Position numbers and translations under genes: made by a program. Positions 1 to 64,000 of a stretch of DNA of 64,000 bases are shown here, in pieces (positions within the stretch are counted from its first letter, which is position 1; every line of letters starts with the position of its first letter). The notes beneath the pieces were generated by a model. It did not search any database. It had not been told where the DNA came from and saw nothing but the letters and a program-made list of their open reading frames with translations. The DNA comes from a bacterium. Its GTDB lineage: Bacteria > SZUA-182 > DTGQ01. The stretch covers positions 81,246-145,245 of the forward strand of contig JBFLZW010000061.1 in the NCBI GenBank assembly GCA_040755755.1, read 5' to 3'.

Positions 1-2
1 AA

Positions 3-1223
3 GTCGATGATGCGCTCAATGAATCGGACAATACGATCATCAAACTGACCAATCAGCTTATCCGTGAAGCCTATAACCGGGGGGCCTCGGACATCCACAT
101 CGAGCCTTACCCCGGAAAGCAGCCGACAATAGTCCGCTACCGCATTGACGGCGATTGCCGAAAATATCTGGAAATTCCGGCAAGCTACCGCCGGGCCATC
201 GTTGCCCGGCTCAAGATCATGTCTCAATTGAATATTGCCGAACGAAGGCTTCCGCAGAGCGGCAAGATAAAGTTCCGGCACAACCAGCGGGAGATCGAGC
301 TGCGGGTGGAAGTAACCCCAACCGTCGGGGACCAGGAGGATGTGGTGCTCCGGGTGCTGGCCTCCAGCGAGCCGATCCCTCTGGACAGACTCAATCTGGC
401 CCCCTACAACCTGAAAAACCTGAAGCATATTATCAGCCAGCCCTATGGCCTGGTTCTGGTGGTCGGCCCCACCGGATCGGGAAAGACCACGACCCTGCAC
501 TCTGCCCTGGCCCATATCAATACCCCGGAAAAAAAAATCTGGACAGCGGAAGACCCGGTTGAGATCACCCAATACGGATTGCGGCAGGTGCAGGTGAGAA
601 GTCAGATAGGGCTGACTTTCGCCAGTGCCATGCGCTCCTTCCTGCGGGCTGATCCCGATGTGGTCATGGTGGGAGAGATGCGGGACAAGGAGACGGCGGC
701 CATCGGCATCGAGGCTTCCCTGACCGGCCATCTGGTTTTCAGCACCCTCCATACCAACAGTGCCCCGGAAACCGTTGTCCGCCTCCTGGACATGGGCATG
801 GACCCCTACAATTTCGCCAATGCCCTGCTGGGGGTGCTGGCCCAGCGTCTGGTCAAGACCTTGTGTAAATCCTGCAAGACGGCCTATCACCCCACCCCGG
901 AAGAATTCCAGGAGCTGCGCGCCGAATATGGCGAAGATGCTTTTGACCGGAACGGATTCCGCTACACCGATGACCTGCAGCTCTACCGGCCTCAAGGGTG
1001 TCAGGAATGCGGTCAGACAGGATACCGGGGCAGGACCGGGATTCATGAGCTTTTAATGGGCTCGGATACAGTCCGGCATCTGATTATTCAGAGGTCAACC
1101 ATCGAGGCGATCCGGGACGCCGGGTTGAATCAGGGCATGACCACTCTGAAGCAGGATGGAATCGCCAAGGTCCTTTTGGGGATCACGGATTTAAACCAGG
1201 TGCGCAAGGTGTGCATCAAGTAA
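3..1223 (+). CDS. GspE/PilB-family secretion or pilus assembly ATPase, 5' truncated
   Basis: Cytoplasmic hexameric ATPase of the type II secretion/type IV pilus extension family, which powers assembly of a (pseudo)pilus. The frame is open from base 3, so the start lies outside the window; 406 codons are visible. The N2-like segment (RGASDIHIEPY) is followed by the Walker A motif GPTGSGKTTT, the Asp box, the Walker B stretch DPDVVMVGEMRD and the His box (STLHTNSAP). A C-terminal four-cysteine zinc module (CKSC, then CQEC about 60 residues later) is typical of GspE/PilB and absent from PilT, which argues for an assembly rather than a retraction ATPase. GspE and PilB cannot be told apart here because no pilin or secretin gene is in view. 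Confidence 0.93.
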   Translation, partial: VDDALNESDNTIIKLTNQLIREAYNRGASDIHIEPYPGKQPTIVRYRIDGDCRKYLEIPASYRRAIVARLKIMSQLNIAERRLPQSGKIKFRHNQREIELRVEVTPTVGDQEDVVLRVLASSEPIPLDRLNLAPYNLKNLKHIISQPYGLVLVVGPTGSGKTTTLHSALAHINTPEKKIWTAEDPVEITQYGLRQVQVRSQIGLTFASAMRSFLRADPDVVMVGEMRDKETAAIGIEASLTGHLVFSTLHTNSAPETVVRLLDMGMDPYNFANALLGVLAQRLVKTLCKSCKTAYHPTPEEFQELRAEYGEDAFDRNGFRYTDDLQLYRPQGCQECGQTGYRGRTGIHELLMGSDTVRHLIIQRSTIEAIRDAGLNQGMTTLKQDGIAKVLLGITDLNQVRKVCIK

Positions 1224-1250
1224 TGAGATAAACTTTCCTGCTTTTTTATC

Positions 1251-1279
1251 TTGACATTGGAGAAGCGATACCCGATCAT
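1251..1279 (+). promoter_or_regulatory. Possible sigma-70 promoter for panC
   Basis: A perfect -35 hexamer TTGACA (1251-1256) is followed after 17 bases by GATCAT (4/6 to TATAAT). It lies 67 bases before the panC start, in the only sizeable gap between the ATPase gene and the pan genes. The call rests on consensus matching only. Confidence 0.35.
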
Positions 1280-1345
1280 GTAATCGATATTCGCCCCGAC
1301 TATTGGGGTAAGGTATTTTAAACCGATTCTCCGAATGGAAGAAAA

Positions 1346-2185
1346 ATGGAAATCATAACCGACATCAGTCAGATGCACAGCACTGCCAATGCCGTGCGGG
1401 AAGCGGGGAAAAGCATCGGCTTTGTCCCGACCATGGGTTTTTTTCATGCCGGTCACCTCTCGCTGATGGAGGCTGCCCGGCAGGATGGGCATACGGTCGT
1501 AGTCAGCATTTTTGTCAACCCCATCCAGTTTGGCCCCCAGGAGGATTTGTCCGCCTATCCGCGTGATCTTGCCGCCGACAGCCGGATGGCCAGAGATGCA
1601 GGGGTGGATATCCTGTTCGTTCCGGAGGCAGGCGCGATGTATCCTGATCAGTATCAGACCTCGGTTGTGGTCAAGGGCCTGACCGAAAACCTGTGCGGGA
1701 GGTTTCGTCCCGGCCATTTCGAGGGAGTGGCCACGGTCGTGGCCAAACTCTTTTCCATTGTCAAGCCGCACGTTGCCTATTTTGGCCAGAAGGACTTTCA
1801 GCAGCTTGCGGTTATCCGGAGAATGGTGCTGGACCTCAACCTGGACATCCGGATCGAGGGATTGCCTACTGTCCGCGAAAAGGACGGCCTGGCCATGAGC
1901 TCCAGAAACACCTATCTGAGCGGAGAGGAAAGACAGGCTGCCCTGTGCCTCTACCGCTCAATCTGCCGGGCACGGCAAATGAGAGGGGAAGGGGTTGTGC
2001 GGGCTGAAAAAATAATCACCGAGATCCAGCGGATCATGGCTCTTGAGCCTCTGGTCAGGCCGCAATACATCCAGATATGTCATCCCGAAACCCTGCTGGA
2101 TGTGGATTATATCGACGGTCAGGCACTTCTGGCCATGGCCATATATGTTGGAAAAACCAGGCTGATTGATAATTGCCTGCTGTAA
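1346..2185 (+). CDS. panC: Pantothenate synthetase (pantoate--beta-alanine ligase)
   Basis: Condenses pantoate with beta-alanine using ATP, the last step of pantothenate (vitamin B5) synthesis, in the cytoplasm. The 279-aa length is normal. Visible motifs are the nucleotidyltransferase signature PTMGFFHAGHLSL (usual form PTMGxLHxGH), GRFRPGHFEGV, FGQKDFQQ and the KMSKS-like MSSRNTYL. The ATG at 1346 has GGAAG five bases upstream. panD follows after 47 bases, so both enzymes of the beta-alanine branch appear co-transcribed; panB is not in the window. Confidence 0.97.
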   Translation: MEIITDISQMHSTANAVREAGKSIGFVPTMGFFHAGHLSLMEAARQDGHTVVVSIFVNPIQFGPQEDLSAYPRDLAADSRMARDAGVDILFVPEAGAMYPDQYQTSVVVKGLTENLCGRFRPGHFEGVATVVAKLFSIVKPHVAYFGQKDFQQLAVIRRMVLDLNLDIRIEGLPTVREKDGLAMSSRNTYLSGEERQAALCLYRSICRARQMRGEGVVRAEKIITEIQRIMALEPLVRPQYIQICHPETLLDVDYIDGQALLAMAIYVGKTRLIDNCLL

Positions 2186-2232
2186 AAATTAACAAAGTCT
2201 TTTTGCAGGAAAGGTTCTTTAAGGAGAAGATA

Positions 2233-2589
2233 ATGCAACGGATTATCTTAAAATCGAAAATTCATCGGGCCGTGGTTACCGATACCTGTCTTCACTACGA
2301 GGGAAGCATCGGCATCAGTGCCGACCTTCTTGAGGCTGCCAATATCCTGGAGGGAGAACAGGTTCATATCTATAACCTGAATACCGGAGGCCGATTTGAA
2401 ACTTACGCTATCAGGGAAGCGCCCGATTCAGGCCGGATCATCCTGAATGGAGCGGCCTCGAGACTGGCTGCTCCGGGGGACCTTGTTATCATTGCCACCT
2501 ATGTCCTCATGACCGATGCCGAATACCGGAACTTTCAGCCCATCAAGCTGAAGGTGGACCACCTGAACCGGATCGTCCGGGAACAATGA
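2233..2589 (+). CDS. panD: Aspartate 1-decarboxylase
   Basis: Pyruvoyl enzyme converting L-aspartate to beta-alanine, the substrate of the PanC encoded just upstream. 118 aa, close to the family's usual 120-130. The self-processing site is the Gly-Ser bond in HYEGSIGI; KSKIHRA at the N terminus and the NGAASRLAAPGD loop are also typical. I chose the ATG at 2233 because AAGGAG lies just upstream at 2221; an in-frame upstream extension into panC is probably untranslated. The next gene begins 13 bases after the stop. Confidence 0.96.
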   Translation: MQRIILKSKIHRAVVTDTCLHYEGSIGISADLLEAANILEGEQVHIYNLNTGGRFETYAIREAPDSGRIILNGAASRLAAPGDLVIIATYVLMTDAEYRNFQPIKLKVDHLNRIVREQ

Positions 2590-2601
2590 CGAGGGAAAAT
2601 C

Positions 2602-3393
2602 GTGACATCGATAGCCAAAATCCAGGAAAATATTTTTGTTCATGTTCCTTTCTGCTCTTTCCCTGAGTACCGGTCCAGAATCGCGGACCACCGGCTCAAT
2701 GTGGAAATCCTGATTACGGCTGATGACCTGGACAGGGAACCCCATGCCTCCATCAGGGAAATAGGCCGTTTTCTCAGCGCACATCAGCTTTCCTGCACTA
2801 TTCACGGTCCATTCCTCGACCTTGATCCCGGATCGTCCGACAGCCGTATCCGGATGGTTTCACGGGAGCGGTATCAGCAACTGCTGGCCCTCATACCCCC
2901 TCTGGCCCCCAGGATCGTTGTCTTTCACGCTGACTTTGATCCTCTTTTCTATGGGGACCGGGCCGAGATCTGGCTGAAGCGGAGCATCGAAACCTGGCTG
3001 TCGGTGGCAGAAGCAGCCAAAAAGGCAGGGACCAGAATCGCTCTTGAAAATGTTCTTGAGAAGACACCGCAGATAATTCAGGAACTTATCCAGAAAGTCG
3101 ATTCCCCTTCATTGGGGATGTGCCTTGATATCGGACATGCGCATATTTTTTCCCCGGTCCCTCTGCCTGACTGGGTCAGCAGCCTGGGATCGAGGATTTT
3201 CGAGCTTCACCTTCACGACAATCACGGCCAGGAGGACGAGCACCTTGCTCTGGGAGAAGGAACAATCGATGTTCAGGGCGTGCTGAAAGCGATTCAGCAT
3301 GAGGGCATATTCCCGGCCCTGACCATCGAAGCCCTGAATGAAGAGCATGTCATGCTCAGTCTCCAGAGATTATCTTCCTGTCTGTCAAGGTAA
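2602..3393 (+). CDS. Sugar phosphate isomerase/epimerase-like TIM-barrel protein
   Basis: Member of the xylose isomerase-like/AP endonuclease 2 TIM-barrel superfamily, 263 aa. Supporting motifs along the barrel are the strand plus His in CTIHGPFLDLDPG, VVFHADFD, a metal-ligand Glu in IALENV, CLDIGHAH, the HLHDNHGQEDEH cluster and a C-terminal Glu in LTIEALNEE. His, Glu and Asp at strand ends suggest a divalent-metal enzyme, but the substrate cannot be inferred. The likely start is GTG at 2602, preceded by GAGG. It lies 13 bases after panD, so it is probably in the same operon, and it converges on the kinase gene at 3409. Confidence 0.8.
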   Translation: MTSIAKIQENIFVHVPFCSFPEYRSRIADHRLNVEILITADDLDREPHASIREIGRFLSAHQLSCTIHGPFLDLDPGSSDSRIRMVSRERYQQLLALIPPLAPRIVVFHADFDPLFYGDRAEIWLKRSIETWLSVAEAAKKAGTRIALENVLEKTPQIIQELIQKVDSPSLGMCLDIGHAHIFSPVPLPDWVSSLGSRIFELHLHDNHGQEDEHLALGEGTIDVQGVLKAIQHEGIFPALTIEALNEEHVMLSLQRLSSCLSR

Positions 3394-3408
3394 GGTTTTT
3401 TCAGTTTG

Positions 3409-4632
3409 TCACCTCATGTCACTGGCCGCTGCCGCTTCCTGGAATGACAGGCTCGTCGTGTTCCCCGGCAGGGTGATGTGGAACTCGGTTCCCTTCCCGT
3501 TCCCCGAAGATACGGTAATCGTCCCCTGGTATTCCTCGACGATATTCTTGACGATAAAAAGACCAAGGCCGGTTCCCTTATCCTTGCTTTTGGTCGTGAA
3601 GAAGGGATTAAAAATCATGTCGGCTATTTTTCCGGGTATGCCGGGACCATTGTCCGTAATCCTGATATCGATTTGATTATCAACGGCAGAGGCCTGTATG
3701 GTTATTTTCCCCCCGGCATTCTCTTCCATCGCATCACAGGCGTTATCAATAAGATTGATGAAAATCTGGGAGATTTTTTGCTGATCCCCATATATCGCCA
3801 GATCCCGGGGGACAGTTGCATCAACTGTTATACCAAGAAACTTGAGCTTATGCATGACGACATGAAGAGCGTCATTGATGATATCGATCAGCGGGTAGTT
3901 TTCTTTTTGAGCATTGCTTTGCCGGGAATAGGTTCGCAGGCTGTTGGTAAGCCGGGATATGCGATAGCAGCCATCGAGGAGACTGGTTAGCGCTCCATCC
4001 ATACTCCGCATATCTTCCCGGATCCTTTCTCCTTCGGTATTCTTACCGGCATGCCCCTCCACCAGCGGCTTGAGCGAATTCCACAGTAACTGGAGCAGCT
4101 TGGCATTCCCCAGGACATGGGACAGGGGATTATTGATTTCATGCACAATGGCAGCGGAAAAGGTACCAAGGGTAGCCAGCCGGTCTGCATGGACAAGCTG
4201 GCGGGTTCTTTCTTCGACCATCTGCTCCAGCCTGGTCGCATAACTTCGTATGGTCAGGTGGGTCTTGACGCGGGCCAGGACTTCCTGGACATCAAAAGGT
4301 TTGGTGATATAATCGACGGCTCCAAGCTCAAATCCTCTGGTTTTGTCCGCTGTCTCCCCCTTGGCGGTAATGAAAATGACCGGGATATCCTTTTTCCTCC
4401 TGTCCTCTTTTAACCGTGCACAGACATCGTAGCCGTCAATCTCCGGCATCATGATATCCAGGAGAATCAAATCGAACTGGGTGGAATCGGTGTGAGCAAG
4501 GGCGGTTTTGGCGTCCTTGGCAAATCCCATCTGATAACCGGCTTCTTTCAGGATATTAGCCAGTACCTGGATATTCTGGGGGACGTCATCAACGATCAAT
4601 ATCCGGGAACTGGTTTTGCTGTCATTGACCAT
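3409..4632 (-). CDS. Hybrid regulator: N-terminal receiver plus cytosolic histidine kinase
   Basis: 407 aa. Residues ~10-125 form a receiver domain (acidic pair in ILIVDD, phospho-acceptor D59 in [15 protein letters not shown], conserved Lys in ITKPFD). A coiled linker and HisKA domain follow with H164 in VHEINNPL, then a HATPase_c domain with N box ([11 protein letters not shown]), G1 (NGPGIP) and G2 ([12 protein letters not shown]). There is no membrane segment, so it is cytosolic. Such REC-HK proteins usually take phosphate from a partner kinase and may pass it on. It is last of four minus-strand genes and overlaps the membrane kinase gene by 11 bases, so the two kinases are probably translationally coupled and work in one phosphorelay. 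Confidence 0.9.
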
Positions 4633-6589
4633 TGCATTTCTCCTTGCATCTGCCCTGGGGTAATGATTTGAGTCTGGTAATCAATCCGGGATAAGAATCC
4701 AATATGCTCATCATTTTATCGATATCAAAGGTACTCACCTGCAAGATCAAATCATCGCCAAACTGCTGAAGGACCTTGAGTGAATGCCTGTCGCCATATT
4801 CTTTTATCCGATGACCAAAACCGGCAATATCGTCAAAAAGGCCATTCTGACGGGCTCTCTTCCATGAATTCATATGCTCGTTTTCCAGTTTGCCGATGAT
4901 CTCCGGGAGCATGGCCAGAGTTTCAGGCGAGAGACTTTCCGGCTCTTCATTTTTTACCTCCTTATTTTCCACCTTTTTTCCTGCCGTGTCAAATGAGCTG
5001 TCTTGAGAGGCTGATAATCTCCCGTGTGGATGCTGCACCCCGGCTGGTGCAATCGATACGCCATGAAGGGTAATCTCAAAAGTGCTCCCTCTATTCACCT
5101 GGCTTTTAACCGAGATTGTTCCCCCCATCATTTCCGCCAGACGTTTCGAGATGGTCAACCCCAGTCCGGTCCCTCCGTACTTTTTGGTGCTCTGGCCATC
5201 CTGCTGCCTGAAGGCCTCGAATATCTTGCCGTGAGATTCAGGGTCGATGCCGATGCCGGTGTCCTCTACGGCAATGATTAAATCGATTGTCTTCGGATCG
5301 TTCTGGTGCAGGGTTTTCCTGGCCGAGAGTTTGATCTGCCCCCGCTCCGTAAATTTGACGGCATTCCCGACGAGATTAAAAAGTATCTGCCGCAGCCGGA
5401 CATCATCCAAGAGCAGGCTTTCGGGAATGTCAGGAGCTATGTTCATGACAAATTCAAGTCCTTTGCGGGATACGCTCAGGGAAAAGATATCCTTGATCTC
5501 ATGAAACAGGGGATAGGGATTGACCGGCTCATAGTGGAGCTCCATTTTCCCGGCTTCGATCTTGGAAAGGTCAAGGATATCATTGATTAAGGTCAAAAGA
5601 CTCTTCCCGCTCGATTTAATGGTTTCAAGGTAGTTTTTCTGTTTTTTATCGGCGATGAGAGAGTCCAGTAATTCGGTAAGCCCTAAAATGGCATTCATCG
5701 GGGTGCGGATTTCGTGGCTCATATTGGCCAGAAATTCACTCTTGGCGCTGTTAGCCGCCTCGGCCTCGACGGCCAGTCGTTCGGCGCGGTTCAGGGCGTC
5801 CTGCAATGCCTGACGCTGACTTTCCAGCTCGGCTGTGCGCTTGACCACCTCCTCTTCCAGATGTTCCTTATGGCACTTCAATTCGTTGTCCCGGTCCTGA
5901 ATTTCAGCCAGCATCTCGTTAAATCCGTCAATGAGGGTCCCGATTTCGTCATGACTCTGCTTTCTTGCTCTGACCGAATAATCTTTCTGCTGTGAAATGG
6001 TTCTGGCTGTCTGCGCCAGATTCAAAATCGGCTCGGAAATGATGCGCTGGAGCAGAATCGAGAGCAGCATGGCCAGTAAAAAAGCCGCAGATATGATCAC
6101 GGCCACGATACCGGCTGACTGTTTCATCCGGGAGCGGATCTCGGCCAGGTCATATTGGATAAAAACCGTGCCGATCATTTCTTCTTCCAGATATATCTGA
6201 TGAAACAGGAAAAGATACTTGTCTTTGAAATAATATCCGGTTTTCTGCGGTTTCGGCGGTACGAGATCCGGACCGGGGCTGCCGGGATGATAGGTAGCGA
6301 ATACTTTTCCGTCCCGGTTGTAAATGCAGGCAAAGAACACATGCGGCTTGGCATGAAGGGCTGACAGGTTTTTTTCCGCTGCCCTGCGGTCATCGAAAAC
6401 CAGAGCGCCGGAGCTGTTTGTCCCGATAACCTGGGCCAGGCTGGAGGTATCGTTGATCAGCGTCTGACGAAAGGTTATCGTGTCCTTGGCCATGAAAGCT
6501 ATCGAAGCAGCCAGCAGGGTGGTCCAACTGGTGAAGGTAATGATCAGATTCAGCTTCTGCTTAATCGAGATATGGCTGAAGAAGGGCAT
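4622..6589 (-). CDS. Membrane sensor histidine kinase with CHASE8-like sensor and HAMP
   Basis: 655 aa from the ATG at 6589. That start sits one base after the upstream YfiR stop; an in-frame start at 6628 inside that gene is less likely. Order: first TM segment near residues 15-40; a periplasmic region with the CHASE8-like pattern ([17 protein letters not shown] and AAEKNLSAL); second TM near 165-190; HAMP; coiled coil; HisKA with the autophosphorylation His in [13 protein letters not shown]; HATPase_c ([29 protein letters not shown]). A C-terminal ~90-residue helical tail is of the type often attached to hybrid kinases, but no receiver is present. The receiver may be supplied in trans by the overlapping downstream gene. 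CHASE8 kinases and YfiR-like proteins often co-occur with TonB receptors. Confidence 0.9.
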
Positions 6590-6590
6590 G

Positions 6591-7190
6591 TCACTTCTGC
6601 TCCCTGGCGATGATCTCGGCAGATACAAGAAGCTGTGAGCCCAGCTTCAGCCCGCAGCGCCTGGCAGCATCCAGATTCACTTCAAACCTGAGTCTGCCTT
6701 CCTCGATAAAAAAGTTGATGATTCCCCCTTGCTGAGTAAATCCTTTGATATGGCTTATGGTTAAGACACTGCGGTCCCTGACTGTTTTTAACCCTTCCTG
6801 GATAAGGGTTTTATCTATCGAATCAAGGAAAAGAATATGGCAGGTTCCGATGTCTTTCATATCTTCGTATTTTCTTACCTGTATTTTCCTGCCCCCGACG
6901 GTCTTGCTGTTCAGGGAGAAAAAAACATCGCTCTCAGGATTATTGGAGACAATACAGAGAATAAGCGGGTCATTATCATGATTAAAGGTGCCCTGCGGCC
7001 ATTCGACGAATTTGGCAAAATTATAAATGAAACCAGCCTTGACCTGATACTCCGAACCGGATAAGGCGCGGGTCTGGGCACTCAGGCCGGCGGGTACGGC
7101 AAGCAGTCCGGTGAGCAGCAGTATAGTACATGCTGCGATCACGGCTTTCAGGGAAAGCCTTTGAGCTGGTTTCATGGTTAGAATCGGCAT
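6591..7190 (-). CDS. YfiR-family (DUF4154) periplasmic protein
   Basis: 199 aa with an N-terminal signal sequence (hydrophobic stretch [21 protein letters not shown]). The YfiR hallmark follows: [18 protein letters not shown], then [29 protein letters not shown] and a C-terminal [21 protein letters not shown]. In Pseudomonas YfiR restrains the diguanylate cyclase YfiN. Here no GGDEF protein is adjacent; instead the gene overlaps the TonB receptor by 13 bases and abuts a CHASE8 kinase. I infer that it acts as a periplasmic link between receptor and kinase. Confidence 0.88.
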
Positions 7191-9343
7191 GTTATTTTCC
7201 AGTAGATGCTTCGCTCAACTTCTATATTAACCCCGGCTGAGTCGGGTATATATCCCATATACACAAATTCAGAATGACGGTTATTCAGCAGATTCCGTCC
7301 CACGACGGATAACTCCAGGTTTTTCCTCAAGTTCCATCCAAGGCGGGCATCCGCTTCCAGGTAACTTTCGGTATAGCTGCCGAGGTTGTCAACATATCGC
7401 AGGTCCATATCGAATTCCAGGTCCCGGAGAAGGTCCACAGATGAGTGGACCACCACCTGGTGGTCAGGGCTGATACCTTCCAGAAAAATATTCGGGAGAT
7501 CCGCTCCAGGTCCCTTCCTGGGATGTCCGGCATCTTCATCAACGCTGGTGTGTACCCGCAGGAAAGTGTAGGAAAAGCGAAGAGCCCAGTATTTTGTTAC
7601 ATCCCAGTTGGCAGCCAGTTCTAAACCATAGGATTCCCCCTGCCCAATATTCTCCTTACCCACAATAAGTTGATCATAATCATTGTAGAATATCGCCGAA
7701 TCCAGAGAAAAATACTCTTCAGGCTGAATGCGGTATCCAAGCTCGCAGGCAATCAGCTCTTCCGGCTGAACGTGCTTGTCCTCTTTCAGCTCCAAAATTA
7801 CCGGAGATTTTTGCTTGTCGTTCGGATACTGTGGCTTGCCGGACGTCGATGACGTTGATGACGATGACGGCGATGACGGCGATGACGATGACGGCGGCGG
7901 CGGCGGCGCGGGCTGGCTGGTATCCTGTTCATACAGGGATGGCGTCCTGAGAGCACGGGACACGGAAGCCCAGATATTCTGGTTTTGGGGGATCTTATAC
8001 AGCATTCTGATACTCGGCTGGAATTGAAATCCGCTGTAATCGGTATGCTCAAATTTAGATCCCAGCGTCAATTGCAGCCTGTTCCTGACCACGTCTATTT
8101 CATCCTGAAGAAAGGCGCTTACAATATGAGTGTCATGATTTTTGTCTTCCGGCACAAAGATGGGATTATCCCCGCCAAAGTTAAGGCGATCTTGTATCAG
8201 GCGGTAGCCAAGCCCCCAGACAATTTCCTGCGGCGCTCCGGAGATGAGCCTGAAGTTGTGCTGAAAGTCGAGGTCAAAGGTATCGAAGCTCTCGGTATGG
8301 CTGGGAGCATGGCAAAGCTGTTTCTCCTGCTCTGTCCGGTCATAGTATACCTGCAAAGCCATTCCAGACGAATTGGAAAAAGTGTGAGCCCAACGGCCTA
8401 ATACATTGCTCCCGGAAAAATTATTGTTAATATTTATGCTCTTTTCTTTTGATCCGGGCCAGACAAAAACCACCTCCCGCTCGCCGTTTTCGCCGTCATA
8501 GATATCACCTTGCAGGGTAAGTGAGTCGCTGCCTGAAAGAGACCAGTCAATTCGTCCACCCCCCCGGAGTGAATTCCAGTCATCATTCCCGTGGTCACCG
8601 GATTTATTGACAAAGCCATCCCGCAGGAAATATTTCAGGTAAAATCTGCCATAGGCGCTCTCTCCCAATCTGGCACCATAGCGGAAGGCACCAATTCCCA
8701 GTTCCTCTTTACCCGATCCTATTACATGCAGTCCTCCCTGGGTATCTTTGGCCTTTTTAGTGATAATGTTAATCACCCCGTTGACCGCATTCGCTCCCCA
8801 TAAGGTCGCGCCCGGCCCCCGAATCACTTCAATTCGTTCGATATCCTCAAAGAGCGTATCCTGGACATTCCAATAGACACCGGAAAAAGAGGGCGTATAA
8901 AGACACCTGCCATCCATGAGCACCAAAAGCTTGTTGGCGAATCGGTGATTGAATCCCCGTGCGCTTACCGCCCAGGTGCTGGAGTTGATCTGCGCTACCT
9001 GAAGACCGGGCAACCCCCGCAGCAGCTCAGGAATGCTCGTGGCACCGGACCTGCGAATATCGTCCTGGGTTATGACCGAGATCGCCGAGGTTGCTTCAGA
9101 GAGTTTTTGCGGTTTTTTCAATATCGAAACAATCATGACCTGCTTCAGCTCTTCCAGGCTCAACGAAGTGAAGTCAATCGGCTCCTCCTGGGCCTTTTCC
9201 TGGCCATCCGGTCCCTGGTCATCAGCACGGCAGATTGGCGCTGTGAACCAGGACAGCAGAAAGCAGATGGCAATGGCGGCAGTTATGAATATTCCTCCAT
9301 AGCTCCACCGAGTGTCATTACGATTCCACGACCGATATTTCAT
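7178..9343 (-). CDS. TonB-dependent outer-membrane receptor
   Basis: 721 aa. The ATG at 9343 has a strong SD (GGGAGG); an in-frame start at 9433 lacks one. Signal-anchor stretch ITAAIAICFLLSWFTAPICRA, then a TonB-box-like segment, a plug domain (~residues 60-190: VITQDDIRRSGATSIPELLRGLPG, SARGFNHRFANKLLVLMDGR, IERIEVIRGPGATLWGANAVNGVINI) and a ~500-residue 22-strand barrel ending in a terminal aromatic (RF). The plug resembles cobalamin/siderophore or Cu receptors; the ligand is not predictable. A Pro/Ser-rich insertion interrupts the barrel. It is first of the four-gene signalling operon, suggesting that ligand uptake is sensed by the downstream kinases. Confidence 0.93.
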   Translation of the reverse strand: MKYRSWNRNDTRWSYGGIFITAAIAICFLLSWFTAPICRADDQGPDGQEKAQEEPIDFTSLSLEELKQVMIVSILKKPQKLSEATSAISVITQDDIRRSGATSIPELLRGLPGLQVAQINSSTWAVSARGFNHRFANKLLVLMDGRCLYTPSFSGVYWNVQDTLFEDIERIEVIRGPGATLWGANAVNGVINIITKKAKDTQGGLHVIGSGKEELGIGAFRYGARLGESAYGRFYLKYFLRDGFVNKSGDHGNDDWNSLRGGGRIDWSLSGSDSLTLQGDIYDGENGEREVVFVWPGSKEKSININNNFSGSNVLGRWAHTFSNSSGMALQVYYDRTEQEKQLCHAPSHTESFDTFDLDFQHNFRLISGAPQEIVWGLGYRLIQDRLNFGGDNPIFVPEDKNHDTHIVSAFLQDEIDVVRNRLQLTLGSKFEHTDYSGFQFQPSIRMLYKIPQNQNIWASVSRALRTPSLYEQDTSQPAPPPPPSSSSPSSPSSSSTSSTSGKPQYPNDKQKSPVILELKEDKHVQPEELIACELGYRIQPEEYFSLDSAIFYNDYDQLIVGKENIGQGESYGLELAANWDVTKYWALRFSYTFLRVHTSVDEDAGHPRKGPGADLPNIFLEGISPDHQVVVHSSVDLLRDLEFDMDLRYVDNLGSYTESYLEADARLGWNLRKNLELSVVGRNLLNNRHSEFVYMGYIPDSAGVNIEVERSIYWKITCRF
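7825..7920 (-). repeat. Low-complexity GATGAC-type tandem repeat inside the TonB receptor gene
   Basis: Plus-strand tandem GATGAC/GGCGATGAC units followed by a GGC run encode, on the minus strand, a Pro run followed by a Ser/Pro/Thr stretch between barrel strands. All units are multiples of three, so slippage would change loop length without breaking the frame. The position suggests an extracellular loop. Confidence 0.8.
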
Positions 9344-9476
9344 GTATTCCTCCCGGGAAAATTCAGCGAGCATTCCTTCCGTAAGGTTCTGCTGGCAGTC
9401 ATTATTATCGAAGATTATCAGATAATGCGGCAAGACACTTTACCACAGATACATGATAATTTTAAGATATAAAACC

Positions 9477-9492
9477 TGCAAAAAGAATGCCC
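9477..9492 (-). promoter_or_regulatory. Sigma-54-like -24/-12 site before the TonB receptor operon
   Basis: Minus-strand GGGCAT-N5-TTGCA (plus-strand TGCAA...ATGCCC) matches the GG/GC core and 5-base spacer of the sigma-54 consensus TGGCAC-N5-TTGCA. It lies about 135 bases before the chosen receptor start. This is a consensus match only. Confidence 0.4.
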
Positions 9493-9747
9493 GTAGCTCC
9501 GGCTCAGTACACGGCGCGATAAATCCGCGGCCAGTTAGGATCGACCAGGAGATCGCGTGCGGTATTGGGTGGGGCAAAAAAGCAGCCCCACCCTCCATGT
9601 GGTCGATGCCTTTCTCAGGGGGGAATAGCTCATCGGCGATGTGGAGTCTTTTTGTCTCGCCCATTTGGTCGAAGCATTGAGAATCTTTGCTCTTCCGTCT
9701 ATTGTCAATTTGGATGAATAGTGATATCTTAGGCTCGATGAGCCGCC

Positions 9748-9763
9748 TGGCACAGTTTTTGAT
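9748..9763 (+). promoter_or_regulatory. Sigma-54-like site before the NtrC-type regulator
   Basis: TGGCAC-AGTTT-TTGAT: perfect -24 hexamer and correct spacing, but the -12 element has GA in place of GC. It lies ~85 bases before the ATG, which would allow auto-activation. A palindrome (GGCTC-GAT-GAGCC) sits immediately upstream. Confidence 0.45.
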
Positions 9764-9849
9764 ATATTCTTACAGTAAATAAGATTAGCTTATCCCATCA
9801 CCTGGTGAAATCAACTTTCAATAATACGGATAAAATAAGGATCCCCTGT

Positions 9850-11226
9850 ATGACGATGCAGTTAACGGTTTTACTCATAGATGATGAAGACCAGCAGCTC
9901 AAATTATTACACACCTTTTTGACCCGGCAGGGCCATAAGGTCTTCACTGCCGACAATGGGCAAACCGGATGTGAGATCGCCCAGAAAAATATCATCGATC
10001 TGGTAGTATCGGATTTCCGTATGCCCGGGGGCGACGGTCTCATGGTCTTAAAAAAGGTCAAAGAGCTGAATCCTGACATCGAGGTAGTCATCATGACTGC
10101 TTTCGGAAGTGTTGAAGATGCCGTGGGGATCATGAAGGCCGGGGCCTACGATTATCTGCCCAAACCCGTTGACCTTGATGAATTTGATCACCTTATCAAG
10201 CGGATCCAGGAAAAGCGATTACTGGTTGCTGAAAATCGGCTCTTGAAGCAGCAACTCCAGGAAAAAATCAAGTTCGACGGCATTTTTTCCCAGAGTGGCG
10301 ACATGGACGAAGTAATGAATATGGCAGCTCGCGTCGCACCGAGCAAGACGACCGTCCTGGTGCGGGGGGAAAGCGGCACCGGAAAGGAACTGATCGCCCG
10401 GGCCATCCATTATGCCAGTCCCCGGAAGAACAGGCCCTGGGTGGTGGTAAACGTTGCCGCGTTATCCGAGAGTTTGCTGGAAAGTGAATTGTTCGGTCAT
10501 GAGCGGGGTGCCTTCACCGGAGCGATGCAGCAGAGAATCGGACGTTTTGAACAGGCCGATGGAGGAACCCTGTTTATCGACGAAGTCGGGGATATTCCTT
10601 TATCCGTTCAGGTAAAGTTATTGAGAGCCATTCAATTCGGACAGATCGAGCGGCTGGGTGGAAACAAAACCATTCAGGTCGATGTACGCATACTTGCCGC
10701 CACGAACCGAAATCTCGAAGAAATGATCAGGAACGGAGAATTCCGGGAAGACCTGTATTACCGGCTCAACGTGGTCACCATAGTGCTTCCTCCCCTGCGG
10801 CGTCGGAAAAGAGATATCCCCATCCTGATCGATCAGTTCATCAGGAAGTTTTCGATGGAAAACAATAAAAAGATCAAAGGCATTACCCGCGAAGCACTGG
10901 ATCAGTTAATGAGGTATGATTACCGGGGGAATGTCCGCGAACTGGAGAATATCATCGAACGGGCCGTGGTTCTCTGCAGAACCGAATATATCACCCAACA
11001 GGATTTACCCATACAAATACAGATTGTTTCCGGAAAAGAGATCTTAGACCCCTCCAATGTATCGGGCAACTATGAAGCGAAGATGAAAGCCTTTGAGACT
11101 GAAATGATCCAGGAGGCAATGAAACTCAATAACGGAAACCAAAGTGCAGCCGCCAGAATGCTCGGTATCACCGAAAGGCATCTTCGCTCCCGCCTGGAAA
11201 AATTAGGGTTAAAAAGCAAACCGTAA
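9850..11226 (+). CDS. NtrC-family sigma-54-dependent response regulator
   Basis: 458 aa from the ATG at 9850 (AAGG nine bases upstream); an in-frame GTG at 9805 lacks an SD. Receiver: LLIDDEDQQ, phospho-acceptor D55 in VVSDFRMPGG, switch Thr in IMTAFGS, Lys in LPKPVD. AAA+ domain: Walker A GESGTGKE, the sigma-54-contacting loop GAFTGA (intact), Walker B TLFIDEVGD, and the sensor region YRLNVV. A C-terminal Fis-type HTH (NGNQSAAARMLGITERHL) completes it. All elements needed to open sigma-54 promoters are present. It is divergent from a two-kinase operon, which probably phosphorylates it, and upstream of surface genes bearing -24/-12-like sites, its plausible targets. Confidence 0.95.
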   Translation: MTMQLTVLLIDDEDQQLKLLHTFLTRQGHKVFTADNGQTGCEIAQKNIIDLVVSDFRMPGGDGLMVLKKVKELNPDIEVVIMTAFGSVEDAVGIMKAGAYDYLPKPVDLDEFDHLIKRIQEKRLLVAENRLLKQQLQEKIKFDGIFSQSGDMDEVMNMAARVAPSKTTVLVRGESGTGKELIARAIHYASPRKNRPWVVVNVAALSESLLESELFGHERGAFTGAMQQRIGRFEQADGGTLFIDEVGDIPLSVQVKLLRAIQFGQIERLGGNKTIQVDVRILAATNRNLEEMIRNGEFREDLYYRLNVVTIVLPPLRRRKRDIPILIDQFIRKFSMENNKKIKGITREALDQLMRYDYRGNVRELENIIERAVVLCRTEYITQQDLPIQIQIVSGKEILDPSNVSGNYEAKMKAFETEMIQEAMKLNNGNQSAAARMLGITERHLRSRLEKLGLKSKP

Positions 11227-11406
11227 CTGCCTGCCCATTGCCGTTCTTCATCAGGGAGTGGCAACGAATTCTTCCAGAATTCGACCTTTCAATTCGACCT
11301 TTCAGTCTAAGAAAGTCGTCCACCAGGTCTGATTCGATAAACAACCTTCTTCTGGCGGTCCATATTATCTGTTGATTTTAAATAACTTATTTTAATTGGC
11401 ATAATC

Positions 11407-11422
11407 TGGCACAATAGTTGAA
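11407..11422 (+). promoter_or_regulatory. Sigma-54-like site before the three-repeat surface protein
   Basis: TGGCAC-AATAG-TTGAA: perfect -24 element and 5-base spacer, with TTGA at -12. Closely similar sites at 12656 and 18858 also precede surface-protein genes; all three fit TGGCAYRATANTTGAR. Confidence 0.5.
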
Positions 11423-11448
11423 CAGGGTATTGCCGTGAATGGCCACAG

Positions 11449-11480
11449 CAAGCAATACCAGGGATCGATCCCGTTGCTTG
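11449..11480. repeat. Hairpin in leader
   Basis: CAAGCAA (11449-11455) pairs with TTGCTTG (11474-11480), and an inner GGGATC pairs with GATCCC. It lies between the sigma-54-like site and the leader ORF and could be an activator site or an RNA structure. Confidence 0.5.
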
Positions 11481-11511
11481 AAGCACAGCCATCGCCCGGA
11501 AAGGAGGTGGA

Positions 11512-11538
11512 ATGCAATTATTTGAAAAATTAAGCTGA
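11512..11538 (+). CDS. Possible 8-codon leader peptide
   Basis: ATG preceded by AAAGGAGGTGGA, the strongest SD in the area, opens an ORF encoding MQLFEKLS and stops 56 bases before the ATG of the surface protein. It could be a leader peptide or a ribosome standby site. Expression is not shown by sequence alone. Confidence 0.3.
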   Translation: MQLFEKLS

Positions 11539-11594
11539 TGTTATCATTTTCAGAGAAAATGTCCATGAGATAATAATAAACTGGAGAAAAGATT

Positions 11595-12347
11595 ATGAAA
11601 TTTTACCGTAGATTAAGCGTTATCGTTCTATTGTTCGTTTTCGTTTTTGGCGTAACACGTGCTTTTGCTCTGCAGAGCAGGAAAGCTGGACAATCCCCTG
11701 CCAATACCGCGGGAAAAGCGTCTCTCTGGCAAATAAACCAGGCGGCACCTGCCAGGCAGGTATCTCAGCCCAGGCTCACTTCCACACTACCCCAGGCGAA
11801 TTTTCCCTCCAGGCAACAGCCGCCGTTTGGCAAACGACAGGGTGGTGGAGCTGGCCACGCCGATGTCTGTACAGACGGAACCTACCTCTATGCCGTTCAA
11901 GGTCCCCTGATTCATCAGTATGCTATCCTTGACTTGAGTCTGGTGAAGAGCATAGAATTACCCCAGACGGCAGTTTCTTCAGATACCGAAAACAGCACTG
12001 CCACCCTGCCTCCGCCGCCCGGACCAGGACCGTCTGCTGTCTGCACGGATGTAAGTTACCTGTATGTTCTGCAAGGGTCCCTGATGCATCAGTATGCTCT
12101 CCCTGACATGGCATTCATTAAGACTGTGGAATTACCCCAGCCGGAAGTGGCGGCGGATACTGAAGATACAACCCCTATCCTGCCTCCGCCGCCCGGCCCC
12201 CGTCCATCCAGCATCTGTACAAATGGAAGTTTCCTCTCCGTGGTTCAAGGTCACATGGTGCTTCAATACACGCTCCCTGACTTTACTCTCGTAAAGACCG
12301 TGGAATTACCCGTGCCGGAATCTCTATCTACAGCCGGGCAGGAATGA
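11595..12347 (+). CDS. Secreted protein with three ~58-residue repeats and Pro-rich linkers
   Basis: 250 aa. Signal peptide (LSVIVLLFVFVFGVTRAFA), then a low-complexity Gln/Pro/Ala stretch to ~residue 90. Three tandem units follow, each running C-T/D-x-x-(Y/F)-L-x-x-(V/L)-Q-G-x-(L/M)-x-x-Q-Y-x-(L/I)-x-D, then (L/I)-(V/I)-K-(S/T)-(V/I)-E-L-P. The first two end in an acidic stretch and LPPPPGP. The units resemble single blades of YVTN/WD-like propellers, but three are too few for a closed propeller; oligomerisation is possible. I do not recognise the family. A sigma-54-like site lies upstream. Confidence 0.7.
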   Translation: MKFYRRLSVIVLLFVFVFGVTRAFALQSRKAGQSPANTAGKASLWQINQAAPARQVSQPRLTSTLPQANFPSRQQPPFGKRQGGGAGHADVCTDGTYLYAVQGPLIHQYAILDLSLVKSIELPQTAVSSDTENSTATLPPPPGPGPSAVCTDVSYLYVLQGSLMHQYALPDMAFIKTVELPQPEVAADTEDTTPILPPPPGPRPSSICTNGSFLSVVQGHMVLQYTLPDFTLVKTVELPVPESLSTAGQE

Positions 12348-12426
12348 ACAGCTCCCTGACCGAAGATAGGATGCAACAGTAATTGTCATCCTGGCCGCAA
12401 ACCTTTGTCCCCGATAGAACACAAGG

Positions 12427-12471
12427 GGGGTCAGAATCCAGAATACAGGATTTTTTCTGGATTCTGACCCC
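12427..12471. terminator. Inverted repeat, probable terminator
   Basis: GGGGTCAGAATCCAG (12427-12441) pairs perfectly with CTGGATTCTGACCCC (12457-12471) around a T-rich loop. Related in sequence to the GTCAGAATTCAG dispersed elements at 46951 and 54754. It follows the three-repeat gene by 80 bases but has no T-run after the stem, so termination is tentative. Confidence 0.5.
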
Positions 12472-12655
12472 TGAATGGCTATAATATCATCGTTCACCCT
12501 TTTATCAATGGTTCTTCCGGCAGTTCACCATCAATCCCGATTCGACCGCGCGGTTTTATAAATCGCCCGTACAGTCGAGTTTTAAACTTAGCCGGTTCCT
12601 CTGACGATCTCCTAATATTTATTGATCTCAACACGTTATATTGATACGGATAATT

Positions 12656-12671
12656 TGGCATGATAATTGAG
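12656..12671 (+). promoter_or_regulatory. Sigma-54-like site before the lamin-tail lipoprotein
   Basis: TGGCAT-GATAA-TTGAG, 14/16 identical to the site at 18858 and 12/16 to that at 11407. The -24 GG and the spacing are right; -12 has GA in place of GC. Confidence 0.45.
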
Positions 12672-12721
12672 CAACAGAATAGTAAGCTCACGGAAATCCT
12701 GCTCCGCGAGAGTAAGGTGTC

Positions 12722-12775
12722 ATGATGGATCGGAAGAAAACAGCACCAAAACAATTCAGCCTGGTGATACAGTAG
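12722..12775 (+). CDS. Possible 17-codon leader ORF
   Basis: Two adjacent ATGs after AAGGTG open a 17-codon basic ORF (MMDRKKTAPKQFSLVIQ) that ends 10 bases before the GTG of the lipoprotein gene. Position and SD suggest a leader peptide; there is no similarity to call on. Confidence 0.25.
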   Translation: MMDRKKTAPKQFSLVIQ

Positions 12776-12785
12776 AGGTTAGCCG

Positions 12786-13745
12786 GTGGTCAAAGAATTC
12801 AGGCACACAGGATTAATCCTTCTCCTTACAGGGATACTATTCCTCTCGGCATGTGGTGCCGGCGACCCGGGCAAAGCCAGGGACGGTTCGGGGAAACTGG
12901 CAGTCAACGAGATCATGGCCGAGGACGCTGATGGCGGACCTGATTGGATTGAGCTGTATGCCATTGGTCAGGAGCCTGTTTACCTGGGTGATTACTCACT
13001 GGCTGACGATAATCCGGGGCGGAAGCCTGAACCCCTGCCCGACATTGTCCTGAAGCCCGGTGAATTTATCGTTGTCCAGGCTACTGAGCAGGAACCTGGG
13101 GATGGCTCCATTTCCGTGCCATTCAAGCTGGGCTCCGATGACAGCGTGAGCCTCTATTATTTGAACGCTGAAGTTGTAGATGAGCTGGATTGGAAAGCAG
13201 GGGATGTGCCGGCCGGCTCCAGTTATGGCCGTCTGCCCGACGGTACGGGTGCGGCCCGCACACTGACCCCGACCCCGAACACCGTGAACAGGGCGGCTGA
13301 GGATTCCCCTGCGGAGGTGGTTCCAAAACCTTCTCTGGTTATTAATGAAATTGTGGCCGCAGATGCTGGCGGCGGCCCTGACTGGATCGAGCTGTATGTC
13401 CTCGGCGAAGATTCCGTTCATCTGAATGATTATGCCTTGATTGACGACAGCACCGATCGTGAGCACGCATTCTTGCCTGATATTACCTTACAGCCCGGTG
13501 AATTTTTCATTGTCCTGGCCACTGATCAGGAGCCCGAAGACGGCTCCTTCTCCGTGCCCTTCAAACTGGGCTCTGATGACTGCGTCAGCCTTTACTATCA
13601 GGATACCAACATTATCGATGTGCTGGACTGGGGAGCAGGAGATGCACCTTCGGGCGCGAGCTATGGCCGCCTGCCCGATGGCACCGGCAAACCCCGGACA
13701 CTCACTCCAACCCCTGGCGGGGTAAACTCAGGGGGTGGATCATGA
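12786..13745 (+). CDS. Lipoprotein with two lamin-tail (LTD) domains
   Basis: 319 aa starting at GTG (GAGG eight bases upstream). Lipobox LFLSACG gives a lipid-anchored Cys near residue 23. Two LTD (immunoglobulin-like) modules of ~125 residues follow. Each starts with VNEI(M/V)A, then GGPDWIELYxxG, LKPGEF or LQPGEF, FKLGSDDxVSLYY, and each ends xYGRLPDGTG...LTPTP. Bacterial LTDs are extracellular domains associated with nucleases, CotH proteins and surface enzymes; here no enzyme domain is attached. The same LTDs occur in the CotH protein two genes on, pointing to one surface assembly. Confidence 0.85.
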   Translation: MVKEFRHTGLILLLTGILFLSACGAGDPGKARDGSGKLAVNEIMAEDADGGPDWIELYAIGQEPVYLGDYSLADDNPGRKPEPLPDIVLKPGEFIVVQATEQEPGDGSISVPFKLGSDDSVSLYYLNAEVVDELDWKAGDVPAGSSYGRLPDGTGAARTLTPTPNTVNRAAEDSPAEVVPKPSLVINEIVAADAGGGPDWIELYVLGEDSVHLNDYALIDDSTDREHAFLPDITLQPGEFFIVLATDQEPEDGSFSVPFKLGSDDCVSLYYQDTNIIDVLDWGAGDAPSGASYGRLPDGTGKPRTLTPTPGGVNSGGGS

Positions 13746-13761
13746 TGAGGTAATGCAAAAT

Positions 13762-13892
13762 GGGCCCTCACTCTACTCAAAAAATTTTCAGCCCTGCGCA
13801 ACTCAAAGTCAAGCTTTTCCCTTTCAAAAACTCCTTACTCAGGGGACTCTTTTTAAGGGTTTTTGAAAGAAAACGGAGTGGGGGCCTTTTCA
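13762..13892. repeat. Large nested imperfect inverted repeat
   Basis: Outer arms GGCCCTCACTC / GAGTGGGGGCC and inner arms CTTTCAAAAAC(T)CCTTA (13821-13837) / TAAGGGTTTTTGAAAG (13854-13869) fold about a common centre. The size and symmetry resemble a worn miniature element. No coding content. Confidence 0.5.
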
Positions 13893-13973
13893 TACAACAG
13901 ACAACAAGAAGAGAAAGGGGACAGCATGGGAATGTGATGCATGCAATTATCAGCTTAAGGACAGCGATTTTCT

Positions 13974-13996
13974 CCCTCTCCCCTTCGGGGAGAGGG
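13974..13996. repeat. GC-rich hairpin (CCCTCTCCCC / GGGGAGAGGG)
   Basis: A perfect 10-base stem with a 3-base loop. It could be an attenuator or a dispersed palindrome; there is no T-run after it. Confidence 0.6.
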
Positions 13997-14137
13997 CTGG
14001 CAGGTGAGGGGGGTATCTAACCGTCCGCGTAATTCCTGCACCGTGTACTTGGTTCTGAATTTCATGCTATTGGATGAAGAGAATTTTAAGGATCTTTTGA
14101 GTTCCGGCAATTTGTCCGGGTTAGGGAAGATAAGACA

Positions 14138-17100
14138 ATGAAGAACATTAAGCACCGCATATACATAACCTTAGCAGCATCATTGGCTGTACTTTACACA
14201 GCAGCGATGTATGCTGGAGGCATCCAGGCAGCAATGACCGGGTCGGCAGCGACCGGTGAAACGGTTGTTGGCAAGCCTGTGGCCGCCTCCGGCCTGTATG
14301 ACGAGACGATATTACGGACCATATACCTTGAATTCGCCCAGAAAGACTGGTGGCAGCAGTTAATTACTAACCACAATGCAGGCAGGGACGAGAATCTTGT
14401 CGCCGATCTTATCATGGATGGGGTTACTTACCCTGGCGTCGGGGTCAGATTCAAGGGCATGACATCATATCAGATGACAGGAAATTCCCAGAAGAAATCC
14501 TTCAATATCGAGCTGGATGCAACAAATCCCGATCAAAGGTTGATGGGGTATAAAACCCTGAATTTGAACAATGCCAGTATGGACCCCTCGTTCATCCGCG
14601 AAGTGCTCTATTTCAATATCATGAGAAAATATGTACCCTGTCCTCAGGCGAATTTCGTCAAGCTCATCATCAACGGCGAAAATTGGGGAATTTACGTTAA
14701 TGCGCAGCAAAACAACTCGGACCTCATCGAAGAGTGGTTCCAGAGCAGTGATGGTGATCGATGGAAGGTAGGAGGAGGAATGGGCGGAGCTTTTACCATC
14801 GGCACGGGAGGCCCGCAGCGGCAAACATTTGCAGAATGGGCAGCCAGCACTGCGGCAAAGGACATGAACGGTGATGGCCAGATTACGGAAGAGGATTATG
14901 TTTCCTTTCTGAACTCCCAGCGGCCGACTGGCGGCAGGACACAACAGCCGACATTTGGAGAATGGATGGCCAGTCCTGAGGCGAAAGACCTGAATGGGGA
15001 TGGCCAGATTACGGCGGAAGATTTCAATACCATTGTCAGCCCCTGGAGAATACCCTTGGGTACCACTCAACAGGCTCCTCCCGCTGGCATACTCCCTGGG
15101 GGGACCCCTCCGGTAATGCCCTTTGGGGATCCTAACATGGTTCCTGGCGGGATGCCGTGGATGATGCCATTCGGTGATCCTAACACGGCTGCTGCCGGTG
15201 GAATGTTTGTTGCTGGTGGCATGCCTCCCGGTGGTATGTTTGATCCTAACATGGTTCCTGGCGGGATGCCGTGGATGATGCCATTCGGTGATCCTAACAC
15301 GGCTGCTTTTACATGGGGAGGCAGGGGTGGTTTTGGTGGCATGGCTGTTGATCCTAACAGGGTTGCTGCTGGCGGCAATATGATGTTTGGTGGCGGCGGC
15401 GGTATGATGATGTTCGGCGGTGGTAACGGCGCTTTGACCTGGCTGGGAACTGACAGCGCTCAATACGAACAGGCGTATGAATTAAAGTCAGGGAAAACAT
15501 CCGATCCGTGGGCAAATCTGATTACAACCTGCGACATCTTAAACAACACGCCCCTGGAGCAACTGCCGGACACCCTGGAGTCTGTCCTGGCTGTCGATCG
15601 GTGGCTGTGGTTCCTGGCACTGGAGAACATCTTCACGGACGAGGATAGTTATCTGACCAAGGGCTGGGATTACCAGATCTATTATGAAGTGGAAACCGGG
15701 CAAATTCACCCCTTGGAACATGATGGCAATGAGACTTTCAATTCCCGTGATGTCAACCTCGATCCGTTTTCAGGCGAGAACAGCACGAGCCGTCCGGTGA
15801 TAAGCAGGCTTCTGGCTGTCCCGCAGTTCCGTCAGCGCTACCTGGCACACCTGAGAACCATCATCAACGAGTGTCTCGATTGGAACATCCTGGCACCGCA
15901 GGTCGAAGCCTATAAAGCGCTCATTGCCGATGAAGTCAGGCTGGATACCAAGAAGCTGTATTCGAATGATCAATTTGAAAAAAGTTTCACCGATCTTGAG
16001 AATTTTGTGAAAAATCGCCGGAATTACCTGCTTAACCACGAGGAAATAAACAGAGCGGCTCCTCAGATTTCTTCGGTTGCCCGCACGGTATCGCAGGGAG
16101 ATAGTGCTTCCCCCCTCCCTGGTCAATCCGTAAGAATAACGGCTCAGGTTGAGGGAGAGGCTGGCATCGGAGATGTTACCCTCTATTATGCCGCAGGAGC
16201 CGTCGGATCCTTTACCCGTGTGTCCATGTTCGATGATGGTGCTCATGGGGATGGGAGAAAAGGTGATGGCATGTATGGCGGGGAAATCCCTCCCTGCCCT
16301 GCGGGCAGCCTGGTCCGTTATTATATTGAAGCCAGGAGCGCTGATACGGTACAAAGCACCTCTTTTGCACCTTCGGGTGCCGAACATCGGGTTTTCACGT
16401 ACAGCGTGTTCATCCCCGTTGCGGTAAATACTCCTGTTGTTATCAACGAGTTAATGGCAAAAAACGAGGCGACTATTCAGGATCCCCAGGGAGAGTACGA
16501 GGACTGGATCGAGCTTTTGAATGTCAGCAATCGGCAGGCAGACCTTTCGGGAATGTATCTGAGTGACAGGGAAGACAGCCCCCTCAAGTGGAAAATACCG
16601 GAGGGAACGGTGATTGCTCCGGGAGGTTATCTGCTGATTTGGGCTGATGAAGATGGGAGTGATCAGCCAGGGCTCCATGCCAATTTCAAGCTCTCGACCG
16701 ATGGGGAAAGTGTCATGCTCGTGGATACGGACGAGCGGGGAAATGCCATTCTCGATTCCGTGGTGTTTGGAAAACAGGAGGCGGATGTATCGTTCGGGAG
16801 GTTCCCGAATGGCACTGGCCAGCTTCAGTCCATGTCCCCGACTCCCAATGGCGAGAATCTCTCCTTTGTTTCCGGTGGAGGCATTTCCGGTAATCAGACA
16901 TTGGATTCGGATAAAGATGTGGATGGATACGAAACCGGCGAAGGAGACTGTGCTGATAATAACCCGGCTGTACATCCAGCGGCCCAGGAAGCTTGTGACG
17001 GCATAGATAATGACTGCGATGGCCAGGTGGATGAAAATCTGACCAGAGCTTGTTCCAGCGCCTGCGGCATCGGAACGGAGACCTGCCGGAATGGCCGGTG

Positions 17101-18613
17101 GGCCGGGTGCACTGCGCTTCAACCCCAGGCCGAAGTCCGGGATGGCAAAGATAATGATTGTGACGGCCAGGTGGATGAGGCAGAGCCTCTGGCATCGCTC
17201 ATTGAAAAGGTTTCACCTTCGCAGGCAAAACAGGGGGATAAGAATGTAACCGTTGCCATAACCTTAAGCCAGCAGGCAGCCATGCTTCCTGCCGGGATTA
17301 CTCCAGTCAGCGTGAAGATTGCTACCCTGACGGGAAGAGATATGAACCGCAACGGACTTCAGATAACAGCCGTATTTGACATTCCGGCAGATGAGCCGCC
17401 TGGGATGAAGGACATTTCCATCGAGTTTCCTGCATCGGGGGGCACTGCGCCAGGCGGTGGAGCCCAGTTCCCAGGCGGATTTCAGCCTCCGGCAGGGACC
17501 CAGCTTCCGGCTGGATTTCAACTCCCGACTGGATCACAACCCCCAGCCGGATTCCAGCCGCCAGCCGGGTTCCAACCCCCTGCCGGATTTCAGCCTCCGG
17601 CTGGAATGCAGCTTCCAGCAGGGGCTCAGCCTCCGGCAGGGGCTCAGCCTCCGGCAGGACAGGGTATGCCCATAGCCATGCCTCCCAGTGGTCAGAATAT
17701 GATCTTCACCAGGTCAGCCGCATTTGAAATCCTGGCAAGTAATGCCATTAACCCCGGACTCCAGCCGCTGGATGAGCTCCCCCCCCGGCTTTACCTCAAC
17801 GAGTTCATGGCTGATAATACCGGCACGATTGAGGACCCCGACGAGCCGGGAAAGTTTGAGGACTGGATCGAAATCTACAATTCAGGCAATTCGGCTGTCA
17901 ATATGGCCGGTATGTATCTGACCGATGATTTGACCAGGCCGACCAAATGGCAGATTCCGGAGGGAGTGAGTATTCCGGCCAAAGGTTACCTGCTTTTCTG
18001 GGCTGATGAAAATAAAGGGCAGGGGAATACTCATGCCAACTTCAAGCTCAGTAAAAGCGGGGAAGCGATCGGTCTGTTCGACACCGATGCCAGAGGAAAT
18101 GCGGCTATCGATACCCTGACCTTCGCAGCGCAGACCACAAATGTTTCGCAGGGAAGGGCGCACGATGGTGGAGAGCCCTGGGTGTCGTTCGATAAACCTA
18201 CCCCCGGCTCTGCAAATTCCATAACCCAGGCGGGAACCATGACCGATACTGATTCTGACGGTGTGCCTGATCAGAGGGACAACTGTCCGGCTGTTTCAAA
18301 CAGGGACCAGCTTGATCCCGATGGTGACGGCATTGGGGATGCATGTGATGCCTGCTTCAACGATCCGGCCAATGATGCTGATGGGGATGGAATCTGCGCT
18401 GATGAAGATCCCTGCCCGAATAATCCCATTCATGGAGACCTGAATGGAGATGGAAACGTTTCTCCGGCAGACGCTCTCAGTGCGTTTCGGTGTTACCTCA
18501 GCCTGGCCGCCTGTCCTGATTGTGCTGATGTAGATATGAACGGCAGTGTTACTCCAGCGGATGCGCTGTGCATTTTTAAAAAATATCTAGGACTGCCAGG
18601 TTGTCTGGATTGA
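14138..18613 (+). CDS. Multidomain CotH-kinase surface protein with LTD, MopE-like, TSP3 and dockerin-like modules
   Basis: 1491 aa, signal peptide at 1-30. CotH part 1 (~45-235: FKGMTSYQ...KKSFNIELD, LNLNNASMDPSFIREVL, WGIYVNAQQ). An insertion follows with two EF-hand-like loops (DMNGDGQITEEDY, DLNGDGQITAEDF, ~245-300) and a Met/Gly/Pro-rich stretch (~308-430). CotH part 2 (~440-640) has the acidic site LEHDGNETFNSRD. Then a beta domain; LTD1 (~765-905); a MopE-like Cys/Asp module (~920-1015, two CDGxDNDCDGQVDE-like repeats); a PAGFQP tandem linker (~1105-1175); LTD2 (~1215-1365); TSP3 Ca-loops (~1368-1428); and a two-repeat dockerin-like C terminus (~1431-1491). CotH proteins are atypical kinases phosphorylating surface or spore-coat proteins. 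No cohesin is in view. Confidence 0.88.
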   Translation: MKNIKHRIYITLAASLAVLYTAAMYAGGIQAAMTGSAATGETVVGKPVAASGLYDETILRTIYLEFAQKDWWQQLITNHNAGRDENLVADLIMDGVTYPGVGVRFKGMTSYQMTGNSQKKSFNIELDATNPDQRLMGYKTLNLNNASMDPSFIREVLYFNIMRKYVPCPQANFVKLIINGENWGIYVNAQQNNSDLIEEWFQSSDGDRWKVGGGMGGAFTIGTGGPQRQTFAEWAASTAAKDMNGDGQITEEDYVSFLNSQRPTGGRTQQPTFGEWMASPEAKDLNGDGQITAEDFNTIVSPWRIPLGTTQQAPPAGILPGGTPPVMPFGDPNMVPGGMPWMMPFGDPNTAAAGGMFVAGGMPPGGMFDPNMVPGGMPWMMPFGDPNTAAFTWGGRGGFGGMAVDPNRVAAGGNMMFGGGGGMMMFGGGNGALTWLGTDSAQYEQAYELKSGKTSDPWANLITTCDILNNTPLEQLPDTLESVLAVDRWLWFLALENIFTDEDSYLTKGWDYQIYYEVETGQIHPLEHDGNETFNSRDVNLDPFSGENSTSRPVISRLLAVPQFRQRYLAHLRTIINECLDWNILAPQVEAYKALIADEVRLDTKKLYSNDQFEKSFTDLENFVKNRRNYLLNHEEINRAAPQISSVARTVSQGDSASPLPGQSVRITAQVEGEAGIGDVTLYYAAGAVGSFTRVSMFDDGAHGDGRKGDGMYGGEIPPCPAGSLVRYYIEARSADTVQSTSFAPSGAEHRVFTYSVFIPVAVNTPVVINELMAKNEATIQDPQGEYEDWIELLNVSNRQADLSGMYLSDREDSPLKWKIPEGTVIAPGGYLLIWADEDGSDQPGLHANFKLSTDGESVMLVDTDERGNAILDSVVFGKQEADVSFGRFPNGTGQLQSMSPTPNGENLSFVSGGGISGNQTLDSDKDVDGYETGEGDCADNNPAVHPAAQEACDGIDNDCDGQVDENLTRACSSACGIGTETCRNGRWAGCTALQPQAEVRDGKDNDCDGQVDEAEPLASLIEKVSPSQAKQGDKNVTVAITLSQQAAMLPAGITPVSVKIATLTGRDMNRNGLQITAVFDIPADEPPGMKDISIEFPASGGTAPGGGAQFPGGFQPPAGTQLPAGFQLPTGSQPPAGFQPPAGFQPPAGFQPPAGMQLPAGAQPPAGAQPPAGQGMPIAMPPSGQNMIFTRSAAFEILASNAINPGLQPLDELPPRLYLNEFMADNTGTIEDPDEPGKFEDWIEIYNSGNSAVNMAGMYLTDDLTRPTKWQIPEGVSIPAKGYLLFWADENKGQGNTHANFKLSKSGEAIGLFDTDARGNAAIDTLTFAAQTTNVSQGRAHDGGEPWVSFDKPTPGSANSITQAGTMTDTDSDGVPDQRDNCPAVSNRDQLDPDGDGIGDACDACFNDPANDADGDGICADEDPCPNNPIHGDLNGDGNVSPADALSAFRCYLSLAACPDCADVDMNGSVTPADALCIFKKYLGLPGCLD
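17500..17660 (+). repeat. PAGFQP-encoding tandem repeat within the CotH gene
   Basis: About 24-base units encode repeated PPAGFQ/PAGAQP. They form a flexible Pro-rich linker between the MopE-like and second LTD parts. The same kind of linker survives in the relic at 18943-19208. Confidence 0.8.
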
Positions 18614-18624
18614 TTTTTATCAGT

Positions 18625-18672
18625 AAGAGAGGGCAAAGTCAGCCATGACTTTGCCCTCTCTTGCATTTTTCC
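18625..18672 (+). terminator. Terminator after the CotH gene
   Basis: A perfect 17-base stem AAGAGAGGGCAAAGTCA (18625-18641) / TGACTTTGCCCTCTCTT (18646-18662) with a 4-base loop, then TGCATTTTT. It lies 12 bases past the CotH stop. Confidence 0.85.
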
Positions 18673-18857
18673 TCTGCGGTTCATTCACTTCGCGCCTGCC
18701 TTCGCTATCATAATTTCCATAAAGCTGTATTCAATATGCAACCCATTCGTCCGTCCCGGCTGATAGATCGTCCGGATGGGCGAATTAATAATGAGGAACA
18801 GGCTCATAACAAGCAGGTAAGATCAATTTTCCAATGGGTTACGAAGTGAAACACCCT

Positions 18858-18873
18858 TGGCATGATATTTGAG
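18858..18873 (+). promoter_or_regulatory. Sigma-54-like site before a CotH-paralogue relic
   Basis: TGGCAT-GATAT-TTGAG, nearly identical to the site before the lipoprotein gene (12656). It now fronts only a broken gene remnant. Confidence 0.45.
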
Positions 18874-18942
18874 TTATCATGATAGTGAATTCAGAAGCCA
18901 TACAGCAGCATCTCGATCGTTATTACGAATAAATCCAATTCC

Positions 18943-19208
18943 CGTTCTGAATCAATCGAGTTTCCTGCACCGCAACTTCCCGGGGCGGATGGTGGAGTTC
19001 AGCCTCCGGGTGGATTCCAACCTCCAGGTGGATTTCCGTCCCCTGGCGGAATCCAACCCCAGCAGGATTCCCGCCACCGGGCGGATTTCCGACGGGCGGG
19101 GGCCAACCACCCGGCGGATTTCCGCCATCTGGTGAGTTCCCGGCCCAGGATGGTCAGAACCTGACTTTTACCAGGGCTCAAGGATTCGAAATTCAGCCCA
19201 TGGGGTAG
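18943..19208 (+). pseudogene. Relic of a CotH/LTD-protein paralogue (Pro-rich linker only)
   Basis: Reading RSESIEFPAPQLPG then GGVQPPGGFQPPGGF, with a +1 frameshift near 19055, gives PAGFPPPGGF ... DGQNLTFTRAQGFEIQPMG and a stop at 19206-19208. This matches the CotH protein's IEFPASGG-(PAGFQ)n-GQNMIFTRSAAFEIL segment in order and spacing. The kinase, LTD and dockerin parts are gone and no start remains. It indicates a second CotH-type gene that decayed by deletion. Confidence 0.7.
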
Positions 19209-19271
19209 GAGGAAGTAAGTAATAGTCAGGTAATAGTGTCTATAAGGAGTACGGAAATTCGATTTTATCCT

Positions 19272-19303
19272 CTACCGGCCTCCCTGCTACCGGAGGCCGG
19301 TAG
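19272..19303. repeat. Hairpin CTACCGGCCTCC / GGAGGCCGGTAG
   Basis: A perfect 12-base stem with an 8-base loop downstream of the relic. It could be a terminator remnant; no T-run follows. Confidence 0.6.
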
Positions 19304-19323
19304 ACCCGTGATGACAATCCACC

Positions 19324-19339
19324 AGGTATTTTATTTGCA
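19324..19339 (+). promoter_or_regulatory. Weak sigma-54-like site before the UPF0182 gene
   Basis: AGGTAT-TTTAT-TTGCA has a good -12 TTGCA and the right spacing but a weak -24. A perfect palindrome GAGCTCCTC-GAT-GAGGAGCTC follows at 19349-19369, then TATAAT at 19373. Confidence 0.3.
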
Positions 19340-19348
19340 ATAGTATTT

Positions 19349-19369
19349 GAGCTCCTCGATGAGGAGCTC
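19349..19369. repeat. Perfect palindrome upstream of the UPF0182 gene
   Basis: GAGCTCCTC / GAGGAGCTC around GAT, 24 bases before the ATG. It could be an operator or an RNA hairpin that affects translation. Confidence 0.6.
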
Positions 19370-19392
19370 GATTATAATAGTAGGGAGGACTT

Positions 19393-22365
19393 ATGGAAGT
19401 TAAAAGGAAAATTATTTTTCGTACCGCTCTTTTTATTCTCCTGGATTTTTTGGCTGTAGTGGCCATCAGAGAGATGGCCCATCTGTACGGGGAGCTTCTC
19501 TGGTTTAAATCTCTGCACTATTCCCCGGTATTCTGGACTATTTTCCTGACCAAGTGGTCAGTGTGGTTCATTTTTGGAATGGCCTTTGTTCTGGTGGCCG
19601 GCATCAACATATACCTGGCCAGGAAAATCGGGGCTCCCAAAAATCACTGGGAGTTGTCTTACCGGACTCAGGAGCCGGGCGGGGTAAAGGTTATTCCCCT
19701 TCAACCGGAGCAGGTCGATAAGCTGCTGATCGTGGCCTGTCTTCTCCTTGGCGGGCTCATGGGACTGTGGCCTGCTCTTCGCTCCTGGGACTCATTCCTG
19801 CGCTTCCTGTATCAGAAGCCCTTCGCCCAGGTGGACCCGATTTTCCATCGGGATATCGGATTTTTCGTGTTCACGTATCCAATTTATGTTTTCTTGCAGC
19901 AATGGCTTTTTTGTGCACTCCTGATAACCAGTGTGCTGGTGGGCTATATCTATGTCAAAGATAAGGCCATGAACCTTAAGCCGGGCGAGATCAGCTTCAC
20001 TCGGAGGGCCAAGGTTCACCTGTCGGTGCTGAATGGTTTTATCCTGCTTCTCATAGCCTGGGACAGCAGGCTGAAATTGCTGGGACTTCTGTATTCCAAC
20101 CGCGGGGTGGTTTTCGGTGCCGGCTATACGGACATGAATGCTCAACTGATTGCTTATTGGGTCTTTATCGTTATTGCTGCGGTGTGTGCACTGGTATTCT
20201 GGTTCAATACCTCGGCTGAAGGATGGAAGTGGCCGCTCATCGGTCTGGCCACGCTCTTTGCCCTGTCCATCCTGGGAAATAATTTTTATCCCTGGGTGTT
20301 TCAGAAACTTGTTGTTCAGCCAAATGAATTAACCAAAGAGGAGCCATATATCCAGCGTAATATCCAGTATACCCGGGCCGGATACAATCTGGATAAGATT
20401 GAAGAGAGAGACTTTCAGGCTTCGGCGAACCTGACTCTCGAAGACATCCGGAAAAATTCCCCGACCCTGAAGAATGTCAAATTGTGGGATAAAAGTCCCC
20501 TGAAACAAACCTACCGTGAACTGCAGGAGATGCGCTTATACTACAGCTTTGTCAGCGTGGATGAGGACCGCTACCTCCTGGATGGGAAAAAAACCCAGAT
20601 CATGCTCTCCGTCCGTGAATTGGACCAAAATAACCTCCCCCCTCAGGCTCAGACATTTGAAAACAGATATTTCAAGTATACCCACGGTTATGGCCTGTGT
20701 ATGAACCTTGTCAATGATGTAACCGAAAAGGGATTGCCCAACCTGATTGTCAAAGATATTCCTCCGGCCAGTCAATCACTGCTCAATATTTCCCGGCCTG
20801 AGATTTACTATGGTGAAAAAACCAAAGACTTTGTTATTGTCAATACAAAATCCCAGGAATTCGATTATCCCAAGGGAGACACCAATGTCTACACGAAATA
20901 TCGAGAGAAAAGCAGCGTTCCCATCGGTTCTTTTTTTAACCGGCTGGTTTTTTCAATCAAATACCTGGAGCCCAGGATTTTGTTTACCAACTACCTCACG
21001 CCGCAAAGCCGGATACTGATCCACCGTCAAATCAAGGACCGGGTCAAGACCCTGGCGCCTTTTTTGACCTACGACCGGGACCCCTATGTAGTGGTGTCGG
21101 ATGCCGGGCGCATCTTCTGGATTCTCGATGCATATACCACTACCGATATGTATCCTTATTCCGAGCGAATCGCCCTGGCCTCGGATTCCGACCTTTCCTC
21201 TCCGGTGATGTCGGCTCTTTCGGCAGACCGCAAGGCCGGGATGAAGATGATCAATTATATCCGCAATTCGGTGAAAATAACCATCGATGCCTATAGCGGG
21301 GAAACTACCTTTTATATGGTGGATGAGGAAGAGCCGATTATCCGGACCTACCGGAGAATATACCCCCGGCTTTTTAAACACTTCTCCAGAATGCCGCAGG
21401 ACTTGCGGGCTCACATCCGCTACCCCCGGGACCTGTTTGAAATTCAGGCTCACATGTACCGGCTCTACCATATGAGTAATGCCCAGGTATTTTACAATAA
21501 GGAAGATTTATGGGACCTGCCGCTGCAGCGAGGAGTTACCGGGCAGACTGGTTCACCGATGCGGGGGTATTACCTGACCATGCGCCTGCCGGACTATCAG
21601 GAAGAGGAATTTTTGCTCATGGTTCCGTTTACTCCTGACAGTAAAAGCAACATGATTGCCTGGATGTGCGCCCGGTGCGATGGACCGGATTATGGCAAGC
21701 TGTTGGTATATAAGCTGCCCAAGGAAAAGCTGATTTACGGCCCCCGTCAGATCGAAGCCCGTATCGACCAGCAGACCGAGATCTCCAGCCAATTGACCTT
21801 ATGGAGCCAGCAAGGGTCTGATGTCTTCAGGGGGGATTTACTGGTAATTCCCATTGAAGAATCCATTCTCTATGTCGAGCCGGTTTATCTTCTGGCCAAT
21901 GATCGAAGCAACGTACCCGAGCTGAAGCGGGTTATTGTCGCCTATGGGGAAAAAATAGAGATGAAGCAAACGCTGTCTGAGGCTTTGCAGGAGATATTCG
22001 GTCAGGAAACTGCCCAGGTTCCTTCTCTGACGGCGTCACAAGATCCGCATCTCCTGGAAGAGCATGATCTGTGCCAGATCCAACCGGCAGGACACCGGAT
22101 GGCCAATCAGTCGATTATCGATCTGGCCAGAAGGGTGACCCAATGTTTTCAAGCTTCTACAGACAGCTTCCGGAAAGGTGACTGGGCTGGATATGGACGG
22201 CACCAGGAACAATTGGGACAGGTCATTCGAGATCTGTCGGCAGCTTTACAGGAGAGTGATAAAATGCGGCACACCCTTACCGATCATCAATCCGATCATC
22301 AATCTCAACCCCATAACCCTCTCTCCGACAGTAATTTTTCGAGCAGGCTGGCACACCGGCAATAG
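19393..22365 (+). CDS. UPF0182 (COG1615) large membrane protein
   Basis: 990 aa; ATG with GGAGG five bases upstream. Seven predicted TM helices fill residues ~8-320 (last ones near IAYWVFIVIAAVCALVFWF and LIGLATLFALSILGNNFY). A long extracytoplasmic region follows with the family landmarks QYTRAGYNLD, NRYFKYTHGYG, RPEIYYGE, FNRLVFSIKY, LTYDRDPYVVV, YPRDLFEIQ and a C-terminal helical tail. Length and order match UPF0182 proteins. The family's function is unknown. Upstream are a palindrome and a weak sigma-54-like site; downstream the AT-richer pst operon begins. Confidence 0.92.
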   Translation: MEVKRKIIFRTALFILLDFLAVVAIREMAHLYGELLWFKSLHYSPVFWTIFLTKWSVWFIFGMAFVLVAGINIYLARKIGAPKNHWELSYRTQEPGGVKVIPLQPEQVDKLLIVACLLLGGLMGLWPALRSWDSFLRFLYQKPFAQVDPIFHRDIGFFVFTYPIYVFLQQWLFCALLITSVLVGYIYVKDKAMNLKPGEISFTRRAKVHLSVLNGFILLLIAWDSRLKLLGLLYSNRGVVFGAGYTDMNAQLIAYWVFIVIAAVCALVFWFNTSAEGWKWPLIGLATLFALSILGNNFYPWVFQKLVVQPNELTKEEPYIQRNIQYTRAGYNLDKIEERDFQASANLTLEDIRKNSPTLKNVKLWDKSPLKQTYRELQEMRLYYSFVSVDEDRYLLDGKKTQIMLSVRELDQNNLPPQAQTFENRYFKYTHGYGLCMNLVNDVTEKGLPNLIVKDIPPASQSLLNISRPEIYYGEKTKDFVIVNTKSQEFDYPKGDTNVYTKYREKSSVPIGSFFNRLVFSIKYLEPRILFTNYLTPQSRILIHRQIKDRVKTLAPFLTYDRDPYVVVSDAGRIFWILDAYTTTDMYPYSERIALASDSDLSSPVMSALSADRKAGMKMINYIRNSVKITIDAYSGETTFYMVDEEEPIIRTYRRIYPRLFKHFSRMPQDLRAHIRYPRDLFEIQAHMYRLYHMSNAQVFYNKEDLWDLPLQRGVTGQTGSPMRGYYLTMRLPDYQEEEFLLMVPFTPDSKSNMIAWMCARCDGPDYGKLLVYKLPKEKLIYGPRQIEARIDQQTEISSQLTLWSQQGSDVFRGDLLVIPIEESILYVEPVYLLANDRSNVPELKRVIVAYGEKIEMKQTLSEALQEIFGQETAQVPSLTASQDPHLLEEHDLCQIQPAGHRMANQSIIDLARRVTQCFQASTDSFRKGDWAGYGRHQEQLGQVIRDLSAALQESDKMRHTLTDHQSDHQSQPHNPLSDSNFSSRLAHRQ

Positions 22366-22460
22366 GCATCATAAAAGTGCCGGGATTACCCTGTTCAGGA
22401 GTGCTGATAGCGGGACTGTCGAAGGTGGCTGGGGATAGAACACGCAAAATTCTTGGACGG

Positions 22461-22490
22461 TTGACCAATAACCTTATACTCGGTTATAAT
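22461..22490 (+). promoter_or_regulatory. Sigma-70 promoter of the pst operon
   Basis: TTGACC (22461-22466), 18 bases, TATAAT (22485-22490), 31 bases before the pstS ATG. One of the best sigma-70 matches in the window. I cannot point to a convincing Pho box. Confidence 0.65.
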
Positions 22491-22521
22491 GGTCAATTAT
22501 GGAAGCAGGCAAGGAGCCAGG

Positions 22522-23358
22522 ATGGAATACATTCAAGCAGATATTCGCCGATCTTTAATCCTCTTTCTTTTTCTTTTGGTTATGGCCATAAGCGCATGTA
22601 ATAGTAACTCTAACGGCAATCCAAATCGAAAAAATCATATAATTACTATTGCCGGTTCTACTTCTGTTATGCCTTTCACGGAAAAATTGGCTGAATATTT
22701 TATGATCGATCATTCAAATTATTCAATTAATGTTCAGGGTGGCGGTTCAACCGCCGGTATTCAGTCCTGCCTTAACAAAACCTCGGATATAGGTATGTCT
22801 TCCCGAGAGCTTAAAGAGGATGAAAAAGAGCTCAACGAGATTGTGATATGCTATGACGGTATTGCCCTCGTGGTCAACCCAAATAATTCAGTAGAGGCTC
22901 TTTCTCTTCAACAGGTAAAAGATATCTTTAATGGGAAGATCACTAACTGGAAAGAGTTAGGTTGGATCGACCGTAAAATAGATGTCGTAACTCGCGAGGA
23001 AGGCTCCGGGACCCGAGGCAGTTTTGAAGATTTGGTTATGCAAAAAGATAGCATTGATGATAGTATTATGGTTCAGGATTCTAACGGATCAGTAAAGGAG
23101 GTTGTGGCGACTGATCCTTATGCCATAGGGTATATCTCTCTTGGATTAGTGGACAAAAGGGTTAAAGCAGTTATCATAGATGGCGTTTCCCCTTCAATAA
23201 CTAATATTAAACAAAAAAAATATAAAATTGTCCGTCCTTTTCTGTATTTAACCAATGCTGATCCTCAAGATGGAGCAAAAAAATTTATCGAATATGTCCT
23301 TTCTCATGAAGGACAGAGTATCCTGAAAAAAGAAGGTCTGGTTTCCATACATGATTGA
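22522..23358 (+). CDS. pstS: Phosphate ABC transporter substrate-binding lipoprotein
   Basis: 278 aa from the ATG at 22522 (AAGGAG six bases upstream); an in-frame ATG at 22489 overlaps the -10 box and is rejected. Lipobox VMAISAC marks a lipid-anchored periplasmic protein. PstS signatures are IAGSTSVMPFTEKLAEYF, VQGGGSTAGIQSC, IGMSSRELK, IFNGKITNWKELG and VTREEGSGTRGSFEDLV, the last two contributing phosphate contacts. The following pstC overlaps by 8 bases. Codon use is visibly AT-rich compared with genes on either side, as in the rest of this operon. Confidence 0.95.
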   Translation: MEYIQADIRRSLILFLFLLVMAISACNSNSNGNPNRKNHIITIAGSTSVMPFTEKLAEYFMIDHSNYSINVQGGGSTAGIQSCLNKTSDIGMSSRELKEDEKELNEIVICYDGIALVVNPNNSVEALSLQQVKDIFNGKITNWKELGWIDRKIDVVTREEGSGTRGSFEDLVMQKDSIDDSIMVQDSNGSVKEVVATDPYAIGYISLGLVDKRVKAVIIDGVSPSITNIKQKKYKIVRPFLYLTNADPQDGAKKFIEYVLSHEGQSILKKEGLVSIHD

Positions 23359-24286
23359 GAAATCTGTTTCACAAGATAGATATATGAGGGGCCTTTTCAT
23401 GGAGCTTGCGTCTTCATTCCATATGACCGAAAATGGCATTCCCCGAGAACGGTATATTAAATGGGTTTTGACGATGTTTGCCTTTTCGTCAATTCTGTTT
23501 TTATTTCTCATTTTTATATTTATCTTTATCGAAGGATTACCATTATTCAGCAAAGTTGGCTTCAATAAAATCATTTTTGGCTTCAAGTGGGCACCTACGA
23601 AAGGTTTTTTCGGTATTTTCCCTATGATCATTTCTTCCTTCTTGGTGACCATTGGTGCGTTAATAATCGGTGCCCAACTGGGGCTTTCCTGTGCTATCTA
23701 TCTTTCTGAATATGCAGGGAAAAAAATGAAAATATTCCTCAAACCAGGGCTGGAGCTTCTGGCCAGTATTCCTTCGGTGGTTTATGGGTTTTTAGGGTTG
23801 ATCTACATCGTCCCCTTGATAAGAAACTATCTCGGAGGTTCCGGTTTCTGTCTTCTTACCACATCAATGGTCTTGGGTATAATGATTTTACCGACCATTA
23901 TCAGTATCTCATATGATTCTCTGCAAAGTGTACCTAAGACTTATCGGGATGGTTCATTGGCTATGGGAGCAACCAAATGGCAAACTATACGTATGGTGGT
24001 CGTTCCTTCTGCCAGTTCGGGTATCCTGGCCAGTTTCATTTTAGGAATGGGCAGGGCCATCGGTGAAACTATGGCTGTGATCATGGTTGCAGGAAATGCC
24101 CTCAAGATTCCTGCCGGCCCTCTGGAACCATTACGGACACTAACGAGTAACATTGCCCTGGAACTTGCCTATGCCAACGGTGATCATCGTAAGGGATTAT
24201 TTGCTACCGGGGTTGTTCTGCTTATTATTATCATGATTCTTAACTATATAGCTAATTTTATCTTTAAAAATAAAATAATTAAATAA
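23351..24286 (+). CDS. pstC: Phosphate ABC transporter permease
   Basis: 311 aa inner-membrane permease. About six TM helices (IKWVLTMFAFSSILFLFLIF first). The PstC-type loop LFSKVGFNKIIFGFKWAPT is followed by GIFPMIISSFLVT and the EAA-type coupling motif DGSLAMGATKWQTIRMVVVP...GILASFILGMGRAIGETMAV. The start at 23351 overlaps pstS by 8 bases; internal ATGs (23384, 23399) are alternatives because no strong SD precedes any of them. It pairs with PstA. Confidence 0.93.
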   Translation: MIEKSVSQDRYMRGLFMELASSFHMTENGIPRERYIKWVLTMFAFSSILFLFLIFIFIFIEGLPLFSKVGFNKIIFGFKWAPTKGFFGIFPMIISSFLVTIGALIIGAQLGLSCAIYLSEYAGKKMKIFLKPGLELLASIPSVVYGFLGLIYIVPLIRNYLGGSGFCLLTTSMVLGIMILPTIISISYDSLQSVPKTYRDGSLAMGATKWQTIRMVVVPSASSGILASFILGMGRAIGETMAVIMVAGNALKIPAGPLEPLRTLTSNIALELAYANGDHRKGLFATGVVLLIIIMILNYIANFIFKNKIIK

Positions 24287-24295
24287 GATAATTAC

Positions 24296-25132
24296 ATGAG
24301 AATCAATCCGCGGATTACCGATAAGCTCGTTCAAATAGTTTTTAATTTGCAGGCATTCTTTGCCGTAAGCGTTTTAGTCGTTATTATTGTCATCATCTTT
24401 GTCAAGGGTTTTGCCAATTTCAACCTGGAGTTTATTCTTTATCCTCCAGGGAATATGGGGAGACAGGGAGGAATATTCCCTTCGATTATCAGCACATTTT
24501 TTTTGGCCATGCTTTCTATACTTTTGGCAACTCCATTGGGGGTTGGTACGGCGATTTTTCTCACCGAGTATATCAAAGAATCCACCTTGACCAGGATAAT
24601 CCGCTTTGGTGTAGAGTCCTTGGCCGGTATTCCATCCATTATCTATGGCCTGTTCGGATTTATATTTTTTGTTATAAAATTAAAGATGGGCTGGTCATTG
24701 TTAGCCGGTTCTCTGACCGTAACTATCATGATACTCCCAACTGTTATCCGTACCAGTGAGGAGGCGATCAAATCTATCCCCAATAACTTACGCAAGGTCA
24801 GCTACTCATTGGGAGCAACCAAGTGGGAGACCATAACCAAAGTAGTTCTTCCCTCAGCCACACCGGGAATTTTAACCGGGATTATGCTGAGTATAGGGAG
24901 GGTGGTTGGTGAGACGGCAGCGGTTATTTTTACTATGGGCAGTTCCCTCCGCTTGCCCGCTTCATTAATGGAATCCGGCCGGACTATGTCAGTACATTTC
25001 TATATTCTGGCCAGAGAAGGAATATCCATGGAAAAGGCTTATGGTACAGCCTGGATTCTCGTTCTCAGTATTCTGACCATTAATGTGATAGCTTACTATT
25101 TTATGCATAAAATTATTGCCAAATATTCATAA
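24296..25132 (+). CDS. pstA: Phosphate ABC transporter permease
   Basis: 278 aa. Six-helix permease with GGIFPSIISTFFLAMLSILLA, LAGIPSIIYGLFGFIFF and the coupling motif YSLGATKWETITKVVLPSATPGILTGIMLSIGRVVGETAAV. It starts 10 bases after pstC. Two non-identical PstB ATPases follow, so PstC and PstA may each dock a different one. Confidence 0.93.
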   Translation: MRINPRITDKLVQIVFNLQAFFAVSVLVVIIVIIFVKGFANFNLEFILYPPGNMGRQGGIFPSIISTFFLAMLSILLATPLGVGTAIFLTEYIKESTLTRIIRFGVESLAGIPSIIYGLFGFIFFVIKLKMGWSLLAGSLTVTIMILPTVIRTSEEAIKSIPNNLRKVSYSLGATKWETITKVVLPSATPGILTGIMLSIGRVVGETAAVIFTMGSSLRLPASLMESGRTMSVHFYILAREGISMEKAYGTAWILVLSILTINVIAYYFMHKIIAKYS

Positions 25133-25149
25133 ATGCCAAATATTCATAG

Positions 25150-25911
25150 ATGAGTATGGACATAAAAATAAAAATAGAGAACCTCAGAGCCTTTTTTAAA
25201 AAAAATGAGGTCTTAAAGGGGATAAACCTGGAGATTTATCGAAATACTATTACCGGTATCATGGGGCCTGCCGGTAGTGGAAAATCAACTCTTATTTCGG
25301 TGATCAACAGGATGATAAGCTTTGAAGATGGGTTTTCGGTTGAAGGGAAAATATTTATTGATAATGAAAATATCCTGGAAGAGAAAGTAAATGAAGTAAA
25401 TTTGAGAAGACGGGTAGGGACAGTGTTTGCTGTTCCCATCCCGCTGCCCCGTTCTATTTACGAAAATGTGGCCTATGGCCCCAGGCTTAAGGGTATTAAT
25501 AAAAAGCTCCAACTGAACGAAATAGTGAGAGAAAGCCTGAAAAAAGCCTTTCTCTGGGAAGAAGTCAAAGACAGACTTTTAACATCTGCCTTGAAACTCT
25601 CTGGAGGGCAGCAACAAAGGCTCTGTTTGGCCAGGACTCTGGCCCTGAAACCCGAAATAATCCTTTTAGACGAACCTTGTTCAGGCTTGGACCCGATATC
25701 CACAGCCAAGATTGAAGAAGCCTTAAATATGTTGAAACAGGAATATACAATAATCCTGGTCTCGAACAACACCAAGCAGATTGCCAGGTCTACCGATTAC
25801 ACAATCTTTTTTTATATGGGAGAGCTGATCGAATATTCCAGTACGGAAAAAATGTTTACCAATCCTTCTCTGAAAAAGACTGAAGATTATATCTTGGGAA
25901 GATTCGGCTGA
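25150..25911 (+). CDS. pstB: PstB-like ABC ATPase, copy 1, with degenerate Q- and H-loops
   Basis: 253 aa. Walker A GPAGSGKST (39-47), signature LSGGQQQR (150-157, canonical), Walker B IILLDE (170-175, catalytic Glu kept), D-loop SGLD. The Q-loop, normally VFQxPxPFP, reads VFAVPIPLP, so the Gln is Ala94. The switch-His segment, normally VTHNMQQ, reads VSNNTKQ, so the His is Asn206. Both are directly coded (GCT, AAC). Alone, a homodimer should hydrolyse ATP poorly. It overlaps the second pstB by one base. I infer that it is the non-catalytic half of a heterodimer donating its LSGGQ to the partner. Confidence 0.9.
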   Translation: MSMDIKIKIENLRAFFKKNEVLKGINLEIYRNTITGIMGPAGSGKSTLISVINRMISFEDGFSVEGKIFIDNENILEEKVNEVNLRRRVGTVFAVPIPLPRSIYENVAYGPRLKGINKKLQLNEIVRESLKKAFLWEEVKDRLLTSALKLSGGQQQRLCLARTLALKPEIILLDEPCSGLDPISTAKIEEALNMLKQEYTIILVSNNTKQIARSTDYTIFFYMGELIEYSSTEKMFTNPSLKKTEDYILGRFG

Positions 25912-26660
25912 TGGAAAACATTGCTCTGAAAACAAAAGATCTGGATCTCTATTATGGCAAATTTCATGCTTTGAAAAAGATAAATTTTTCTGTCTATGAG
26001 AAAAGCATTACTGCCTTAATAGGTCCTTCCGGCTGCGGCAAATCCACGCTTCTGCGCTGCTTTAATCGGCTTAATGAATTGATTGACGAGGTGAAGATAA
26101 CCGGCCTTTTGGAAATTAACGGCAAAAGTATCAAAGATATTGATTTAGTTGAATTAAGACGCAAAGTCGGTATGGTTTTTCAGCGTCCTAATCCCTTCCC
26201 CTTATCAGTCTACGATAATATGGTCTATGGGTTGAAAGTACACGGTGAAAATAAGAAAAAATATAAAGATGCGGTAGAAAAATGCCTCATGGCTGTCGGT
26301 CTCCTGGATGAGCTGAAAGATAAACTCAACACCCCGGCTCTTAACCTTTCGGAAGAAACAAAACAACGCCTGTGCATCGCTCGTCTTCTCACCATTGAGC
26401 CGGAAATAATACTTCTGGATGAGCCATGTTCTGCTCTTGATCCCATTGCCACTCTGAGGGTTGAAGAGCTGATGATAGAGCTTAAGAAAGATTACACCAT
26501 CATTATCGTTACTCATAACATGCAACAGGCTGCCAGGGTTTCGGATTATACCGGTTTTATGCTCTTGGGCGAATTGATAGAGTTCGATGAAACGTCAAAG
26601 ATTTTCACCTCACCAAAAGATGAACGGACAGAAGGATACATTACCGGGAGATTCGGATAA
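25911..26660 (+). CDS. pstB: PstB-like ABC ATPase, copy 2, with degenerate signature motif
   Basis: 249 aa. Walker A GPSGCGKST (38-46), Q-loop VFQRPNPFP (Q91, canonical), Walker B IILLDE (166-171), H-loop VTHNMQQAARVSD (H202, canonical). The ABC signature, normally LSGGQQQR, reads LSEETKQR (146-153), so GGQ is replaced by EET. This is the mirror image of the defects in copy 1. One full composite ATP site (this Walker A/B/Q/H plus the partner's LSGGQ) and one degenerate site would form in a heterodimer. Last gene of the operon; no phoU follows. Confidence 0.9.
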   Translation: MENIALKTKDLDLYYGKFHALKKINFSVYEKSITALIGPSGCGKSTLLRCFNRLNELIDEVKITGLLEINGKSIKDIDLVELRRKVGMVFQRPNPFPLSVYDNMVYGLKVHGENKKKYKDAVEKCLMAVGLLDELKDKLNTPALNLSEETKQRLCIARLLTIEPEIILLDEPCSALDPIATLRVEELMIELKKDYTIIIVTHNMQQAARVSDYTGFMLLGELIEFDETSKIFTSPKDERTEGYITGRFG

Positions 26661-27245
26661 AACCCTTTTGGCTATTCTGTCTTGCAGAAGAAGTGTGAAA
26701 ATAGGCATCGTAAACAATCAGGTAATGCTCCCCTGAATAGTTTTACGATATTTTCCTCTTGCTTTTTTTTAACCCGTCTGTTTATAATAAAAACAGCCTG
26801 GTTGAGTTGTAATGAAACAGGCTCTTTTATGTTATGGAATCAGATAAGTTGTCCCCCCCAGCCGCCAGAAATTTATTCTGGTGGTTTTTTTATTTTTCCG
26901 GGGGTATGGTTAATTGTGTGGGGTGTAAAGGGAGATTAAAACATGCTGAGATACCTTGTGCCGACTTCGCTTATCTTCGTTCTGTACTATGTTACACTCA
27001 TTATGCATTATGTACTTCACCTTATGTAGTAGCCGCTGTTAAGGATTATCGCCCCTTTGAAAGTCAGTTGCACGGCAGAAGCAGTCGCTAAGTCCCGGCC
27101 GTGTGGCAGAACATGCCGAGCTGATGCAGAAGCCCGAGAGCGGATGCATCAGCTATGTGCATCTCCATGCAGTTGGTGGGTGTCGATAATAGGGAAAGCC
27201 GCCCCTTGGTTCAGGGGGAGGGAAGGGGGGAGTGTATGGTCAAAT
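26661..27245. other. Convergent gap between the pst operon and the ABC-F gene
   Basis: No gene supported. Holds a weak stem-loop with T-rich tail at 26795-26830, a strong terminator at 26862-26897 and a 10-base-stem hairpin AGCTGATGCA / TGCATCAGCT at 27119-27154. Confidence 0.6.
26862..26897 (+). terminator. Rho-independent terminator of the pst operon
   Basis: CCGCCAGAA (26862-26870) pairs with TTCTGGTGG (26876-26884; one G-T pair), followed by T6-A-T5. A second weaker stem, AGCCTG/CAGGCT with a T tail, lies just upstream at 26795-26830. Confidence 0.85.
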
Positions 27246-29216
27246 CTATCCTTCCTCCGCCAATTCCCGCTCAACGGCTTCAATCTGCTCTTCCAGTTCG
27301 GTCCAGCGGTGGGTAAGTTCCTCGTTTCTGGCCTCAAGCTCCTTATATTCATACAATTTTCTGGAGAATTCAGGCTGCTGGTAGTAATTTGGATCGGCAA
27401 ACAGTCTGTCGAGCTGGTCCATTTTTTCCAGCACAAGGTTTAATTCCTCCTGCACTTTTCCCGACTCTTTCCTGAGCGGGTCCAGGCGGCGGAATTTCTG
27501 GTTTCTTTTCTCGGCTTCAAGCCGCTTTTGCTCCCGGCTCCTGACTTTTCCATCCCTGCTGCTGCCGGGCTCTGCCGAAGGAGAGAGCAGCGGGGAGGCG
27601 GCGAGTTTTTCCTTCCTCTGCTCCATCTGTTCGAGATAGTCATCATAATTGCCGAGAAAAACCTCCAGACGTCCATCCTGAATATGGATGATTTTATTAA
27701 CCAGGTGATTGATGAACAGCCGGTCGTGAGAGATCATGCACAGGGTGCCGGGATACTGGCTGAGGGCTTCCTGCAGGCAATCCAGGGAGGGAATATCGAG
27801 ATGGTTGGTCGGCTCATCCAGCAGGAGGAAATTGGGCTTTTGGGCGATCATTTTTGCCAGCACCAGACGGCTTTTCTCTCCTCCGCTCAGGACAGCAATT
27901 TTTTTAAATACATCATCTCCCCGGAAGAGAAAGGCCCCCAGAAAGGAGCGGGCAGAGACGGGCGAGCCCGGCCCGAAACAGGGATCGATTTCTTCGAGGA
28001 CCGTATGCTCCGGATCGAGAATCTCAAGCTGGTGCTGGGCAAAATAGGCCCTGGCGACATTATAGCCTACCACTGCCTCACCGCCTTCTATGTCCAGCAC
28101 CCCGGCCATGATTTTCAGCAGGGTTGACTTTCCCGATCCATTGGGGCCAACCAGGGCAACCCTGTCCCCCCGGTGCAAAACCAGGTTCAGCCCGTGATAG
28201 ACTGTCCGGTCACCGTACCGCTTGTGCACATTTTTTAACCGCATAACCTCCTTTCCCGACACAGGAGGCGGGGGAATAGTGATTGAAAACTGACTGGCCT
28301 TCTGGTCAAGCTCGATCCTGTCCATCTTCTCCAGAGACTTGATCCGGCTTTGCACCTGACGGGCTTTGGTGGCTTTGTAGCGGAACCGCTCGATGAACCG
28401 CTCGGTGGCTTCGATCTTTTTTTGCTGATTCCTGTAAGAAGCCTCAAGGATTTCCTGCCGGAGCTGCTTTTGATCCAGAAAATCATCATAGTTTCCCGTA
28501 TACTGCTGAAGGGTTTTCTGGTCGATCTCCACGATGCGGGTAACGATATTATTGAGAAATCTCCGGTCGTGGGAAATGAGGATCATGGCCCCCTGGTATC
28601 CTTTGAGGAAATCCTCCAGCCAGATGATGGACTCCAGGTCGAGGTGGTTGGTCGGCTCATCCAGCAGCAGGAGGTCGGGCTCCTGAAGGAGCAGTTTGGC
28701 CAGAGAAATGCGCATCCGCCACCCTCCGCTGAATTCGCGGATCGGACGGTTCAGGTCCTGGTCCCGAAATCCCAGGCCGAAGAGGATGCGCTTGGCCTGG
28801 TGCTCCAGGTCCCACCCGCCGCGGGCTTCAAATTCAGCCTGATACTCGCCGATTTTCTGGACATAGTCCTGTATTTTTTCCGGGTCATCCTCGTGGGCCA
28901 TTTCTTCCTGCCACAGGTCAATCCGCTCCCTGATGCGGTTCAGATGGGGACAGATATCGGTGGCTTCCTCCAGCAGAGGGCGGGATGTGTCTTCCACCAC
29001 CTCCTGCTTCAGGCAGCCGATAACCATGTTCTTATTTCTCTCGATCTGACCGGAATCTGGCATTTGCTCGTCCAGAATCAGCGAGAAGATAGTCGTCTTT
29101 CCTGATCCGTTCGGTCCGATCAGACCAATCCGGTCGTTCAGACTGACCTGAAGATCTACATCCTGAAATAATACCTGCGGCCCGAACTGTTTTGATACTT
29201 TCCGTAATGCAAGCAT
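27246..29216 (-). CDS. ABC-F family ATPase (ribosome-associated, Uup/YheS-like)
   Basis: 656 aa, soluble, two ABC domains and no TM segment. Domain 1: GPNGSGKTT, signature FSGGWRMR, LLLDEPTNHLD. The ABC-F linker is rich in Arg/Lys/Gln (KIEATERFIERFRYKATKAR). Domain 2: GPNGSGKST, LSGGEKSR, LLLDEPTNHLD. The long charged C-terminal extension (coiled coil from ~545) resembles Uup/YheS rather than EttA. ABC-F proteins act on the ribosome to relieve stalled translation or give antibiotic protection; the subgroup is not decided here. I prefer the ATG at 29216 over an upstream TTG. Confidence 0.88.
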   Translation of the reverse strand: MLALRKVSKQFGPQVLFQDVDLQVSLNDRIGLIGPNGSGKTTIFSLILDEQMPDSGQIERNKNMVIGCLKQEVVEDTSRPLLEEATDICPHLNRIRERIDLWQEEMAHEDDPEKIQDYVQKIGEYQAEFEARGGWDLEHQAKRILFGLGFRDQDLNRPIREFSGGWRMRISLAKLLLQEPDLLLLDEPTNHLDLESIIWLEDFLKGYQGAMILISHDRRFLNNIVTRIVEIDQKTLQQYTGNYDDFLDQKQLRQEILEASYRNQQKKIEATERFIERFRYKATKARQVQSRIKSLEKMDRIELDQKASQFSITIPPPPVSGKEVMRLKNVHKRYGDRTVYHGLNLVLHRGDRVALVGPNGSGKSTLLKIMAGVLDIEGGEAVVGYNVARAYFAQHQLEILDPEHTVLEEIDPCFGPGSPVSARSFLGAFLFRGDDVFKKIAVLSGGEKSRLVLAKMIAQKPNFLLLDEPTNHLDIPSLDCLQEALSQYPGTLCMISHDRLFINHLVNKIIHIQDGRLEVFLGNYDDYLEQMEQRKEKLAASPLLSPSAEPGSSRDGKVRSREQKRLEAEKRNQKFRRLDPLRKESGKVQEELNLVLEKMDQLDRLFADPNYYQQPEFSRKLYEYKELEARNEELTHRWTELEEQIEAVERELAEEG

Positions 29217-29253
29217 GGTCAACTTTCAGATAGGGTTAATGAAGTTATTGTGC

Positions 29254-29297
29254 TTTTCTCTGTGCTCCTCTGTGCCTCTTGTGTCTCTGTGGTGTCC
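29254..29297 (-). repeat. Single arm of the ACAGAG-type dispersed repeat
   Basis: TCTCTGTGCTCCTCTGTGCC and TCTTGTGTCTCTGTGG match the arms of the inverted repeats at 32710, 32878 and 50381. The opposite arm is missing. Confidence 0.6.
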
Positions 29298-29455
29298 TTT
29301 TGCTTTTCTCCGTTTTTTCTCCCGGCTCTCTTTTATCTTCTTCATTGTATTGGAATACCGGATTCCCGTCAACTGGAAATCTTCATCCCGCTCATTCCTG
29401 ATTCTGGTCAAACCCCTTGAATCCTGGTCGGAAAGAAGGTAATATATGAAATACC

Positions 29456-31195
29456 ATGGAGATCAAGATTGCCAAAACTGCCGGTTTCTGTACGGGTGTC
29501 CAGCGGGCGATGAATATCCTTCTGGATACAGCCCGTCTGGGAGACCCGCCGATTTATACCTTTGGACCGCTCATCCATAACCCGCAGGTCATAGCCCTGC
29601 TTGAGAGCCGGGGAATTACCGCTTTGTCGGATCCTGACTCCGCTCCTTCCGGCACTCTGGTTATCCGGGCGCACGGCATTGCGCCAAAGACCAGGCAGTT
29701 TTTGAAAAAAAAGGGATTCAAGCTCTGCGACGCTACCTGCCCTCATGTGGCTCAGGTGCAATCCATCGTCAAATCCCACAGCCGCAGGGGGTACCATGTC
29801 ATCATCATCGGTGATAAGGGGCATGCCGAGGTGACCGGCATTCTGGGTTTTGCGCAAAACCGGGGGACCGTGGTCAGCAGCCTGCCGGAAATTGATCTTT
29901 TGCCGAATATGGACCAGGTCTGCGTGGTAGCACAAACCACCCAGAATGTCGAGGATTTCCAGCGGATCGCGGATAAAATCCGCAGCCGCTTTCCCCAGGC
30001 CGAAATCTTCAATACCATCTGCTCCTCGACCCAAAAGCGGCAGGATGAAGCCATGCAGATAGCCCAGCAGGTCGAAGCCATGGTCATCGTGGGCGGGAAA
30101 AACAGCGCCAATACCATCCGCCTGGCCAATATGGTCCGCGCTCTCGGCAAACCCACCTTTCATATCGAGGTCCCGAAGGAACTGCCGGTTAAAGAGCTTG
30201 AAAAGTTCGACCGTATCGGCGTGACAGCCGGAGCATCCACTCCCAACTGGATCATCGACGGGGTAGTGGAAAAGCTGAATTCCATCAGGCAGCGCAAGGC
30301 CAATTTTCTCATGCGCCTCCTGCTTCGAATGTTCCAGTTTCTGGATAGCAGCGACCTTTTTGTAGCCATCGGTGCTTTCAGCATCAGTTATGCAGCCAGC
30401 CTCCTGCAGGGAATCGATCCGGATTTTCCCCTGCTGATCATTCCCGCCCTGTACGTGTTTGCCATGTATCTTGTCAACCACCTGATAGACCGGCACGACC
30501 CCGAAGGTCGTGATCCGAACATACTGCACGGGATATCCCGCTACACTGCTCTGCGCCTCGCGCTGGCCCTTGTTTCGGCTGCTCTGGCCCTCTCGCTCTC
30601 CCTGCATCTGGGTTTTTATCCATTTCTGTTTCTTCTCCTGGCCAGTATAGCCGGTATTATTTACAGTATTCCGCTGATTCCCCACAGGTGGAAGGTTTAT
30701 GTCCAGTTCAGACGGCTGAAAGACATTCCGGCCTCCAAGGATATCTTCCTGGCTGCATCCTGGGCGAGTGTCGCCGTTGGGATTCCACTCCTCTATGGGG
30801 TGGATTCAGCAGGAATTGATACTGCGGTCTGCTTTATTTTTATCGCCACCCTGGTTTTTATCCGCTCCGTGCTGCAGGATATTCGCAATATCCAGGCAGA
30901 TCGGATTGTGGGCAGGGAAACCCTGCCGATAATTCTCGGCCAGAAGCGGATTGAGCGGCTTTTGTTTGCCATTTCCCTGCCGTCGCTTGCTCTTCTGACC
31001 GCAGCCGCATATTTCGGCTGGACTACTTCGCTGGGATTTGCTCTTTCCCTGTGCATACTTTTTACCTGGATCTTTATGTTTCTTTCTCACCGCAACGCGC
31101 TCCCGAAAGGGATCGCATCCAAGTTGACTATTGACAGCAATTTCATTGTGAGCGGCCTTGTAGCCATGTTCTGGAAAATTTTTCATTACCATTAA
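29456..31195 (+). CDS. ispH: IspH (HMBPP reductase) fused to a UbiA-type prenyltransferase domain
   Basis: 579 aa. Residues 1-~285 are a full IspH, the last enzyme of the MEP isoprenoid pathway. The three cluster cysteines are C12 (GFCTGVQRA), C95 (CDATCPHV) and C189 (NTICSSTQKRQ); catalytic-region histidines lie in GPLIHN and KGHAEV, with GGKNSANT near the end. From ~300 to the end is a hydrophobic domain of about eight TM helices. Its two Asp-rich motifs, NHLIDRHDPEG and DIRNIQADRIVGRETLP, fit UbiA prenyltransferases. The stop between domains is absent. The fusion would put IPP/DMAPP production at a membrane prenyl-transfer step. The UbiA acceptor is unknown. Confidence 0.9.
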   Translation: MEIKIAKTAGFCTGVQRAMNILLDTARLGDPPIYTFGPLIHNPQVIALLESRGITALSDPDSAPSGTLVIRAHGIAPKTRQFLKKKGFKLCDATCPHVAQVQSIVKSHSRRGYHVIIIGDKGHAEVTGILGFAQNRGTVVSSLPEIDLLPNMDQVCVVAQTTQNVEDFQRIADKIRSRFPQAEIFNTICSSTQKRQDEAMQIAQQVEAMVIVGGKNSANTIRLANMVRALGKPTFHIEVPKELPVKELEKFDRIGVTAGASTPNWIIDGVVEKLNSIRQRKANFLMRLLLRMFQFLDSSDLFVAIGAFSISYAASLLQGIDPDFPLLIIPALYVFAMYLVNHLIDRHDPEGRDPNILHGISRYTALRLALALVSAALALSLSLHLGFYPFLFLLLASIAGIIYSIPLIPHRWKVYVQFRRLKDIPASKDIFLAASWASVAVGIPLLYGVDSAGIDTAVCFIFIATLVFIRSVLQDIRNIQADRIVGRETLPIILGQKRIERLLFAISLPSLALLTAAAYFGWTTSLGFALSLCILFTWIFMFLSHRNALPKGIASKLTIDSNFIVSGLVAMFWKIFHYH

Positions 31196-31208
31196 AGGAG
31201 TTACTCGT

Positions 31209-32666
31209 ATGGAGCCACTTTCTGACATCATCAACGGATTGCCCAATTTCTGCGGATATGAATCATCGGTCGAAGAGACCATGTCCCGCAGCCTGCCGGT
31301 CTTTCTCGATCGCACGCCGGTAATTCTCAGCCAGGTCGAGTCATCGTTCGGTATTGCCCTTCATATGCACCAGCCGCTGATCCCGGCAGGGGGACCAAAC
31401 CTTAAAAATGCAGCCATTATTGGCAATCTTCAGTATATGATGGAAAATCAGCACATTCACGATAATCACAATGCCCCGGTTTTTGCCCGATGTTATGCCC
31501 GCATGGCCGATTTCATCAAGGAACTGGTCGATGAGGGCAAAAGTCCCCGGGTGATGCTGGACTACTCCGGCAACCTTTTCTATGGGCTCCGTCAGATGGG
31601 CCGGGGTGATATTCTGGAGAAGTTTAAAAACGTCATGTCCCGGGAGCCTTACAGCCGCTGCATCGAATGGCTGGGAACCATGTGGTCCCATGCCGTGGCT
31701 TCCTCTACACCGCCTCCGGATCTCAAACTGCACATCCAGGCATGGCAGCAGCACTTTGCCTCCATCTTCGGCTGGGATGCCCTGGCCAGGGTCAGGGGAT
31801 TTTCACCCCCGGAGATGCATCTTCCGATCCATCCCGATGTCTGCCATGAATACGTCAAGACTCTGAAAGCCTGCGGGTTTCGCTGGCTCATGGTTCAGGA
31901 GCACACCGTCGAGAACCTGGACGGCGGCCGTATCAGAAATCCTCATGTTCCTCACCTTCTGACAGCCAGAAATTCCCGGGGCGAGGAGGTATCCATGACC
32001 GCCCTGGTAAAGACCAAGGGGTCTGATACCAAGCTGGTGGCACAGATGCAGCCGTATGCTGAAGCCAGGGGGCTTCGTCGGCAGGAGTTTGGAGGAAAAA
32101 GCATCCCGCCTTTTGTCCTTCAGATCGGAGATGGGGAAAACGGCGGGGTGATGATGAACGAATTCCCGGAAGCTTTCAAGAGTGCCTTCCGACAGATCGG
32201 CACATCAGGCACTGTCAGCCTGTGCGCCAGCGAGTATCTTGAGCTTCTTGAGGCCGAAGGAATCGATGTTGAAAAATCCGCCCTTCCCGTGCAGCCGGTG
32301 GGACAGAAGAGAATCTGGGACCGTGTTTCACATCCCAGTCCTGATGCGGTCAGACAGGCCATTTCCGATCTCGAGAAACAGGACCGCAGCTTTCACCTGG
32401 ATATGGGCTCCTGGACCAATGACCGCAGTTGGGTCAAGGGCTATGAAGGGGTTTTGAGTGCCATGGAGCACTTAAGTGCCCTGTTCCATCAGAAGATCGA
32501 TCAGAATGCGGCTGTTGACAGGAAAAGCCCGGCCTATCAGCAGGCCCTTTTCTACCTTCTGGTCAGCCAGACCAGTTGCTACCGCTACTGGGGACAGGGA
32601 GCATGGACTGACTACGGGCTTGAAATATGCCGAAGAGGCAGGGAATTTCTGGAACGCGAGTTTTAA
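31209..32666 (+). CDS. Glycoside hydrolase family 57-type protein
   Basis: 485 aa; ATG with AAGGAG nine bases upstream, 13 bases after the fusion gene. The GH57 region I HMHQPLI sits at ~52-58, a likely region III GFSPPEMHLP contains the candidate nucleophile Glu near 203, and later DGENGG is seen. GH57 enzymes include amylases, amylopullulanases, branching enzymes and 4-alpha-glucanotransferases; which activity applies is not clear. It may act with the alpha-glucan phosphorylase at 43.2 kb in glycogen metabolism. Confidence 0.8.
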   Translation: MEPLSDIINGLPNFCGYESSVEETMSRSLPVFLDRTPVILSQVESSFGIALHMHQPLIPAGGPNLKNAAIIGNLQYMMENQHIHDNHNAPVFARCYARMADFIKELVDEGKSPRVMLDYSGNLFYGLRQMGRGDILEKFKNVMSREPYSRCIEWLGTMWSHAVASSTPPPDLKLHIQAWQQHFASIFGWDALARVRGFSPPEMHLPIHPDVCHEYVKTLKACGFRWLMVQEHTVENLDGGRIRNPHVPHLLTARNSRGEEVSMTALVKTKGSDTKLVAQMQPYAEARGLRRQEFGGKSIPPFVLQIGDGENGGVMMNEFPEAFKSAFRQIGTSGTVSLCASEYLELLEAEGIDVEKSALPVQPVGQKRIWDRVSHPSPDAVRQAISDLEKQDRSFHLDMGSWTNDRSWVKGYEGVLSAMEHLSALFHQKIDQNAAVDRKSPAYQQALFYLLVSQTSCYRYWGQGAWTDYGLEICRRGREFLEREF

Positions 32667-32709
32667 AACCAAAACGCTCATATTGGTAAGACAACACAGT
32701 AATATTTCT

Positions 32710-32780
32710 CCCGCAGAGACGCAGAGGCGCAGAGGTAAAAAAGACAAATTATTTTCTCTGCGCCTCTGCGTCTCTGCGGG
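32710..32780. repeat. Perfect 25-base inverted repeat (ACAGAG family)
   Basis: The left arm 32710-32734 (starting CCCGCAGAGACGC) and right arm 32756-32780 are exact reverse complements around a 21-base AT-rich spacer. Related arms occur at 29254, 32878 and 50381. Confidence 0.9.
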
Positions 32781-32877
32781 AAATCATCTCTATAGGATTT
32801 TCACTCCGCTCAAGGCATCAGATACTAAGCAGTGTGATGGCTACCATATATGAGCAAACCAAAAAGCGAAATGCAAA

Positions 32878-32946
32878 GGAAACCACAGAGACACAGAGAC
32901 ACAGAGAGAAGCATGGTCTTACTGCTGCCTCTGTGTCTTTGTGGGT
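32878..32946. repeat. ACAGAG-family inverted repeat overlapping a gene start
   Basis: The left arm CCACAGAGACACAGAG (32883-32898) is matched by GCCTCTGTGTCTTTGTGG (32927-32944). The right arm lies inside the coding sequence and encodes PLCLCG of the signal peptide of the next gene. Confidence 0.75.
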
Positions 32947-34247
32947 GGCTGCTCATGTCCGCCATCTATCCAGGCCGGGCAGTTGCCAGCGGGGCTGACT
33001 GCACCAAAGCAGGGGAGTGGTACCAGAAGGGACTCGCCCTCAGCGACAACTCTGCGCAAGAGATCGCCTGCTATCAAAAAGCAGTGGAGCTTTGTCCGGA
33101 GCACGCACCATCTCACGAGCGGTTGGGCAACATTTATAAGGCCCGCAGGCAGTGGGACATGGCGGTCCGGGAGCTGCAACTGGCCTGCGAAGGGAGCGAC
33201 TCCTCCGATCCTCACACCAGCCTGGGCGAGATTTACCGGATGCAGGGTGAATACGAGCTGGCCATCCGCGAGTTTCATACCGCGCTCGATATCAGGGAGG
33301 AAGACAAGCGCGCCCAGGCTAACCTGGAATATATCCAGCGGATGATGGGACGCGATGATGCCGGTGGTGAAGAGCGATCGATGGTCCCTGTCCCGATTTT
33401 CAGCCGGGAGCCGGGGCTTACTCTGTCACAGGGAATAACTTCGGTCAGTTTGACCCTGGGATCCATGACGATCAGACGGGAATGGATATCTCCGCAAGAG
33501 CGGCCAGTCGATGTCTGGAGGCTGGCTCTGGGTATTCGATACGGCCTGACCGATGATCTTACCCTGGGGATTATCCCGAAGATGTTCTGGAAAAAGGCTT
33601 ACATTCGTACCTGGGAGGGGGAGTCTCAGCCCTCGGTCCATGGCCTTGGAGACACGGTCGTTTTGCTCAAATACTGCCTCTGGTCCCGCAGGCATACCAG
33701 TTTTGCCGCATCCCTGGCCACCAGTGTGCCTACCGGAGATGAGCATAAGACCGCCTGGTACGGATGGACCAGCTATACCATCCCCCTGGGCTCCGGCAGA
33801 TATGAATTCATGCCGGGACTTGCTTTCAGCACCAGCTTTCGCGACCTGGGGTATCTCCATACCAATGTTTCCTATTTTTTTCCCCGCCAGAGAGAGAACG
33901 GACTTGATCCCGGAGACGAGCTCAGCTATAATCTGGCTCTGTGCCGGCCGATTCCTCTGATCGGCGAGCCCTATTTTTTCTCCCTGCCTGTCACCAGCCT
34001 GGTGGGGCAGATAGAGCTGAACGGTGTCTATCGAGGGGAGGGCAGAGGGCCAAAAATAGTAGATGGACAAGAATCTCGCGTCACCTTTTCAGGAGGAAAC
34101 ATGCTTTCCTGGTCTCCCGGAATCCAGTTCCTGTTCCAGGGCAATATGATGTTCGAGGCAGGGGTTCAGATACCGCTCTTTGTTCCTGATAACCCCTGGT
34201 GTACTGAACCTGTTTATCAAATCGGATGGACGAGGTCCTTTTTTTGA
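32913..34247 (+). CDS. TPR protein with C-terminal outer-membrane beta-barrel
   Basis: 444 aa from the ATG at 32913; an in-frame upstream ATG (32850) would put the charged repeat-derived RHRDTERS before the signal peptide. The signal peptide is LLLPLCLCGWLLMSAIYPGRAVA. Three TPR-like units follow at ~25-135 (WYQKGLALS, HERLGNIYKARRQWDMAVREL, LGEIYRMQGEYELAIREF). From ~160, amphipathic beta strands (LALGIRYGLTDDLTLGIIPK, YGWTSYTIPLGSGRYEFMPG) end in a terminal Phe, as in porin-like barrels. The substrate is unknown. It overlaps the next gene by one base (TGATG). Confidence 0.72.
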   Translation: MVLLLPLCLCGWLLMSAIYPGRAVASGADCTKAGEWYQKGLALSDNSAQEIACYQKAVELCPEHAPSHERLGNIYKARRQWDMAVRELQLACEGSDSSDPHTSLGEIYRMQGEYELAIREFHTALDIREEDKRAQANLEYIQRMMGRDDAGGEERSMVPVPIFSREPGLTLSQGITSVSLTLGSMTIRREWISPQERPVDVWRLALGIRYGLTDDLTLGIIPKMFWKKAYIRTWEGESQPSVHGLGDTVVLLKYCLWSRRHTSFAASLATSVPTGDEHKTAWYGWTSYTIPLGSGRYEFMPGLAFSTSFRDLGYLHTNVSYFFPRQRENGLDPGDELSYNLALCRPIPLIGEPYFFSLPVTSLVGQIELNGVYRGEGRGPKIVDGQESRVTFSGGNMLSWSPGIQFLFQGNMMFEAGVQIPLFVPDNPWCTEPVYQIGWTRSFF

Positions 34248-35677
34248 TGAGATACCCGCACATGCAATGGATGATCTCTCGGAGAACGGTGATGCTCAGT
34301 TTCGCCAGCGCCGCTATTCTCTTTCTTATCCTTTCCTTTGGATTCAGACTCCCGGCCCGCTTCGCTCCAGCCAAAGCCCTGGCTCAGGCCCCGGCCCCCC
34401 GGCCAGCCGGACAAAAAGAGCGGCAGAAGCAGCCCCCACAGGAAGAGCCAGCCGGAATTGTCATTCAGGACAATGATTTTTACGATAATAATGTCTCGGC
34501 CTTGCATATCCGGGGCAGCAGAGTTCTGGTTGAAAAGTGCAGTATCCATCGAAACGGCAATGCAGGCCTGGTCGTGGATAACGACGCTCAGGTTCTGGTT
34601 CAGGATAATCAAATCTATGGCCAGGAAGGTGCAGGCATCACGGTCATGGGTAAAGGCTCGGCCAGGGCAAGCATCACCGGAAACCAGATATACCAGAATA
34701 CCATGGCTGGCGTGCAATTGGGGGCCCAAGACCGGCTGGAGGTGGCGGTGCGGGAAAGTTTCAGAAAAAATCCCTCTGCCGGATTTGCCGGCAAGAAGGA
34801 TAATACCACTGGTAAGAAGGTCATAGTTGCCAGGGTCCACAATAACCGAATTTACCGCAATGGAGAGAGTGGCATAAAATGCCAGTCAGAATATCCGAAC
34901 CATGCTGTCCATCTGACCGCCACTCAGAACAAGATCTTTCGGAACCAGAAAGGGGGCATTTTTCTGGCCAGTGCAGCCACTGTGGTTTTGCAGCATAATT
35001 CCATCTGTGATAACCACAAAGCCGGGGTTTCAGCCAATGAATTGAAAGAGATTTCCCCCCAGGTGGATATCTATCAGAACGTCATCCGGGGAAATGAGGA
35101 GGCCGGGCTTGAGATCACCGCTGCCAAATGCGGGCCGGTCGGAGTGTGCAATAACCTCATCTTCAATAACGGCGGATCGGGGATTCGCTTCAAGACCATG
35201 CCCATGCGGATCATCAACAATACCATCGCTTCCAACGGCAACCTTGCCGAAGGGTCGGGCATCGACCAGCAGGGGAGAGGCACTCCCCTGATTGCCAGCA
35301 ATATCCTGGCCTATAATTTTAAAACCGGCCTCAATGTAGCCAGGACGAAAGGCTGCTCCTATAACCTGCTCTTTGCCAATGGCGGATCAGGCACCTGCTG
35401 TGACGACTGCACATCCTCTTCCAAAGCGATCGAAAGCAAAGAGCTGGGCGGACACAGCCGAAGCAGGGGGGACCTGATCTGCGATCCGATGTTCAGTAAT
35501 CCTGACCTGTTCGATTACCGGCTCAAGCAATACTCTCCAGCCATCGATGCCGGATTTCCCTCCCGCGAGTTTCATGACCGGCATTTTCCTCCCTCCCAGG
35601 GAGGAAGCTCCAATGACCTTGGATTTACCGGAGGCCCGCTGGCTGTCTCGTGGGATCCGAATGATCTGGCTCCATAA
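34247..35677 (+). CDS. Secreted right-handed parallel beta-helix protein
   Basis: 476 aa from the ATG overlapping the previous stop. The N-terminal hydrophobic segment (VMLSFASAAILFLILSFGF) is a signal or anchor. From ~80 to 400 the protein is a run of PbH1 rungs with N-x-I-Y/F-x-N and G-I patterns (NQIYGQEGAGITV, NQIYQNTMAGVQL, NRIYRNGESGIKC, NKIFRNQKGGIFL). This is the NosD/periplasmic copper-binding-like fold, shared with polysaccharide lyases. No catalytic set is recognisable. Translationally coupled to the TPR/barrel gene, so the two probably act together at the outer membrane. Confidence 0.8.
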   Translation: MRYPHMQWMISRRTVMLSFASAAILFLILSFGFRLPARFAPAKALAQAPAPRPAGQKERQKQPPQEEPAGIVIQDNDFYDNNVSALHIRGSRVLVEKCSIHRNGNAGLVVDNDAQVLVQDNQIYGQEGAGITVMGKGSARASITGNQIYQNTMAGVQLGAQDRLEVAVRESFRKNPSAGFAGKKDNTTGKKVIVARVHNNRIYRNGESGIKCQSEYPNHAVHLTATQNKIFRNQKGGIFLASAATVVLQHNSICDNHKAGVSANELKEISPQVDIYQNVIRGNEEAGLEITAAKCGPVGVCNNLIFNNGGSGIRFKTMPMRIINNTIASNGNLAEGSGIDQQGRGTPLIASNILAYNFKTGLNVARTKGCSYNLLFANGGSGTCCDDCTSSSKAIESKELGGHSRSRGDLICDPMFSNPDLFDYRLKQYSPAIDAGFPSREFHDRHFPPSQGGSSNDLGFTGGPLAVSWDPNDLAP

Positions 35678-35684
35678 AGATAGG

Positions 35685-37694
35685 TCATTCAGGCGAGAGG
35701 AGCTCGACCGCTTTATCCAGGGCCGCGTGGTTTCCCATCATCACCAGGGTGTCTCCCGACTCGATGGCAGTGTCTGCACCAGGGCTTGGGATCGGCTCAC
35801 TGCCTCTGATAATGGCAATGACCGTAACCCCGGTTTTCAGCCGCAGGTCCAGGGCTCCCAGGGTCCTGCCGACTGCCGGGGACTCGGCAAGCACCAGGAA
35901 GGTTTCGGTCAGCGTTTCGGCAATAAGGTGCTGGATATTTTTAAATCTCATATCCGGGAGCTTTAATCCGCGCAGCATGCTGTAGCCTTCTCCCCGGACA
36001 AGCTGAACCTGAAGCTCGATCATGTTCCGAGGGATATGGTACTGCCGCAGAACACGGGCAAAAATCTCTACCGAAGTTTCAAATTCTTCCGGGATCACCT
36101 GACTGGCCCCTAAATGGTACAGCTCCTCGATCTCGGCAATATGCCGGGTCCGGACCAGAAGAAAAACCTCCGGGTTCATGCTCCGGATCAGCCATATGAC
36201 CCTGCGGTTCACCGAAGGGTCTGAAATGGCAAGTACGGCCATGCGGGCGCGGGGGATACCAAGTTGTTTCAATATTTCGGTGCTGCTTGCGTCGCCATAG
36301 AAAACCGGGTGTCCCTTTTCCCTTCCCTGCCGGATATTCATAATATCCAAATCAACAATAACATAGGGAATTGCCGTGGCCTCCAAAACCCTGGCCAGAT
36401 TGCGGCCATTTTCTCCATAGCCGACAATTACCACATGGTCGTGCCAGGAACGTTTTCCGTCATTCAGAGATCCGGCTTGAGATTTCACCCCCAGCACGGC
36501 ATCCAGCCAGCAGAGGAATGGTTGCAGGCGAAAGCCTGCTTTTGGCGCAAGGAGTATCAGAAAGGGGGTTGCCATCATGCTGATAATGGCGGAAGCTAAA
36601 AACTGCTGGTACGTGACCGATGAAATCAGATGAAAGCGAAGCCCTGTCTGGGCCAGCAGCAGGGAGAATTCGCCAATCTGGGCCAGTCCGAAAGCGGCGC
36701 TGAGGGAAGTGCGGGCGGAAAGTCGGAGCATGAGCGCCACGATAAAGACAACCGCCATCTTACTCCCGAAAATGAGGACCACCAGCCCCAGAACACGCAC
36801 AGGATCGTTCGAAATGGTCCGAAGGTTTGCCAGCATGCCGATCGAAATGAAGAAAAGCCCGGCAAAGCTGTCCCGTAAGGGGAGCATATTGGCCAAAGCC
36901 TGGTGGCTGTATTCCGATTCGGACAAAAGCAGCCCGGCAATAAAGGCCCCCAGGGCCAGGGAAAGGCCAAACTGTGAAGTCAGCCAGGCAGTGCTCAGAC
37001 AGAGCAGAATAATGAACAGGGTAAAGATTTCCTGACTTTTCATCCTCACGATATGATCGATGAGTTTTGGCAAAAGAAACCTGGCTGAGATAAAAACCGC
37101 ACCAACGGCTGCCAGACCGATGAGCAAGGGTGAGAGGATATTCGCCCATGATTGCATTCCCTGTGCAGCGAGCACCGGAGTCAGCAACATCATGGGGACA
37201 ATGCAAAGATCCTGAAACAGGAGCACACCGACAGCAAAATTTCCGTGAAGAGTTGACAACTCTCCCCGTGCTCCATACACTTTCAGGACAATAGCTGTGC
37301 TGCTCAGGGAGAAGAGAAAGCCGAAGAAAATCGCCTCCTGCACGGTATGGCCGGAAAGAGAGGCTACCCCCGTCACCAGGGCGGCAGTCAGGAGGACCTG
37401 CAGGATCCCTCCCCCAACTATATAGCGCCGGATTTCCTTCATCCGATTGAAAGAAAATTCCAGCCCGATGGTAAAAAGGAGCAGAACCACGCCGATTTCA
37501 GCCAGGATCTCAATCTGGTGAACCTCGTGGATTACTCCCAGGACCGATGGCCCGATAATGATTCCAGCCAGCAAAAAGCCCACCACCGGGGGCATGTGGA
37601 TCCGGTTGACCAGATTGACCGTTACAACGGCCACGGCCAGGAGAATGACCAGGTCCAGTAATATCGGTATCTGTGGTGTTAGAGTCGGGTTCAT
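35685..37694 (-). CDS. CPA2-family monovalent cation/proton antiporter with RCK domains
   Basis: 669 aa. Twelve or so TM helices form the exchanger (~5-385; RIHMPPVVGFLLAGIIIGP and LLLFTIGLEFS are typical of KefB/KefC-type proteins). A TrkA_N/RCK domain follows (~415-535) with the nucleotide-binding motif VVIVGYGENGRNLARVL and acidic VIVDLD, then a TrkA_C domain (~575-665). Probably K+ or Na+ efflux in exchange for H+, gated by NAD(H) or a related ligand. GGAGG precedes the ATG. Monocistronic, convergent with the beta-helix gene. Confidence 0.92.
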   Translation of the reverse strand: MNPTLTPQIPILLDLVILLAVAVVTVNLVNRIHMPPVVGFLLAGIIIGPSVLGVIHEVHQIEILAEIGVVLLLFTIGLEFSFNRMKEIRRYIVGGGILQVLLTAALVTGVASLSGHTVQEAIFFGFLFSLSSTAIVLKVYGARGELSTLHGNFAVGVLLFQDLCIVPMMLLTPVLAAQGMQSWANILSPLLIGLAAVGAVFISARFLLPKLIDHIVRMKSQEIFTLFIILLCLSTAWLTSQFGLSLALGAFIAGLLLSESEYSHQALANMLPLRDSFAGLFFISIGMLANLRTISNDPVRVLGLVVLIFGSKMAVVFIVALMLRLSARTSLSAAFGLAQIGEFSLLLAQTGLRFHLISSVTYQQFLASAIISMMATPFLILLAPKAGFRLQPFLCWLDAVLGVKSQAGSLNDGKRSWHDHVVIVGYGENGRNLARVLEATAIPYVIVDLDIMNIRQGREKGHPVFYGDASSTEILKQLGIPRARMAVLAISDPSVNRRVIWLIRSMNPEVFLLVRTRHIAEIEELYHLGASQVIPEEFETSVEIFARVLRQYHIPRNMIELQVQLVRGEGYSMLRGLKLPDMRFKNIQHLIAETLTETFLVLAESPAVGRTLGALDLRLKTGVTVIAIIRGSEPIPSPGADTAIESGDTLVMMGNHAALDKAVELLSPE

Positions 37695-37805
37695 TGTATA
37701 CTGCCTCCACTGAATGAATTACCATTATATACCAATTTCCAATAAGGTAAAAATTTTATGAGGCCAACTTCCCCCTGGGCCACCGCAATAAGCTATCGTG
37801 TGTCA

Positions 37806-37842
37806 TTGACAAATACACCTTGATGGGATAATTTAGGTGTAT
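37806..37842 (+). promoter_or_regulatory. Promoter and palindromic operator of vapBC
   Basis: TTGACA (37806-37811) and GATAAT (37827-37832, spacing 15). The inverted repeat ATACACCT (37813-37820) / AGGTGTAT (37835-37842) straddles the -10, as expected for autorepression by a VapB-VapC complex. Confidence 0.55.
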
Positions 37843-37897
37843 GATGTATTGGTGTATTAAATGATATGAACGTCGGTAATACTGAGAGGCTTATAAA

Positions 37898-38107
37898 ATG
37901 AAACGAACGAATGTAAATTTAGATGAAGAGCTTGTTAAAGAAGGATTGGAGCTGACTCATTTTAAGACTATAAAAGAACTGGTTAATCATGCTCTTAAGG
38001 AATTTATCGCCTGGAAGAAGAGAAGCCTGCTGTTAGAATGGGAGGGAAAAGTAGAATTTTTTGAGGATTATGACTATAAAGATCTTCGCCAAAGGCACTC
38101 TTCATGA
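37898..38107 (+). CDS. vapB: VapB-type antitoxin
   Basis: 69 aa. N-terminal MKRTNVNLDEELVKEG and KTIKELVNHALKEF match the short VapB/DUF2191-like antitoxins with a ribbon-helix-helix DNA-binding part. The C-terminal acidic and aromatic tail (EFFEDYDYKDL) would bind the toxin. GAGG precedes the ATG; the gene overlaps vapC by 4 bases. Confidence 0.85.
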   Translation: MKRTNVNLDEELVKEGLELTHFKTIKELVNHALKEFIAWKKRSLLLEWEGKVEFFEDYDYKDLRQRHSS

Positions 38108-38499
38108 TTTTGATTGATACCAGTATCTGGATCAGCTATTTCAGCAAGGAACCTGATAAGCATAAAGATGCGGTCAGGTCTTTGATCACTGATAATCGAC
38201 CGATTGTATTGACTGGGGTCATAGTTACAGAAATTCTTCAGGGAATCAGGGAGGAATCTGTTCTGGCTAAAATTAAAGAAATTCTCCTCTCATTTCCTCT
38301 CTTGAACTTCGAAATGGAGGATTACCTTCTGGCAGCCGATATCTACCGTCAGGGGAGAAGGAGAGGAATTACTATTCGCAGCACTATTGATTGCCTTATT
38401 GCTGCTATCTCAATAAATAAAAAATTGGTTTTGTACCATAATGATAAAGACTACCAACAAATTCATACGTTCACTCCTCTTATATTTTTCGACGGCTGA
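38104..38499 (+). CDS. vapC: VapC-type PIN-domain ribonuclease toxin
   Basis: 131 aa PIN domain. The four acidic positions are visible: D5 in ILIDTSIW, E in VTEILQG, D in STIDCLIAA and D in HNDKDYQ. VapC toxins cleave tRNA or rRNA. Overlaps its antitoxin gene by ATGA. The AT-rich composition fits a mobile module. Confidence 0.9.
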   Translation: MILIDTSIWISYFSKEPDKHKDAVRSLITDNRPIVLTGVIVTEILQGIREESVLAKIKEILLSFPLLNFEMEDYLLAADIYRQGRRRGITIRSTIDCLIAAISINKKLVLYHNDKDYQQIHTFTPLIFFDG

Positions 38500-38547
38500 C
38501 CTCCTCTCAGATGTTCCTCATCTTGTAGAGAAGCATCCGCTCTTAAT

Positions 38548-39105
38548 TCATTTCTGTTCCTTGCGGCTTCGTTCGGCCTCCAAAATCTTCCGCCGAAGGT
38601 TACTGATAGGCTCATTTAATCCAATTGACACACCCATAGCCTGTATCTTTTGGGAGAAAGCCTGCTCACATTCCAACTTGCATTTCTTCTTATACTCGTT
38701 CATCAAATTATTGACCACCTCATGGAGTGTAAGGGCTACGGCCTTGAGATTCCTGCCGCCGCTCTCCCCAAGAGCAGCCTCCCAGTGATCATGGAAATAT
38801 GCAACGCTCAAGCGGCCGCTGTATTCTTCCTGCGCAATGCCTTCCAGTTTTTCCAGATAAAAACCTATCTCCTGGTGCGCTCCTTTGGCCTTTTTCAGGA
38901 GCTCCTGAGCCCGTGGATAATCGCCACAAGCCCCTGGCTGCCCGCCGTTGCATGTGACGCAGGAAAAATCTTCAGACTCGCCCGTTTCCGGATCGGTTTG
39001 CCGACACCCGCCGGGAATAACCTCTCTGGTATAATTTTCAAAAGGATACTGATCGTTTGATAGCAAGATTCTTTCACTCCTGTTGCTGGTGAATAATACT
39101 ATCAC
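38548..39105 (-). CDS. Hypothetical protein with a Cys-rich N-terminal knuckle
   Basis: 185 aa. Probable GTG start at 39105 with TTGAGG five bases upstream. I do not recognise it. Near residues 30-62 is the cluster CRQTDPE...CVTCNGGQPGACGDY, with four Cys that could bind a metal. The rest is predicted helical, with two further Cys in KKKCKLECEQAF and a charged C terminus. No signal peptide or TM segment. Convergent with vapC. Confidence 0.55.
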   Translation of the reverse strand: MIVLFTSNRSERILLSNDQYPFENYTREVIPGGCRQTDPETGESEDFSCVTCNGGQPGACGDYPRAQELLKKAKGAHQEIGFYLEKLEGIAQEEYSGRLSVAYFHDHWEAALGESGGRNLKAVALTLHEVVNNLMNEYKKKCKLECEQAFSQKIQAMGVSIGLNEPISNLRRKILEAERSRKEQK

Positions 39106-39305
39106 ACTTTAGCCTCAAGAGCATAAAAAAATGTAGCTACTCAGGCACAAAGCCTTGCCCCTCTGAACCTGATGAAATGTTACCATTTTTCTCTCCTTTC
39201 TTCCGAAGAAAAGATAGTAACTCATAACCTGTACGGTAAACGGCCTGCACAGGTATGCGGATGCTTTTGGGCATTCGAGCGCAGAGAGAGTTAAGGAGAG
39301 GAATT

Positions 39306-40037
39306 ATGAAAAGGTTAATAACAGTTCTTACTTCGTTGGTTGTGATGATCATTATAACGAGCATACCAGGTTCTGTCGCCAAGGTGACCGAGGGGGCAAA
39401 GCTGGAAACAGGTATATTGCACACCATTCCCTGTCTGAGGGAAAAGTCCCTGCCAGCCAGGGAAATCGTACCGGCTTCGGAAAAGATAATCAGCCACCCT
39501 GTTAATGCTGTAGAGCCCCTCATTGCTGATCTTAAGGATCAGGATCCGCAGGTACGGGAAGATGCTGCCGAGGCATTGGGAAAGATCAAAAATGTCCGGG
39601 CAGTGGAGCCTTTGATTGCAGCCCTGAAGGATGAAAGTCCGAAAGTGCGGGAAAATGCTGCCGAAGCACTGGGGAGAATCAGGGATGCCGGTGCAGTGAA
39701 TTCTCTGATCGTTGCCCTTCAGGATGAGGATCGTAATGTGCGGGAGGAGGCGGCCGAGGCACTGGGAAGGATAGGCAAGGCCGGTGCTGCGGTGGAGCCC
39801 TTGATTGCCGCCCTGAGGGATGAAGACCAGGAAGTACGGGAGGAGGCAGCCGAGGCACTGGGGAAGATCAAGGACTTGCGGGCTGTAGAACCGCTGATCG
39901 CTGCCCTGAAGGATGAGGAACCGGAGGTGAAGGAGAATGCTGCCAGGGCGCTTCGGAAAATAACCGGAGAAGATTTTGGCCAGGACCCTGCGAATTGGGA
40001 GAAATGGCTGGAGCAGGAGAAGAAATCTCCTTTGTAA
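39306..40037 (+). CDS. Exported HEAT-repeat (PBS lyase-like) protein
   Basis: 243 aa from the ATG at 39306 (AAGGAG upstream). Signal peptide [20 protein letters not shown]. From ~70 to 225 there are five near-perfect 31-residue HEAT-like repeats of the form [29 protein letters not shown]. Such repeats form an alpha-solenoid that binds proteins. The short C-terminal tail ends in [12 protein letters not shown]. The partner is unknown. Confidence 0.82.
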
Positions 40038-40068
40038 CTCAGGTTGTTGAGGCTGTTCCCTGAGAAGT

Positions 40069-40131
40069 CAGGAGCCAGAAGTCAGGAGCCAGAAGAAAAG
40101 CGTTTCTCCTGACTTCTGACTCCTGTTTTTT
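40069..40131 (+). terminator. Repeat-derived terminator after the HEAT gene
   Basis: CAGGAGCCAGAAGTCAGGAG (40069-40088) pairs with CTCCTGACTTCTGACTCCTG (40106-40125), one G-T pair, then T6. The arms are built from the same GTCAGGAG/CCAGAAG units as the elements at 46951 and 54754. Confidence 0.75.
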
Positions 40132-40140
40132 CCATCTGTT

Positions 40141-40175
40141 CATTCCCCTCATACTGGAGAGGTATGAGGGGAATG
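40141..40175. terminator. Hairpin downstream of YGG protein gene 1
   Basis: Perfect CATTCCCCTCATAC / GTATGAGGGGAATG, 25 bases beyond the stop of the minus-strand YGG gene. Nearly the same stem (CCATTCCCCTCACC / GGTGAGGGGAATGG) follows the YGG gene at 47217. Confidence 0.6.
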
Positions 40176-40199
40176 AACGAGTTAAAGAGAGAGATTAAA

Positions 40200-41072
40200 T
40201 TAAATAACCGCCGGCGTCAATGCCGCCGTGAAAGAGCCATTTGAAGCAACGGACGAGCCTTGGGTCATGGTAAAGGTACCGAACATCGCGGTGGACGAAG
40301 TCAGCGTACAGGCTACATCGAGCCGGATAGTCTGACCGGCAGCGTTAAGACCGGTTCCGGAAAGGATTACCTGATTGTTGAGCACCGTTCCGGTCACATC
40401 GATCGCTGATCCGAGAATCGGATGGTTGACGAGCTGAACAAACCCGGTCACGTTGCTCACGAGTACCGGATCCTGAACGATATTGATGGTTATGGGTCCA
40501 TTGGCTACAACCACCGCCCCTTTGGTGAAGATATTGGACCATGTGCCATCCCACGTTCCAAACTGTTCGGCCAGACCGTATCGTAAACCGCCCAGGCCGC
40601 CATAGAGTCCCAGGCCGCCATACAGACCGCTCAGTCCATAGAGCCCGCCAAGACCGCCATACAGACCGAAACCATAGAGGCCGCCGCCATAGAGCCCGCC
40701 AAGACCGCCATACAGACCATACAGCCCGCCGCCATAGAGGCTTCCGTAGAGCCCTCCGCCGTAGATACTGCCAAGACCGCCATACAGCCCGCCAAGCCCG
40801 TAGAAGCTTCCGCCATAGAGCCCGCCGCCGTAAAGGCCGCCATAAGCACCACCATATAACCCAATACCACCATATAAACCGCTTAAACCGCCATAATAGA
40901 CGCTGCCCAAAGAGGTTCCGCTGCCCGCGTAGCTGCCGATGCCATAGAGACCACCATAATAAGCTTGAGCAGTTTTCTGAGGAAGAATCAGAGCCAACCC
41001 GACCAGGAACGAGGAAACAACCATCAAGAGCCGAGAATGAGAAGGAGAACCTGAAATCCGCATATTCATCAC
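40200..41072 (-). CDS. YGG-repeat secreted protein 1 (Gly/Tyr/Leu-rich)
   Basis: 290 aa (start at GTG 41072, or one of two ATGs within 10 bases). Signal peptide ending TAQA, then YYGG. Residues ~38-170 are Gly/Tyr/Leu/Ser tandem units (GGLYGG, GSFYG, YGGGLYG). The conserved C-terminal ~120-residue domain starts GLRYGLAEQFGTWDGTW, continues NGPITINIVQDPVL, VTGTVLNNQVILSG and ends FTAALTPAVI. It is probably beta-rich. The low-complexity part resembles structural Gly/Tyr proteins. I know no named family. It lies 164 bases downstream of YGG gene 2, probably in the same transcript. Confidence 0.8.
   Translation of the reverse strand: MMNMRISGSPSHSRLLMVVSSFLVGLALILPQKTAQAYYGGLYGIGSYAGSGTSLGSVYYGGLSGLYGGIGLYGGAYGGLYGGGLYGGSFYGLGGLYGGLGSIYGGGLYGSLYGGGLYGLYGGLGGLYGGGLYGFGLYGGLGGLYGLSGLYGGLGLYGGLGGLRYGLAEQFGTWDGTWSNIFTKGAVVVANGPITINIVQDPVLVSNVTGFVQLVNHPILGSAIDVTGTVLNNQVILSGTGLNAAGQTIRLDVACTLTSSTAMFGTFTMTQGSSVASNGSFTAALTPAVI
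40590..40910 (-). repeat. YGG-coding tandem repeats, gene 1
   Basis: Short DNA units (9-15 bases; plus-strand CCGCCATAGAGCCCGCCA-like) encode GGLYGG. All units keep the frame. Confidence 0.8.
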
Positions 41073-41236
41073 CGTACCAATCTGAACCTTTATGGAAAAA
41101 GCTGTTTTTACCTATTGCCAGGAGAGCGATATCTCATCCTGCCTGTTTAAATTCCAGAACTCATCGTCTTACCAGAACGCATACCGGTTTCCCCGGAACT
41201 GCACGCTCGACGGCCAGATCCATAGGGAATTATCCG

Positions 41237-42049
41237 CTAAATTACCGGTGTTGTCAGGCTGGCGGTAAAAGACCCTGTTTCAAGTACAAGTGTCCCGCTC
41301 TTGCCCAGGGTGTAATTGCCCTGCATCTCGGTGGAAGAAACCAGGTTTGCGACAATATCAAGGATGACCGCGCCGCCAGTCCCGGCATAGGAACCGTTCA
41401 GGTATACCTGGTTGTTCAGTACCGTGCCGGTGACTTCCACCAGCGCAGGCAGGACAGCATTGCCAAGCAACTGGACATATCCGTACACGTTACTCGTCAA
41501 TACCGGATCCAGGATAATGTTTATGGTGATGGGACCACTGGCGATGGAAGAATACCAGAGACCTTCCCAGGTTCCGGCTTGTTCAGCCAGGCCATACCGT
41601 AAGCCACCGAGTCCGGACAGGCCGTAGAGCCCGCCAAGACCGCCATACAGGCCGCCGAGGCCATAGAGGCCATAAAGGCCATAAAGGCTGCTGCCATAAA
41701 GCCCACCATAGAGCCCGCCATATAAGCCATACAGGCCGCCGCCATAGAGGCTGCCGTAGAGTCCTCCGCCGTAGATACTGCCAAGACCATAGAGGCCCCC
41801 ATAGAGCCCACCATATAAACCGCCCAAACCGCCATAATAGACGCTGCCAAGGGTACTTCCGCTGCCCGTGAAGCTGCCGATGCCATACAGGCCGCCGCCG
41901 TAGAGCCCGCCATACAGTCCACCGTAGCCGTAGCCATAGTAAGCCCAGGCATTCCCCTGAAGTGAAATCATACTCAAAGTAAATAAAAATACGAAAGAAA
42001 TAACCAAAAGTTGAAATCTGGAAGGGAAATTCATAATCCTCTTTTCCAT
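41237..42049 (-). CDS. YGG-repeat secreted protein 2
   Basis: 270 aa from the ATG at 42049 (TAGGAG five bases upstream); an in-frame ATG at 42118 lacks an SD. Signal peptide with LLVISFVFLFTLSMISL, ending in NAWA. The GGLYGG repeat region is at ~30-155, with SLYG variants. The C-terminal domain (GLRYGLAEQAGTWEGLW ... GPITINIILDPVL ... VEVTGTVLNNQVYLNG ... SFTASLTTPVI) is homologous to the other two YGG proteins. First gene after the sigma-54-like site at 42327. Confidence 0.8.
   Translation of the reverse strand: MEKRIMNFPSRFQLLVISFVFLFTLSMISLQGNAWAYYGYGYGGLYGGLYGGGLYGIGSFTGSGSTLGSVYYGGLGGLYGGLYGGLYGLGSIYGGGLYGSLYGGGLYGLYGGLYGGLYGSSLYGLYGLYGLGGLYGGLGGLYGLSGLGGLRYGLAEQAGTWEGLWYSSIASGPITINIILDPVLTSNVYGYVQLLGNAVLPALVEVTGTVLNNQVYLNGSYAGTGGAVILDIVANLVSSTEMQGNYTLGKSGTLVLETGSFTASLTTPVI
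41600..41945 (-). repeat. YGG-coding tandem repeats, gene 2
   Basis: The same short in-frame GGLYGG-coding units as in genes 1 and 3. Confidence 0.8.
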
Positions 42050-42164
42050 TGCACTCCTAGCCTCTTTATGTAATTCTCGCCACATCCGCTGGTTGTTAAC
42101 CGAAAACCCGTTCTGCATTCTGAAGTCCTGCCACTAACCACCTCTCTTCTGAAATCCGGCTGTA

Positions 42165-42174
42165 TGCACCTCCC
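42165..42174 (-). promoter_or_regulatory. Standalone SD-like GGGAGGTGCA in the YGG leader
   Basis: A strong SD-like core about 115 bases before the YGG2 start. The YGG3 leader has AAGGAGGTGCA at 48132-48142 and the three-repeat gene has AAAGGAGGTGGA at 11500-11511. Each is separate from the gene's own SD. Confidence 0.3.
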
Positions 42175-42326
42175 TTCATTACACCAATGAGGCAATCTTT
42201 TTTGGCTTCAATATCCATCGAGAAAGTCCTGGAGCGGCAATACCGGATTCTGCCACCGGCAGCCCTCCTTCCAGATAGACTTCGGGCACCTTCAGCATGA
42301 GCCGAATCTGCCTGCCTTTTAAGATC

Positions 42327-42342
42327 AGCAATATTGATACCA
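42327..42342 (-). promoter_or_regulatory. Sigma-54-like promoter of YGG genes 2-1
   Basis: Minus strand TGGTAT-CAATA-TTGCT: GG and GC cores with the 5-base spacer. The whole 16-mer, plus the preceding CC, is identical to the site before YGG gene 3 (48200-48215). Confidence 0.6.
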
Positions 42343-42594
42343 GGTCATATAAGGACAGTGTCATTACTGAGGACAGCGCCTTTCCCCTCGCCACCTTGGG
42401 GTGGGATGGCTGGCATGGAGCCCCTGGGGCAAGTGAGGGGCGTTTGTGGTGGATAGTCCTTAACTTAATGGCATTGAACCACAAAATGAAGGATGCCAGG
42501 TTAGCTGGCCTTGAAAAGGATACTTTTTGTCATAAAAAGTATAAACAATCTGTATATAATCTATTCCGAGGTCAAATGGAGGCCACACGAGAAG

Positions 42595-42628
42595 CGTGGA
42601 GGCGAGACATTCCATGTTCGCCTCCACG
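42595..42628 (-). terminator. Hairpin after the Csp-like gene
   Basis: CGTGGAGGCGA (42595-42605) / TCGCCTCCACG (42618-42628), a perfect 11-base stem just beyond the minus-strand stop at 42640. No T-run. Confidence 0.55.
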
Positions 42629-42639
42629 GCACTGTATCC

Positions 42640-43056
42640 TTAGAGTTGCAGTGACGACAGCAGCCTGTTGCAGGCATCTTCGCACTGTCGGCAATAGTCA
42701 GCGCACATTCGACAGTGATCGTATTTACTGGCGTGTTCCTGACACTCCTGCCTGCATCCCTGACAGGCCATCGCACATGCCTGAAGCTGGCTGCGGAGCA
42801 GGCTCATGGGCGGTTCCGTCTGACGGCAAAGCAAGGTGCCGGTCAGATTACAGACATCGGCACAGTCCAGATTTATCCGGATGCAGCGGATCAGCGATTG
42901 GATGTCCTTTTCGCCGATGCAGGCATCGGCGCAACTGCTGCATGCCTGGGCCGCATTGCTGGTAGCCTGGATGCATGAAATCAGCGCATCCCTGTCCATC
43001 TTCATCTGTGACATGCGGGGGTGCACCTTGAGCATATCTTGCATATGATGGCTCAT
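42640..43056 (-). CDS. Four-helix-bundle, Cys-rich copper-storage-like protein (DUF326/Csp)
   Basis: 138 aa with 17 Cys spaced along four predicted helices (CSSCADAC, CIRINLDCADVC, CAMACQGCRQEC, CRMCADYCRQCEDAC). This matches the copper storage proteins Csp, where inward-facing thiols bind many Cu(I) ions. No signal peptide, so it is like cytosolic Csp3 rather than exported Csp1. The start has GGAGATAAAC before the ATG. Its role is probably copper buffering or detoxification. Confidence 0.88.
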   Translation of the reverse strand: MSHHMQDMLKVHPRMSQMKMDRDALISCIQATSNAAQACSSCADACIGEKDIQSLIRCIRINLDCADVCNLTGTLLCRQTEPPMSLLRSQLQACAMACQGCRQECQEHASKYDHCRMCADYCRQCEDACNRLLSSLQL

Positions 43057-43237
43057 TGTTTATCTCCTTCCACGTTATGGAAACTCGACTCCTTCCATAT
43101 AATTCCTGTTTCCGATCACCTCATGATCCGTTCCATTATTCTTACAGGATCAATCTTACTGTCTCAAAATTACCTTCCAACCTACTATTTCGGCTTCCAG
43201 GAATTCTCCTCCCTACCACGTCATGCTGAATTGATGG

Positions 43238-44992
43238 TCATCGAGAGGCTTGGTTATTGTGGTTATGATCGGCGCTGATGAGATAAGCGTTTTCCAGGTA
43301 CTGGAGCACCATGCGCTGAGCATTGAAAAACGATGCATTCAGGGCAATAGCCGAGCGCATGACCCCGGCAAAGGCATTCTGCCGTCCATAGAACATGGGA
43401 ATGATAATATGTTCCAGCTTATTGTAGAGAAATACATAATCCTTGGAAGGATTGCTTTCAAGATCCCAATCATCTCCGATGGACCATCCGGTGACTCCCT
43501 CCACATGTCCCTCGATCCACCAGCCATCCAGAATACTCAAGCTGGGAACACCATTCAGCGCGGCTTTCATACCGCTTGTACCGGAAGCCTCCTGTGGCTT
43601 CTTGGGGGTATTTACCCATAAGTCCACCCCGGCACACATCAGCCTCGCCAGCGCCATATCATATTCCTCAAGGTACACCACCGGCACAATTCCTTTCAGC
43701 GCATTGGCAGCCTCGAAGATGCGCCTGATCAGTGCCTTGCCGCTCTCATCGCGCGGATGCGCCTTGCCTCCATAAATTATCTGCAGAGGGCCAATTTGCT
43801 GAGCTATCATTTTCAGCCGGTCCATATTGGAAAACAACAGGTCCGAACGTTTGTATGCCGTGGCCCTGCGGGCAAAGCCGAGGGTCATGACCGAGGGATT
43901 CAAACGTACGCCGCTGCGGCGATCCACCTCAGCCAGAAGCTCCCGCTTGGCCTCGATATGGGCTTCCCTGATCTTTTCAAGGGGGATGCTGATGGCATAG
44001 CGCAGATAGAGATTATCATGACGCCATTCGGTGATATAATGGTCATACAGATTGCAGAAAGGCATCGATGTCCAGGTGCCGGCATGAACCCCGTTGGTGA
44101 TGGAGTTAATGGGGTAGTTGGGGAACATGCTCCGGGAGATTTCCTCATGGCGCATGGAGACTCCATTGATATAGCGTGAAAAAAAGAGAGCCAGATATGA
44201 CATGTTCAGGGTGTCGTTTGTACAGCAGCGGGTATTCTGCAGGAAAGAGGCCGCTTCCTCTCCCAATACCCGGCGGGCCATTTCCATGGGAAAGATATCA
44301 TGCCCGGCTGGTACCGGTGTGTGAGTCGTGAACACACATCTATGCCGGATCGCTTCGATGTCGGCAGCGGCAATAGTATGGAGGCCGTTCCCTTTATGGC
44401 GTTCCTCCAGGAGGGCCAGGGTAAGGAGAGCCGAGTGACCCTCGTTCATATGGTAAGCCTGCACTCTCCGGTGCCCCAGGGCACGGAGCATGGCTACACC
44501 ACCCAGCCCCAGCACCGCCTCCTGACACAGGCGATAAAAGTCGTCACCGCCATACAGGGAGTCGGTAAGGGTTCTATCCCATTCACTGTTTTCATCCAGT
44601 AACGTATCCAGAAAGTAGACAGGCACAATATGGCCTGACAGCCCATGCAGGGTATAGCGCCAGGCGCGGATATTCACCGTTCGGCCCTCGATATTGATCG
44701 ATACCCGGGCTGAGAGAGGTTCCAGGAATTCCTCCGGTGACCAGACAGCAGGGCTCTCGGTCTGGTTCCCCCGATCGTCGAGATGCTGCCTGAAGTATCC
44801 CTTGCGGTGCAGAAGGGTCACTCCGACCATCGGTATGCTTAAATCAGCGGCAGCACGCAAGGTGTCCCCCGCCAGCACTCCCAGGCCGCCGCTATAGGTA
44901 GGCATGGCCGGATCAAGGCCGACCTCCATGGAAAAATAGGCAACCAGAGAAGTAAATAAATATATCTGTGACATAGGACTAATCATAATCAA
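43238..44992 (-). CDS. glgP: Alpha-glucan (glycogen) phosphorylase, short GT35 type
   Basis: 584 aa. Phosphorolysis of alpha-1,4-glucans to glucose 1-phosphate using PLP. N-terminal VAYFSMEVGLDPAMPTYSGGLGVLAGD and C-terminal RRATAYKR, IYGGKAHPRD, VNTPKKPQEASGTSGMKAALNG (PLP Lys in SGMKAA) and LDGWWIEG. The length is that of the short bacterial/archaeal form without the long N-terminal extension. AGGAGG lies five bases before a TTG at 44992 and 11 before an ATG at 44986; either may be used. Probably functions with the GH57 enzyme. Confidence 0.92.
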   Translation of the reverse strand: MIMISPMSQIYLFTSLVAYFSMEVGLDPAMPTYSGGLGVLAGDTLRAAADLSIPMVGVTLLHRKGYFRQHLDDRGNQTESPAVWSPEEFLEPLSARVSINIEGRTVNIRAWRYTLHGLSGHIVPVYFLDTLLDENSEWDRTLTDSLYGGDDFYRLCQEAVLGLGGVAMLRALGHRRVQAYHMNEGHSALLTLALLEERHKGNGLHTIAAADIEAIRHRCVFTTHTPVPAGHDIFPMEMARRVLGEEAASFLQNTRCCTNDTLNMSYLALFFSRYINGVSMRHEEISRSMFPNYPINSITNGVHAGTWTSMPFCNLYDHYITEWRHDNLYLRYAISIPLEKIREAHIEAKRELLAEVDRRSGVRLNPSVMTLGFARRATAYKRSDLLFSNMDRLKMIAQQIGPLQIIYGGKAHPRDESGKALIRRIFEAANALKGIVPVVYLEEYDMALARLMCAGVDLWVNTPKKPQEASGTSGMKAALNGVPSLSILDGWWIEGHVEGVTGWSIGDDWDLESNPSKDYVFLYNKLEHIIIPMFYGRQNAFAGVMRSAIALNASFFNAQRMVLQYLENAYLISADHNHNNQASR

Positions 44993-45442
44993 GAGTTCCT
45001 CCTGAGAGCAACCTGTTCATTCGGAAAATCCTGCCAAGCAGGAAGTCTCAATCAGTAATTCTTTAGAGTGATCGTCAGTTTTACCCATAATCAGGTACAG
45101 AGACATTTTTGGGGGTGCATGGTCTTGGGGAAGGGGGCAAGCGGCATCCTCCTTCCATGTCCCTGTGTCACTGTCTTTTGCCGGACCTCACTTTTTCATT
45201 GACAGAGCGGCGTTGAGGTCATATGATTAGGCTGTATCTTAAGGAGTTATCCCCTGAAGCTCACTTCACCCAAGGATGTACGACTCAGAGCGAAAAGCAG
45301 GTTTTTCAGCAAATATCGTCAAGGCCAACTTTTCCTCCCCGGTGCATTTCACTGTTTCCCGGTTTCAGGGAAGAATCTAATGAGGATAGAAGCCCGGCGG
45401 GCTTATCATTTTGCCCGCTCAACCGCAAGCGCGGGGTCTTGA
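44993..45442. other. Divergent gap between glgP and the second sigma-54 activator
   Basis: No gene supported; an 82-codon plus-strand ORF (45223-45471) has no SD or motif and overlaps the activator. I see no strong promoter. A GC-rich stem CCCGC/GCGGG sits just before the activator gene (~45415-45437). Confidence 0.5.
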
Positions 45443-46852
45443 ATGAAGTATATCCTTGTCGTTCTCAATAATCAGGAAGCCTGTAAAGCAATTCATGACT
45501 GTCTCGGTCAGGAGTACAAAGTTGATGTCATCTGCGACCCGGAATCCTGTCTTGAGGCATGCCGGAAGAGGCGGTATGAGTTTATCTTTATCGATATTAT
45601 CCTGCTGCGCGGATTAACGGCCGAAAACGGCTATAATGACTACCGGAAAAAACTCCAGCCGCTCTGGCAGATCTACCCGGCCATGGAAATCATTGTCCTG
45701 TCACCCCAGGAAATGATCAGGGACGCTGTCAATGCCGTAAAAGCGGGGGCCAGCAATTATCTTACCTATCCCTTGAATCCGGACGAAGTGAGATATGTGA
45801 CCGAAAGCATCTGCGAATCGATCAAGATGCAGTCGGAACTTGACTATCTCCGTGACCGGTTCTTCTGGCAGAGTGATTCGCTCGAAGTAATCCGGACCAA
45901 CAGCCCGGTAATGAAAACTGTTTTCGATAAGGTCAAATTGGTTGCCCCAACCAGAACAACGGTCCTGCTCACCGGAGAGACAGGAACGGGGAAGGGGATC
46001 ATAGCCAAACTGATTCACCGGCACAGTAACCGATGCGATGATCAATTCATCAGCGTCCACTGTGGAGCGATTCCCGACACCCTGGTGGAAAGCGAGCTGT
46101 TCGGGCATGAAAAAGGGGCCTTTACCGGAGCGGTTCAGAGAAAGCTCGGCAAGTTCGAAATTGCCCAGGGAGGGACGATTTTTCTGGACGAGATCGGCAC
46201 TGTCACTGCCTCAGCCCAGATCAAGCTGCTGCAGGTGCTGCAAGACCGCAGCTTTAACCGGCTCGGAGGAGAAGAAAGCCTGGTGGCTGATGTGAGGGTT
46301 ATCGCCGCTTCAAACATCGATCTGAAGAAACTGCGGGATGAAGGTGCTTTCAGGAGCGATCTGTATTACCGGCTGAATGTGTTTCCCATCGAGCTTCCTC
46401 CGCTGAGAGATCGTATCGAGGATATTCCCCTGCTGGTCGAGGTCTTTTTGAAAAGGCTGAACAAACTCAACCAGAAAAAAATCCATGACCTGCATCCCAG
46501 AGTCATGAAAGCCTTCGAGGAATATCCCTGGCCGGGCAATATCCGCGAGCTTGAAAACCTCATCGAACGTGCCTATATCCTGGAAACCTCCGCTATTCTT
46601 ACCCCGGAGAGCTTTCCCAGTGAGCTGTTCACCTCCGATACCCCCGGTCCACGGATATCCCTGGATACCTCGCTTACCCTGGCCGAAGTGAGAGGAAGAT
46701 GCATCGATGATATCGAACGTCACTACCTGAAACAGCTCCTGGCCCTGCACAAAGGCAGAATCAGCAGCACTGCTCAGGCTGCGGGAATCAGCACCCGTCA
46801 GCTCCATAAGCTGTTGAGCAGGTACGGCATCCGGAAGGAAGAGTTCAAGTAG
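45443..46852 (+). CDS. NtrC-type sigma-54 activator with atypical receiver
   Basis: 469 aa. The receiver-like domain (1-~125) keeps D51 (FIFIDIILL) and a switch-like Ser (IVLSPQ), but the acidic Mg-binding pair is NN (residues 9-10, VVLNNQE) and the Lys position reads LTYPLN, so phosphorylation is doubtful. The AAA+ domain is complete: GETGTGKG, GAFTGA, TIFLDEIGT, YRLNVFP. A Fis-type HTH (RISSTAQAAGISTRQLHKLL) follows. It can probably open sigma-54 promoters under non-phosphorylation control. It neighbours YGG gene 3, whose leader carries a sigma-54-like site. Confidence 0.93.
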   Translation: MKYILVVLNNQEACKAIHDCLGQEYKVDVICDPESCLEACRKRRYEFIFIDIILLRGLTAENGYNDYRKKLQPLWQIYPAMEIIVLSPQEMIRDAVNAVKAGASNYLTYPLNPDEVRYVTESICESIKMQSELDYLRDRFFWQSDSLEVIRTNSPVMKTVFDKVKLVAPTRTTVLLTGETGTGKGIIAKLIHRHSNRCDDQFISVHCGAIPDTLVESELFGHEKGAFTGAVQRKLGKFEIAQGGTIFLDEIGTVTASAQIKLLQVLQDRSFNRLGGEESLVADVRVIAASNIDLKKLRDEGAFRSDLYYRLNVFPIELPPLRDRIEDIPLLVEVFLKRLNKLNQKKIHDLHPRVMKAFEEYPWPGNIRELENLIERAYILETSAILTPESFPSELFTSDTPGPRISLDTSLTLAEVRGRCIDDIERHYLKQLLALHKGRISSTAQAAGISTRQLHKLLSRYGIRKEEFK

Positions 46853-46950
46853 TATTCTTCAGCGCAACCTATTGCATTAATCAGGTCCTGGTGGGTAAAT
46901 TTTATACAAGGTGCATAAAATATACTATAAACCTATAAACGGCTTAGAAC

Positions 46951-47089
46951 TGAACTTTTCCAGAGGAGCCAGAAGTCAGGAGTCAGAATTCAGAATTCAG
47001 AAGAAGGTATGGACCATCTTAAATAAGGAGTTCTTTTACCTTCTTCTGGCTCCTGGCTCCTGACTTCTGACTCCTGAGCAAAAAGTTCA
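46951..47089. mobile_element. MITE-like palindromic element (GTCAGGAG family), intact
   Basis: ~139 bases. Terminal TGAACTTTT (46951-46959) and AAAAGTTCA (47081-47089) are exact inverted repeats. Inside, GAGGAGCCAGAAGTCAGGAG and further repeats mirror CTCCTGACTTCTGACTCCTG across an AT-rich centre. No coding capacity. The copy at 54754 shares CTATAAACGGCT(T/G)AGAACTGAACTTTTCCAGAGGAG, given here as one consensus with one variable base. Confidence 0.75.
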
Positions 47090-47153
47090 ATATTCACCCG
47101 TTCGCAGTATAAATCAGGGGCTTTCAGGATGGCTGGAGATATTGAAGAATAGT

Positions 47154-47186
47154 CCATTCCCCTCACCCGTGAGGTGAGGGGAATGG
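47154..47186. terminator. Hairpin downstream of YGG gene 3
   Basis: Perfect CCATTCCCCTCACC / GGTGAGGGGAATGG, 31 bases beyond the minus-strand stop. The same stem type follows YGG gene 1. Confidence 0.6.
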
Positions 47187-47216
47187 ATAAAGATACATGC
47201 CCAAGGGGCGTTAATA

Positions 47217-47990
47217 TCAGATAACCGGAGTGGTCAATGCCAATTGGAATGATCCGGTTTCCCTTATACTGGAGGCCTGGGTCAGGGTATAATTACCCGT
47301 CATGCTCGTTGTAGAGGTAAGAGTCCCAACGATGTCAAGAGTATAGGTTGTAGTGCCAAGACCAATCCCTTTACCGGAAATAATAATCTGGTTGTTGAGT
47401 ATGGTACCGGTTACATCAACCAGAGCTGACAGATAGGTATTCCCCAGCAGTTGAGCATAACCATATATGACGGTGGTAAGTACCGGATCCTGGCCAATAT
47501 TTAAGGTCATGGGTCCGCTCGTAAGGCCGGAAGACCATGTTCCCGTCCAGGTTCCGAACTGCTCAGCCAGGCCGTATCTCAGTCCGCCGAGGCCGTACAG
47601 GCCGCCATAGAGGCTGCTGCCATAGAGCCCGCCATACAGGCCGCCGTAGCCATAGAGCCCACCATACAGACCACCGTACAGGCCACCGTACAGGCCGCCA
47701 TACAGGCTGCTGCCATAGAGCCCGCCATACAGGCCGCCGTAGCCATAGAGCCCACCGTACAGACCGCCATACAGACCGCCATACAGACCACCATACAGGC
47801 CGCCGTACAGGCCGCCATACAGACCGCCATACAGGCTGCTGCCATAGAGCCCGCCATACAGGCCGCTGCCATACAGGCCGCCGTAGCCATAGCCATAATA
47901 TGCCTGAGCAATTCCTGCGGGCATTACGGTAAAGAAAAACAAAAGAACAGAAGACAGAATGAAAGATTTAGATTTGCTGATGTGCGACAT
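47217..47990 (-). CDS. YGG-repeat secreted protein 3
   Basis: 257 aa from the ATG at 47990 (GAGGAGGAG seven bases upstream); the longer ORF to 48029 lacks an SD. Signal peptide SSVLLFFFTVMPAGIAQA, then YYGYGYGG. The repeat region (~27-135) is the most regular of the three, a run of GGLYGGLYG with SSLYGG and YGYGG breaks. The C-terminal domain GLRYGLAEQFGTWTGTW ... GPMTLNIGQDPVL ... VDVTGTILNNQIIISG ... SFQLALTTPVI is shared with proteins 1 and 2. It has its own sigma-54-like promoter. Confidence 0.8.
   Translation of the reverse strand: MSHISKSKSFILSSVLLFFFTVMPAGIAQAYYGYGYGGLYGSGLYGGLYGSSLYGGLYGGLYGGLYGGLYGGLYGGLYGGLYGYGGLYGGLYGSSLYGGLYGGLYGGLYGGLYGYGGLYGGLYGSSLYGGLYGLGGLRYGLAEQFGTWTGTWSSGLTSGPMTLNIGQDPVLTTVIYGYAQLLGNTYLSALVDVTGTILNNQIIISGKGIGLGTTTYTLDIVGTLTSTTSMTGNYTLTQASSIRETGSFQLALTTPVI
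47585..47890 (-). repeat. YGG-coding tandem repeats, gene 3
   Basis: Near-identical 12-base and longer units (CCGCCATACAGG, plus strand) with two longer duplicated blocks containing the SSLYGG segment. Prone to in-frame expansion or loss. Confidence 0.85.
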
Positions 47991-48349
47991 ACCGATACTC
48001 CTCCTCAACCGCTTTTCCAATTCCCACACTAACAGTCTTAAAAAACCAAACGATCATAAAAACCACACTTCTCAAGAGAATCCCGAATTAACCTCAAAAA
48101 GAAATTTCAGCTATTTCCGCTATCTTTCCCGTGCACCTCCTTCTCGTATTCTCGATAAAGTTTTAACAAACCGTAGAGCAGCAGCCGGGGATAAAACCAA
48201 GCAATATTGATACCAGGAACCTGCCTCACGAAATAATCGACTTGCGAAAAATTAAAGTTGCCTGAGAAAGAGCACTATGCTAAGGTATAAGTTATCTGTT
48301 CGCCGATGGCTTATTGCTATGGATAATACTAAGGGTGCTTCCGGAGACT
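47991..48349. other. Leader of YGG gene 3 and gap to the Mut7-C gene
   Basis: Holds the SD-like AAGGAGGTGCA (48132-48142, minus) and the sigma-54-like site (48200-48215, minus). No gene supported. Confidence 0.6.
48200..48215 (-). promoter_or_regulatory. Sigma-54-like promoter of YGG gene 3
   Basis: TGGTAT-CAATA-TTGCT on the minus strand, identical to the site at 42327-42342. It lies ~210 bases before the ATG. Confidence 0.6.
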
Positions 48350-48829
48350 ATGGCCTCAGAGATAAGATTCATAGCGGACTGTATGCTGGGAAAACTCAGC
48401 CGGTGGCTGAGGATATGCGGTTTTGATACCCTCTATTACCGGCAGATTGACGATTCCGACCTCATAGGGCGGGCTGAAAGGGAAAACCGGGTACTTTTGA
48501 CCCGCGATCATGCTTTGCTGAAGCTCAGCCGGAAGAGGAATCTGAGAGTCATTCTGGTTACCCATGACTTTTTCGAGGAGCAGTTGAAACAGGTTGTCCA
48601 GGAGTTGAATATCACGGCATCTCCTCAGATGCTGGGGCGGTGCCTGAATTGTAACGAGCCCCTGCAAAAGGCAGACAGGTCGGAGGTCGAAAGCATGGTT
48701 CCCGCTTATATTCTGGATACGGAGCAGGAATTTTCCATCTGTCCCCGCTGCCGCAAGGTCTACTGGCCGGGGACCCACTGGGCAGAGATGAACAGGAGTT
48801 TGAAAAAGCTCTTCGGAGAAGAAAAATGA
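48350..48829 (+). CDS. Mut7-C RNase-domain (DUF82) protein with zinc ribbon
   Basis: 159 aa from the ATG at 48350 (GGAG close upstream). The PIN-like Mut7-C domain has RFIADCMLGKLSRWLRICGFDTLYY, DLIGRAERENRVLLTRD and RNLRVILV, where conserved Asp residues form the nuclease site. The C-terminal zinc ribbon is CLNC...CPRC with KVYWPGTHW, the normal ending of this family. Presumed RNA-processing nuclease. Overlaps the next gene by 4 bases (ATGA). Confidence 0.88.
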   Translation: MASEIRFIADCMLGKLSRWLRICGFDTLYYRQIDDSDLIGRAERENRVLLTRDHALLKLSRKRNLRVILVTHDFFEEQLKQVVQELNITASPQMLGRCLNCNEPLQKADRSEVESMVPAYILDTEQEFSICPRCRKVYWPGTHWAEMNRSLKKLFGEEK

Positions 48830-50376
48830 AAGTGGTTACCGCGCAGCAGATGCAGGCTCTGGACAGATATACGATCGAGGAAATTGGCATACCCGGGGCC
48901 GTGCTGATGGAAAATGCAGGCCGACAGGCAGTGGCCAAAATGGAAGAGTGCTTTCCGGGTCTGCACCAGCTCAGGGTCAATGTTGTTTGCGGCAAAGGGA
49001 ACAATGGAGGCGACGGGCTGGTCATTGGAAGGTGCCTTTCGGCCCTGGGTGTCAGAGTGCATATCTTCCTGCTGGCCAGGGTGGAGTCTCTTTCGGGTGA
49101 TGCCGGCACCAATGCCCGGATCGCCCGCAATCTTGACCTTCCGCTCACCGAGATACTCTCGGCGGAGGATTTTGCCAATCAGCGCGGGGCCATGACCAGG
49201 GCGGATATCCTGGTGGATGCCATTTTCGGCACCGGCCTGACCCCGCCGGTCAGGGGCCTGGCCGCTGAGGTGATCAAGGCTCTCAATACCTCGGGAAAAC
49301 CGATTGTCTGTGTCGATCTTCCTTCCGGGTTAAGTGCAGACGCAAGCCTGCCCCAGGGACCGCACATAAGCGGCACTCTGACGGTTACTTTCGCTCTTCC
49401 CAAGCTGGCCCACCTGCTTCCTCCGGCCTGTCAGTCAGTGGGGCAGTTGGAAATTGTCGATATCGGCATCCCGGAAAAAGCCATTGTGCGGGAGAATATC
49501 CAGGTCGAGCTGATCGAGCCGGGATACGTCCGGCAATGCTGGCCACACCGGCTCCCCGATTCCCACAAGGGGACCTATGGCCACCTTCTGGTTCTGGCCG
49601 GATCGAGCGGCAAAACCGGGGCCGCTTACCTGACCAGTCAGGCCGCTGCCAGGACCGGCGCGGGTCTTGTCACCCTGGGCATTCCGGAAAGCCTGAATCC
49701 GATCATGGAGGTGAAACTTACCGAGGTTATGACCCTGCCCCTGCCGGAAACCGAAGCTAAGACCTTTTCAGCCAGGGCCATATCCACCCTTGAAGAGATG
49801 CTGCCCCGCATGAGCGCCCTGGCCATTGGTCCCGGGATCGGTGTGCATCCGGAAGCCCTGGAGCTTATTTCCTGGATTATCCGCACCGCCCAGATTCCCC
49901 TGGTTTTGGATGCCGATGGAATCAATGTCCTGGCCGGACAGGCTCACCTTCTGAAAGAGGCCAGGCAGCCGGTAATTTTGACCCCTCATCCGAAAGAGCT
50001 GTCGAGGCTGCTGAGTATCGAGCTGTCACAGGTCCTTGCGGACCGGCTCACAGCCGTCCGCCGGGCTGCCGCCGAGTTCAATTCCTATTGTGCTCTGAAA
50101 GGATTTCGCACCCTGATCGCTGACCCTGAAGGGAATGTGTTGATCAATCCGACCGGAAATCCCGGTATGGCCACCGGAGGGACAGGAGATGTTCTCACCG
50201 GAATAATCGGGGGGCTCCTGGCCCAAAAGTTACCTGAAATTCAAGCCTTGGCGGCAGGTGTCTATCTGCATGGTTTTGCCGGTGATCTGGTCCGGGAACA
50301 GAAGGGAGAATGCGGACTTCTGGCCCAGGACCTGATCGATTGCCTGCCTGTGGCTATCGAGCGGCTGCGGAAATAA
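48826..50376 (+). CDS. nnr: Bifunctional NAD(P)HX epimerase / ADP- or ATP-dependent dehydratase
   Basis: 516 aa. Repairs hydrated NADH/NADPH. The N-terminal YjeF_N epimerase (~1-215) shows VLMENAGRQAV, VVCGKGNNGGDGLVIGR and VDAIFGTGLTPPVRG. The C-terminal YjeF_C/ribokinase-like dehydratase (~225-510) shows SHKGTYGHLLVLAGS, ALAIGPGIG, LVLDADGIN, LTPHPKELSRLL and NPTGNPGMATGGTGDVLTGI. Full length, with both catalytic parts present. Coupled to the Mut7-C gene. Confidence 0.95.
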   Translation: MKVVTAQQMQALDRYTIEEIGIPGAVLMENAGRQAVAKMEECFPGLHQLRVNVVCGKGNNGGDGLVIGRCLSALGVRVHIFLLARVESLSGDAGTNARIARNLDLPLTEILSAEDFANQRGAMTRADILVDAIFGTGLTPPVRGLAAEVIKALNTSGKPIVCVDLPSGLSADASLPQGPHISGTLTVTFALPKLAHLLPPACQSVGQLEIVDIGIPEKAIVRENIQVELIEPGYVRQCWPHRLPDSHKGTYGHLLVLAGSSGKTGAAYLTSQAAARTGAGLVTLGIPESLNPIMEVKLTEVMTLPLPETEAKTFSARAISTLEEMLPRMSALAIGPGIGVHPEALELISWIIRTAQIPLVLDADGINVLAGQAHLLKEARQPVILTPHPKELSRLLSIELSQVLADRLTAVRRAAAEFNSYCALKGFRTLIADPEGNVLINPTGNPGMATGGTGDVLTGIIGGLLAQKLPEIQALAAGVYLHGFAGDLVREQKGECGLLAQDLIDCLPVAIERLRK

Positions 50377-50380
50377 AAAA

Positions 50381-50431
50381 AACAAAAGACACCACAGAGA
50401 CACAGAGGCACAGAGAAAGGCATAGAGAGAA
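50381..50431. repeat. ACAGAG-family dispersed repeat, single arm
   Basis: ACACCACAGAGACACAGAGG and CACAGAGAAAGG lie between nnr and hflK. Same arm as at 32878 (left) and 29254 (reversed). Confidence 0.65.
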
Positions 50432-50447
50432 ATAAGGGTACCACGAT

Positions 50448-51554
50448 ATGGAATGGCGAGATTTAAGCTCGAAGAGGAGCAAAGAAAAGCGCGTCAGCCA
50501 AAAGGCAGACCAAGCGGGAGGGCGACTGCCGTTCCCGGACAGTCTTACCTGGCATGCTGCTCTCTGGGCCGCAGCCGGAATCCTGCTTGTCTGGCTGGCG
50601 AGCGGCCTTTACATCATCAGGCCGGGCGAGGTGGGAATTATCCGGCGATTCGGCAGGATAACTGAAGTCAAAGAGCAGGGAGGGCACTATCATCTGCCTG
50701 CACCGATCGAGAAGCTCGATCGCCTTCAGGTCAAGGAAATTAAAAGCCTTGAGATCGGCTTTCGGACGGTTGATCCGGGGCCTCCGGCCCGGTACCGGGA
50801 AAACCTCGCAGAGGCCAGGATGCTGGTCAGGGACGAAAATATCATGGTTGTCAAAGCGGCCGTGAAATATCAGATTACCGACCCCCGGAGCTATCTGTTC
50901 AATATCCAGGACCAGGAGAAAACAATCCGGGATGCGGCTGAATCCGCTCTCCGTCAGGTCATCGGCCAAAATACCCTCGATAGCGTTCTGACAGGTGGAA
51001 AACACCAGATTCAACAGGAGACAGTCGGCATTTTACAGGGCATTCTGGATCTTTATCAGACTGGAGTAAAGATTATATCTATAGAGCTTCAGGACGTTCA
51101 CCCTCCGATGGAGCTGGCAGATGCCTTTAAAAATGCCGCCACAGCCAGGGATGAGCGGGACAAGCTGGTCAATGAGGCTCAAGGCCAGGCAAATGAGGAA
51201 TTGGCAAAAGCCCGTGCTGAAGCAGCCAGGATGACAATTGAAGCTGAAAGTTACCGGGATGAAATCATCCGGCATGCCGAGGGCGATTCAGCCCGCTTTT
51301 TAAAGAACTATGCAGAATACCGGGGCGCTGAAGAGGTTATCCGCAGGAAGCTGTACCTCGAAACCCTGGAGCAGATCCTGCCGGAAGCTCACACGTATGT
51401 TCTCCTGGAGTCCGGTCAGAGATTCATCGGGGTCCTCCCGTTCGGGAAGGAATTCTTCGAGGGCTTGGAACCAAAGGCCGGAGCAGGACCCGCCGGGGCC
51501 CCGAACATCGCTCCAAAGCCCCCTGGCAAGACAGATAAGCAATCCAATGACTGA
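50448..51554 (+). CDS. hflK: HflK, SPFH-domain modulator of FtsH protease
   Basis: 368 aa. Cytoplasmic N terminus, one TM helix (ALWAAAGILLVWLASGLYI, ~40-60), then a periplasmic SPFH/band 7 domain (RPGEVGIIRRFGRI, HYHLPAPIEKLDRL, DENIMVVKAAVKYQITDP, AESALRQVIGQ) and a long charged helix (ARDERDKLVNEAQGQANEEL). It forms the HflKC cage around FtsH in the inner membrane. hflC follows after 9 bases. Confidence 0.94.
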   Translation: MEWRDLSSKRSKEKRVSQKADQAGGRLPFPDSLTWHAALWAAAGILLVWLASGLYIIRPGEVGIIRRFGRITEVKEQGGHYHLPAPIEKLDRLQVKEIKSLEIGFRTVDPGPPARYRENLAEARMLVRDENIMVVKAAVKYQITDPRSYLFNIQDQEKTIRDAAESALRQVIGQNTLDSVLTGGKHQIQQETVGILQGILDLYQTGVKIISIELQDVHPPMELADAFKNAATARDERDKLVNEAQGQANEELAKARAEAARMTIEAESYRDEIIRHAEGDSARFLKNYAEYRGAEEVIRRKLYLETLEQILPEAHTYVLLESGQRFIGVLPFGKEFFEGLEPKAGAGPAGAPNIAPKPPGKTDKQSND

Positions 51555-51563
51555 GGAATATTT

Positions 51564-52466
51564 ATGCCAATGGATAAAAAGCACAAGCTTCTGATTGCTG
51601 CCCTCATCAGCCTGATTGTCGTCGTGGTGAGTCTGGCTCAATCCCTCTTCGTGGTCGATCAAACCGAGCAGGCCATCGTGATGCATATGGGAAAGCCGGT
51701 CATGGTAATCACCGGTCCCGGCCTTTATGTCAAGAAACCTTTCCTTCAGCAGGCAGTGAAATTCGATAACCGGCTGTTAACCTCTGCTCTTTCGCCGACC
51801 GAAGTTTCCACCAGGGATCACAAGGGGCTTGTGATCGACTGCTATTGCCAGTGGAAGATTACCGACCCCCTGAAGTTTCTGGAATCCACCGGCACGCAAA
51901 TCAGGGCTCAAAGCCGGCTGGACGATGTTATCCGGGCTGAACTGCGGGCTCAGGGGGGATTGAACAATCTGGCTGACCTGGTTTCAGTTGACCGGGAAAC
52001 CATCTTCAAAAAAGTGACTGAGGCCGCGAGGGAAAAATCGTCCGGCATGGGAATCACCATCCTGGATGTTCGCCTGAAAAGGGCCAGCCTCCCGGCTGAA
52101 GACGAAAAGCTCGCTTTTGAGAGGATGAAAGCCGAAAGAGAGCGGGAAGCCCGGAAATACCGCGCGGAAGGGGAAGAGGAAGCCCTGCGGATCAAGGCGC
52201 AGGCAGAAAAGGGGAAAAAAGCGATTCTGGCTGAGGCCTATAAAAAGGCGCAGGAAATCAAAGGAGAAGGAGAAGCCGGGGCCATGAGGATCTCGGCAGA
52301 TGCCTATGCTCAGGATCCGGACTTTTACGCCTTTTTCAGAACGCTCGAAGCCTACCGGAAAACTCTGAAAGCAAACACTACCTTTCTTTTTTCAGAAGAT
52401 AACGAATTCTTTACTTACTTGAAGGGAAGCCATGGACAACAAAAACCAGCCCGAAAGGGAAAATAG
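51564..52466 (+). CDS. hflC: HflC, SPFH-domain partner of HflK
   Basis: 300 aa. N-terminal TM helix (LLIAALISLIVVVVSLAQSLFVV), SPFH domain (QTEQAIVMHMGKP, PGLYVKKPFLQ, TRDHKGLVIDCYCQWKITDP, VIRAELRAQ), EKLAFERMKAERERE coiled coil and the C-terminal DPDFYAFFRTLEAYRKTL typical of HflC. GAGG precedes the ATG. Its 3' end overlaps purM by 35 bases. Confidence 0.95.
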   Translation: MPMDKKHKLLIAALISLIVVVVSLAQSLFVVDQTEQAIVMHMGKPVMVITGPGLYVKKPFLQQAVKFDNRLLTSALSPTEVSTRDHKGLVIDCYCQWKITDPLKFLESTGTQIRAQSRLDDVIRAELRAQGGLNNLADLVSVDRETIFKKVTEAAREKSSGMGITILDVRLKRASLPAEDEKLAFERMKAEREREARKYRAEGEEEALRIKAQAEKGKKAILAEAYKKAQEIKGEGEAGAMRISADAYAQDPDFYAFFRTLEAYRKTLKANTTFLFSEDNEFFTYLKGSHGQQKPARKGK

Positions 52467-53577
52467 TCAGCATACTGCCCAGCCCCGCTCTCCAGGACTG
52501 TCTTACCGGGAAGCGGGTGTTGATATCTCCAGGGAAGAAAAATCACTGGAAAAATTCATCACCTCCATGAGCAGGACTTTCCAATTTATACCACACGGTC
52601 CTGGTGAGGTGCTCAGCTCCATCGGATATTTCGCCAATATTATCAGGATTACCGACAGCCTGGGGCTGGCGGTCTCAGCGGACGGCGTAGGGACCAAGGT
52701 CCTCATTGCCCAGATGATGCATAAGTACGATACCGTGGGCATCGACTGCGTGGCCATGAATGTCAATGACCTGATCTGTGTGGGAGCAAAGCCGATCTCC
52801 TTTCTCGACTATATCGCCCTCCAGGATCCGGCGGACGACCTGCTCGACCAGCTTGGACAGGGCCTGCTGGAAGGTGCCCGGCAGGCTGGAGTCACCATTC
52901 CGGGAGGGGAAACCGCTCAGGTCCGGGACCTGATCCAGGGGGTCAGGCCCGGCTATGGATTCGATATTGCCGGTATGGGCATCGGCATTATCGATCCCGG
53001 ACGGGTAATCGAGGGACAGGACCTAGGCGGCGGAGACATTATTATCGGTCTTTCCAGCAGCGGCCTTCACAGTAACGGCTACTCGCTGGCCAGAAAGATT
53101 TTTTTCAGCCAGGGGTCCTTCACCGTGGACAGCTACATTCCGGAGCTGGGCAAAACCCTGGGTGAGGAGCTTTTGACACCAACGATTATTTATGTGCCGC
53201 TCGTCAATGAGCTTCTGTCCCGGAGCCTGCGGATCAAAGCCCTGATCAATATCACCGGCGACGGATTACTCAACATTCTGCGGGTCAAGGCGCAGGTCAA
53301 GTTTACGGTTACCTCCCTGCCCGATCCTCCTCCCGTGTTCCCCCTGATGCAGCAGCTTGGCAGGATCAGCGATGATGAAATGTTTCGGGTCTTCAATATG
53401 GGCATCGGTTTTTGCATCCTTGCTCATCCCGATGACTTCGATGCCATAAAGACCGTCTGCCAGCAGTTCGGCATTGCCTGTTCCCGGATCGGTCATGTTG
53501 AAGAGGCTTCGGAAAAGGTGATCGATGTGGTTCCAAGGAAATTGCGGGGAATCAGCAGGTCTTTTTATAAGTTATAA
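52432..53577 (+). CDS. purM: Phosphoribosylformylglycinamidine cyclo-ligase (AIR synthase)
   Basis: 381 aa. Fifth step of purine synthesis. SYREAGVDISREEKSLEKF at the N terminus, then VSADGVGTKVLIA, DCVAMNVNDLICVGAKPISFLDYIA, IPGGETAQ, GLSSSGLHSNGYSLAR, INITGDGLLNI (usually HITGGG) and FNMGIGFCI. Starts inside hflC with GGGAAGCC before the ATG. A 20-residue N-terminal extension before SYREAG is longer than usual. Confidence 0.93.
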   Translation: MDNKNQPERENSQHTAQPRSPGLSYREAGVDISREEKSLEKFITSMSRTFQFIPHGPGEVLSSIGYFANIIRITDSLGLAVSADGVGTKVLIAQMMHKYDTVGIDCVAMNVNDLICVGAKPISFLDYIALQDPADDLLDQLGQGLLEGARQAGVTIPGGETAQVRDLIQGVRPGYGFDIAGMGIGIIDPGRVIEGQDLGGGDIIIGLSSSGLHSNGYSLARKIFFSQGSFTVDSYIPELGKTLGEELLTPTIIYVPLVNELLSRSLRIKALINITGDGLLNILRVKAQVKFTVTSLPDPPPVFPLMQQLGRISDDEMFRVFNMGIGFCILAHPDDFDAIKTVCQQFGIACSRIGHVEEASEKVIDVVPRKLRGISRSFYKL

Positions 53578-54005
53578 AATACCGGAGAGGATAGATAATA
53601 CCTAAAGGGGTAGGCAGGTCAAATGAATTGACCTGCCTACAAAAGAAGAAGAGGATTACACTTAAAAATTAGTATCACAAAAATATAAAATAGTCAAGAC
53701 TATTTTTCAAATGTGATTCCATCGCTCTGCTGAAGGATGGAAATCCCGCCTAACCCTCCCCTGCTGCTCTTTACCTGGCAGCGCCTGTCCTGGGCTTTGC
53801 CCGGCCTGTCTTCAGCGGGTACAACAACGCCCGCTTGAGCTCCCTTGGGCTAAAAACCCGATAGAAAGATGATAGTAGAGATTTGCGGAATTATAGAATT
53901 CTGCTGACAATATTTTATTGCATAAGATAATACTATGCCCGCTTTCAATCCAATGGCGGGGCATAAATTTAATACAAGCGAAATTGAAGAATAAGGAGTA
54001 GAGGA
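53578..54005. other. Intergenic region with one perfect hairpin
   Basis: GTAGGCAGGTCAA (53610-53622) / TTGACCTGCCTAC (53628-53640) follows purM by 33 bases. It is the probable transcript end although no T-run follows. The remaining ~360 bases show no gene. Confidence 0.6.
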
Positions 54006-54725
54006 ATGAGATCGCGAGCTTGCCGGTGGATGGGAGTTGTATCCCCGTTGGTTTTTTGTCTGATATTGAGCCTGCTTGTCCCTTGGACCTGCCAGGCCGC
54101 AGAGAAGTATGACCTGATTGCTTTAATGAATGAATGCCAGAAAATGTCCAGTGATCCCGGAGTGATTGCCATCATCCAGTGGATACCCAAAGAGTGGTGG
54201 CAATCAACCCTGAGGCGGGCTGACGTTCCGGAATCGCGAATCAGGGAAGTGCTGAAGCTCTTTGACCCGTATATGACTTTTATCATCGTTCACGGCCGGA
54301 TTTCCTCATCCGGATTTCCGGTCTTTACCGCAAAATCGGTCCTGCAGCATCACATTTTTCTTGAGGATAAAGCAGGCCGGCTCTCGAAACCCATCGACGA
54401 AGAACAGGTCGATGCCGGTGTCCGGAACGCGGTTATCATGATTAAACCGCTCTTTTCGAATATGCTGGGGCAGATGGGGGACAACATGAATTTTTTCCTT
54501 TTTCCCGCTCAGACCAAAGGTAAGGAGAAACCGTATGAAGCAAGGGGGGAGGGACAATTTTCCATCCGACTCAAGGGTGTTCCCAATATCGGGGATCAAA
54601 CTTTCCAATGGCAGCTGCCCTTGAGCTCGCTCGTTCCAGCCAGGTTTTGTCCAAAATGCAGGAAGGAAGAAAATGGCTCATGGAAGTATTGCCCCTGGTG
54701 TGGCTCGATTCTTGCAATTCAATAA
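54006..54725 (+). CDS. Exported protein with C-terminal zinc ribbon, unknown function
   Basis: 239 aa; AAGGAG eleven bases before the ATG. Signal peptide (VVSPLVFCLILSLLVPWTCQA). The mature part is not recognised: a helical start (YDLIALMNECQKMSSDP) followed by a beta-rich stretch with a repeated pattern of hydrophobic strands (TFIIVHGRISSSG, HHIFLEDKAGRLSKPIDE). It ends in a four-Cys zinc ribbon CPKC...CPWCGSIL. Zinc ribbons are usual in cytosolic proteins and odd after a Sec signal. Monocistronic, followed by a dispersed element. Confidence 0.6.
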   Translation: MRSRACRWMGVVSPLVFCLILSLLVPWTCQAAEKYDLIALMNECQKMSSDPGVIAIIQWIPKEWWQSTLRRADVPESRIREVLKLFDPYMTFIIVHGRISSSGFPVFTAKSVLQHHIFLEDKAGRLSKPIDEEQVDAGVRNAVIMIKPLFSNMLGQMGDNMNFFLFPAQTKGKEKPYEARGEGQFSIRLKGVPNIGDQTFQWQLPLSSLVPARFCPKCRKEENGSWKYCPWCGSILAIQ

Positions 54726-55287
54726 TAATACTATACTATAAACGGCTGAGAACTGAACTTTTCCAGAGGAGTCAGGAGTCAGAATTCAGAATTCAGAATA
54801 AGCAATCATCTTCTCCTGACTCCTGGCTCCTGAATTCTGACTCCTGAATATAGTAATGTCTGCCGGGGAGGGAGCGTTCCGGCAGTGAGATGTCACCGGC
54901 AATGAGAGAGGAATAATGCAAAAGAGAATATAAATATTTACAAAATGTGCTTGATCGTGTTACCATTTTAGTAAATAGTGACTTTAAAGCTGGAAATGAA
55001 GTAAAGCCTGTATTACTATGTTTTCAGGACACCTTGCCAAACAGCAGGTTTATACTTACCACTTTATTCACATACAAATTATAATTTCAATAGGTTAGGT
55101 GATGGCCTAAAAATTAAGGAGTTACTCAGAGTAAGACCTGGCAAGTATATCCGCCTTGAATTTATATCCGCTTTTCGGATAAGCTATAAATAACTATACC
55201 CTAGATCAATAACCTGAAACAACGAGCAAAATACTACGGGGTTGCTTCTACGACTTTGTATCTTTACAATTGGGAGGTTAGAGTGTC
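54726..55287. other. Leader region of the giant surface protein
   Basis: Apart from the repeat element at 54754-54847, about 440 AT-rich bases carry no supported gene. I looked for a GEMM (c-di-GMP) riboswitch and a sigma-54 site and found neither. GGGAGG lies 12 bases before the ATG at 55288. Confidence 0.5.
54754..54847. mobile_element. MITE-like element (GTCAGGAG family), truncated copy
   Basis: Starts with TGAACTTTTCCAGAGGAG, as at 46951. The inner arms GTCAGGAGTCAGAATTCAG / CTGAATTCTGACTCCTG-like units are mirrored, but the right terminal AAAAGTTCA is missing. Confidence 0.65.
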
Positions 55288-58200
55288 ATGAAAAGAAGGA
55301 GATTTCCAACCTACTGGCTGCTGCTGTCATTCCTGATTCTTTGGAACGGTACGTTAGCCTATTCCGCCTCGGTAACCTTTACGAATGAACAGAAAGTCAG
55401 CACCGGTGAGGCGATCCAGGTTCAACCCAGGATAATCTGTAACCAACAGGGTAACATTTATCTGGCCTGGCTTGAAAATACGGGCAGCAGGGATCGTATT
55501 GTGGTGAATAGTTCGAGCGATCGCAGCATAAACTGGTGGCCTGCCGCAGTAACCATACACAGCCAGGGGGCAAAGGTATCTCCAACTGCGAATTTCCAGA
55601 TCTGTGCCGATAATGCCGGTCATCTCTATGGGGTCTGGGTAGACCTTCGGCATGGGTCACGGGGGGAAATTTACCTGAACTATTCCGAAGATCATGGGAA
55701 GACCTGGCAGAGCGATGATATCAAGATCAGTACCGGCCTGCCGGGAGTTTCAAATCCCCAGATTGCCTGCACCCCGAACGGGGAAGTCTATGTGGTATGG
55801 ATTGATTCACGCAGTGGTGCCCAGGGGGAGGTTTATTTCAACCGCTCGGTGAATTTTGGCAAAACCTGGATGGCGGAAGACCGCCGTCTCGACTCTGCAC
55901 TGAACCAGACAGCGAACTGCGCATCAGTCCGGATATTCTGCTCCGATAACCTTGTTTATGTGGCCTGGATCGAGCAGGGGACGGATAACCCCGGCATATA
56001 TTACAATTATTCCACCAATAAGGGACAAACCTTCCAGCCCCAGAACATTCAACTGGTTCCCGGCGGATCCATCTCCGAACTGGAGGGAATATGGGGAGTC
56101 ACCGGCAATAAGCCATCTCTGGTCTGGATTCAGGATGGGAATAAGGTGTATTTCAAGAACATGGCCAATACTTCCTCATCCCCGGTTCAACTCAACGGAA
56201 ACTCTTCGGCCCCGGTCCGGGATGTTCGCCTTGCCGGCGATTCGGATGGGGATGTATATGCAATCTGGCTTGATAAACGTACCAGCTCGGTAGATCACGT
56301 TTATGGCAACTATTTCCGGAACGGCGGATCGAGCTGGGGCTCGTCATCGGGGGCGAGAATAGATACCTCGTACAGCAGCAGTGCCTGTTATCAGCCGAGT
56401 ATCAGTTGCAGCAATCAGAACAATCAGAAGCTGGTAGCGGTAAGCTGGAGCCAGTTACGATCAAGCAGCCAGGGGCTGAATACGTATGTGGCTTACTCGC
56501 AGAGCTGGCCGCCAACCGGAGCCATCAACCTGAGAAATAATGGCACCAGTGCCTCTTCCCTGTATTCAAGCCTCTGCTGCAATAATGACAAAGGAGATAT
56601 TTACGCCATCTGGCTGGAGACTGTTGAGAGAAGCGCGTATATCAATTCTTTCATCAATACCGATGCGAAGCTGGAGTGGACAGGAGAGACAAATTATTCT
56701 GATGATGGAGTGGAACCTAATTCTGCAGCAGGAGGGAGCGATTTCTCTTTTCGGGTGAAGTACAAGAACAGCCTGGATATGGCACCCTCCATCCGCCAGG
56801 TCTGGGTGGATGAAGATGATAACGGTACCTACGAAAGCAATGAAAAATACGACATGACTGCCTTGAGTCAGAATTATGACCGGGGGTGTACCTATGTCAT
56901 GCAGATGCCTCTGAGATACAGCCCGGGATCGAGCGATCATGCCCACCGGTATCGATTCTACTTTACGGCTGGCGGTAACATAGCCACGGGAAAGCCGGCT
57001 ATTGATCACTCCCTGACCATCAGTAATCCTGGATCCATCCCGCAGTTAAGCTGGGTGGGAACTCCAGGATATACCACTGACGGCGTGGAACCGAATGAGG
57101 ACACTCCGGGCACGGAGCGAGTCTTTCAGGTAAAATTAACTTCCCAGTATGCTTCTCAGGATGTCCAGGTTCAGGTATGGATCGATGCCGATGATAACGG
57201 CGTTTACGAGAATCTGGAGAAATACCCCATGAACCTGATGGAGGATAGCAATCAGGTTTACGAATTTTCAATGCCATTGGAATACGCAGGCGACGGGAGA
57301 CTCTTATACCGCTTTTTCGCCTGCGATCTCATCAGTTATGCCTCCGGAGCCCCTGCAACGAATCAAACTCTCAAGGTAAACAGAGCTCCGGTTCTCTGCT
57401 GGGCGGATGAAGATGGGTATGAGCACCAGACGGGAGAGAATGTCTTTACCTTCAAGGTGGTCTACAGTGATCAGGACGATGATCCACCATCTGTTCATCA
57501 GATCTGGGTGGACCTCAATAAGGATGGAGACGCACAGGAGGAGGAAAAATATCCCCTGGACCCCAATGACACTTCAACCGATTATTCTGCCGGACGCCTT
57601 TATATCGCCAGAAATGTATACCTGCTGTATGGCGGGCATGCGACCGTTCCGATCAGGTTTGATTTCCAGGACGGTTCCGCCGAAGCCGAGTCCGGTTCCT
57701 GCCCATCGGGCCTCTCCCCCCTTGGCCAGTCAATACCTCTTCAGCAGTATGGGCACCCGCCCGTACTGAGCTGGACCGGGGATGATGAGGAGTACCAGGA
57801 TGACGGGGTGAAATTTGACACCAGTCCTGACGGCGAAGGGTATACTCTGAGCTTTAGGATCAAATATACTGACTTTGATGGTGACCGGCCAGGAGATCGT
57901 GGTGTTTGGAATGATCCTGGATATGAGGTTTGGATCGATCTCAATGACAACGGTATTTATGATACGAGTGAACGCTTCCTCATGGATGAGGAGGAATCAC
58001 ATCAGAGCGGTTCGACCTACACCGCTCTCTACAGTCGGTCCATATACCATGTTCTTCCGCCCCAGGATAGAAAGTTAAGTTACCGGTTCTATTTCCATGA
58101 CGGGAAGAATTTGGCTGCCGGTGAGGGATCCGGAGTGCAGAATTATGTTAACTTCAACCAGGCCACCCTCCAGTGGATGACAAATCCTGCCACCGCGACC

Positions 58201-61200
58201 CTGAATCAGCCTGTTACCTTCCGGGTAAGATATGTCAGCCTGGATAACGAGATGCCAACTCAACAAAAGGTATGGCTCGATATCAATGACAACCGGCTCA
58301 TGGAGGAGAATGAGAAACTGTCTATGGATGAGGTGGATTACGGTGACATGAACTGCACCAATGGAAAAGAGTACAAGCGGGATTACCGATTTACCTTTGC
58401 CGGAGACGGAGAACTGCAATATCGATTCCTCTTCAGTAATTCTCAGGGCAAAGTCCTGGGTACGCCTGAGCAGATCCACACCATAGCCATAGAGACATCC
58501 CTCCTTGCGCCCACCCTGTCTTGGACGCCAGGTTATACCAAAGGAGTGAAGCCGAACCAGGGATACAGCGGAGAGAGCTTCACCTTTCAGGTGAAATACG
58601 ATGATCCTGATCCATCACTGTATTGCCCCAGCAAGAGGCAGTATCAGCTCTGGATCGATATGAACAATAATGGCGAATACGAGGCAACCGAAAGACTGGA
58701 TCCAAATAACCCCGACTCCGGGTCAGGGATCTATACCTATTATACGGTGCTGAACTCGGAGGAAGGCGGGGCATTATCCTACCGTTTCGTCTTTAATAAC
58801 TGCTATAGTACAGCCATAGGAGAACCTGCTGAAGACAGGACTCTCACCCTCTGGCCAAAACCCGAACTGTCGTGGCTGGGAAGCGAAGGATACCATGAGG
58901 ATGGAGTAGATCCTAATACCGGTTCCACCAAGGCCCAGTTTACCTTTAAGGTGAAATACAAGGATTCAAGAAACGTTGCGCCCACCCTGGCCCAGCTGTG
59001 GATCGACCTTGACCAGAATAATTACATCGCAGATGAAGAAAAATATTCACTGCAGGAGGTGGCAGGCGGCAGTTATGCTGACGGCAAGGTGTACCAGGGG
59101 GCAGTCACTTTCTCGTCAAAGACTGACGGGTCATTCACTGACTGTTACCACTATCGCTTTGTTTTCCAGAACGGCAAAACCGAGGCCATAGGCGATCCCG
59201 CCGGAGATAATTGCCTGCGCATCACCCCCGACCAGCTCCCCCGGCTGGTAGCCGGGTCGGTGACTCCCAATCCCGGCAATGGCGGAAGCTCGTTCCAGTT
59301 CCAGATTACCTATAAAGACGCGGATAACGAGGCTCCTTCCACGGGAGGAACCCTCTGGCTCGATCTCAACCGCGACAATCTGCGGCAGGAAAGTGAAAAG
59401 TGGCCTCTGCAGGAGAAGGATCCTAATCAGAAAGACTACGAAGAGGGTAAGGACTACCAGGCATCCCGGCAGGTCTTCTTTGATCCGAATCTCAGCAGCG
59501 GCACAACCAATGAGATTGCTTATCAGTTTTACTTCAGCGACGCAAACACTTCTTCAGCACATGTCAGGGTAACCAGGGTCGGCAATGTTCCGGAACTGAC
59601 CTATGGCATCATCCCTGAGACAGGCACTGCCGATAGCTACTTTACCTTTCAGGTGATTTACTCCGATCAGGACGGGGATATGCCGCTTGCGTATCAGATA
59701 TGGGTGGATCTGAACGGCGACGGCGATTACGATGATCTCAACGAGCGCAACTCCATGTCTCAGGAAAGCTCGACGGATACGAATTGCAAGGATGGCAAAA
59801 CGTATACCCGGACCCTGTACCTTGCAAATGTGGAAGAGAGCGTAATCTGCTATCGTTTTTATTTCCATGACGGTAAAAACCTGGCCAAGGGCGCTCCTGC
59901 TCATGACCGTATCTTGTCCGTGAACCATGAGCCTTTCCTGACATCTCCAGAAGTCAGTCCGGCCAGGGGAGCGGGGGGAACTGAGTTTACCTTCCGGGTG
60001 ATCTACCATGACGGAGATAATAATCCTCCGCTCAGTTATGATGTCCTGATCGACGAAAACGGCAATGGAACGTATGAGCTGAACGAGCATCATGCTTTGT
60101 ATCAAAAGGACTTGCAGAAAGAGTTCAAGGATGGCGTTACCTATGAATTGGTACTGCCAATCCTCTATGCAGGAGATGCTCCGGTAAAATACCAGTTCTC
60201 CTTCTCCGATGGGCATAGTACGGTTAAGTCTCCAGAGGCGCTTCTCTGGGTAACTCGTGTAGGCACCTTGCCAATCCTGCAATGGGTGAATGCAGACGGC
60301 TATCGCCAGGATGGAGTTGATCCGAATTCCAGCCTGTCAGACGCCAATTTCAGCTTCAAGGTATGGTATCAGGATGCGGATTATCAGACAGGAGACCCCC
60401 TCCCGAAGGTAGAGCTGATAATCGAACGCAATACCGACCGGATAAATACGGTCATGGAAAGATACTCTCTCTCCACTACCTCCACGAGCACCAGCTCTAT
60501 CATCTCGGGCCGGATATATTCATCGACTCAGCGTTTTTCCCGCGCCGGCGGAGACGGAGTTTTTACCTACCGCTTCTTTGCTACGGACGGAAAAAATCTG
60601 GCCACCGGAACACCGACAGCAGGAGGAAAGTTCTACATCGACCGGGCTCCTGTCTTGAGCCCCCCGGACACCGGTGACCTCATCACCCTCATCGATGTAG
60701 ACAAGTGGCTCTATAGGTTTGAGGTGAAATACTCCGATGCGGACGCAGATCCGCCGGTAGAAAATGTCTGCTGGATCGATGTCAATGGTGATGGACAGTA
60801 TGGCAGCACTGAGGCTTTCCTGATGAGCCCGAAAGAGGAAAATCCTGACTACTCAAATCCCGATGGAGTGACCTTTACCCTTGAAAAATCCCTGTCCTGT
60901 CAGGGAAGCGGAACCTTGAAATACAAAATGGCCTTCAAGGACAAGGGAGCAGCGGCAACCGGAAATCCGACCGAGGATCATACGGTCAAAGTCGTCAACC
61001 GGTATTACCGGGATAATGACGGCGATGGCTACGGCAATCCGACGATTATCAAAGAGCAGTGCAGCAAACCGGCTGGTTATGTCGCTTATGCGACTAAAGA
61101 AGCCTTCGATACGGATGATAACGACCGCTATACCTATCCGGAAGCACCCGAGATCTGTGATGGCAAGGACAATGACGGCAATGGCCTGATCGACGATAAC

Positions 61201-63819
61201 CCCCCGGACGGAAAGACGTATTATGAAGACGCCGACGGGGATAGATATGGAAACCGCTACAGTTCCCGGAAATTCTGCCAGGGCGAAAATCCCGCCAACT
61301 ACGTTATCAGCTCGACTGACTGCGACGATAATAATCCGCTGATTTATCCGGGGGCAACAGAATCCTGTGATAATGTGGACAATAACTGTGATGGTGTCGT
61401 GGACAACAGCACTACCAAAAAGTACTATCATGACAAGGATAACGATGGCTACGGCGATCCGAGCGATTATTCCTGGAAGAATCTGTGCGATGATCGTCCG
61501 AACTACGTGGAGAATTCCCAGGATTGTAATGACAACGATTCCGGCATTCATCCGAATGTCCCGGAAATACACTGCAATGGCGTAGACGACGACTGCGATC
61601 CGAACACCCCGGATAATAATTCGCCCCAGATTGCGTATATCCCTTCGCAGGTGGTCCGGGTCGGTCAGACCCTTACTCTGCATCCACAGGCGAGTGACCA
61701 GGATAATGACAGCGTAACTTACCGGTATACCGGCTGGATGAGCAGCAGTTCCATTACTCCTGACCCGAATGATATCGGCACCCATTGGGTGACAGTTACC
61801 GCTCAGGATAGCTGCTCGAACACATCCCTCGATGACAACCGGTCCAGCCAGAAGGTTCTGGTTACGGTGGTCGGCAGCGGGACCATTCAGGGGAAAATTA
61901 CCAGCACAGAGGATGGAAATCCTGCGATAGATACAGCTCTGGTTCAGGTCCAGGGCATGCCGGATTCATCCGATACCTCGGATACCCAGGGGGATTATTC
62001 CATTTCAGATCTTTCTCCCGGCCAATACCGGCTGGTGGTGACAGCTTCGGGATATCAGCAGAAACTTTCCGAGAAGATTACCCTCTCATCCGGCCAGATG
62101 GTAACGTACAACATCCAGTTGTCTCCCGGAATAGGGACCGTGACCGGAAAGGTAGTTGAAATTCAGGGGAATACGGAAAATCCCCTCCCCAAGAGCAGGA
62201 GGCTCACCGTTGTGGCAACTTCGATAACCGAAGGACTTTCTCCCATCGCAGTCCAGACCGATCCGAATGGCAAATATGTACTGGACCTTCCGAAAGGCAC
62301 GTTCAAACTGGCCGCCTTTGATCCCAACAGTCAGTTCCTGCCTGTTGTCGAAACTAACAGCGGGAAGGGGTTTACGGTTGATCCTAATCATTCGCCAGAC
62401 CTCAAGTCTCATGCACAGCTCAAGCTCAAGGTAACCGCCAATCCAGACTGGCCTGATCTGCCGCCTGCCCTGAAAATCACCTCGGTGGAGAAATGGGACC
62501 GCACCGATCCTGACCATCCTGAGCTGGTGACCATTCTTTTCTTCTATCCGCAGGACAGCTTCTTCCATCCGGGAGAATCCGTGCCACAGATCGAGCTGCA
62601 TATCAATGTCGATGATACTGATCCTGATATGATTGGCAGCGGGGTCGTGGACGATCAGGCACTCTGGGTGGATGATCAGGTCCAATACCATATCCCCGGA
62701 CATTATGAAGCCAGGTTTGACCAGTATTATGGGCAGGCAGATCCTGCCGTTGGCCGGGTAGCCATTCGCTGTACGGTGCTCTATGCGTTCAGCAGGAGCC
62801 AGGAATTTCACTACAGCTTCATTGTTCATCCCTGGGAGGACAGGGACACGACCGCGCAATTCCTGACCAGCCGGATCGAAACCAAAACGACCATGGTTGA
62901 AGGTGGCACTCTCGGACCATTGGGCTTCATCGAAACAGCAGACTCATCAAACCGTATATTCGATTGTTCCAGGGTCAATATTCCTTCCTACGGCCTGTAT
63001 CCGGTTGAAGCTGATGCAAACAGGGAGATCCGCACCTTGCGGGTCTGCCTGGACCGAATGCCGCCCCGTTCAGCCGCAGACCGGATCGTAAGCTATATTT
63101 ATGATCTGCGAATGCTGGAGCCACTTACAACCGTGGGTTCTCAAGATACAGCAGCTTCCTGGGCCCAGGTAAATCCGGATAATCCCCTTACTGTATCTAT
63201 CCAGCTCGATATGGATCGGTTATTAAGCTACTATGACCCGAACAAGAACCCGCTCGCCTTTGACCCGAACAATGGATCACCCTCCCTGGATGATCTCGAG
63301 GTGCGATACCAGGATGCAAATACCCTGGAATGGAAAGTAGATGGCATTGATAATCTGCGGATGGAAGGAGATATGAACCATATGCTCGCGGTGGCTTTCT
63401 CGCTTGTGCACAACAGCCGTATGGCTGTATTCCATATCTCGCCGAGCAGCCTTCTGGCCGTGCCTTTGTCCGGCGAAATGATCCAATTATACTGGAGGGA
63501 TAACGCTCTTTCGGAAGCAGGGTTTGAGGTTCAACGAAGGAATAAGGGCAGCAGGGACTTTATCCCGTTAATACGACTGGAGCCCAATACCACCTCGTAC
63601 ATTGATTCTACCGGACTCATGCCGAAATCGACCTATGAATACCGGGTCTGTGCGGTGAGCGTCAGAGATGGACGCAGCTCATTCTCGAAGCCTGTGGAGG
63701 TGACAACCTTAAATCCATCAAAGCCCACCCCCGGTGATTCTTCAGGCGCAGGGACCTGCTTCCTTTCCGCCATCAAACGGTTCCTCTTCGGTGATCAGGG
63801 GAAATGGTGGATGTGGTAA
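55288..63819 (+). CDS. Giant modular surface protein (BNR-like propeller, 12 repeat modules, MopE-like, carboxypeptidase-regulatory and FnIII domains)
   Basis: 2843 aa. Signal peptide 1-~27. Residues ~30-455: sialidase/BNR-like blades (Asp-box-like SEDHGKTW, SVNFGKTW, with VYVVWIDSR strands). ~458-1905: twelve ~115-residue beta modules, most opening P-x-L-S-W...DGV-x-PN. Each has FxFxVxYxDxDxxxP, then an EF-hand-like WIDLNxNGxY...E(K/R) and a YRFxFxDG strand. ~1906-2110: three MopE-type Cys/Asp segments (DGDGYG, CDGKDND, CDNVDNNCDG). ~2197-2350: carboxypeptidase-regulatory-like domains. ~2715-2810: FnIII. The C terminus has a CFLSA motif and a Trp-rich end. Probably a Ca-stabilised adhesin or surface fibre. 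Confidence 0.85.
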   Translation: MKRRRFPTYWLLLSFLILWNGTLAYSASVTFTNEQKVSTGEAIQVQPRIICNQQGNIYLAWLENTGSRDRIVVNSSSDRSINWWPAAVTIHSQGAKVSPTANFQICADNAGHLYGVWVDLRHGSRGEIYLNYSEDHGKTWQSDDIKISTGLPGVSNPQIACTPNGEVYVVWIDSRSGAQGEVYFNRSVNFGKTWMAEDRRLDSALNQTANCASVRIFCSDNLVYVAWIEQGTDNPGIYYNYSTNKGQTFQPQNIQLVPGGSISELEGIWGVTGNKPSLVWIQDGNKVYFKNMANTSSSPVQLNGNSSAPVRDVRLAGDSDGDVYAIWLDKRTSSVDHVYGNYFRNGGSSWGSSSGARIDTSYSSSACYQPSISCSNQNNQKLVAVSWSQLRSSSQGLNTYVAYSQSWPPTGAINLRNNGTSASSLYSSLCCNNDKGDIYAIWLETVERSAYINSFINTDAKLEWTGETNYSDDGVEPNSAAGGSDFSFRVKYKNSLDMAPSIRQVWVDEDDNGTYESNEKYDMTALSQNYDRGCTYVMQMPLRYSPGSSDHAHRYRFYFTAGGNIATGKPAIDHSLTISNPGSIPQLSWVGTPGYTTDGVEPNEDTPGTERVFQVKLTSQYASQDVQVQVWIDADDNGVYENLEKYPMNLMEDSNQVYEFSMPLEYAGDGRLLYRFFACDLISYASGAPATNQTLKVNRAPVLCWADEDGYEHQTGENVFTFKVVYSDQDDDPPSVHQIWVDLNKDGDAQEEEKYPLDPNDTSTDYSAGRLYIARNVYLLYGGHATVPIRFDFQDGSAEAESGSCPSGLSPLGQSIPLQQYGHPPVLSWTGDDEEYQDDGVKFDTSPDGEGYTLSFRIKYTDFDGDRPGDRGVWNDPGYEVWIDLNDNGIYDTSERFLMDEEESHQSGSTYTALYSRSIYHVLPPQDRKLSYRFYFHDGKNLAAGEGSGVQNYVNFNQATLQWMTNPATATLNQPVTFRVRYVSLDNEMPTQQKVWLDINDNRLMEENEKLSMDEVDYGDMNCTNGKEYKRDYRFTFAGDGELQYRFLFSNSQGKVLGTPEQIHTIAIETSLLAPTLSWTPGYTKGVKPNQGYSGESFTFQVKYDDPDPSLYCPSKRQYQLWIDMNNNGEYEATERLDPNNPDSGSGIYTYYTVLNSEEGGALSYRFVFNNCYSTAIGEPAEDRTLTLWPKPELSWLGSEGYHEDGVDPNTGSTKAQFTFKVKYKDSRNVAPTLAQLWIDLDQNNYIADEEKYSLQEVAGGSYADGKVYQGAVTFSSKTDGSFTDCYHYRFVFQNGKTEAIGDPAGDNCLRITPDQLPRLVAGSVTPNPGNGGSSFQFQITYKDADNEAPSTGGTLWLDLNRDNLRQESEKWPLQEKDPNQKDYEEGKDYQASRQVFFDPNLSSGTTNEIAYQFYFSDANTSSAHVRVTRVGNVPELTYGIIPETGTADSYFTFQVIYSDQDGDMPLAYQIWVDLNGDGDYDDLNERNSMSQESSTDTNCKDGKTYTRTLYLANVEESVICYRFYFHDGKNLAKGAPAHDRILSVNHEPFLTSPEVSPARGAGGTEFTFRVIYHDGDNNPPLSYDVLIDENGNGTYELNEHHALYQKDLQKEFKDGVTYELVLPILYAGDAPVKYQFSFSDGHSTVKSPEALLWVTRVGTLPILQWVNADGYRQDGVDPNSSLSDANFSFKVWYQDADYQTGDPLPKVELIIERNTDRINTVMERYSLSTTSTSTSSIISGRIYSSTQRFSRAGGDGVFTYRFFATDGKNLATGTPTAGGKFYIDRAPVLSPPDTGDLITLIDVDKWLYRFEVKYSDADADPPVENVCWIDVNGDGQYGSTEAFLMSPKEENPDYSNPDGVTFTLEKSLSCQGSGTLKYKMAFKDKGAAATGNPTEDHTVKVVNRYYRDNDGDGYGNPTIIKEQCSKPAGYVAYATKEAFDTDDNDRYTYPEAPEICDGKDNDGNGLIDDNPPDGKTYYEDADGDRYGNRYSSRKFCQGENPANYVISSTDCDDNNPLIYPGATESCDNVDNNCDGVVDNSTTKKYYHDKDNDGYGDPSDYSWKNLCDDRPNYVENSQDCNDNDSGIHPNVPEIHCNGVDDDCDPNTPDNNSPQIAYIPSQVVRVGQTLTLHPQASDQDNDSVTYRYTGWMSSSSITPDPNDIGTHWVTVTAQDSCSNTSLDDNRSSQKVLVTVVGSGTIQGKITSTEDGNPAIDTALVQVQGMPDSSDTSDTQGDYSISDLSPGQYRLVVTASGYQQKLSEKITLSSGQMVTYNIQLSPGIGTVTGKVVEIQGNTENPLPKSRRLTVVATSITEGLSPIAVQTDPNGKYVLDLPKGTFKLAAFDPNSQFLPVVETNSGKGFTVDPNHSPDLKSHAQLKLKVTANPDWPDLPPALKITSVEKWDRTDPDHPELVTILFFYPQDSFFHPGESVPQIELHINVDDTDPDMIGSGVVDDQALWVDDQVQYHIPGHYEARFDQYYGQADPAVGRVAIRCTVLYAFSRSQEFHYSFIVHPWEDRDTTAQFLTSRIETKTTMVEGGTLGPLGFIETADSSNRIFDCSRVNIPSYGLYPVEADANREIRTLRVCLDRMPPRSAADRIVSYIYDLRMLEPLTTVGSQDTAASWAQVNPDNPLTVSIQLDMDRLLSYYDPNKNPLAFDPNNGSPSLDDLEVRYQDANTLEWKVDGIDNLRMEGDMNHMLAVAFSLVHNSRMAVFHISPSSLLAVPLSGEMIQLYWRDNALSEAGFEVQRRNKGSRDFIPLIRLEPNTTSYIDSTGLMPKSTYEYRVCAVSVRDGRSSFSKPVEVTTLNPSKPTPGDSSGAGTCFLSAIKRFLFGDQGKWWMW

Positions 63820-63834
63820 TCTGATATGTCTCAA

Positions 63835-63907
63835 GGGGCCGATTCTCTTGTGACGGCCCCCATGCTCATGAAGAATCGAGTAGGGAGGTTCCTCACGGTT
63901 CCTCCCT
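63835..63907 (+). terminator. Two hairpins after the giant gene
   Basis: GGGGCCG (63835-63841) / CGGCCCC (63854-63860) and AGGGAGG (63882-63888) / CCTCCCT (63901-63907), 15-90 bases past the stop. No T-runs, so assignment as terminators is tentative. The last ~90 bases of the window show no gene. Confidence 0.45.
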
Positions 63908-64000
63908 CTCACACCACCGGGCATACCTGCTCGGTACCACGGCGGTTTCCTTTGGTTTGTAACGATAAGTACCTGTCTATGAGACTGACGAGTTTATGCT

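Follow-up and report, generated by a model that had tools for sequence, protein, structure and literature searches.

Among described bacterial genes, those encoding PEP-CTERM proteins are the closest in organisation to the genes reported here. They are dispersed, encode secreted proteins and have long upstream regions that carry a PrsK/PrsR-type motif together with a sigma-54 box (PMC1569441). PepA of Aquincola, which is secreted and RpoN-dependent, promotes floc formation (PMC9850573). In composition, the closest described proteins are the suckerins of squid: GLYGGYGX peptides from suckerin-19, e.g. GLYGGYGV, form stiff hydrogels (PMC6839752). A literature search for bacterial proteins with GLYGG or Tyr/Gly-rich sequences yielded nothing relevant beyond this suckerin peptide. 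For architecture, the relevant comparison is with avidin, streptavidin and other calycin-like barrels.

We analysed a stretch of 64,000 nucleotides (hereafter the window) from one genome, G000, in comparison with four other genomes of the same order (G001 to G004). G001 belongs to the same genus as G000, and our sample of the phylum comprises nine genomes. The features discussed below, in window positions, are the following.

40141..40175 (-): hairpin CATTCCCCTC...GAGGGGAATG 3' of gene 1; may serve as a terminator or stabilise the mRNA
40200..41072 (-): gene 1, predicted secreted Gly-Tyr-Leu repeat protein with C-terminal barrel, from ORF, translation and domain placement (repeats about 40593-40961, barrel 40203-40592)
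41237..42118 (-): gene 2, likely start 42049, architecture as gene 1, from ORF, translation and domain placement (repeats about 41609-41941, barrel 41240-41608)
42327..42342 (-): predicted sigma-54-type promoter TGGTATCAATATTGCT upstream of genes 2 and 1, same in G001, with flanks 0.40/0.35 identical
42528..42536 (-): candidate enhancer (activator-binding) site TTTATGACA, part of palindrome ATACTTTTTATGACAAAAAGTAT and 194 bases 5' of the box that precedes gene 2
45443..46852 (+): neighbouring NtrC-type sigma-54 activator, from domain matches; probably not the cognate regulator
47155..47185 (-): hairpin CATTCCCCTC...GAGGGGAATG after gene 3, possible terminator or mRNA-stabilising stem
47217..48029 (-): gene 3, likely start 47990, architecture as gene 1, from ORF, translation, domain placement, barrel model and full-length model (repeats about 47589-47900, barrel 47220-47588)
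48200..48215 (-): predicted sigma-54-type promoter TGGTATCAATATTGCT before gene 3, same in G001, with flanks 0.55/0.53 identical

A first-pass annotation of this DNA had described three secreted proteins sharing a signal peptide, a repeat region and a C-terminal domain, and the ORFs, translations and domain identities agree with it at these positions. The three products each begin with a signal peptide with an A-x-A end, followed by YYG. The repeats extend over 115-134 residues (42-44% Gly, 19-25% Tyr, 20-22% Leu), with two charged residues and 16-22 LYG units, and lie near known Gly/Tyr structural proteins in composition, as the annotation had proposed. The C-terminal domain, of about 120 residues, shows 55-61% identity between the three products and ends in (A/T)PVI. 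The similarity of the hairpins 3' of genes 1 and 3, also pointed out in the annotation, is borne out: the genome holds this hairpin sequence at those two sites only. In G001, the same hairpin is found 3' of gene 1 and a variant stem 3' of gene 3.

The three proteins do form one family with a shared domain; the count of three was too low, as the family has about 24 members dispersed in the genome. Profile searches identified 24 copies of the domain in G000, 20 in G001, 9 in G002, 3 in G003 and 7 in G004. No copies were detected in the other four genomes from this phylum, or in about 377 genomes outside the phylum from a sample of 386; a single weak match in one outside genome (G074) was gone when a deeper profile was used. 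We also searched 84,980 species genomes for two conserved peptides of the domain, a scan whose sensitivity is limited to close relatives, and the sole genome matched was JAILZY01, which is the same-genus genome G001. The plasmid search for the family gave zero matches. Among the genomes searched, the family is lineage-specific and confined to one order of a barely sampled phylum.

We compared 19 domains of G001 with those of G000, and every one has a reciprocal best partner there (67-92% identity); the expansion of the family therefore predates the split of the two species. The dN/dS values of these 19 pairs range from 0.044 to 0.205; judged by this ratio, these same-genus copies are under purifying selection, and such low values indicate that they were kept by selection. 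The repeats change fast in length (115 vs. 72 residues in the gene 3 orthologues). In G001, genes 1 and 2 are identical over 342 bases from near the repeat start, vs. 26 in G000, which we take as a sign of recent gene conversion. Moreover, some members present Pro/Thr/Ala-rich chains in place of the Gly-Tyr-Leu repeat, which is therefore not the sole defining part of the family, and a few carry long Pro/Ala/Val tails C-terminal to the barrel.

The first-pass annotation had suggested predicting the fold of the shared domain. Built on 44 relatives, the AlphaFold2 model shows eight strands (mean pLDDT 89.8, pTM 0.81), and the domain is confidently predicted to be an eight-stranded, avidin/lipocalin-like barrel. 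The full-length model of the gene 3 product predicts a signal helix and the barrel, with the repeats between them left unstructured at any useful confidence. Foldseek returned zero matches to the barrel model at an E-value of 0.001 or better. Designed beta barrels, streptavidin and other avidins are among the best structural matches in both Foldseek and VIA-align, and lipocalins also occur among the Foldseek rows. VIA-align Z scores were 13.5 for 8ah9, 12.5 for monomeric streptavidin and 11.7 for the transmembrane domain of OmpA, and sequence identity in the structural matches was 9-16%. On most strands of the model, conserved apolar residues or glycines make up one face (invariant G16, W18, G43, G61, G72, G98 and G112), and the opposite face is variable and polar (Thr/Ser/Asn/Gln/Asp/Glu). 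On the predicted structure, such a pattern is that of a soluble barrel whose core is apolar and studded with glycines.

The proposal that the domain belongs to no named family also stands at curated cut-offs: in domain-only profile searches it passed zero cut-offs in Pfam and NCBIfam, and the PDB gave chance-level matches only. The Pfam Avidin profile had zero matches among the 44 members at an E-value of 0.05, and Rfam had zero matches above threshold. TamB, the ComC sandwich, LIC20153 and similar candidates were weak matches, far under the cut-offs, and were rejected.

We then considered the upstream regions. The same 16-mer, TGGTATCAATATTGCT, precedes the two transcription units, as first noticed, and the whole 5.26 Mb genome contains only these two copies. 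Its search upstream of homologues found exact copies only before family genes: across the five genomes there are four sites, upstream of genes 2 and 3 in G000 and G001, which rules out a common dispersed repeat. The boxes with one mismatch in G000 (one) and G001 (two) are also 5' of family genes, one gene being split across two contigs; those in G002 (one) and G004 (one) are not before family genes. The sequence TGGTAT-N5-TTGCT matches the sigma-54 -24/-12 pattern (GG-N10-GC, in the context TGGYAY-N5-TTGCW), and sigma-54 itself (rpoN, PF04552) is over the cut-off in G000 to G007. About 13 of the 44 upstream regions have a box score in or close to the top 1% of shuffles. A clear box is absent from about half of the family and from gene 1, which probably shares the gene 2 transcript. 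Between G000 and G001, three gene pairs have identical boxes and three more have boxes with 0.81-0.88 identity, with flanks at 0.34-0.55, and the changes leave GG and TTGCT intact. In one orthologous pair, the box ends in TTGAA, off consensus and the same in both species. The 16-mer is thus a convincing predicted sigma-54 promoter, specific to the family.

Seven upstream regions, belonging to four orthologous groups, carry the element TTTATGACA, with at most one mismatch, 81-241 bases upstream of the box and oriented like it. The pattern TTATGACA-(128 to 188)-TGGTATN5TTG has four sites in the five genomes, all before family genes, with zero control matches; as the motif was spotted by eye and then tested, with a spacing taken from the same genes, this count speaks for specificity and not for independent discovery. 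Gene 3 has the box and no element of the TTTATGACA type.

The sigma-54 activator beside gene 3 was another point of the first-pass annotation. It is present (45443-46852, +) and is one of about 33 sigma-54 activators in the genome; its position is not conserved. Its only close orthologue, in G004 (71% identity), lies on a contig that carries no family genes. In G001, no orthologue was found (best match 39% identity), yet both promoters are unchanged, and we rejected this activator as a dedicated regulator. To judge by its sequence, the receiver domain of the activator seems to lack both the acidic pair that is usual there (VVLNNQ) and the conserved lysine. This activator is probably a bystander. 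With about 33 activators in 5.26 Mb, one or two are expected by calculation to lie by chance no more than 6 kb from one of the roughly 19 family loci. For this reason, a second activator near family genes (contig G000:C87), 82% identical in G001, is a lead only; no strong box was found at the family genes that adjoin it, one of which is cut by the contig end.

The family, its fold and its promoter are well supported by these sequence comparisons. The reading that we favour, and hold to be probable, is that these dispersed genes, some of them co-regulated, encode a family of exported proteins of a matrix or coat, in which a self-associating, suckerin-like repeat is combined with a barrel for assembly or anchoring. 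Each protein has a signal peptide, by which it would be exported, a variable low-complexity N-terminal region (Gly-Tyr-Leu repeats in most members) and the predicted C-terminal barrel. A putative enhancer-binding protein, acting at sites of the TTTATGACA type with sigma-54 RNA polymerase, would likely switch on jointly the subset of genes bearing the box. Once exported, the Gly-Tyr-Leu region may self-associate, by stacking of its tyrosines and by transient beta structure, to form a gel, a coat or a fibre round the cell. The barrel would remain folded as an assembly-control or anchoring module, and paralogues differing in repeat length and tails would tune the material. As LptD is present in the genome, a route across the outer membrane would be needed; we sought such a route for the family proteins and found none. 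It is from composition and architecture that we infer a material function (fibre, film, silk-like). The gels formed by suckerin-19 peptides and the role of PepA in flocs are the strongest outside support, by analogy, for self-association of the repeats. More tentatively, the whole may be a bacterial biomaterial, in which a sigma-54-switched set among some twenty suckerin-like proteins would co-assemble as a coat or fibre, a new barrel serving to control assembly or to anchor them, in one order only.

Alternatively, the barrel could be the working part, the proteins being secreted binders of small ligands or glycans with an avidin/calycin architecture, and the Gly-Tyr-Leu region a flexible, sticky tether. 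The barrel is the conserved part of the proteins (dN/dS 0.04-0.21) and has the architecture of ligand-binding barrels, and other N-terminal chains replace the repeat in some members. However, the conserved face is made up of glycines and apolar residues, and a conserved polar pocket is not evident on it, save for acidic residue 110. The Gly-Tyr-Leu composition is also very similar in most members despite the fast change in length, which would be needless for a tether. We regard this explanation as doubtful.

The occurrence of the same C-terminal domain after unrelated low-complexity chains in different paralogues, in dispersed single genes with sigma-54 control as in PEP-CTERM genes (PMC1569441), would also suit a C-terminal sorting or export domain that takes varied low-complexity passengers to the cell surface. 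This reading appears improbable: the barrel is not always terminal, being followed in a few members by the long Pro/Ala/Val tails, it is bigger than usual sorting tags, and no dedicated transporter is linked to the family genes. Finally, a small outer-membrane barrel displaying the Gly-Tyr-Leu region, to which the eight strands, the OmpA match (Z 11.7) and the outer membrane of the cell (LptD) might point, is on the model very unlikely, as the apolar conserved face and polar variable face fit a soluble barrel with an apolar core, the proteins end in PVI with no terminal aromatic residue, and avidins and designed soluble barrels match equally well or better.

Read as exported matrix or coat proteins, the family can be compared with each of the known systems. 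Like the PEP-CTERM genes, its genes are dispersed, encode secreted proteins and have long upstream regions with a motif and a sigma-54 box; an exosortase and two PrsR-type regulators are above the cut-off in this genome. In contrast to PEP-CTERM proteins, the products of genes 1-3 end in (A/T)PVI, and the PEP motif, membrane helix and basic tail are absent from them and from the other members read. The upstream element, TTTATGACA, looks different from PEP-CTERM motif 1, which ends in TTTACA (3' end compared), and the shared domain is a predicted barrel. With the suckerins of squid sucker ring teeth, a secreted multigene family, the proteins share Gly-Tyr-Leu repeats and GLYGG units (PMC6839752). 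Unlike suckerins, genes 1-3 and the other members read encode no Ala/His-rich modules, the proteins carry a C-terminal barrel, and they are bacterial. This likeness is a resemblance in composition, as distinct from shown homology. Avidin, streptavidin and other calycin-like barrels are similar to the modelled barrel in architecture, size and the GTW-type first strand; to the eight-stranded meander, many unrelated barrels match equally well. In addition, there is no Pfam Avidin match, identity in structural matches is 9-16%, and the barrel ends a low-complexity chain. In the model, the barrel resembles avidins in architecture only, which does not imply kinship. We thus file the family under none of the PEP-CTERM, suckerin and avidin families. 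It is an unnamed family of secreted proteins whose fold is predicted with confidence and whose promoter is sharply defined, and it likely forms a regulon, in a phylum sampled here by nine genomes. Its regulatory plan is like that of the PEP-CTERM genes and would serve another kind of surface protein. If the repeats assemble like their squid counterparts, a suckerin-like material would have arisen independently in bacteria.

A sigma-54 activator present in both species of the genus (G000, the source genome, and G001) is 82% identical between them, lies in a conserved gene order a few kb from family genes and adjoins another secreted low-complexity protein; we take it as the first candidate for the regulator. 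The activator next to gene 3 (window 45443-46852, + strand) has its closest relative in G004, from a different family of the order. Neither the acidic pair nor the conserved lysine seems to be left in its receiver domain, and this activator may therefore act without phosphorylation.

L125 6039-7493 and L126 4695-6134: candidate sigma-54 activator, counterparts in the two species
Window 45443-45800: receiver domain of the activator next to gene 3
L108 1618-2217 (G000, contig C1): second secreted paralogous family, member 1 (NLPPYNTLWPLWSxALSP...)
L118 2032-2619 (G000, contig C22): member 2, same motif
L036 2760-7553 (G000, contig C17): tandem array of three barrel family members, then five small secreted Pro/Tyr-rich proteins
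Window 40070-40130 and 46963-47075: GTCAGGAGCCAGAAGTCAGGAG-type repeats in intergenic DNA, present also as inverted copies

Each of the two members of the second secreted family is preceded by a variant of the box (the sigma-54-type promoter 16-mer of genes 2 and 3) with two mismatches, and the regulon may thus include secreted proteins other than the barrel family. Upstream of L034 and L048, the two species have the box in the form TGGTATCAATATTGAA; it is fully conserved, yet lacks the GC of the sigma-54 -12 element.

The L036 array is kept in G001 (L051). The GTCAGGAGCCAGAAGTCAGGAG-type repeats lie close to the ends of genes 1 and 3. Finally, in G001 (L043 3266-5121) a run of 342 bases within the repeats is identical between genes 1 and 2, a sign of recent gene conversion; in the window's own pair the figure is only 26.
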